From positions 1 through 25,755 of the IMG/VR virus record IMGVR_UViG_3300045581_000343: a DNA stretch of 25,755 nt; one strand, given 5' to 3'. A program made the position numbers and the translations under genes. The stretch is from a virus. The notes beneath the pieces were generated by a model. It saw nothing but the letters and a program-made list of their open reading frames with translations. It searched no databases and was not told the origin of the DNA. The stretch's first letter is position 1. The number at the start of each line of letters is the position of its first letter. Shown one piece after another: positions 1 through 25,755 of the stretch.

Positions 1-276
1 AAACTTTTCTTTGTATGCCCTGCTAACTTCTAGTTTTGTTTTTGGCGTTGGCTTGTTCTTTGCACGACCAAAACCATAAACAGGCGCATGACCTTGTTTG
101 TGTGGTTGCCAATCAATGATTTTTACCCCTACCTCAGCCCATAGTTTTAAATACTGAGTGACGTTACGACGGTTTATACCGAGCTTTTCTGATAATTCTA
201 TGGTTGTTAGTCCGTGTTCTTCTTCTAAGTATTTTAGCCCGAGCTTATATTCCGGTTTTAGTTGTCGTTTTATCAT
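1..276 (-). CDS. Helix-turn-helix DNA-binding protein, 3' end beyond window
   Basis: The reading frame starts at ATG 276-274 and stays open for 92 codons to the left edge, so the C-terminus is missing. Residues about 20-50 read as a helix-turn-helix: a helix ending near EEEHGL, then TTIELSEKLGINRRNVTQYL, in which GINRRNVTQYL looks like the recognition helix. A basic stretch rich in Lys and Pro follows (about 70-85). This suggests a small phage DNA-binding or regulatory protein; its target cannot be told from the sequence. The start lies 32 bases inside the preceding gene and has no clear Shine-Dalgarno sequence, so it is probably translated by coupling to the upstream frame. It is the last readable gene of a leftward operon. 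Confidence 0.7.
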   Translation of the reverse strand, partial: MIKRQLKPEYKLGLKYLEEEHGLTTIELSEKLGINRRNVTQYLKLWAEVGVKIIDWQPHKQGHAPVYGFGRAKNKPTPKTKLEVSRAYKEKF

Positions 277-397
277 TGTAATACCGTGTAAAATCATCTA
301 ATGCGGCTTTCTCGGCTTCTTTTCGTGATTGTAGTCCGTCATACTCACGAATAGCTGCGCGTTCTTCTAGCCATTCTTTATGCTGTTTGTTGTTCAT
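245..397 (-). CDS. Small charged hypothetical protein (50 aa)
   Basis: A 50-codon frame starting MNNKQHKEWLEER and ending KTTTKTGI. It is highly charged and predicted to be mostly helical, with no recognisable family. Its start overlaps the end of the upstream 63-aa gene by 20 bases, and its last 32 bases overlap the helix-turn-helix gene in another frame. The nested, co-directional arrangement fits a translationally coupled phage operon and supports it being a real gene. Function unknown. Confidence 0.6.
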   Translation of the reverse strand: MNNKQHKEWLEERAAIREYDGLQSRKEAEKAALDDFTRYYNDKTTTKTGI

Positions 398-569
398 TTT
401 GGCTTAGAAATTCGTCAATATCACGGCGCAAATCCATCTCGTCGCCAGTAATCCAAGTAGCTTTTTTATTCCGCAGATACTCAAGACGTGCGCGGTATTG
501 GTTCTCTACTGTAAGACCTTGGGCAATCTTGGCATCTGATAGTGCGTATTTAAGTGCGATGTAGTCCAT
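378..569 (-). CDS. Hypothetical phage protein (63 aa)
   Basis: The start codon at 569 has a good ribosome binding site just upstream (AGAGGAT, about 4 bases from the ATG). The protein is 63 aa, mixed-charge and probably helical, with the central pattern ENQYRARLEYLRNKKATWITGDE. No catalytic motif, signal peptide or membrane segment is visible. It is the second gene of the leftward operon, 10 bases after the 85-aa gene and overlapping the 50-aa gene. Function not recognised. Confidence 0.65.
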   Translation of the reverse strand: MDYIALKYALSDAKIAQGLTVENQYRARLEYLRNKKATWITGDEMDLRRDIDEFLSQNEQQTA

Positions 570-579
570 TTTATCCTCT

Positions 580-837
580 TTATGCTGGTTTTATTTCAAA
601 ATATACTTGTTGCATAATTTCTTTTTTAATTGTGTTTCCTAATTCGCTACCATTTAAAACAATTTCTGATAACCTTTTATCATCAGAAAGAACTTTTTTA
701 CCAGCTTCTTCAAAACTCATTCCGTTTAAAATATAAGTATTCATTCGTGCTAAAAATTTGGCTGCTTGTTCTATTTCCTGCTTATTTTTAATCTGTTCAG
801 CCATTTTTGCTTTTTGCTCTTTAGACGCGTAAGACAT
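580..837 (-). CDS. Hypothetical phage protein (85 aa), first gene of leftward operon
   Basis: Starts at ATG 837-835 after an AGAGGAAAG ribosome binding site. It has a basic N-terminus (MSYASKEQKAKMAEQ) followed by helical, soluble sequence with the motif GMSFEEAGKKVLSDDKRLSE near the middle. I see no known domain. It lies directly downstream of the predicted leftward promoter at 876-904 and leads the operon that ends in the helix-turn-helix gene, so it is likely expressed together with that regulator-like protein. Confidence 0.65.
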   Translation of the reverse strand: MSYASKEQKAKMAEQIKNKQEIEQAAKFLARMNTYILNGMSFEEAGKKVLSDDKRLSEIVLNGSELGNTIKKEIMQQVYFEIKPA

Positions 838-875
838 TTTTCTTTCCTCTTTGTTTGTTTTGCTTCGATGTATGT

Positions 876-904
876 ATATTACATACTAGCCGACATAAAA
901 GCAA
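876..904 (-). promoter_or_regulatory. Sigma70-type promoter for the leftward operon
   Basis: On the minus strand a TTGCTT -35 box (899-904) and a TAATAT -10 box (876-881) are separated by exactly 17 bases. Transcription would begin near 869, about 30 bases before the first start codon at 837. This is a sequence match only; no operator was identified. Confidence 0.5.
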
Positions 905-943
905 AGCATATTTTCAATTATTTTTATTTTTTTTCTTGTGTTG

Positions 944-949
944 TATAAT
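944..949 (+). promoter_or_regulatory. Possible -10 box for rightward transcription into terS
   Basis: A perfect TATAAT lies 47 bases before the terS start codon in the divergent intergenic region. No good -35 box sits 16-18 bases upstream (that stretch is a T-rich run), so it may need an activator or be fortuitous. The 838-995 region otherwise contains only AT-rich sequence and the leftward promoter. Confidence 0.3.
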
Positions 950-995
950 TAGTACACTATTTTTTGTAAGTGCTTGATTTTTAATGAGGTTGGAA

Positions 996-1247
996 ATGTC
1001 AAGTTATAAAGAGCAAACAGCGGGTAAGCGTGTGAGAATGAGCGAGGACTGGCGCACTAAGATTAAAGCCGCAGAGCTTATCAACCGCTTGGGTAACCAT
1101 GCTATGGGTGGTGTAGAGATGACAGCAACACAGATTAAGGCTGCGGAAATCTTGCTTAAGAAGTGTTTACCTGATTTGCAGCAGGTTCAAGCTAATATCG
1201 AGGCGGATATGAAGGTGACAGAGATAGTGCGTAAGATTGTTGAATAA
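996..1247 (+). CDS. terS: Terminase small subunit (TerS)
   Basis: Packaging initiation protein that should recognise the phage packaging site and recruit the large terminase. The 83-aa product has the sequence KIKAAELINRLGNHAMGGVEMTATQIKAAEILLKKCLPDL, matching the common short TerS pattern of 'I..LINRL..H..G...M..TQI.AAEILL.K.LPDL' that I know from many phages. ATG 996 was chosen over the in-frame ATG 984 because GAGG at 986-989 gives it a properly spaced ribosome binding site. It opens the late module and precedes terL, but a 221-bp gap separates the two. The family call rests on pattern recognition. Confidence 0.8.
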   Translation: MSSYKEQTAGKRVRMSEDWRTKIKAAELINRLGNHAMGGVEMTATQIKAAEILLKKCLPDLQQVQANIEADMKVTEIVRKIVE

Positions 1248-1468
1248 TAAACACCTTACCCCGAAAAAAACCGGGTTTGCTAGTCTGTTTTGTTTTGCCA
1301 GTAATGTGTTGTTATTTAACAACCACAGCCACTAAATTAGTGTACCCTGTGACGGGCCTGTGATGCATTCTGACTATATAGCAAGCGGTTACAGAAAACT
1401 ATCTTGCTGGTGCGGGTCACACCCAATAAATAAATTATACATGTGTATCTTTTTCGCTACAATACAGT
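1248..1468 (+). other. 221-bp structured non-coding gap between terS and terL
   Basis: No plausible gene is present. Visible elements: a weak hairpin (ACCC...GGGT, 1258-1276); a stem of TGTG+TTGTTA pairing with TAACAA+CACA around a TT loop with one bulged C (1305-1327); the direct repeat CCTGTGA at 1346-1352 and 1357-1363, 11 bases apart; nested inverted repeats TGTGAC (1348-1353)/GTCACA (1416-1421) and AGCAAG (1380-1385)/CTTGCT (1403-1408); and ATACA-TG-TGTAT at 1437-1448. Neighbouring packaging genes make a packaging or cleavage site a reasonable guess, but a transcription control region is also possible. Confidence 0.55.
1458..1463 (+). promoter_or_regulatory. Possible -10 box immediately before terL
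   Basis: TACAAT lies 5 bases before the terL ATG at 1469. If used, transcription would begin at or next to the start codon and give a leaderless message, which would agree with the lack of any Shine-Dalgarno sequence there. The position 17 bases further upstream (1435-1440, TTATAC) is a poor -35 box, so this is weak. Confidence 0.2.
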
Positions 1469-2704
1469 ATGCAAGTAGAATTTAAAACTTTAAAAGTTTA
1501 CAGACCATTTCTTGAGCGTAGTAGGTACAAATTCGCTAAGGGTGGTCGTGCTGCTGGTCGTTCTCATTTCTTCGCTGAAAGCTTAATTGAACGTCATTTA
1601 ATGACACAGACCCGCTCAGTATGTGTGCGTGAGTACCAAAACTCTATTAGTGATTCTGTCAAGTCTTTGTTAGAAGTAAAAATACAACATTACGGTCTTC
1701 AGGATTTCTTTAGTATTACTAAGACAGAAATTACAGATAAGAACGGCGGTCGCATCATTTTCCGTGGATTGAAAGACCACACAGCAGAGTCTATTAAATC
1801 ACTCGAAGGCACGGACGTTTGCTGGATAGAAGAGGGCCGGAATATCTCACAAACAAGCCTAGACAAGCTTATACCGACGATAATGCGTAAAGCTGGCGCG
1901 GAGATGTGGTGCTCATATAACCCGGAAGAGCCAACAGACCCGATTGATTTGCTTGCTCTAAATCCGCCTGCTGGTTCAATTGTCATTCATTCTACGTATC
2001 AAGATAACCTTGCATTTCTCGATAAGCAATTTGTTTCTGAAGAAATCGAGCCGATGCGGGAGAGAGACTTTGACAAATTCAATTGGATTTATCTTGGCAA
2101 CTATCGGAAACAGTCTCAGGCTACAGTCTTCAAAAACTGGGAGGTTAAAGAGTTTGAGAGCGACGCTGGTGCGGATTTTAGGTTTGGTGCTGACTGGGGC
2201 TTTAGTGTTGACCCTACTGTGCTTATACGCTGCTACATATCTGGTAGGATTCTTTATGTAGACTACGAAGCGCACATGGTCGGCTGTGAGATTGATAAGC
2301 TGCCAGACTTGTTTGATACTGTTCCTCGTTGCCGTGACTTCTTTATCACTGCTGATAGCGCAAGACCGGAAACTATCAGTTATCTACGCAACCACGGCTT
2401 CCCTCGAATTGTGCCAGCAGTCAAAGGGCCAAAATCAATCGAAGAAGGTATCGAGTTTTTAAAATCGTTTGACATTGTTGTGCATCCTAGATGCGGACAT
2501 CTAATCCAAGAATTGAAAACTTACTCTTACAGATACGAATTAGACCAAATGACTGGCGAGATTAAAATATCTAATCAGCTAGAAGACAAAAACAACCACG
2601 TAATTGACGCATTGCGCTACGCATGCGAGAATGCCCGTAAACTAAACAATTCGGCAAAGGTTGATAATTACATGCCGCCCGTTGTGAATCTTTCTTGGAA
2701 ATGA
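1469..2704 (+). CDS. terL: Terminase large subunit (TerL)
   Basis: ATP-driven DNA packaging motor and headful/cos nuclease. The 411-aa protein fits the usual Terminase_3 (PBSX-type) length and layout. The N-terminal ATPase has a P-loop at residues 24-32 (KGGRAAGRS, with Arg where Lys is usual) and a Walker B plus catalytic Glu at 117-122 (VCWIEE), followed by a CSYNPEEPTDP segment (148-158) typical of the family. The C-terminal RNase H-like nuclease has candidate metal-binding acids Asp242 (GADWG), Asp296 (ITADSARPE) and Asp380 (HVIDALRY). No Shine-Dalgarno sequence precedes the ATG, and the preceding gap is unusual. Its stop overlaps the start region of the portal gene. Confidence 0.95.
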   Translation: MQVEFKTLKVYRPFLERSRYKFAKGGRAAGRSHFFAESLIERHLMTQTRSVCVREYQNSISDSVKSLLEVKIQHYGLQDFFSITKTEITDKNGGRIIFRGLKDHTAESIKSLEGTDVCWIEEGRNISQTSLDKLIPTIMRKAGAEMWCSYNPEEPTDPIDLLALNPPAGSIVIHSTYQDNLAFLDKQFVSEEIEPMRERDFDKFNWIYLGNYRKQSQATVFKNWEVKEFESDAGADFRFGADWGFSVDPTVLIRCYISGRILYVDYEAHMVGCEIDKLPDLFDTVPRCRDFFITADSARPETISYLRNHGFPRIVPAVKGPKSIEEGIEFLKSFDIVVHPRCGHLIQELKTYSYRYELDQMTGEIKISNQLEDKNNHVIDALRYACENARKLNNSAKVDNYMPPVVNLSWK

Positions 2705-2706
2705 TT

Positions 2707-4758
2707 ATGGATGATTTTTTAGCTCAATGCTTACGCAAATTTGATGATGCTTATAATATCGGTCAGGATGAGCGATTGCAGTCACAGGAAGACCGCCGAT
2801 TCTATTCTATTACTGGGGCGCAGTATGAGGGAAACTATGCGCGACTGTTTGAGAACCGAGCGAAGCCTGAGTTTAATAAATGTCATCAAGCTGTGATTCG
2901 AGCTATTGCTGAGTATCGGAACAATCGGATAGACGTTGATTTTATTCCAAAGGATGGGAAGAGCGACGAATTAGCCGATTTATGCGATGGTCTGTATCGT
3001 GCAGACTTTCAAGATTCGCAGGGATTAGAGGCTGTTGATAATGCCTACGAAGAGGCGCTTGGCGGTGGTTTTGGTGCTTTCAGGCTGTGTAATGAGTACG
3101 AAGACGACGAAGACGAAGACGACGACAAACAACGGATTAGATTTGAGCCTATCCCAGATGCAGACCAGCGAGTGTTCTTTGACCCTACAGCGTTGCGTAT
3201 GGATAAATCAGATGCCGATTGGGGGTGCGTTCTAACTCCTTACTCTGTCGATTCTTATATAGAAAATTTCGGTGATGACCCTACATCGTGGCCCATTGAG
3301 AAGTTTTACCAGCACTTTGATTGGTGCAACGATAAAAACGTATATGTAGCCGAATGGTATCAAAAAGAGCAAGTAACCGAAACAGTGCTTCACTTTGTTG
3401 ATTCTACTGGCGAAAAGCGTAAGGTTTACAAATCAGAATATGACGAAGATGAGCAAAAAGAGCTTGCAGCGTTAGGTTTTGTGCTAGAGAAGTCTAAAAA
3501 GGTCAAGAAAACCAAAATCCACAAGTATTTGCTATCCGGTTCTAAGATTCTAGAAGACTGCGGTTATATCGCTGGAAAGCATATTCCGATTGTGCCTGTA
3601 TATTGCAAACGCTGGTATGTCAACGGAATTGAACGGTTTATGGGTATTGTTCGGCCCGGCAAAGACCCGCAACGGATTAAAAATGCTTTGATTGCTATTC
3701 TTGCAGAGATTGCAACCTATCCGCAAATTCGCAAGCCAATCTTTGTGCCAGAGCAAGTTGCTGGCCTGAGTCATATGTGGGCCAATGATACGATTGAGCG
3801 TAACCCGTATTTACTAGTCAATAAAGTCACCGGAGCAGATGGTAGTATTTCAGCACAAGGTCCAGTTGCTATTCTTGAGCCGCCTACCGTTCCTCAGTCT
3901 TTAGCTGCGTTACTGACACTTACCGAGCAAGACATCCAAGAAATTCTCGGCAACAATCAATCAGCCGATAAGTTAGTATCGAATGTATCTGGTCAAGCAG
4001 TTGATATGATTCAACAACGTGTTGACGTTAATCTATTCTTGCCAATGTCTAACTTGGCCCGTGCTTTACAGCGTGCTGGTCAGATTTGGTTGTCAATGGC
4101 TAAGGATATTTACACCGACGATGACCGAGAAATGAAATATCTCGGAAAAGAAAACGAGCCAGAGTCGCGCAAGTTAAAATCTGACCCGTATTTAGACGAA
4201 GAAACCGGAAAGATTACGCTTAAAAACGATTTGAGCCGCGCTGATTTTGACGTGTATGCAGACGTAGGCCCGACATCAACAAGCAAGCGAAACTCGGTCG
4301 TTAAGAATCTAATGGCTATCCATGCTCAAGAACAAGACCCACAGCGCAAAACAGTTCTTGCATCGCTGATTATGCAAAATATGGAGGGCGAAGGCCTTGC
4401 AGATGTGCGTAAATATTACCGCAATATGCTGTTGCAACTTGGCGCAGTAGAGCCGACCGAAGATGAAAAAGAAGAATTGCAGGCCAAGGCAATGCAAAAC
4501 ATGCAGCCAACACCAGAGCAGCAATACTTAAATGCGCTTTCTGAGCAAGCAAACGCAGATGCAACTAAATCACGAGTAGATACTGTTTTAAACTTAGCCA
4601 AGGCCGAAGAAACCAAGGCTAAGACCATGAAAACTCTGGCAGAGATCGACCAGTCAGAACAAGAAATGGCAGTTAAGAACATGCAAGTTTTAGCGCAATC
4701 AGCGCAAGCGCAACCGGCAGCGCCTAGTGCCGAGAATGGAGTAAATGTAAATGAGTGA
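2707..4758 (+). CDS. Portal protein, P22 gp1-like
   Basis: Forms the dodecameric ring at the unique capsid vertex through which DNA is packaged and ejected. At about 683 aa it is close to the P22 portal (725 aa), and its N-terminal pattern (SQEDRRFYSITGAQYEG, then a conserved AEYRNNRIDVDFIPKDG) is typical of P22-like portals. An acidic run around residues 132-140 (DDEDEDDD) is encoded by GAC/GAA repeats near 3099-3126. The C-terminal part (about 590-680) is Gln/Ala/Glu-rich and helical, as expected for the barrel region. ATG 2707 was preferred because GGAA at 2697-2700 is correctly spaced; ATG 2701, overlapping the terL stop, is the alternative. Its end overlaps the scaffold gene by 8 bases. 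Confidence 0.93.
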   Translation: MDDFLAQCLRKFDDAYNIGQDERLQSQEDRRFYSITGAQYEGNYARLFENRAKPEFNKCHQAVIRAIAEYRNNRIDVDFIPKDGKSDELADLCDGLYRADFQDSQGLEAVDNAYEEALGGGFGAFRLCNEYEDDEDEDDDKQRIRFEPIPDADQRVFFDPTALRMDKSDADWGCVLTPYSVDSYIENFGDDPTSWPIEKFYQHFDWCNDKNVYVAEWYQKEQVTETVLHFVDSTGEKRKVYKSEYDEDEQKELAALGFVLEKSKKVKKTKIHKYLLSGSKILEDCGYIAGKHIPIVPVYCKRWYVNGIERFMGIVRPGKDPQRIKNALIAILAEIATYPQIRKPIFVPEQVAGLSHMWANDTIERNPYLLVNKVTGADGSISAQGPVAILEPPTVPQSLAALLTLTEQDIQEILGNNQSADKLVSNVSGQAVDMIQQRVDVNLFLPMSNLARALQRAGQIWLSMAKDIYTDDDREMKYLGKENEPESRKLKSDPYLDEETGKITLKNDLSRADFDVYADVGPTSTSKRNSVVKNLMAIHAQEQDPQRKTVLASLIMQNMEGEGLADVRKYYRNMLLQLGAVEPTEDEKEELQAKAMQNMQPTPEQQYLNALSEQANADATKSRVDTVLNLAKAEETKAKTMKTLAEIDQSEQEMAVKNMQVLAQSAQAQPAAPSAENGVNVNE

Positions 4759-5554
4759 CGAGCTTGAAGTTCAGGAAGTAGTCGAAGAAGTGCAGGAAGT
4801 TGAAGAAGTAGAGCAGGTCGTCGAAGAGCAACAAGACGAAGTTCAGGAAGAGCAGGCAGAAGAGGTGCAAGCCGAGCAGGAAGAACCGCAAGACGAAAGC
4901 GTGCCAATCCGTGATATGCGCCGCCGACTGCGTGAGCTTAACAAGGAAAACAAAGAGCTAAAGCGTAAGCTAGAGCCAGAAACCAAAGAGCCAGAGTTAG
5001 GAAAAGAACCATCGCTCGAAGATTTTGACTATGATGAGGGCGCGTTCCGTTCGGCTTATAAAGATTGGGTTAAAAAGTCAATTGAAGTTGAAAAGAAAAA
5101 AGAAGCTGAAAAAGAGCGTGAGCAATTAGCTCAAAAATCATTCTCTGAAAAGGTCAATGCCTACAATGAGGCCAAAAAGCAATATGACCCAGACGAAATT
5201 GAGGATGCAGAGCTATACGTTCAAGATTTGTTAAGCACGGTTCAGCAAAGTTTAATTGTTAAAGTCTTGCAAAACCCTGCCGAGTTTGTTTTACGGCTTG
5301 GAAAAGACAAAGACCTAGCATCTGAGCTATCTAAAATCACAGACCCGATTGATTTTGCGGTCAAACTAGCATCTTTTGAAAGTGGAACGAAAATGCAACC
5401 AAAAACGACTACAAAACCCGCGCCAGAGAAGACTCTACGCTCTAGCGCACCGAACGAAGGAACTAATAAGCGAATTGAGGATGCCTTAGAGCGTGCAAGG
5501 AATACCGGAGATTATGACGAGTATTTCAAACTAAAGCGTTCATTGTCTAAATAA
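4751..5554 (+). CDS. Scaffolding protein
   Basis: Internal assembly chaperone for the procapsid, normally absent from mature virions. Its place between portal and coat matches P22 gene 8. The 267-aa product has a very acidic N-terminus of imperfect EVQEVVEE-like repeats (residues 1-50), a basic helical stretch (about 55-76), a long charged coiled-coil middle (about 85-150) and a basic C-terminal helical end (KRIEDALERARN...YFKLKRSLSK), the expected position for coat binding. The start overlaps the portal stop and has GGAG 9 bases upstream. A strong terminator follows. Called from composition and position, since scaffolds diverge too fast for motif recognition. Confidence 0.85.
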   Translation: MSDELEVQEVVEEVQEVEEVEQVVEEQQDEVQEEQAEEVQAEQEEPQDESVPIRDMRRRLRELNKENKELKRKLEPETKEPELGKEPSLEDFDYDEGAFRSAYKDWVKKSIEVEKKKEAEKEREQLAQKSFSEKVNAYNEAKKQYDPDEIEDAELYVQDLLSTVQQSLIVKVLQNPAEFVLRLGKDKDLASELSKITDPIDFAVKLASFESGTKMQPKTTTKPAPEKTLRSSAPNEGTNKRIEDALERARNTGDYDEYFKLKRSLSK

Positions 5555-5562
5555 CAAAGATT

Positions 5563-5585
5563 AGCCGGATTTTTCCGGCTTTTTT
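5563..5585 (+). terminator. Rho-independent terminator after scaffold gene
   Basis: Perfect 7-bp stem AGCCGGA (5563-5569)/TCCGGCT (5574-5580) with a TTTT loop, followed by a T-run. It starts 8 bases after the scaffold stop codon and precedes a new promoter for the coat gene. Confidence 0.85.
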
Positions 5586-5592
5586 GTACCGC

Positions 5593-5621
5593 TTGACAAT
5601 TTTCTAAAATTAGATAAAAAT
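5593..5621 (+). promoter_or_regulatory. Candidate promoter for the coat gene
   Basis: A perfect TTGACA -35 box (5593-5598) directly follows the terminator. The best -10 is TAAAAA (5615-5620, 16-base spacing) or AAAAAT (5616-5621, 17-base spacing), both weak. A TTGACA of this quality between a terminator and the coat gene suggests separate coat expression. The leader of roughly 100 bases also contains AGTGA...TCACT, able to form a small hairpin, and ends with a strong AAAGGGG ribosome binding site. Confidence 0.5.
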
Positions 5622-5733
5622 TCATCAAAGTGTCGCGTACTATAACGCTGATTAAAATTTATTCGGCTTCCATCGGCCTCTTAATGATGAGTGACTATGT
5701 TTATTTATTCACTTTTTATGAAAGGGGCTAATA

Positions 5734-6963
5734 ATGCCTAATGCTTTAATTAAAGACCTAGAGATTATGTTCGGCGAATTCGTAGATGGCTACGATTCTG
5801 CTACCGTAATGTCTAACGAGTGCGAAACTTCCTTCCCATCACCACAAGCAATGCAACGCGCTGGTGATACCTTCTACGTTCCACAGTCATATAACGCAAC
5901 AGTAACCACTGGCCTAGATATTTCTGGTGCTTCTGATACTGACGTTATTCAACGTGTTGTACCTACTGTTTATCGACAGCCTGATAACGTCCGTTTTTCT
6001 TTGGATGCTAAAGAAATGCGCGACCCTGAAACCATGAAACGCATGGGCGAAGCCGCATCTTTGCGCTTGGCTGCTGAAATTGAAAACAACGTCAATGCTG
6101 CGGTAACTAATCGCGCGTCTATCGTTGTTAAGAAAGTTGGCGCGTTCACTTGGGATGATGGCTTAAACGCTGAACAACAAATGCTTATTCGTGGTGTTGG
6201 CATGGGCCGTACTCGCAAGCTGTTTATGAACCCAACTGATTATGTTCAAGTTGCTAAAGACTTGGGTAACCGTCAGTATATGGCAGACATTAACAAATCG
6301 GCTTACGAGCGTTCACAAGTTCCAGGTATCGGTGGCTTCCGCACTTTCCGATTGGATATGGCTAACAACGTGACCGCTGTTGGTACTGTTTCTGGCACTA
6401 CTATTAACGGCAATCAGTCTTACACACCTTCAGCTATGACTGGTGATGTGCCGACAGATAACCGCCAAATGGTTCTGAACGTATCGGGCGCAAACATTGC
6501 AAACATTAAAGCGGGTGATTCGTTTGTTGTAGCTGGCGTTAATAGCACTCACCAAATCAACAAGACAAGCACTGGTTCGCCTTTGACTTTCCGTGTAATT
6601 TCTGTTGCTGGTGGCGGTGCTAACTTGACTGTAAGCCCTCCTATTATCACTTCTGGCCCATACCAAAACGCCACCGCACAGGCTGCAAACGGTGCTGCAA
6701 TCACATTCTTAAACACTGTGACTGCACCTTCCAACGTATTCTGGGCTGATGGTTCTGTAGGTTTGGATTATGGTCGCCTTGCGTTCCCATCTGGTCAGGG
6801 CGCTCAAGTTATGACCTCAACCACTAAAAACGGCGTGCCTTTGACTATGGCTTACGAATTTAACTCATTGACTGCTAAAACCACTGTCCGGTTTAGCACG
6901 ATTTATGCGGTTACTGTTCGTGATCCAGAGCAAGTTGGTATCATCTTAGCCAACCAAACCTAA
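5734..6963 (+). CDS. Major capsid (coat) protein, P22 gp5-like
   Basis: HK97-fold coat protein building the icosahedral head. Its 409 aa is near the P22 coat length (430 aa). The N-terminus (MPNALIKDLEIMFGEFVDGYDS), DTFYVPQ near 45-51 and SLDAKEMRDPE around 89-98 follow the P22 coat family pattern. Residues about 220-330, rich in Gly, Thr and Ser (INGNQSY, KAGDSFVVAGVN, GGANLTVSPPI), probably form the inserted I-domain known from P22 coat. It has its own candidate promoter, a strong AAAGGGG ribosome binding site, and a hairpin just after its stop, consistent with being the most highly made protein of the module. Confidence 0.93.
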   Translation: MPNALIKDLEIMFGEFVDGYDSATVMSNECETSFPSPQAMQRAGDTFYVPQSYNATVTTGLDISGASDTDVIQRVVPTVYRQPDNVRFSLDAKEMRDPETMKRMGEAASLRLAAEIENNVNAAVTNRASIVVKKVGAFTWDDGLNAEQQMLIRGVGMGRTRKLFMNPTDYVQVAKDLGNRQYMADINKSAYERSQVPGIGGFRTFRLDMANNVTAVGTVSGTTINGNQSYTPSAMTGDVPTDNRQMVLNVSGANIANIKAGDSFVVAGVNSTHQINKTSTGSPLTFRVISVAGGGANLTVSPPIITSGPYQNATAQAANGAAITFLNTVTAPSNVFWADGSVGLDYGRLAFPSGQGAQVMTSTTKNGVPLTMAYEFNSLTAKTTVRFSTIYAVTVRDPEQVGIILANQT

Positions 6964-6968
6964 TGAGT

Positions 6969-6992
6969 GAGGGGCTTAGGCCCCTCTCTTTT
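6969..6992 (+). terminator. Hairpin after coat gene, attenuator-like terminator
   Basis: Perfect 7-bp GC-rich stem GAGGGGC (6969-6975)/GCCCCTC (6980-6986) with a TTAG loop, followed by TCTTTT. The short T-tract suggests partial termination, or protection of the coat mRNA 3' end. The next gene's ribosome binding site (GGAGAGAG) follows at once and can pair with CTCTC from the hairpin's 3' arm, so two structures may compete. Confidence 0.6.
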
Positions 6993-7002
6993 GGAGAGAG
7001 TA

Positions 7003-7143
7003 ATGCTCAAAAAAGGTTATAGCAAAAAAACCGTAAGCGAGAATATCCGCAAAGAAGTTAAATCTGGCAAGCCAGTTAAGCAAGCTGTTGCAATTGCGCT
7101 TTCAGTAGCTAAAGAAGCAAAAAAACGGAGTGGTAAAAAATGA
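7003..7143 (+). CDS. Small basic phage protein (46 aa), DUF6496-like
   Basis: A 46-codon frame with ATG 7003 preceded by the strong ribosome binding site GGAGAGAG. The sequence MLKKGYSKKTVSENIRKEVK followed by GKPVKQAVAIALSVAKEAKK matches a small Lys-rich family common in phages ('GYSKKTVSKNI..E...GKP.KQAVAIAL..A'), which I associate with DUF6496; its role is unknown to me. The high Lys content suggests nucleic acid contact. Its stop overlaps the next start (ATGA). The position just after the coat gene is usual for structural accessory proteins. Confidence 0.75.
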   Translation: MLKKGYSKKTVSENIRKEVKSGKPVKQAVAIALSVAKEAKKRSGKK

Positions 7144-7409
7144 CAATGCTCTATAAGAAGAACGGCCCTTATCTTGTTGATGGGCGCAAGGTTGATTACA
7201 AAGTATTTGAAGAGTCTGACATTGAGCAGGCTTTGAGCGATGGCTGGCTGTACCATGCCGACGCATGGAAAGATGAGGAAGAAGTAAAAGAAGTTGACAA
7301 GCGTGCCGAATTGGAAGATATGGCAACGAAGTTAGCCATTAAATTTGATGGGCGCACCTCAGATGCAAAACTTCAAAAGTTGATTGAAGATGAGCTGGAC
7401 AAAGCGTGA
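7140..7409 (+). CDS. Small protein with C-terminal HeH/LEM-like helical motif
   Basis: An 89-aa protein. The N-terminal half (LYKKNGPYLVDGRKVDYKVFEE...GWLYHADAW) looks like a small beta/alpha fold. The C-terminal third (KRAELEDMATKLAIKFDGRTSDAKLQKLIEDEL) follows the pattern of short HeH/LEM-type helical motifs common at the ends of phage head-completion proteins. It overlaps both neighbours (ATGA with the gene before, about 20 bases with the gp4-like gene after), placing it firmly in the head-tail joining module. Role inferred from position only. Confidence 0.65.
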   Translation: MTMLYKKNGPYLVDGRKVDYKVFEESDIEQALSDGWLYHADAWKDEEEVKEVDKRAELEDMATKLAIKFDGRTSDAKLQKLIEDELDKA

Positions 7410-7878
7410 TTTTTTATTAGCTGCCTACGAAGAAATTGGGCTTGCAAATTATATTTTTGATTTGCAGCCTGAGCAATTGCAATCGGCAGTTAATAAGCTA
7501 GATAATATGATGCTTGAGTTTGACGCTAAAGGCATCAAGTTAGGTTATCCATTTGCTGCAAGTCCTGAAACATCATCTATTGACCAAGAAACTAATGTTC
7601 CTCCGTATGCCAATAGTGCAATCGTGAGCAACTTGGCTGTTAGGCTTGCCCCGTCCGTTGGTAAGCAACTAAATCCAGAAACAAAGATTCAAGCATATCA
7701 AGCATTAAATATGCTGTATATGATGATTCCAGTGCCACAAGTTAAGATTCGCGCGGGTGTTCCTGCTGGCGCTGGTAATAAACTGTTTTCACAACCTCAA
7801 ATGGTGTTTTTACCGCCAACAAGCAACGAAACACTACAGACAGAGAACAACGACCTATTATTTAGTAAGGACAAATAA
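7390..7878 (+). CDS. Head-completion / tail accessory factor, P22 gp4-like
   Basis: In P22, gp4 is the first factor to bind the portal after packaging and begins closing the head; some members also have peptidoglycan hydrolase activity. The 162-aa product resembles this family (P22 gp4 is 166 aa): KRDFLLAAYEEIGLANYIFDLQPEQLQSAVNKLDNMMLEFDAKGIKLGYP, then ...VPPYANSAIVSNLAVRLAPSVGK, is the usual family pattern. ATG 7390 is used; an in-frame TTG at 7384 is the only nearby alternative. It overlaps the LEM-like gene and shares TAATG with the next gene. Confidence 0.85.
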   Translation: MSWTKRDFLLAAYEEIGLANYIFDLQPEQLQSAVNKLDNMMLEFDAKGIKLGYPFAASPETSSIDQETNVPPYANSAIVSNLAVRLAPSVGKQLNPETKIQAYQALNMLYMMIPVPQVKIRAGVPAGAGNKLFSQPQMVFLPPTSNETLQTENNDLLFSKDK

Positions 7879-8324
7879 TGACCATTGAAAAACTTTTATT
7901 AAATGATACGGTAACGGATTCAACTGTATTTGCAGGGAATGAGAGTGGACAGGATTACAAGTATCAAGCGCAATCTTTAGTTGATTATTTCAATTCAAAG
8001 ATTACCGAAACCGATACATTTCAAACCCAATTAGCCATTCCAGTCAATTTAGGCTCTACCACAATCGGGGCGGCTGGCGTATCTAGTTGGTTGATTATGA
8101 ACCCGGCTGGCACTATTGCTACTTATGCAGTTACTTTCCCGACCGTTTTGACGCTTGTTGATAATCAAGAGATTTTAATTACAACAACGCAAGAAATTAC
8201 AAGTTTTTCATTGTTTGCGCCCGGTGCAAGCACTGTTTACGGTGCGCCTACGACTTTGGCAGCAAATGCATTTTTTAAAATGAAGTATAACCAGTCTACT
8301 AATTGCTGGTATCGCGTTGGTTAA
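7878..8324 (+). CDS. Putative beta-rich virion protein (148 aa)
   Basis: Not recognised as a named family. The N-terminus (about 1-50) has a pattern seen in phage fibre or neck proteins (LLNDTVTDSTVFAGNESGQDYKYQAQSLVDYFNSKI). Residues 55-148 alternate hydrophobic and small residues, suggesting a beta-sandwich, and end in NQSTNCWYRVG, like the tip domain of many phage fibres. It is translationally coupled to the gp4-like gene through TAATG. P22 has no gene between 4 and 10, so this is an extra structural component relative to that model; a neck decoration or receptor-contact protein is possible. Confidence 0.65.
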   Translation: MTIEKLLLNDTVTDSTVFAGNESGQDYKYQAQSLVDYFNSKITETDTFQTQLAIPVNLGSTTIGAAGVSSWLIMNPAGTIATYAVTFPTVLTLVDNQEILITTTQEITSFSLFAPGASTVYGAPTTLAANAFFKMKYNQSTNCWYRVG

Positions 8325-8367
8325 TTTATTGAAGTGAATTTTTTGGGATTACTACTACAACACCATA

Positions 8368-9768
8368 ATGCAAATACCTATCGTATCTGGCATTTATTCG
8401 GATAACAATGCAGGTTTAAGGACTGGCTACCCATTAAATTACATTGTTATCCCTAAGTCTAGCGGCGTAAGCGCTGAATACTTGCGCCCTGCTTATGGCA
8501 TTAAAAACTTTGCGACAGGGATAGGAAACGATAGGGGCGGGATTAACTGGAATGGCGTGCTTTATCGAGTAAGCGGTAATAGTTTGATTAAAGTTAGCCA
8601 ATCCGGCCAGGTGACTACATTAGGTACAATTGCAGGCAGTTCACCAGTTACTTTTGATTATTCGTTTAATCGTTTGTCAATTTCTGGTGGAGACAATCTT
8701 TACTATTACGATGGTAATTCTCTAACTCAGGTGACCGACACAGATTTAGGGAAAGTCGTTGACCATGCCTATTTATCTGGTTATTTTATCACGACTGATG
8801 GCGTGAATTTGGTTGTTACTGAGCTAAACGACCCTACATCTATCAATCCGTTAAAGTATGGCAGTTCGGAAGCCGACCCAGACCCAGTAGTTAGGGTTTT
8901 CCGGCTGCGTAATGAATTATGCGCGGTAAACAGACACACCATTGAATTATTCGATAACGTTGGAGGTTCGTTTTTCCCGTTCCAGCGTATAGAAGGCGCT
9001 CAAATTCAAAAGGGTGCGCTATCAACTCGGTGCGCTTGCGTGTTTATGGATACCGTTGCTATTGTTGGCGGTGGTCGTAACGAGCAGCCAAGCATTTACC
9101 TATGCCAAAACAGCCAAACCGTTAAAATTGCTGATGACGAGATTGATAAAATCATCAATTCTTATCAGGAACAGGATTTGATTGATTATTGCTACTTAGA
9201 ACAAGTAAACAATGACGGGCATCTGTTTCTTTATGTCCATTTAAAAGACAAAACACTAGTATATGACGCAAACGCATCTCAGGCTTCCGGTAAGCCTGTA
9301 TGGAGCATTTTAACCAGTAGCCTAAGTGGCTTTAGTCAATACAAGATTAGAAGCCTAGTATGGTGCTATAACAAATGGATAGGTGGCGACCCGTCATCTA
9401 ATAAAATTGGTTATTACGTTGAAAACGAATCGCATCATTTTGGCGAAAAGGTAAAACTAGAATTTACTCTTCCATTGATTTACAACGAATCAAAAGGCGC
9501 TTTGTTTTACTCTATGGAGTTGGTAGCTTTGACTGGCAATATATCGCTTGGTGTTGATGCGAAAATATCCACTAGCTACAGCTTGGATGGTAAAAATTGG
9601 AGTCAAGATAGGTTTGTTTCTGCTGGCAAGGTTGGAGATAACAAGCGCATTATGTGGCTACAGTGTGGGCACATGAAAAACTATCGAACCCAAAGATTCA
9701 CGACAAACTCTGATTGCCATGTTTCATTTTTACGGTTAGAGGCTAATCTGGAGCAATTGATGTGCTAA
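8368..9768 (+). CDS. Packaged-DNA stabilisation / tail protein, P22 gp10-like
   Basis: P22 gp10 binds gp4 and continues the closure of the portal channel. The 466-aa product matches its length (472 aa) and its pattern: MQIPIVSGIYSDN, YIVIPKSSGVSAEYLRPAYGI, and beta-propeller-like repeats through the middle (NGVLYRVSGNSLIKVS; FDYSFNRLSISGGDNLYYYDGN; SIYLCQNSQTVKIADDEID). The C-terminal region (SYSLDGKNW, MKNYRTQRFTTNSDCHVSFLRLEA) is also typical. No ribosome binding site is visible upstream of the ATG in the 43-base gap. Its last bases overlap the GTG start of the next gene. Confidence 0.9.
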   Translation: MQIPIVSGIYSDNNAGLRTGYPLNYIVIPKSSGVSAEYLRPAYGIKNFATGIGNDRGGINWNGVLYRVSGNSLIKVSQSGQVTTLGTIAGSSPVTFDYSFNRLSISGGDNLYYYDGNSLTQVTDTDLGKVVDHAYLSGYFITTDGVNLVVTELNDPTSINPLKYGSSEADPDPVVRVFRLRNELCAVNRHTIELFDNVGGSFFPFQRIEGAQIQKGALSTRCACVFMDTVAIVGGGRNEQPSIYLCQNSQTVKIADDEIDKIINSYQEQDLIDYCYLEQVNNDGHLFLYVHLKDKTLVYDANASQASGKPVWSILTSSLSGFSQYKIRSLVWCYNKWIGGDPSSNKIGYYVENESHHFGEKVKLEFTLPLIYNESKGALFYSMELVALTGNISLGVDAKISTSYSLDGKNWSQDRFVSAGKVGDNKRIMWLQCGHMKNYRTQRFTTNSDCHVSFLRLEANLEQLMC

Positions 9769-10502
9769 AAGCCCCAAACCGTGACGTTCTGCAAAAGATA
9801 TTTGGCGACCATGAGACTATCAAAAAGATAGAGCAACTCTTTACCGTCGCGCAAATATCATCTGATGATATTTCAAATTTATACGCATTAGCGGAAGAGT
9901 TAGATATATCATCGTCACTTGCAAGCGCAAACGCAAATAAATCTGCGAGTATTTTGCAAGATTTAATCAATATTATTGCATCGCAAAATAAAGCAAAGCA
10001 ACAGTCTAATCCTGATATATACATTCCACCAGAGCGACCAAAGAAACGCACTCGTTATGGGGTATTTCACGACACAACCACGCAAAGTGCGGCAGCGGTT
10101 AATACTGCCTATGCATTTACTTTCAACTCCACAGACCAAACAAAAGGCGTTTATATTGGCTCACCGACTAGCCGTGTATATGTGGATGAAATTGGGTTGT
10201 ATAACTTTCAATTTTCGTGCCAGCTAGACAAGGCTTCGGCATCTGCCGCTAATATTTGGATATGGGCTAGAGTAAATGGGGCTGATGTTGCAGATACTGC
10301 AAGTCAAATCCGTGTTAAGGATAACAACTCGGAATTAGTAGCAGCATGGAATTTTGTGCTAAAAATGAACGCAGGTGACTATTTTGAGTTAATGTGGGAA
10401 GTGGATGACACGTCGATACAAATTCCGTCGTTTACTGCTACAGCCGTTCATCCTGCAACCCCGTCGATTATCTTAACCGTTACCAATAACATAGGTGATT
10501 AA
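9762..10502 (+). CDS. Candidate tail needle or plug with C-terminal knob-like beta domain
   Basis: The GTG start at 9762 lies inside the end of the gp10-like gene with GGAG upstream. The 246-aa product has an N-terminal helical segment, residues about 1-85 (NRDVLQKIFGDHETIKKIEQLF, then ISSDDISNLYALAEEL and a Ser/Ala-rich helix), a Pro/Lys linker (PPERPKKRTR), and residues 98-246 that look like a C1q/TNF-type jelly roll (YIGSPTSRVYVDEIGLYNFQFSC, WIWARVNGADVADT, DYFELMWEVDD). Position after gene 10 matches P22 gene 26, the trimeric tail needle, and some relatives such as Sf6 carry a TNF-like knob at the needle tip. The needle call is inference; a fibre-like decoration protein is the main alternative. 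Confidence 0.55.
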   Translation: MLKAPNRDVLQKIFGDHETIKKIEQLFTVAQISSDDISNLYALAEELDISSSLASANANKSASILQDLINIIASQNKAKQQSNPDIYIPPERPKKRTRYGVFHDTTTQSAAAVNTAYAFTFNSTDQTKGVYIGSPTSRVYVDEIGLYNFQFSCQLDKASASAANIWIWARVNGADVADTASQIRVKDNNSELVAAWNFVLKMNAGDYFELMWEVDDTSIQIPSFTATAVHPATPSIILTVTNNIGD

Positions 10503-10835
10503 ATGATTACTCGTAAATCAATCGTTCCCAGTAAGTACCTAGAGAATTCACTTACTACACAATATACAGTAAGCAATGGCACGCTTATTATTGAAAGCCC
10601 AACTTTTACCAATATCACAGCGTCTAATGTAACGTTTGATGTTTATATTGTCCCGTCAGGTGGTAGCGCAGGCGATTCTAACCGAGTAATTAAAAGTAAA
10701 TCTGTAGCGCCTAGCGAATCATACGAGGCTACCGCGTTATTTGGGAAAATCCTAACAAGCGGTCAGTTTATTGCTACTAATTGCAGCGCATCCAATGCCA
10801 TTGTGTGCAATATCGGCGGTAGCGAGATTACTTGA
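10503..10835 (+). CDS. Small beta-rich virion-type protein (110 aa)
   Basis: Begins directly after the stop of the needle candidate. The sequence (QYTVSNGTLIIESPTFTNITASNVTFDVYIVPSGG...ATALFGKILTSGQFIATNC) alternates like a single beta-sandwich domain, of a type often found beside phage tail or fibre genes. No enzyme motif, signal peptide or membrane segment. Its TGA stop is part of a TTGACA promoter-like box for the next gene. Function unknown; likely structural. Confidence 0.6.
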   Translation: MITRKSIVPSKYLENSLTTQYTVSNGTLIIESPTFTNITASNVTFDVYIVPSGGSAGDSNRVIKSKSVAPSESYEATALFGKILTSGQFIATNCSASNAIVCNIGGSEIT

Positions 10836-10860
10836 CATTTTTTATTAAATGTATGAAAAT
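10832..10860 (+). promoter_or_regulatory. Candidate promoter for the cupin-hydroxylase pair
   Basis: A perfect TTGACA (10832-10837) with GAAAAT (10855-10860, 4 of 6 matches) at 17-base spacing. It has the same form as the candidate coat promoter (perfect -35, A-rich weak -10). The inverted repeat CAGCAG (10865-10870)/CTGCTG (10886-10891) lies in the would-be leader, and an AAGGGG ribosome binding site precedes the cupin start. Confidence 0.4.
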
Positions 10861-10910
10861 TTTACAGCAGAGTTTTTTAGGCTACCTGCTGCCAAAATTA
10901 AGGGGCCTAA

Positions 10911-11240
10911 ATGACTTTACATTATTTTGGTGATAATGAAATTGCAAAAGAAATAAAATTAAGTGCTGGCGATGTTGTTGTCCAGCATAAGCACACTTAT
11001 TCCCATATTTCAATCTTGGCTTCAGGTACTGTCAAGCTTTCTGACGGTGAAGACAATCAAGTTTTAACTGGCCCATGTGCGCTAGTTATTCAAAAAGAAA
11101 AATATCATTCAATCGCGGCCTTGACTGATGCAGTATGGTACTGCATACACGGCTGCGACGGTCAGAATTATTCTGATGATGTTGTTATTTCTAAAAACTC
11201 ATCTGCGGAAGAGTGCAAACAAATAGGCATGGCTTTATGA
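10911..11240 (+). CDS. Small cupin-fold protein
   Basis: A 109-aa single-domain cupin. Residues 20-39 fit cupin motif 1, G-x5-H-x-H-x3-(E)-x6-G: Gly20, His26, His28, His32 in the place of the usual Glu, and Gly39. Motif 2 is represented by Gly54 and His66. Four His ligands suggest a bound metal, but no specific substrate can be named. The start has an AAGGGG ribosome binding site after a 75-base gap holding a promoter-like sequence. The stop overlaps the start of the hydroxylase gene by ATGA, so the two are translationally coupled and probably functionally linked. Not part of the P22 virion gene set. Confidence 0.75.
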   Translation: MTLHYFGDNEIAKEIKLSAGDVVVQHKHTYSHISILASGTVKLSDGEDNQVLTGPCALVIQKEKYHSIAALTDAVWYCIHGCDGQNYSDDVVISKNSSAEECKQIGMAL

Positions 11241-11788
11241 AAAACTTTATTAAAATCGCCTCCGGTGTTGATGTAACTAATCTTAAAATTGCGCTGCATC
11301 ATAATCCGCAATTATGGGATGCCTGCACAATTAGAAAAGACAATCCAGCGTCACCACACAAAGAAATGCAGGACATTTGGGTGCGTTATCGTGACCCTAA
11401 AGAATTAAACGAACAAAATGTTGGAGATATTCACTTTCCTGTATGGCTGGATGCTTATTATAAATTGCCGCAATTGCGCTCTATTATTTTTGCTCTAATG
11501 GCTAAGTTAGAGGCCGAGCATTTAGGCGCTGTGTTAATCACTAAAATCCCGCCCGGTGGAAAAATCCACCCCCATGCCGACGGTGGATGGCACGCAGATT
11601 TTTATAATACCAAAGTTTACATCCCAATTCAAACCAATGATGGCGTAGTGAATCGAGTAGAAGATGAATACGTTGTCATGAAAGAGGGCGAAGTTTGGTA
11701 TTGGGACAACTCAAAAGAACATGATGTGGTTAATAACGGTAAAGAGGACAGAATAACTCTAATCGTTTGTTTAAGGACGGGAGGTTAA
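11237..11788 (+). CDS. 2-oxoglutarate/Fe(II) oxygenase, aspartyl/asparaginyl beta-hydroxylase-like
   Basis: A 183-aa enzyme with the HxD...H iron site: His113 and Asp115 in GGKIHPHADGGWH and His162 in SKEHDVVNNG, followed by Arg172 in KEDRITLIVCLR, suitable for binding 2-oxoglutarate. The spacing and the IPPGGKIHPHAD and GEVWYWDNSKEH segments match the aspartyl/asparaginyl beta-hydroxylase (Asp_Arg_Hydrox) pattern, which hydroxylates protein side chains. ATG 11237 overlaps the cupin stop; an in-frame GTG at 11213 is possible. It sits between tail and ejection-protein genes, so a virion protein could be a substrate, but the substrate is unknown. Confidence 0.82.
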   Translation: MKNFIKIASGVDVTNLKIALHHNPQLWDACTIRKDNPASPHKEMQDIWVRYRDPKELNEQNVGDIHFPVWLDAYYKLPQLRSIIFALMAKLEAEHLGAVLITKIPPGGKIHPHADGGWHADFYNTKVYIPIQTNDGVVNRVEDEYVVMKEGEVWYWDNSKEHDVVNNGKEDRITLIVCLRTGG

Positions 11789-11789
11789 T

Positions 11790-12413
11790 ATGCCTTGGGG
11801 TTTTGCAGCGGCGGCTGTTGCAACTGTTGGTTCTGCTTATATGCAATCTGAAGCAGCAGAGGATGCGGCAAACGCTCAAATGCGTGCCGGAGAAAACGCA
11901 CAGGAAACACGGATGCGTATGTTTAATTTGATGAGGTCAGATTTAAAGCCATACCGAGAGATGGGCGAAAAAGCTTTAACCTCTTTAGGTGATTTAATGG
12001 GTTTAGGTGGTCAAGACGCGCAAGCTGCATTTTTAGCTGACATTCAAAAATCACCAGAGTTTACTTCAATGCTTCAACAAGGCGAAAATGCAATGCTGCA
12101 AAACGCATCTGCAACAGGCGGTCTTCGTGGTGGAAATTTACAGGGCGCTTTGGCTCAGTTTCGTCCTGCTTTACTTTCTCAGCAAATTCAAACGCAATAC
12201 AGCCGATTAGGTGGGTTAGCTAATATTGGTCAAAGTTCGTCAGCCCAAACTGGAGCCGCTGGAATCCAAACGGGGCAAGGAATTGCTAGCGACTGGGGAA
12301 CTATCGGTGCGGCTCAAGCCGGGGGTTATCTTGGAGAGGCTAAGGCGTGGAGCAAAGGATTGAGCGACTTATCAAAGATAGGCGGGATGTACTTTGGTGG
12401 GGCATCTGGTTAA
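11790..12413 (+). CDS. Ejection (DNA transfer) protein, P22 gp7-like
   Basis: One of three internal proteins ejected with the DNA to form a conduit across the envelope. The 207-aa product starts with a small hydrophobic Ala/Gly segment (WGFAAAAVATVGSAYM), then a helical region (QSEAAEDAANAQMRAGENAQE), then the recurrent phage pattern DLKPYREMGEKALTSLGDLMGLGGQ and GGLRGGNLQGALAQFRPALL, ending in a Gly/Ala/Ser-rich region. This pattern is common to gp7-type DNA transfer proteins. The order gp7-gp20-gp16-like matches P22. It begins one base after the hydroxylase stop. Confidence 0.8.
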   Translation: MPWGFAAAAVATVGSAYMQSEAAEDAANAQMRAGENAQETRMRMFNLMRSDLKPYREMGEKALTSLGDLMGLGGQDAQAAFLADIQKSPEFTSMLQQGENAMLQNASATGGLRGGNLQGALAQFRPALLSQQIQTQYSRLGGLANIGQSSSAQTGAAGIQTGQGIASDWGTIGAAQAGGYLGEAKAWSKGLSDLSKIGGMYFGGASG

Positions 12414-12450
12414 TTAAAATATATAGCTATAATTTTTTTATAGGAAAAAC

Positions 12451-13872
12451 ATGCAACCATATGATTACTCTATAGATGCTGGCGGCCCTGTTACCTCAAT
12501 GCTTGAAGGTTATAAACTTGGTCTATCAATTGACCAATTAAAACAGGAAAGAGAATACCAGAAACAGGCTAGAGATGCGGCATTGCAAAAACAACAGGCC
12601 GACCTAGCGCAGCAGCAAGAATATCAAAAAATGGTGCAAGACTTTTGGATGAAAGAAAATAAAACACCGGAAGACTATGAGCGTATTGCTTTTCTTGCAC
12701 CAAAAGACAAAATGGAAAACGTGCTAAAGGTTTGGGATAAGAAAACCGAGCAGCAAAAGCAATCGGCTGTATCTCAAACAATGCAAATCGTTTCTGCTTT
12801 GCGTTCTGACACTCCTGAATTAGGCATTGATTTGTTGGCGCAACGCTCTGAAGCAGAAAAAAATAGCGGTCAAGCGCAATTATCTGAAATTTCTAAATTC
12901 ATGGCAGAGCAAGCCAAAAAGAATCCTAAATTAGCGGCCGACAATATTTTGCTTGGTATGGCTGCATTGCCTGAAGGCCGTGATGCATTAAAAACTTACG
13001 GTGATTTTTCCAAGACTAAGCGCGAGGAAGAATTAGCGCCTTATGAATTGCAGGCTAAAAAAGCGGTAGCAGATGAGGCCACTGTAAAAGCTAAATATGC
13101 GGAAGAATTCCAAAAAGCAGGGTTAAACGAAAGAAATTGGAGCGTTAAAAACCTTCAGAGCATGATTAGCGACAGGGCGGCTAAGTTGGCGCTAGATAGA
13201 CAACAGACAGCGGCTTTAGTAGCAGAAAAAATGTCTAATGTACAGAAAAACATTAACGACATTCCAACAGATTCTAGGAAACTGATTAACGAATCTGCGG
13301 TATCTGCTGCGTCATCAAAACAATCTGCTACTAGATTGAATGATTTAGCGAATAGATTTGAACAACAGAATGTCGGCTTTGGTTCGGTGTCGAAGCTTAA
13401 CGAATATTTGAAAAATGCAGCAGGTATGCAAGACGGCTTAACCTCTTTGCGTAATGAGTATTCTAGGGTTAAAAATTCTGAAGCCCTTAAGAGCTTACCT
13501 ATTGGCACTTCAAGTAACCAAGATGTACTTTTTGCGTTAAAAGGTATGCCTGATGAATTTGCAAACTCTGCAACGCTTGCAAGATTCTTGCGCGGCATGG
13601 CTAAATTGCAAGAAATTGAAGCATCTGTCAGCGAGGCCAAGGTGGATTGGTTGTCTAACAATAAGGGTATGCTTTCAAGGGCAGGCTCAGATTTTGACGC
13701 GTCAGGTTATAAAATCCGACAAGGTGAAAGCTTTAATGACTTATCGTCGAAAATTTACAATGATTTTGACGCTAAAGAAAAAGCTAAACAACCGAAACAA
13801 CAAGCAGCAGGCACGACCCCTTACTCTAAATTGAGCGACCAAGAAATTATACGTAGGCTTGGGGGCAAGTAA
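12451..13872 (+). CDS. Ejection protein, P22 gp20-like
   Basis: A 473-aa internal virion protein (P22 gp20 is 471 aa). N-terminus MQPYDYSIDAGGPVTSMLEGYKLG, then a Gln-rich coiled coil (about 26-66) and long helical segments throughout, with Ala, Lys and Gln dominating. No catalytic motif is visible. The family is recognised by position, length and composition. AGGA upstream of the ATG gives a ribosome binding site, and a TATAAT at 12428-12433 lies in the short gap, without a good -35 box. The stop overlaps the next start (TAATG). Confidence 0.75.
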   Translation: MQPYDYSIDAGGPVTSMLEGYKLGLSIDQLKQEREYQKQARDAALQKQQADLAQQQEYQKMVQDFWMKENKTPEDYERIAFLAPKDKMENVLKVWDKKTEQQKQSAVSQTMQIVSALRSDTPELGIDLLAQRSEAEKNSGQAQLSEISKFMAEQAKKNPKLAADNILLGMAALPEGRDALKTYGDFSKTKREEELAPYELQAKKAVADEATVKAKYAEEFQKAGLNERNWSVKNLQSMISDRAAKLALDRQQTAALVAEKMSNVQKNINDIPTDSRKLINESAVSAASSKQSATRLNDLANRFEQQNVGFGSVSKLNEYLKNAAGMQDGLTSLRNEYSRVKNSEALKSLPIGTSSNQDVLFALKGMPDEFANSATLARFLRGMAKLQEIEASVSEAKVDWLSNNKGMLSRAGSDFDASGYKIRQGESFNDLSSKIYNDFDAKEKAKQPKQQAAGTTPYSKLSDQEIIRRLGGK

Positions 13873-15854
13873 TGGATATTGAGCTATTACTAGAAGCTGA
13901 AAAACGAGGATTATTATCTCAGGATAAGGCCGAATTGCTTGCAGAGGCAAGACGGCGCGGCCTCGTTGGTGGTGAAAAAGAAAAACTCCCACCTGCTGCT
14001 AGAATGGCTGGAGTTGTTACCCGTGAAGGCTTACCTGTAGCCACAGGTGCAACCATAGGCGCATTGGCAGGCGCACCTATTGGTGGCGTGGGCGCTATTC
14101 CGGGTGCGGCAATTGGTGCGGTTGCTGTACCGTTATCGCAAATGGTTGGCGACCCTGCTGTCGAATACGTTAATAAGGTTTTTGGCACAAAACTATCAAC
14201 TCCTACCCAAGCAATCAATAACCTATTAGACCGTTTAGGCGTAGCAAAGCCAGAAACAGAAGCGGAAAAAATTGCTGCTGCTACAGCGGCAGGCGCGACT
14301 GCAATGCTAACGCCTGTTGGTGTTGGTCAGGCAATGGCTAAAAGCGCAAAGCCCGTTGTTTCAGCTATTGGTAAGCAATTAGAACAAGCGCCAAAGGTTC
14401 GAGAGTTAGTAGGCGGTGGTCTTGGTGGTGCTGCATCTGAATATGTAGAACAACAGGGTGGCGGAGAGCTTGCACAAATGGGGGCTGGTTTAGCTGCTGG
14501 CATTGCCCCATCTGCCGCTAAATTTACACCCAAAGCAGGCAAACAATTGCCAAAAGAAACTTCAGAATTAGTCGGTGCGGCTAAAGCTGAAGGTATTGAT
14601 TTATTGACCTCAAACGTCAGCCCGCCAACTTCTTTTATTGGCAAGCAAGCGCAAAGTTTAGGGCAAAAAACGCCATTAGGCACTTCTGGACAATGGCAAA
14701 AGCAACAACAACAACGCATAGATTCAGTAAGTAGATTACTTGATGATTTAGGCGTGACAGATATTAAAGCCGATGAAATATCGGCTGATTTGATTGCTAA
14801 AAAACAGTCAGACCTTAAAAAATACGCAGGAATGAAGCGCGAGATTGTAGATAAGCTATCCGGTTCAAATGAGCCAGATGCACTGCGCCCTATTCTCCCG
14901 ACTAAGCAAGCAACGCAAACCATTGACGATATAACCAAACAGATTCGCCGTGATTTTGGCAATGGCAATAAAGAGGCTAATCTGGTTATTTCTGATTTAA
15001 GAGACTTCTCGAAGCAAATACAGGCCAAGGATTTACAATCTATCGAGGCAATGCGTAAACAGTTGGGCGAAAAATACAAATCGCCGGATATGGTTAGCGT
15101 TAAGTCTTTAGCTGATAAGTACACCGGCAAGATTTACGGTGCGCTGGATGAGGATATTGGGAATTACATTAAAGAACGTGGCGACAGCCGAGATTTTGCC
15201 AAATGGAAAATTGCCAATAAAAACATTAGCGAAAGTATGCAGGATGCCAAGGTCGGCGCATTTAAGCGGTATCTAAAGGCCGCCGAGGAAACCCCCGAGG
15301 GCATTATCAATGTTATTAAATCATCCAATGCAAGTGATTTAGATAGGTTTAATCGTGCTATTCCACAGGGCACACGTCGCAAGGCTGCAAGCTATTTGTT
15401 AAACGAAGCGGCAGAAAAAACCACCAAACAGGTAGGCGATAAAAGTGTAATTAGCCCTGATGCGTTTATGCGTGAAGTTGGCAAGTATGAAATGCAACTA
15501 AGCAAGCTTTTACCAAAAGACGATATGGCGCGTATTAACGGCCTAAAAAAGATTATCGACGTGACAAAAGACGCAGCGAGGTTAGCTGAAATGCCTGCTA
15601 CTGGACAACAAGCAGTCCCATATATTGCTGGTGCTTTATTAACCGATTTATTAGGCGGGTACGGTTCTGCTATTGCTTCGGCTGCTGGCGCTGGTGCAGC
15701 GGCACGCAGATATGAATCAGGGCTACAAAGAAGCTACCAAAAAAATCTAAATGAAAAGTTGGCAAAACTTGGCAATACAAAACCAAACTCATTTACCGAA
15801 GATAATTTAATTAGGCAAATTCTAGTGCAATCTCAGTTGCAAGGGGAGCAATAA
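13872..15854 (+). CDS. Ejection protein, P22 gp16-like, with glycine-rich membrane-active segments
   Basis: A 660-aa protein, near the length of P22 gp16 (609 aa). The N-terminus carries two copies of an LLxEAxxRGLL-type motif (residues 6-15 and 22-31). A Gly/Ala-rich hydrophobic segment (about 55-90, GALAGAPIGGVGAIPGAAIG) and a second near 610-640 (GSAIASAAGAGAAARR) could insert in membranes; gp16 of P22 helps DNA cross the inner membrane. The middle is helical with several LLDDLG- and RKQLGEKY-like segments. No lysozyme or transglycosylase motif was seen. It couples to the gene before and to the tailspike after by TAATG overlaps. Confidence 0.78.
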   Translation: MDIELLLEAEKRGLLSQDKAELLAEARRRGLVGGEKEKLPPAARMAGVVTREGLPVATGATIGALAGAPIGGVGAIPGAAIGAVAVPLSQMVGDPAVEYVNKVFGTKLSTPTQAINNLLDRLGVAKPETEAEKIAAATAAGATAMLTPVGVGQAMAKSAKPVVSAIGKQLEQAPKVRELVGGGLGGAASEYVEQQGGGELAQMGAGLAAGIAPSAAKFTPKAGKQLPKETSELVGAAKAEGIDLLTSNVSPPTSFIGKQAQSLGQKTPLGTSGQWQKQQQQRIDSVSRLLDDLGVTDIKADEISADLIAKKQSDLKKYAGMKREIVDKLSGSNEPDALRPILPTKQATQTIDDITKQIRRDFGNGNKEANLVISDLRDFSKQIQAKDLQSIEAMRKQLGEKYKSPDMVSVKSLADKYTGKIYGALDEDIGNYIKERGDSRDFAKWKIANKNISESMQDAKVGAFKRYLKAAEETPEGIINVIKSSNASDLDRFNRAIPQGTRRKAASYLLNEAAEKTTKQVGDKSVISPDAFMREVGKYEMQLSKLLPKDDMARINGLKKIIDVTKDAARLAEMPATGQQAVPYIAGALLTDLLGGYGSAIASAAGAGAAARRYESGLQRSYQKNLNEKLAKLGNTKPNSFTEDNLIRQILVQSQLQGEQ

Positions 15855-17530
15855 TGGCAGTTTCAAGCGTAAAAAGCCCGTTTCAGCAGTTCTTTGATTT
15901 AGACGGAAAACCATTAGAAGGTAAGCTATATATTGGCCTGCCTAATCAAGACGCAAAACAAAACCCTCTTATGGTTTATTGGGATGCTGAACAACAATAC
16001 CCCGCTGCACAACCAATTAAAATTGTTTCTGGCTATCCGTCACGTAACGGCACGCCTACGCTTATTTATGTAACACAATCTCATTCTATGTTGGTCGAGA
16101 ATCAATCCGGCCGACAAGTATTCTATGCTAGAGAATTGTTAAATGGTGTTTCTGGTCAACTAGACGCGGAAACAATTGATTTTAGTCCGTATGGTTTTAT
16201 TGCTTCGACCAATGTTCAATCAGCGCTTGAAGAAGTTGTTGACGATTTAGCTGCCGGTTCTGGCTCTAGCTTAATCGGCTTTATCCAATCGGGTACTGGT
16301 GCTGTAGCTCGTACTAATCAATCAAAAGCGAGAGAATCAGTTAGTGTTTTAGATTTTGGTGGCGTTGGCGATGGCATTGCAGATGATACCGCAGCATTGC
16401 AGGCAGCAATTAACGAGGCCATTGCATTAGGTGGTGCAGATGTTTACTTGCCTAAAAAGTTGAAACTAGGCGCAATTACTATTTCTGGTAAAGTTGGTAT
16501 TATTGGTTTTGAATCAAAAACAGAAATTACCTCAGTTGCTGGTAACTATAACAACTTTACAATTTCATCGTCAGATGTTGATATTAAAAACCTATCAATT
16601 CAAGATTCGGCAAAAACTGGCGGTTATGATTTTATCATCGCTTGCGGCTCGACTGGAAAAGACCGCATCAATATTGATAACGTAATAACTTATAACAGTT
16701 TTGGGTTTATTACTGATTCTGGTACTTCTAACGGTGTCCATACCACAACTCGATTAAAGCAAATTCAGGCGAAAGTACATCGTGGGCCTGGTGTTAATTT
16801 TAGTCGATTATTTGCTTTTATTTTCTTAAAAGAGGTGACAATAGATTATGTTGGCACAACCTCACCAAACTTCACAGCGTTCCGTTTTTTAGGCACTGGC
16901 TTACCTGCTGGGGCTGGCGGTTTAATTCTTGATGAGTGTGATGTTTTAGGCACTGCGGGAGTGATTCCAAGCGCAACACAGGAAGGTTATTACTTCCAAG
17001 ACTTAAATGCTGTTCGGATTATTTGCTCACGCGCTGATACGTGTGGTTCTACTGGTTGGTATTTTAAGAATGTAGTTGGCGTTATCTTTGACGACTTAGC
17101 GGCAGGTTTGTGTAACGGGCATGGTTTTGTTTTGGAAAACTGCACCTCAGTCATTGGAGATAAGTTATTTATTTTTGGGCGCAATTATCTATCATCCCCC
17201 GCTGCGAACATTGACGGATTGAGATTTGTTGCTGGTAACAATGCAGTGAATATCAATAACATTATCGTGCGTGATATGACAGGCCACGGAGTGCATAAGA
17301 CAGTAGCACAGGCTGGCCCTGTTCAGTTAGGCGGTTTGTCTTCTTATGCAAATACCTTAAGAGGGATTAAAACTGTTGGTGATAGTGGTTTTATCGTGAC
17401 AGGATTCCAATTTAATGCAAACACTGCGGGTAATTATGATTTAGGCGGCGCGTTTGATTATTTATTGGCAGGCCAGTTTGCAAGCGGCGCGGTTTCTTCT
17501 GTGGTTGGCCCAGGCCCAGTTACAGGTTAA
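15854..17530 (+). CDS. Tailspike: P22-type head-binding domain plus pectate-lyase-like beta-helix
   Basis: Receptor-binding protein, normally a trimer that binds and often cleaves surface polysaccharide. Residues about 5-105 match the P22 tailspike head-binding domain (VKSPFQQFFDLDGKPLEGKLYIGLPNQDAKQNP, then GYPSRNGTPTLIYVTQ and ENQSGRQVFYARE). A linker follows, and from residue 167 the LDFGGVGDGIADDTAALQAAINEA pattern opens a pectate-lyase-3-type beta-helix that continues in short repeats to about 540. At 558 aa it is shorter than P22 gp9 (667 aa). The catalytic acids and glycan target cannot be assigned by eye. A perfect inverted repeat follows the stop. Confidence 0.9.
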   Translation: MAVSSVKSPFQQFFDLDGKPLEGKLYIGLPNQDAKQNPLMVYWDAEQQYPAAQPIKIVSGYPSRNGTPTLIYVTQSHSMLVENQSGRQVFYARELLNGVSGQLDAETIDFSPYGFIASTNVQSALEEVVDDLAAGSGSSLIGFIQSGTGAVARTNQSKARESVSVLDFGGVGDGIADDTAALQAAINEAIALGGADVYLPKKLKLGAITISGKVGIIGFESKTEITSVAGNYNNFTISSSDVDIKNLSIQDSAKTGGYDFIIACGSTGKDRINIDNVITYNSFGFITDSGTSNGVHTTTRLKQIQAKVHRGPGVNFSRLFAFIFLKEVTIDYVGTTSPNFTAFRFLGTGLPAGAGGLILDECDVLGTAGVIPSATQEGYYFQDLNAVRIICSRADTCGSTGWYFKNVVGVIFDDLAAGLCNGHGFVLENCTSVIGDKLFIFGRNYLSSPAANIDGLRFVAGNNAVNINNIIVRDMTGHGVHKTVAQAGPVQLGGLSSYANTLRGIKTVGDSGFIVTGFQFNANTAGNYDLGGAFDYLLAGQFASGAVSSVVGPGPVTG

Positions 17531-17539
17531 TTTGTCAAC

Positions 17540-17555
17540 CTGTCATAAATGACAG
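17540..17555 (+). repeat. Perfect inverted repeat between tailspike and lysis genes
   Basis: CTGTCAT-AA-ATGACAG, a 16-base symmetric element 10 bases after the tailspike stop and overlapping a TTGTCA-like sequence just upstream. There is no following T-run, so it is not a standard terminator; an operator or an mRNA-stabilising hairpin is more likely. Confidence 0.45.
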
Positions 17556-17583
17556 CTATCAATTCTTACAGGTATATAGCAAA

Positions 17584-17997
17584 ATGAAAGTAGCATTTTA
17601 TAAAGGAAGAAAGCGGCTATTTAATAAGCTCGTTTCATGGTGGACACGAGGGCCTTATTCTCATTGCGAATTGGTATTTTCAGATGGTCAGAGTGCTTCA
17701 TCTTCTTTTATGGATGGCGGTGTGCGCTATAAGCGTATTCTGTATAACCACGACCATTGGGATTTTATTGAGCTAGGGCCAGAATTTGACGAGCAAAAAG
17801 CGCGTGAATGGTTTGATGAGCATTTAGGTAATGGATATGATGTTGCTGGCATTATTGGGTTTGTAAATCCTAGAATTTCACAAGATAAGCAAAAAGAGTT
17901 TTGTATAGAAGCTGTTTTAAGCGCATTAGAGTTTACAGAGTCATGGCGATACAATCTTAATACCGCTTATTCTGCTTTGTTACGGGTGCAAAAATGA
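17584..17997 (+). CDS. Permuted papain-like (NlpC/P60, YiiX-type) cysteine hydrolase
   Basis: A 137-aa small hydrolase. The order of catalytic residues is circularly permuted: His27 in the N-terminal GPYSHCEL motif and the nucleophile candidate Cys107 in KEFCIEAV near the C-terminus, with a YDVAGIIGF segment (85-93) between, as in YiiX/YaeF-like NlpC/P60 proteins. Members cut amide or ester bonds in peptidoglycan peptides or lipids. It heads the lysis cassette and overlaps the next gene by ATGA. No signal peptide or membrane segment. It may assist lysis or be a virion-associated enzyme; substrate unknown. Confidence 0.75.
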   Translation: MKVAFYKGRKRLFNKLVSWWTRGPYSHCELVFSDGQSASSSFMDGGVRYKRILYNHDHWDFIELGPEFDEQKAREWFDEHLGNGYDVAGIIGFVNPRISQDKQKEFCIEAVLSALEFTESWRYNLNTAYSALLRVQK

Positions 17998-18350
17998 GCG
18001 ATGAATTGAAAAACATTGCTTTGCAGCGCCTTGAGCGGTTTGCGATTTGGGTTTGCACTTCGGCTGTATTGGTTAGCTCTTGGGCTATGTGGGAAAACTA
18101 CAAAACCAATTTAAGGCTTGTTGCTATCGTTGAAAACCATGACAAGGAATTAAACTCACTTAAAAACCAAGATGCAATAATTGAAAGCAAGATAATCGCT
18201 TTAGAATCTCGCATGATTTCTATGGAAATGTTTAAGCGAATCGAACAGAATCTTAGCATCCTTTCTTATCAAAATAAGTCCAATGAGGCAATGAAAGTTA
18301 TTTCTCAAGTTTTGCGGACTGAAATAGAATCGAAAGAGAAGAAGCAATGA
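17994..18350 (+). CDS. Membrane-anchored coiled-coil protein of the lysis cassette
   Basis: 118 aa with one N-terminal membrane segment (about 16-33, FAIWVCTSAVLVSSWAMW) and a long charged coiled coil after it (about 40-112). It is overlapped by ATGA junctions on both sides. The topology resembles small lysis accessory or antiholin-type proteins, but no named family is recognised. It may tune holin triggering or anchor another lysis factor; that is inference from neighbours. Confidence 0.6.
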   Translation: MSDELKNIALQRLERFAIWVCTSAVLVSSWAMWENYKTNLRLVAIVENHDKELNSLKNQDAIIESKIIALESRMISMEMFKRIEQNLSILSYQNKSNEAMKVISQVLRTEIESKEKKQ

Positions 18351-18793
18351 AACTATCTAGCAACTTTCATGTTGAAGAATTTGAGGCTTCCGATACCGCG
18401 GCTCGATTAGGGCTAGATAACTCAATTCCAGCTAGTTTAATTCCAAACGCTACACGAGTAGCTATTCTAATGGAACAAGTTAGAATTGTTCTCGGTGGCC
18501 TGCCTATCACGGTTAATAGTGGTTATCGTTCTCCGGTGCTGAATAAGGCAATTAAAGGCGCTACAAATAGCCAGCATTTAAAGGCATTGGCGTGTGATTT
18601 TATTTGCCCTAAGTTTGGCTCACCAAAGAAAATCGCCGAAGCTATCATGGCGGCTAATCTTAACTATGACCAACTTATTTTAGAATTTGGGCGTTGGGTA
18701 CATATCAGCGTAGCCGAAGAAGGCAAACAACCACGCAAACAAGAATTGACCTACCTTAAAAGCGGTCAACCACCAGTTGAGGGTATTGTATGA
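18347..18793 (+). CDS. Endolysin, peptidase M15 family (peptidoglycan peptidase)
   Basis: 148-aa zinc peptidase of the M15 (VanY/Ply500-like M15A/M15_3) type, cleaving peptide cross-links or stems of peptidoglycan at lysis. Zinc ligands are His77 and Asp84 in SQHLKALACD (the usual form is SxHxxGxAxD, with Ala80 here in the Gly place) and His119 in GRWVHIS, with Glu113 the probable catalytic base (LILEF). The segment PITVNSGYRSPVLNKAI (53-69) is standard for the family. No signal peptide is seen, so export should depend on the holin. Coupled by ATGA overlaps to its neighbours. Confidence 0.9.
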   Translation: MKLSSNFHVEEFEASDTAARLGLDNSIPASLIPNATRVAILMEQVRIVLGGLPITVNSGYRSPVLNKAIKGATNSQHLKALACDFICPKFGSPKKIAEAIMAANLNYDQLILEFGRWVHISVAEEGKQPRKQELTYLKSGQPPVEGIV

Positions 18794-19002
18794 AATGGCT
18801 AAAAGGTAGCTTAAAATCGCTTACAATCTGGTTTAACGGTGTATGCTTATCGCTATTGCCTATTTTTGAATATGCAAAAGACGTTTTGCCACAATTACAG
18901 GATTTTTTAGGGCCAAATGTTTATAGAAACATTGGTCTATTAGTGGTGATAGCCAACATTGTATTAAGATATAAAACAAATAAACCAGTAAGCGAAAAAT
19001 GA
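18790..19002 (+). CDS. Holin-like small membrane protein
   Basis: 70 aa with two hydrophobic segments (about 10-27, LTIWFNGVCLSLLPIF, and 46-60, NIGLLVVIANIVLRY) and a charged C-terminal tail (KTNKPVSEK), matching class II holin topology. It lies directly between the endolysin and the spanin genes, with ATGA overlaps on both sides, the classic holin place. It would form the inner-membrane lesion that releases the endolysin. The specific family is not identified. Confidence 0.75.
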   Translation: MKWLKGSLKSLTIWFNGVCLSLLPIFEYAKDVLPQLQDFLGPNVYRNIGLLVVIANIVLRYKTNKPVSEK

Positions 19003-19490
19003 TTAAATCTTTTTTGGTTCAGTACAAAATGTATTTTTACGGTGCGCTTGCTGTTGGTTTGTTTATGGCTGGATGGTCAGTCAATGGATGGCGGCTTAAT
19101 TCAAAGATTGAGCGCATGAAAGCCGACCATGCACACAAAGTATTGGAAACTGAGAGAACGGCTCACGATGTTGTTATGCAAGCCGAGGCACTATCGTTAA
19201 AGAACATTGAAGCTGTACGAAAGGAACGAGACAATGCACTACAATCACTTAAAAAACTTCGCGGCGTTACTATTGATTCTCGTATTGTCGGCGTGCTGTC
19301 AGACTACACCAAGACTGCCGGAAGCACCACCGACGTTACGGACAATTCCAGCGCCACTAATACCCCATACGATGCCGAAGAACAAACTCGGATTATCCTT
19401 GAAAACTATGCCAAGTTTAACGAGTGCAGAGAACAAGTAATAGGTTTTAATCAGTTCTATGATTCGCTGCTGAAAGAGTTTAATCGTTAA
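18999..19490 (+). CDS. Rz: Inner-membrane spanin subunit (Rz-like i-spanin)
   Basis: 163 aa with a single N-terminal membrane segment (about 12-30, YFYGALAVGLFMAGWSVNGW) followed by a long periplasmic coiled coil (about 35-85) and a charged C-terminal helix (about 125-160), the Rz plan. With the nested lipoprotein it would span the periplasm and fuse inner and outer membranes in the last step of lysis. Its last 11 bases overlap the end of a convergent leftward gene. Confidence 0.88.
   Translation: MIKSFLVQYKMYFYGALAVGLFMAGWSVNGWRLNSKIERMKADHAHKVLETERTAHDVVMQAEALSLKNIEAVRKERDNALQSLKKLRGVTIDSRIVGVLSDYTKTAGSTTDVTDNSSATNTPYDAEEQTRIILENYAKFNECREQVIGFNQFYDSLLKEFNR
19234..19440 (+). CDS. Rz1: Outer-membrane spanin lipoprotein (Rz1-like o-spanin), nested in Rz
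   Basis: A 68-aa frame wholly inside Rz in another frame. ATG 19234 is preceded by AAGGA; a TTG further upstream (19207) is less likely. The lipoprotein signal is HLKNFAALLLILVLSAC with lipobox LSAC at residues 18-21. The mature part (48 aa) is Pro-rich (TPRLPEAPPTLRTIPAPLIP), typical of Rz1. Nesting of this kind is a hallmark of lambda-type spanins and indicates a Gram-negative host. Confidence 0.88.
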   Translation: MHYNHLKNFAALLLILVLSACCQTTPRLPEAPPTLRTIPAPLIPHTMPKNKLGLSLKTMPSLTSAENK

Positions 19491-19644
19491 AAATAGAAGA
19501 TATTTTTTTAGCAACTGGGATTAGGTTTTCAAAATTAAAATGAAATGTCCCCTCTTCTATTTCATACGCTTCAATACCAAAAAAATCGCAAATTGTCTCA
19601 ATGGTTTTCATTTCTTTTGCTGTTAATATATCCTCTACTAACAT
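19480..19644 (-). CDS. Small acidic hypothetical protein (54 aa), last gene of leftward operon
   Basis: ATG at 19644-19642 with a GAGGTG ribosome binding site, sharing TAATG with the end of the HNH-like gene. The product (MLVEDILTAKEMKTIETICD...FENLIPVAKKISSIFND) is acidic and probably helical, with no known motif. The last 11 bases overlap the 3' end of Rz on the other strand, so convergent transcripts run into each other, and no terminator hairpin was found between them. Confidence 0.6.
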   Translation of the reverse strand: MLVEDILTAKEMKTIETICDFFGIEAYEIEEGTFHFNFENLIPVAKKISSIFND

Positions 19645-19934
19645 TATTTCACCTCAATCAATCCATTCTCTAGCATATAAATAAGCGTGTAGCTTATTGC
19701 CTCGTAAGTAAACTCTCTACGCTCTTCTTTTGTCATGTCCTTGCCTTGGTCTAGCATCATGTGATGCTCACGACATAAGGCCATAATAGCTGCGTCGCTT
19801 GCCTTTGTGCCCATACCTTTACCGTGTATTTGTAAGTTGCTGTGGCATGGTTCGCTATTAGCACCACAAACAAAACATGGCACGTTATAGACTGCATCAA
19901 GCAACTTCCTATTTCTATATTTTTGTGGTTTCAT
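19644..19934 (-). CDS. HNH-like zinc-binding nuclease (Ref/DUF968-like)
   Basis: 96 aa with a zinc site and nuclease-like core: Cys20-x2-Cys23, CHS at 30-32, the segment HGKGMGTKASDAAIMALCREHH (37-58) with Cys54 and His57/His58, and QGKD (63-66). This 'C..C...CH.......GKGMG.KASD....LC..HH' pattern is the one I associate with phage Ref (RecA-dependent nuclease) and DUF968-type HNH proteins, often found among phage recombination genes. Activity is not proved by sequence. The start overlaps the zinc-ribbon gene by ATGA. Confidence 0.75.
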   Translation of the reverse strand: MKPQKYRNRKLLDAVYNVPCFVCGANSEPCHSNLQIHGKGMGTKASDAAIMALCREHHMMLDQGKDMTKEERREFTYEAISYTLIYMLENGLIEVK

Positions 19935-20422
19935 TTTTTGTGCTTATATGAAAATATGCATGCTTTGGTTGAGGTATATCTAACGGTATTCCCGCATTGT
20001 TTACACTTCATCCCGTGAAAATGGGAAAAGTTTTTTTCTTTAGCTAAATCATAATTATCTGATGCTGTTTTTTTTTCTAAAAACTTTTCAATTGGGATTG
20101 ATTCCTTTCGTTTTTTTTCATATCGAACGCTTAAACAATCAACGCATCCACGGCTTGAAGTATATCTCAATGTATTTCCACAATTTCTGCATTTCATCCC
20201 ATGATATAGTTTGTGCCCTTTGTCTTTTGCATCTTCATAATTCAATGACGATATTTGCCGCTCTGACAGTTCCACTCCGGTAAAAATTTTGCCCATACTC
20301 TTATAATGCTTCTCTAAACCTTTTTTAATTGAACAAGCTACACATGCACATGTATATGAATAGCGTAACGTAGCACCGCATGATTTACATGGTCTGCCGT
20401 TATAGGTCTTCGTCGTTCTCAT
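19931..20422 (-). CDS. Triple zinc-ribbon repeat protein, third repeat missing a Cys
   Basis: 163 aa containing three copies of CxxC-x11-CxxC: Cys12/15-27/30, Cys78/81-93/96 and Cys140/143-155 with Ser158 in the place of the last Cys. Each core reads CxxCGxTxRYxSxxxC, and the linkers before repeats 2 and 3 also match (NYEDAKDKG...YHGMKC and NYDLAKEKN...FHGMKC), with a spacing of 62-66 residues, so this is a true internal repeat. Similar motifs occur singly in phage HNH-type proteins, so nucleic acid binding is likely. ATG 20422 is preferred to the adjacent TTG. The start lies inside the upstream 36-aa gene. Confidence 0.75.
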   Translation of the reverse strand: MRTTKTYNGRPCKSCGATLRYSYTCACVACSIKKGLEKHYKSMGKIFTGVELSERQISSLNYEDAKDKGHKLYHGMKCRNCGNTLRYTSSRGCVDCLSVRYEKKRKESIPIEKFLEKKTASDNYDLAKEKNFSHFHGMKCKQCGNTVRYTSTKACIFSYKHKK

Positions 20423-20510
20423 CAAATAACGAGCCTATTTTACGAATAGCAGCAGCTAGACAGACAATAACAAACCCGCCGGTTAAAATAATTAAATCAA
20501 ATTTACTCAC
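20400..20510 (-). CDS. Tiny single-pass membrane protein (36 aa)
   Basis: GTG start at 20510 overlapping the TGA of the upstream gene (GTGA junction). One membrane segment (FDLIILTGGFVIVCLAAAI, residues 4-22), then a short basic patch and an acidic tail (DENDEDL). It overlaps the start of the zinc-ribbon gene by 23 bases. Reality is supported by coupling and clean membrane topology; function unknown. Confidence 0.5.
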   Translation of the reverse strand: MSKFDLIILTGGFVIVCLAAAIRKIGSLFDENDEDL

Positions 20511-20677
20511 GGCAGATACATCCACAAAAATTTAATGAATCCTGCTGCTATTAGAATAATCCCAGTAGCACATAACCAATCTTGAATTTCCTTAACTGAT
20601 TTTTGGCTAAAATAGCTAATAAGAAAAACCTCAATAAAGTAAGAAACAATGCACAAAGCTACGCCAATCGCAATCAT
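20507..20677 (-). CDS. Tiny two-pass membrane protein (56 aa)
   Basis: ATG 20677-20675 just after the stop of the upstream gene. Two hydrophobic segments (about 2-22, IAIGVALCIVSYFIEVFLISY, and 35-54, LCATGIILIAAGFIKFLWMY) are joined by a charged loop (SQKSVKEIQDW). No known family; holin- or antiholin-like topology is possible but it is far from the lysis genes and on the other strand. Confidence 0.55.
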   Translation of the reverse strand: MIAIGVALCIVSYFIEVFLISYFSQKSVKEIQDWLCATGIILIAAGFIKFLWMYLP

Positions 20678-20679
20678 TT

Positions 20680-20796
20680 TTATTCTTTCAATGAGCTAAT
20701 AATACCTGCTATTGATGTGCCAATAGTCGCAATTAAAAAAACGGTTCCAATCCATACCCAAAAACTAGAAAAAATAAACTGTAATACTTCAATCAT
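20680..20796 (-). CDS. Tiny single-pass membrane protein (38 aa)
   Basis: ATG 20796-20794 with a good AGGTGG ribosome binding site and ATGA overlap with the gene before. The single membrane segment covers most of the chain (about 6-32, with FSSFWVWIGTVFLIATIG), and the end is SSLKE. Function unknown. Confidence 0.55.
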   Translation of the reverse strand: MIEVLQFIFSSFWVWIGTVFLIATIGTSIAGIISSLKE

Positions 20797-21002
20797 TTAT
20801 CCACCTCAAATAATTTAATACTCCAATAGAACGGGAATACTAAGCCAGTAAAAAAAGCATTAAACACCATTTCATCTCTGCTATTTACTTTTTCAACGCC
20901 ACCCCAATCCACATAAGTATTTTCTTGGTGATTAAACGAATGCCCAAAAGTCAAAATTGAGCAGACAACATAAGCGCCGATTAATAGTTTTTCGTGTTTC
21001 AT
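20793..21002 (-). CDS. Small two-pass membrane protein (69 aa)
   Basis: Starts MKHEKLLIGAYVVCSILTFGHSF: a short basic N-terminus and one membrane segment or uncleaved signal (about 5-20). A polar middle (NHQENTYVDWGGVEKVNSRDE) is followed by a second segment (about 49-65, AFFTGLVFPFYWSIKLF). No lipobox. First of four consecutive tiny membrane genes linked by overlaps or near-adjacent junctions. No family recognised. Confidence 0.6.
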   Translation of the reverse strand: MKHEKLLIGAYVVCSILTFGHSFNHQENTYVDWGGVEKVNSRDEMVFNAFFTGLVFPFYWSIKLFEVDK

Positions 21003-21003
21003 G

Positions 21004-21405
21004 TTATGGCCTATAATTTTCTACTGCATCAATAGCAACTTGTGCAATCTCATGCGCTGATTTATGCGCCCACCATGTAGGTAGATTCCCGTTTGCCTCT
21101 GCCATTTCTTTACGAAAACGCTCAATAATTGCTAATTGCTTTTTAGTGTATTTTTTCCCGTCAGCAGGTAAAGGAATCGCGGCTTCTGAAATTTGCTTCG
21201 CCATTTCTTCTTTAGCAATCTTAGCCGCTGCCGCCCATGCTGCTGTATCTGGCTTAACGCCGTATTGATACATGCGCCCACCGTCAGTATAAGCATATAC
21301 AAGCATAAACTCGCCGACCTTAATATTTATTCCTGCATCACTCCAGTGAATAGAGTGCGGCACATATTTGCGGCCTTTTTTTTCGTATAGTGTTTTAGCG
21401 TCCAT
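21004..21405 (-). CDS. Hypothetical phage protein (133-134 aa)
   Basis: Two adjacent in-frame ATGs (21408 and 21405); the second is better spaced from the GAGG upstream. The N-terminal half looks like a small beta domain (KGRKYVPHSIHWSDAGINIKVGEFMLVYAYTDGGRMYQYGVKPD), followed by a helical Lys/Ala-rich region (ADGKKYTKKQLAIIERFRKEMAE) and a C-terminal WWAHKSAHEIAQVAIDAVENY segment. No known domain. Its start overlaps the end of the 50-aa gene by 11 bases. Confidence 0.65.
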   Translation of the reverse strand: MDAKTLYEKKGRKYVPHSIHWSDAGINIKVGEFMLVYAYTDGGRMYQYGVKPDTAAWAAAAKIAKEEMAKQISEAAIPLPADGKKYTKKQLAIIERFRKEMAEANGNLPTWWAHKSAHEIAQVAIDAVENYRP

Positions 21406-21547
21406 CATTGCCTCGCTTTTCTATTTCTGCGTAAATGTCACAAATAAGGTCAGTAATTTTGCTTAGGTTATTTGTCAATGATTCTCTTTCAATTAGAGCC
21501 ATGCGCTTTATCGCTTCTAGTTGTTCTAGTGTTTTATCTTCAAACAT
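21395..21547 (-). CDS. Small coiled-coil-like protein (50 aa)
   Basis: ATG 21547-21545 shares TAATG with the end of the upstream gene. The product (MFEDKTLEQLEAIKRMALIE...DLICDIYAEIEKRGNDGR) has regular Leu/Ile spacing suggesting one long helix able to pair. No function recognised. Overlaps its downstream neighbour by 11 bases. Confidence 0.55.
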   Translation of the reverse strand: MFEDKTLEQLEAIKRMALIERESLTNNLSKITDLICDIYAEIEKRGNDGR

Positions 21548-21831
21548 TATTCATTCCTTGCTCGGATAGCTTCGGCGCACATCTCAGCACCACTGGATTC
21601 ACCTTCTACAAACTGGCTTGCTCTGCCCGTTTCATTACCAAAATATGGCGCTCGGCCTTTATATAAATTCCAACGGTCTAAGAGAATTTTTTCGCATAAC
21701 TCAATACACGCTTCCCGTTCTTGTGCCGCAATACAACGGGCGAATTTGATTAGATACTCCGGCAATGGTTCTTGGTCATCATCAAATAGCCTGCATTCAC
21801 GGGCAAGATTTAAAATATCATCGTCAGTCAT
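21547..21831 (-). CDS. Hypothetical phage protein (94 aa)
   Basis: Acidic N-terminus (MTDDDILNLARECRLFDDD), then the segment AAQEREACIELCEKIL and the ending AEMCAEAIRARNE. This 'EREAC...C...AIRAR' ending is common to many small phage early-region proteins of unknown role. Coupled to its upstream neighbour by a 4-base ATGA overlap and to the next gene by TAATG. Confidence 0.65.
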   Translation of the reverse strand: MTDDDILNLARECRLFDDDQEPLPEYLIKFARCIAAQEREACIELCEKILLDRWNLYKGRAPYFGNETGRASQFVEGESSGAEMCAEAIRARNE

Positions 21832-22088
21832 TTTTGACCTTTCATTGCTTCGTCAATAGCGGCTCTAAAATTTGAACATGGCCCGTCAAATTCTTGTGTA
21901 AACTCAAGATGGTGTACGCTATACATAAAGTTGCCTTTGTATGTCGATATACTCTCTAAGTAATCAAGCCTTTCCGCATCCTTTTGAAGTTCCGTTATTT
22001 TCTTTGCTTGGGCTTCTATTAAGTCAGCCGCTTCGTTTGTTGTTACTCGGTCAAATCCTCGTAAGCAGAATATCAATTCGTCAGTCAT
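21828..22088 (-). CDS. Hypothetical phage protein (86 aa)
   Basis: Contains TTNEAADLIEAQAKKITELQKDAERLDYLES (about 16-46), a helical heptad-like segment widely seen in small phage proteins (EAADLIE...I..L). The C-terminus FRAAIDEAMK is also typical of that group. Function unknown. ATGA overlaps on both sides. Confidence 0.65.
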   Translation of the reverse strand: MTDELIFCLRGFDRVTTNEAADLIEAQAKKITELQKDAERLDYLESISTYKGNFMYSVHHLEFTQEFDGPCSNFRAAIDEAMKGQK

Positions 22089-22423
22089 TTCATCGCCTTC
22101 CCAATTTCAGCAGCTAACCGTGTAACTGCGTGCTTACGTGCTTTTTGTTTGTCGTTATTGTGGTCTTTGTAGTACTCTACAACCCTATTGTCGTCATCTC
22201 CTGCACAGACAGAACGTGTAAACCGACCAACATCAATATCTAAAGCAGTTTCAAGACGTGCCCCCTCGCCATCGTCTTCGCGGGGATTCCATAGCCGATA
22301 ACATTCACTGCCATCACTAGCTATACGTTCAAGTATTTGCGGGCCTGCTTCAGTTTGAATTATTGGTAATCCAGCATTGGCACCGGCCTTAGCCGCATAT
22401 TCAAGTTCTTCACGTTCAGTCAT
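22085..22423 (-). CDS. Hypothetical phage protein (112 aa)
   Basis: The N-terminal segment (EELEYAAKAGANAGLPIIQTEAGPQI) and the middle (CYRLWNPREDDGEGARLETALDIDV) resemble phage early-region hypothetical proteins of the 'AAKAAG...W.P..DDG..L.LA..L.I' type. No enzyme motif identified. Preceded by a 13-codon reading frame that looks like a gene remnant. Confidence 0.65.
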   Translation of the reverse strand: MTEREELEYAAKAGANAGLPIIQTEAGPQILERIASDGSECYRLWNPREDDGEGARLETALDIDVGRFTRSVCAGDDDNRVVEYYKDHNNDKQKARKHAVTRLAAEIGKAMK

Positions 22424-22426
22424 TAC

Positions 22427-22468
22427 TCATTCTCCGGTGGTGGTTTCAATTGATTGCCATTCGCTCAT
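22427..22468 (-). pseudogene. Probable remnant: 13-codon frame starting MSEWQSIETT
   Basis: ATG overlaps the stop of the 59-aa gene by ATGA, as a real gene start would. The frame reads MSEWQSIETTTGE and stops. The beginning resembles the N-terminus of common phage proteins that start with EWQPIETAPKDG, so this looks like the leftover start of a deleted gene. Could also be chance. Confidence 0.35.
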
Positions 22469-22644
22469 TCGCTCACCCGGTTAATGTAGTTGGGACATTT
22501 ACCAGTATTTAAATCTATCTGTGGTGACACGTACGCTTGATATTCTTCGCGCCCTTTATCTTTTCTGGCGCATGATTTGCAAGGGTCTAAATCATCAATA
22601 AAAAATACTCCACTGCACCGCGCAACGTCATAAGGTAGGCTCAT
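22465..22644 (-). CDS. Small Cys-containing protein (59 aa), possible metal site
   Basis: ATG 22644-22642, overlapping the end of the 68-aa gene by 17 bases. Cys10, Cys22, Cys25 (PCKSCARKDKG) and Cys50 (GKCPNYINR) could hold one zinc ion. Such small CxxC proteins are common in phage early regions and are probably nucleic acid binding. No further function visible. Confidence 0.6.
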   Translation of the reverse strand: MSLPYDVARCSGVFFIDDLDPCKSCARKDKGREEYQAYVSPQIDLNTGKCPNYINRVSE

Positions 22645-22834
22645 AGCTCACCCTGTTCCTTTCTTTTTGATATAACTTTCCTAGTTCATAATAAGCTAAG
22701 GTCAAATTCAGGCAATCATCCATTGCATCATTAAGTTTTTTTGTAATTTCTTCTGCTGTAAACTCTATCCAATCGCCATCCGGCTGTGTTCGGTAACATA
22801 GAACACCGTTAATTGTTTTTTCTTCATAAAACAT
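22628..22834 (-). CDS. Hypothetical phage protein (68 aa)
   Basis: Starts MFYEEKTINGVLCYRTQPDGDWIEFTAEEI, then a helical C-terminal half (KLNDAMDDCLNLTLAYYELGKLYQKERN). The layout, a short beta part then a helix, is common in small phage proteins; no role can be assigned. Overlaps upstream and downstream genes by 11 and 17 bases. Confidence 0.6.
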   Translation of the reverse strand: MFYEEKTINGVLCYRTQPDGDWIEFTAEEITKKLNDAMDDCLNLTLAYYELGKLYQKERNRVSYEPTL

Positions 22835-23102
22835 GGTTTAGTTCCTTTAGCTTTTCTTGTGAAAACTTAGCCCCAGCAATAAAACCTTCTTCCCAAGATT
22901 TTTCATAGTTAAGGTTGTTCCAATCTCCGGGATTTATATTGAAATGTCCGAGACTTATCTGCTCATCTGTCAGCCACACCCACTCGCGCTTTGGTGGTGC
23001 GTTCTCAGCTTCTTCGATGGCTTCCAACAGTAGCTGACGGGCTTCAAAATGCTTTCCGTCTAAAGATAGGTCATGTGCCTGCTTCATCGCTTCAATGCTC
23101 AT
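22824..23102 (-). CDS. Hypothetical phage protein (92 aa)
   Basis: N-terminal helical segment MSIEAMKQAHDLSLDGKHFE, then EWVWLTDEQISLGHF and a final GFIAGAKFSQEKLKEL. The 'IEAMKQA...' start and the 'W..LTDEQI' motif occur widely in small phage proteins of unknown role. The ATG at 23102 has AAGGATG upstream and overlaps the previous stop. Confidence 0.65.
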   Translation of the reverse strand: MSIEAMKQAHDLSLDGKHFEARQLLLEAIEEAENAPPKREWVWLTDEQISLGHFNINPGDWNNLNYEKSWEEGFIAGAKFSQEKLKELNHVL

Positions 23103-23335
23103 GTAGCCATCCTTTCAATGTCTTCATCGGAAAAACTAACTCCCGGCTTTCCGATAACGTATAGAGATTCGTCTTTGCTGTGTTTGTGCAATTTCCCACC
23201 AATACATGTTCCGCTCAGGCAATCTGCTGGCGATAAATCACCAATTTTGCACGCGCAGCAATCAGGGGAATAAAGGCCGTCCAGTCCTTCTTGGATTAAG
23301 CCAAATTCCACAAGTTGAATTACTGACTGGCTCAT
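23099..23335 (-). CDS. Cys-rich hypothetical phage protein (78 aa)
   Basis: ATG 23335-23333 was chosen because AAAGGAG lies 5 bases upstream and the start overlaps the previous stop (ATGA); the frame continues upstream to a TTG but this would overlap further. Cys26, 27, 29, 39 and 44 (DCCACKIGDLSPADCLSGTC) could form a zinc knuckle. Similar 'CACKI.DL.P..C' patterns are found in many phage early genes. Function unknown. Confidence 0.65.
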   Translation of the reverse strand: MSQSVIQLVEFGLIQEGLDGLYSPDCCACKIGDLSPADCLSGTCIGGKLHKHSKDESLYVIGKPGVSFSDEDIERMAT

Positions 23336-23583
23336 GATTGCTCCTTTGCTTTGGCAATCAATCTGCTCATAATTGCAATGTCTGACGGGCAAGCCCCAAG
23401 ATTAACAATCCGCTGGCAAACCTCAACCAATTCCGCGTTAAGTGTGCATAGTCGGTTAATATCATCATCTTGTGAGCGCAGAATTTCAACTGCGTTTTCT
23501 ATGTCAGATTGAAGCCCGTGTATTGTGTTTACGCAGTAGTATTTGTTTTTTAACTGTGCTGCAATCTCTAGTGCTTTACTCAT
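23332..23583 (-). CDS. Hypothetical helical protein (83 aa)
   Basis: MSKALEIAAQLKNKYYCVNTIHGLQSDIENAVEILRSQDDDINRL, then LVEVCQRIVNLG: almost wholly helical with a coiled-coil character, of the type common in phage early regions. No family recognised. First gene after a promoter-like sequence at 23620-23648; the ribosome binding site (AAAGAG) is rather far from the ATG. Confidence 0.6.
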   Translation of the reverse strand: MSKALEIAAQLKNKYYCVNTIHGLQSDIENAVEILRSQDDDINRLCTLNAELVEVCQRIVNLGACPSDIAIMSRLIAKAKEQS

Positions 23584-23619
23584 TTTTTTTAATTACTCTT
23601 TAATTTGTTTATGCAATAC

Positions 23620-23648
23620 ATAATAAAGCAATAAAACACAAATAACAA
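23620..23648 (-). promoter_or_regulatory. Candidate internal leftward promoter
   Basis: Minus-strand TTGTTA (23643-23648) and TATTAT (23620-23625) with 17-base spacing, about 37 bases before the start at 23583. The local sequence is very AT-rich, which raises the chance of a false match. Confidence 0.4.
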
Positions 23649-23658
23649 TTAAAAAATA

Positions 23659-23817
23659 CTACCGTTGTTTATTTGCTAATGTCTTATATTCTTTTTCTAG
23701 CTGTGTCCGTAACTTGTCCAGCCGACCATTTGAAAATAGCGCGACACGTTGTTTTTCTGTTAGACGGATTGTGGTTGACTTCATCTTTTCTTCGTACTTT
23801 AATTTCGGCCCACTCAT
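23659..23817 (-). CDS. Small basic protein (52 aa), possibly nucleic acid binding
   Basis: ATG 23817-23815 with an AAGGA ribosome binding site. The sequence MSGPKLKYEEKMKSTTIRLTEKQRVALFSNGRLDKLRTQLEKEYKTL (read in parts) has the 'TTIRLTEKQ' strand-helix start typical of ribbon-helix-helix proteins, but is too short to be sure. It stands alone with non-coding AT-rich sequence on both sides. A longer reading frame on the same strand (23684-23914) covers this region in another frame and was rejected in its favour. Confidence 0.55.
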   Translation of the reverse strand: MSGPKLKYEEKMKSTTIRLTEKQRVALFSNGRLDKLRTQLEKEYKTLANKQR

Positions 23818-23937
23818 TTTTAGTTGTCCTTAGTATGTTTTGTATCGTTTGCTGCATTTTCTTCTTTGTTAGTTTTGGGGGCGTGATTATTACATACGCC
23901 AGCACATTCACCAATATGTTTTAGTTATAGATTGGTA

Positions 23938-24228
23938 TCATTCTTCTACCTCTATTTCTGTGTTGGGTAGTGGTTTGATTGGGGTGTAATTAAAGAAAGA
24001 GGGTTTAATCCCAATGTAATAATAGTAAGGGCCTACAAATACAGCACCGTCTTTTTCCTTAAAAAGCCACTGAACCATTTTCTTTGTTTTTGGTTTTTCT
24101 ATTTTTATTACTTGCCGTGCAAAGTGGAAATCAATTAAATCCTTAACTGGAAGCCATACCCCATTAAATAAATGTTCATATTTACCACCATTCAGCCAAT
24201 CAATAATTTCAGCTTTGAATTTATGCAT
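23938..24228 (-). CDS. Hypothetical phage protein (96 aa)
   Basis: N-terminal MHKFKAEIIDWLNGGKYEHLFNGVWLPV, then DFHFARQVIKIEKP, and an aromatic-rich segment (GPYYYYIGIKPSFFNY). No domain recognised. It adjoins the MazG-like gene with a 1-base overlap. About 120 bases downstream are free of clear genes. Confidence 0.6.
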   Translation of the reverse strand: MHKFKAEIIDWLNGGKYEHLFNGVWLPVKDLIDFHFARQVIKIEKPKTKKMVQWLFKEKDGAVFVGPYYYYIGIKPSFFNYTPIKPLPNTEIEVEE

Positions 24229-24551
24229 TATTCATCCTTTACAAAAACACCGTTCTCTAGCAATGTTCCTTTGCGGTTTTTAATTTGTTCGTATGCAGCT
24301 TCTAGGCACTCTCGAATAGTTAATCCATGCAATGCTAGATAATTGATAATGCAAACCATTACATCACCAGCCCCGTCAATAATTCCTTCTCTATCGCCTT
24401 TAATTTCTGCATCTGCCAATTCTCCTAATTCAGAAACAGCTTTTAATAACTGAGTGTGCGGTTTTGCGTTTGGGATAATCTTACGAGCCTTTGCCCAATC
24501 AATTACAAGCCAGCTAAGTTCGTCTGTTGAGTGCGGTGTTAGTGTTTCCAT
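24228..24551 (-). CDS. MazG-like nucleoside triphosphate pyrophosphohydrolase
   Basis: 107-aa all-helical enzyme expected to hydrolyse (d)NTPs to monophosphates, which in phages may clean the nucleotide pool or lower (p)ppGpp signalling. The metal-binding motif is present as Glu41-x2-Glu44 (SELGELAD) and Asp59-x3-Asp63 (IIDGAGDVMV), the arrangement found in phage MazG-like proteins. The start follows the 68-aa gene after a GAGGA ribosome binding site. It lies near SSB and Gp157, as expected for an early DNA metabolism group. Confidence 0.85.
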   Translation of the reverse strand: METLTPHSTDELSWLVIDWAKARKIIPNAKPHTQLLKAVSELGELADAEIKGDREGIIDGAGDVMVCIINYLALHGLTIRECLEAAYEQIKNRKGTLLENGVFVKDE

Positions 24552-24758
24552 TTATTCATCCTCTTCAATGTTAATAATTAAATGCTTTGCATAATCCAGC
24601 GAAAACCCGCAAGCGACCAATGAGGCTCTAAAAGTGTCTAGCATATGCTCAATACCACCATTTCCTGAAATTGTCACTTCGCACTCTTGGTCTATTTCTA
24701 CATTTATATGCGGATAAGATGATTTAACATTTATCGTTACAACATGGCTAGGCTTCAT
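24552..24758 (-). CDS. Hypothetical phage protein (68 aa)
   Basis: MKPSHVVTINVKSSYPHINVEIDQECEVTISGNGG has alternating beta character, followed by a helical part (EHMLDTFRASLVACGF). No family recognised. Its start overlaps the Gp157-like gene by ATGA. Confidence 0.6.
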   Translation of the reverse strand: MKPSHVVTINVKSSYPHINVEIDQECEVTISGNGGIEHMLDTFRASLVACGFSLDYAKHLIINIEEDE

Positions 24759-25252
24759 TTAATCTCCAATCGTTGCGTTTTAATTAATCTTGCGCCTTGC
24801 ACTTCTTTTCCAGCCTCGATAGCCTCTTTAATTGCTTTCTTGTCCGGTTGTGGCGGTGGTGGTTCTGGCTGTCGCATAAAATCGCTAGACAACAATCCCG
24901 CCTCGTAAATATCTACTTTAACAGGATTGTTCTTTAGCTTAATGTCAAACTGAGGGCAGCTAATGCTTGTAATGCCAGCTTGTTGCATGTTTGCCAGTAA
25001 ATACTCATTAAGCCGATTTAACTTGTTTTCTACTACTCGTTTACGTTCTTGCATGTCTTTAAGTGCTGCATCAATCGCACCAACATGCGCTGATAGTGTT
25101 TTTTGAACAAAGCCGATGCTTATGGCCTTGTTCTCAAAATCACCTTGTAAACTTTCGAGAGTATCTTTTTTTGTTTCGTCGTCAAAATCCATTGATTCTA
25201 ACAACTTCACATTGTCAAGATACTCTGCGGTAATGTTATAAAGTGAGTTCAT
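24755..25252 (-). CDS. Gp157-family protein (Sipho_Gp157)
   Basis: 165 aa. A long N-terminal helical region (MNSLYNITAEYLDNVKLLES, then SAHVGAIDAALKDMQERKRVVENKLNRL) precedes the C-terminal family signature (Ile/Lys-rich FDIKLKNNPVKVDI, then PPQPDKKAIKEAIEAGKEV and GARLIKTQRLEIK). The Gp157 family is widespread beside phage SSB and recombination genes; its role is not well known. It follows SSB with a gap of only 3 bases. Confidence 0.88.
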   Translation of the reverse strand: MNSLYNITAEYLDNVKLLESMDFDDETKKDTLESLQGDFENKAISIGFVQKTLSAHVGAIDAALKDMQERKRVVENKLNRLNEYLLANMQQAGITSISCPQFDIKLKNNPVKVDIYEAGLLSSDFMRQPEPPPPQPDKKAIKEAIEAGKEVQGARLIKTQRLEIK

Positions 25253-25255
25253 GCA

Positions 25256-25648
25256 TCACCATGGAATGTCCGAATCTAAATCTTGCGGCGCTGGTACAGG
25301 CTTTGCTTGCTTTGGCTGATTTTCTTCGCTTTGTTTTCCACCAAGCATTTGCATAGAGTTTGCAATAATCTCGGTTGAATAGCGGTCTTGGCCTTCTTTG
25401 TCTTGCCATTTCCGCGTTTGAATTTTCCCCTCAATGTAAATCATCGCGCCTTTTTTAACGTATTGAGCGACTACATCTGACAGCTTGTCAAAAAAAATAA
25501 TCTTGTGCCATTCTGTATGTTCTTCGCCTTTACGCTTTTCTGACGTTGCAAGCGATAGGTTTGTAATACCTTTGCCGTCCGTGCTAAAACGAGTTTCAGG
25601 GTCTTTACCTACACGGCCTACTAAAATTACTTTATTCACTGATGACAT
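25256..25648 (-). CDS. ssb: Single-stranded DNA-binding protein
   Basis: 130 aa. An OB-fold core of about 105 residues ([20 protein letters not shown], then [43 protein letters not shown]) matches bacterial SSB. A short Pro/Gln linker leads to an acidic tip DSDIPW, which resembles the DDDIPF tip used to contact partner proteins, with Trp in the place of Phe. Expected to protect single-stranded DNA in phage replication and recombination. Confidence 0.93.
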
Positions 25649-25650
25649 TA

Positions 25651-25755
25651 TTAGTCCTTTTTAAAGTGTGGTTTTAATACTTCTTTTTGCTCTGCTGTAA
25701 ATTGCGACCATACAGCCTTGCGATGCGTTTCTGATAAATTTGCACTAATCATTAC
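25651..25755 (-). CDS. Small hypothetical protein, possibly cut by right edge
   Basis: Open frame ending just before SSB (stop and SSB start are 2 bases apart). ATG 25752 would give 33 aa ([20 protein letters not shown], then [13 protein letters not shown]), but the frame is open to the edge so the true start may lie outside. No function recognised. Confidence 0.45.

Follow-up and report, generated by a model that had tools for sequence, protein, structure and literature searches.

Why does a phage with a P22-type late operon carry two enzyme-like genes, a cupin and a 2OG/Fe(II) hydroxylase, directly before an ejection-protein gene, and on what might the two products act? The question arises from an IMG/VR virus record of 25,755 bases, here called the window, meaning the whole stretch of DNA that was analysed. 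Its late operon encodes a terminase, a P22 portal, a P22 coat protein, a tail factor gp4, a gp10-like stabiliser, a gp7-like ejection protein and a tailspike that carries a P22-type head-binding domain. An 89-aa protein with no Pfam match is encoded at 7140-7409, between the coat and gp4-like genes. The sequence-only reading had singled out two enzyme-like genes with recognisable metal residues between the tail and ejection genes, and both are indeed present, directly before the gp7-like gene that starts at 11790. This position is referred to below as the slot, and the features around it are the following.

9762 to 10502, plus strand: tail or needle-candidate protein of 246 aa, a weak match to phrog_746 minor tail protein (E 2e-4), syntenic in L141-L162
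10503 to 10835, plus strand: protein of 110 aa upstream of the slot, conserved in relatives whose slots are empty or otherwise filled
10832 to 10860, plus strand: promoter-like TTGACA-17-GAAAAT, a weak 10/12 match
10911 to 11240, plus strand: cupin of 109 aa, an open reading frame with a Cupin_2 match (E 0.0012), a PDB cupin profile match and its histidines kept in 72/72
11237 to 11240, plus strand: ATGA stop/start overlap of 4 nt between cupin and hydroxylase, read from the sequence
11237 to 11788, plus strand: 2OG/Fe(II) oxygenase of the Asp_Arg_Hydrox family, 183 aa (PF05118, E 5.3e-15; triad in 87/87, R172 in 86/87)
11790 to 12413, plus strand: P22 gp7-like DNA ejection protein (PF25688, E 3.1e-9; phrog_598, E 3.6e-39)

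The two genes are tightly coupled by the ATGA overlap. The product of the first scores 19 bits against PF07883 (Cupin_2), for which the curated cut-off is 27.2, and profile matching to PDB cupins gives a best E of 4.3e-6. In the alignment of 72 relatives H26, H28, H32 and H66 are invariant, together with G39. Set beside the cupin superfamily motif HxH(x)3-4E(x)6G, the HxH, G39 and the second-motif H66 are all retained, with Glu replaced by His32, and a four-histidine metal site is predicted from these residues. In the structural model of a naturally fused homologue (L112), the cupin domain forms a beta-barrel.

The hydroxylase reaches 56 bits against PF05118, where the cut-off is 22.6; the open reading frame listing also offers a longer alternative with a GTG start at 11213. 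The HxD...H triad (H113/D115/H162) is found in all 87 aligned hydroxylases, as are N166, G97 and G151, and the 2OG-binding R172 is missing from a single sequence. The metal residues picked out by the sequence-only reading therefore hold up in the comparison with relatives that it had proposed. Members of the PF05118 family (AspH, L-proline cis-4-hydroxylase, LpxO) share the fold, the HxD...H metal site and the 2OG-binding Arg with the window enzyme, but the phage hydroxylase is short and has a cupin partner. Human AspH has a two-histidine iron site and no carboxylate (Asp) metal ligand. The phage enzyme departs from this AspH-type site, as D115 is present in every one of the 87 sequences. A match to phrog_2297, labelled 'DNA endonuclease', was set aside, the label being judged misleading.

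The best PDB sequence match of the hydroxylase is not AspH but L-proline cis-4-hydroxylase (4p7w, E 9.6e-8), and its fold matches include the small-molecule hydroxylases 7v4f and 7v4m. As these nearest solved relatives act on small molecules, a metabolic role as an auxiliary metabolic gene (AMG) deserves consideration. In that case a free amino acid or metabolite would be the substrate of the hydroxylase and its product that of the cupin, with the effect, during infection, of altering the metabolism of the host or of yielding a protective compound. Small-molecule substrates are common among cupin enzymes, and several 2OG oxygenases of marine phages have been classed as auxiliary metabolic genes (PMC11288001, PMC3037559). 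The distribution and genomic position of the pair, described below, bear on this alternative.

Paired occurrence in other phages, which the sequence-only reading had suggested looking for, was examined with a hydroxylase profile independent of the cupin. This profile was scanned against 2.9 million viral contigs and the best 80 of 141 relatives were kept; a cupin profile was then searched beside the hydroxylases, most of which directly adjoin a cupin. For the final set all loci were combined, duplicates of a near-identical twin of the window were removed, and lineages were defined at 80% identity. A cupin accompanies the hydroxylase in 64 of the 88 hydroxylase loci (54 hydroxylase-cupin, 9 cupin-hydroxylase and 1 fusion) and is missing from 24. 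Counted by lineage, 31 of 51 have a cupin directly beside the hydroxylase, 23 of them hydroxylase-first, 7 cupin-first and 1 fused. This adjacency bears out the expected pairing and rules out coincidence.

In the window the cupin comes first, and the same order is seen in L007, a phage distinct from it (43% cupin and 37% hydroxylase identity); on the hydroxylase tree the cupin-first order changes at least three times on well-supported branches. In the natural fusion L112, Cupin_2 (36.5 bits) and PF05118 (35.6 bits) both lie above their curated cut-offs, and the AlphaFold model (pTM 0.59) contains two good domains with a disordered linker at residues 190-202, their docking not being confident; the fusion shows that one chain can carry both activities. 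The cupin–hydroxylase pair is a genuine conserved module, recurring in dozens of short-tailed phages that are only distantly related. That the genes adjoin in the majority of lineages, whichever comes first, and are fused in one makes it very likely that the two proteins act in one process, although being neighbours is not in itself proof that they share a substrate.

At the sensitivity used, the hydroxylase was found in only 3 of 50,697 phage records and the cupin in 34, so that the pair is known mainly from uncultured phages and prophages. A general bacterial operon is not supported: a scan of 385 genomes from a single bacterial class found the pair in one prophage, and no cupin lay beside the chromosomal hydroxylases. 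That prophage (L246) is an independent copy comprising hydroxylase, cupin and gp7-like gene. About 10 of the 385 genomes contain a chromosomal PF05118-type family related to the phage hydroxylases (L248-L257), without a cupin, and several of these loci share the same convergent neighbour gene. Aspartyl/asparaginyl hydroxylases with the same annotation as the window gene have been reported in Limnohabitans phage DC33 and in pelagimyophages; the accessible text of these reports presents them as single genes and describes no cupin pairing, partner exchange or link to an ejection slot (PMC12195039, PMC7029224). A description of the cupin–hydroxylase pair was not found in a literature search covering mainly open-access papers.

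Of the lineages without a neighbouring cupin, 13 have a sulfotransferase-fold protein as partner, 3 have a GNAT and 4 lack a recognised partner; among the last, L091 starts near a contig end and the frame of L134 is broken. The sulfotransferase-fold protein, marked by a GLPRSRTAWL loop, lies upstream of the hydroxylase in 14 hydroxylase-only loci as counted by eye and in 17 by profile search. The best match of its predicted structure (pLDDT 84) is tyrosylprotein sulfotransferase (E 6e-4, prob 1.00), an assignment that rests on fold, Pfam seeing a sulfotransferase only weakly. Cupin and sulfotransferase occur together in none of the 88 loci. This exclusion has a Fisher p of 3e-8 on representatives with kinship ignored, while kinship-independent pairs show a trend of 3.5 to 0 (median p 0.125) and are too few for significance. 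The hydroxylase tree has at least four changes of the sulfotransferase label on well-supported branches. The place of the cupin can thus be taken by a GNAT or a sulfotransferase-fold protein, and the hydroxylase is the centre of the cassette, an architecture that is directly visible in the gene order.

Other arrangements also occur. L082 encodes two PF05118-type proteins (130-600 and 1387-1944) with a sulfotransferase-fold protein in between, and L084 looks alike. Slot cupins with a C-terminal SET-like domain are found in L158 (2536-3390), L163 (2532-3374), L139 (4920-5678) and L137 (4896-5768), PF00856 (SET) lying above its cut-off in L139 and L163; such a fused protein is possibly a phage protein methyltransferase situated in the ejection slot. 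Two different tandem cupins fill the slot, with no hydroxylase, in L018 (5699-6288), L021 (2685-3274) and L025 (5678-6288). Cupin-only loci account for 22 of 110.

Could the cupin instead be a structural part of the virion? It would then serve as a short tail fibre or adhesin, and the hydroxylase would modify the cupin itself or a neighbouring tail protein. Residues 4-87 of the window cupin match phrog_12032 (short tail fibre / adhesin; E 4.2e-10), and the protein also matches phrog_24280, which is likewise labelled 'tail'. Homologous slot cupins before the ejection gene in the isolate phages VPMS1, BA3 and VvAW1 (phrog_12032/24280; PHA00672) are annotated 'short tail fiber adhesin', and a cupin-domain 'short tail fiber' has been reported in phage phiAP1 without experimental validation (PMC8703784). 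The slot cupins of the hydroxylase-free isolates VPMS1, BA3, Amaethon and P26218 no longer have all the metal histidines, as would be expected of a scaffold, and part of the cupin family may therefore work without catalysis. However, no experiment was found behind the labels of the annotated homologues, which appear to be transfers, and the cupins of the pair keep all four metal ligands. Interchange with a sulfotransferase-fold protein would also be odd for a tail fibre, and a structural cupin is, of all the explanations weighed here, the one we find hardest to credit.

The position of the cassette is constant. In nearly all cassettes an ejection-type gene comes directly next, at a median gap of 1.5 nt, and the remaining cupin loci, hydroxylase-free and tandem-cupin loci included, occupy the same position wherever the contig extends that far. 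For 20 of 47 downstream proteins the match is phrog_598 DNA ejection, and for others it is phrog_21132, 4287, 418 or 805, which are ejection, internal-virion or tape-measure-type families. Among the window's closest relatives, as judged by the gp7-like protein, the upstream genes are mostly shared and the slot content varies: L140 has cupin and hydroxylase, L143 a cupin alone, and L158 and L163 a cupin-SET fusion. The slot is empty in, for example, L145-L147 and L154, the flanking genes of L154 being ~10 nt apart. In L141 (3047-3508), L142 (1822-2283) and L144 (3035-3496) the occupant is a protein of ~152 aa (phrog_21390) that is not related to the pair. As the slot is empty or otherwise filled in the closest relatives, it shows the behaviour of a moron slot.

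Contrary to the sequence-only reading, which held that P22 has no gene here, the corresponding slot is occupied in both P22, with gene 14 between genes 26 and 7, and T7, with gene 13 before gene 14. P22 gene 14 (DUF2824, PF11039), a 'virion stability factor', resembles the cassette in its slot but has no sequence match to the cupin or hydroxylase; PF11039 has no match in the slot genes of the window, and a scan with P22 gp14 returned near-identical copies only. T7 gene 13 (phrog_308, PF11090) likewise follows the tail nozzle genes, precedes the first gene for an internal virion protein and encodes an enzyme-like fold, but its fold and chemistry are unrelated to those of the pair, and the window proteins match neither PF11090 nor phrog_308. 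A role in virion morphogenesis has been suggested for the T7 gp13 family, and a GNAT in the corresponding place in cobaviruses has been noted as a possible T7 gp13 counterpart (PMC6775973). In L067 a T7-gp13-family gene (phrog_308, E 2.6e-30) sits beside the cassette, co-existing with the pair and not replacing it.

The sequence-only reading also proposed that the pair is a moron transcribed separately. The moron part agrees with the empty and variously filled slots of close relatives; separate transcription is weakly supported. The TTGACA at 10832-10837 does overlap the stop codon of the preceding gene, and the 75-nt gap 5' of the cupin contains most of the TTGACA-17-GAAAAT box. Only two sites in the window match at 10/12 or better, starting at 5593 and 10832, and both reach intergenic sequence, of which the late operon has 564 nt. 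Random sequence of equal dinucleotide make-up would be expected to contain ~9 such sites, so that a 10/12 score is not significant by itself. The other box, TTGACA-17-AAAAAT at 5593-5621, lies in a 179-nt gap 5' of the coat protein gene. Most other cassettes have no comparable gap, and no promoter site is evident in the gap of L007. The position of the box weakly suggests that the pair may have a promoter of its own. Inverted repeats noted by eye at the junction before the slot, both in the window (10860-10895, CAGCAG...CTGCTG) and in the empty-slot relative L147 (3377-3402, CCGCTG...CAGCGG), are a possible candidate RNA element.

The box and the moron-like presence and absence among close relatives would also suit products that act outside the virion. 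On this view the slot simply tolerates insertions and perhaps has a promoter of its own, and both proteins would be assembly helpers or moron products whose target is a protein, a lipid or a surface sugar of the host, for instance in superinfection exclusion. The lipid hydroxylases LpxO and OlsC fall in the same broad fold class as the window enzyme, but their matches to it are weak and far below cut-off. Most other cassettes, moreover, have neither a gap nor a promoter of their own, a merely tolerant site does not explain a recurring hydroxylase with mutually exclusive partners, and a search of a defence library returned no match to known defence proteins. A host target thus seems rather improbable.

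The reading we prefer, to which we assign a probability of about 0.4, is that the two genes represent one version of a mobile late cassette for protein modification, built around the hydroxylase, with an interchangeable partner and with an ejection or tail protein as the most likely target; short-tailed phages would keep it between the tail genes and the first gene for an ejection (internal virion) protein. We infer a virion-protein target because hydroxylases, sulfotransferases, GNATs and SET domains, all of which have protein-modifying members, recur in one late slot beside ejection proteins. The cassette genes would be co-expressed late with the virion genes, and one of the proteins being produced then, most probably an ejection or tail protein, would receive a side-chain hydroxyl group from the hydroxylase. 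The partner, whether cupin, sulfotransferase or GNAT, may act on, guide or further change the target of the hydroxylase. The likely benefit would lie in virion assembly, virion stability or delivery of the ejection proteins, as for P22 gene 14 and T7 gene 13 from the same slot.

The preferences of the solved relatives, which take free proline (4p7w) or a nucleoside-antibiotic intermediate (7v4f), count by homology against such a target and for the metabolic role raised above. A virion target accords better with the strict position beside an ejection gene, kept in phages and hosts of very different kinds, and with the replacement of the cupin by sulfotransferase, GNAT and SET-type genes; late-gene expression would also be poor timing for metabolic support. 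A metabolic role therefore appears unlikely. Modification of a virion protein by the cassette remains our preferred reading, and within it the sequence-only reading, accurate in nearly every observed detail, is partly supported in its interpretation: Asp/Asn hydroxylation of a virion protein is plausible, both the reaction and the residue type being putative. More tentatively, the cassette might constitute an undescribed virion-modification system, in which a mark set by the hydroxylase on an ejection or tail protein would be completed by an interchangeable partner, the whole being swapped between phages as a module in the pre-ejection slot.

The annotation of slot cupins as tail-fibre adhesins, which is spreading and behind which no tests were found, would be corrected by the preferred reading. 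If the preferred reading is true, the slot genes whose role has long been unclear, such as P22 gene 14 and T7 gene 13, would mark one position for enzymes that modify or assist the virion, and many P22- and T7-like phages would chemically modify their own genome-delivery proteins.
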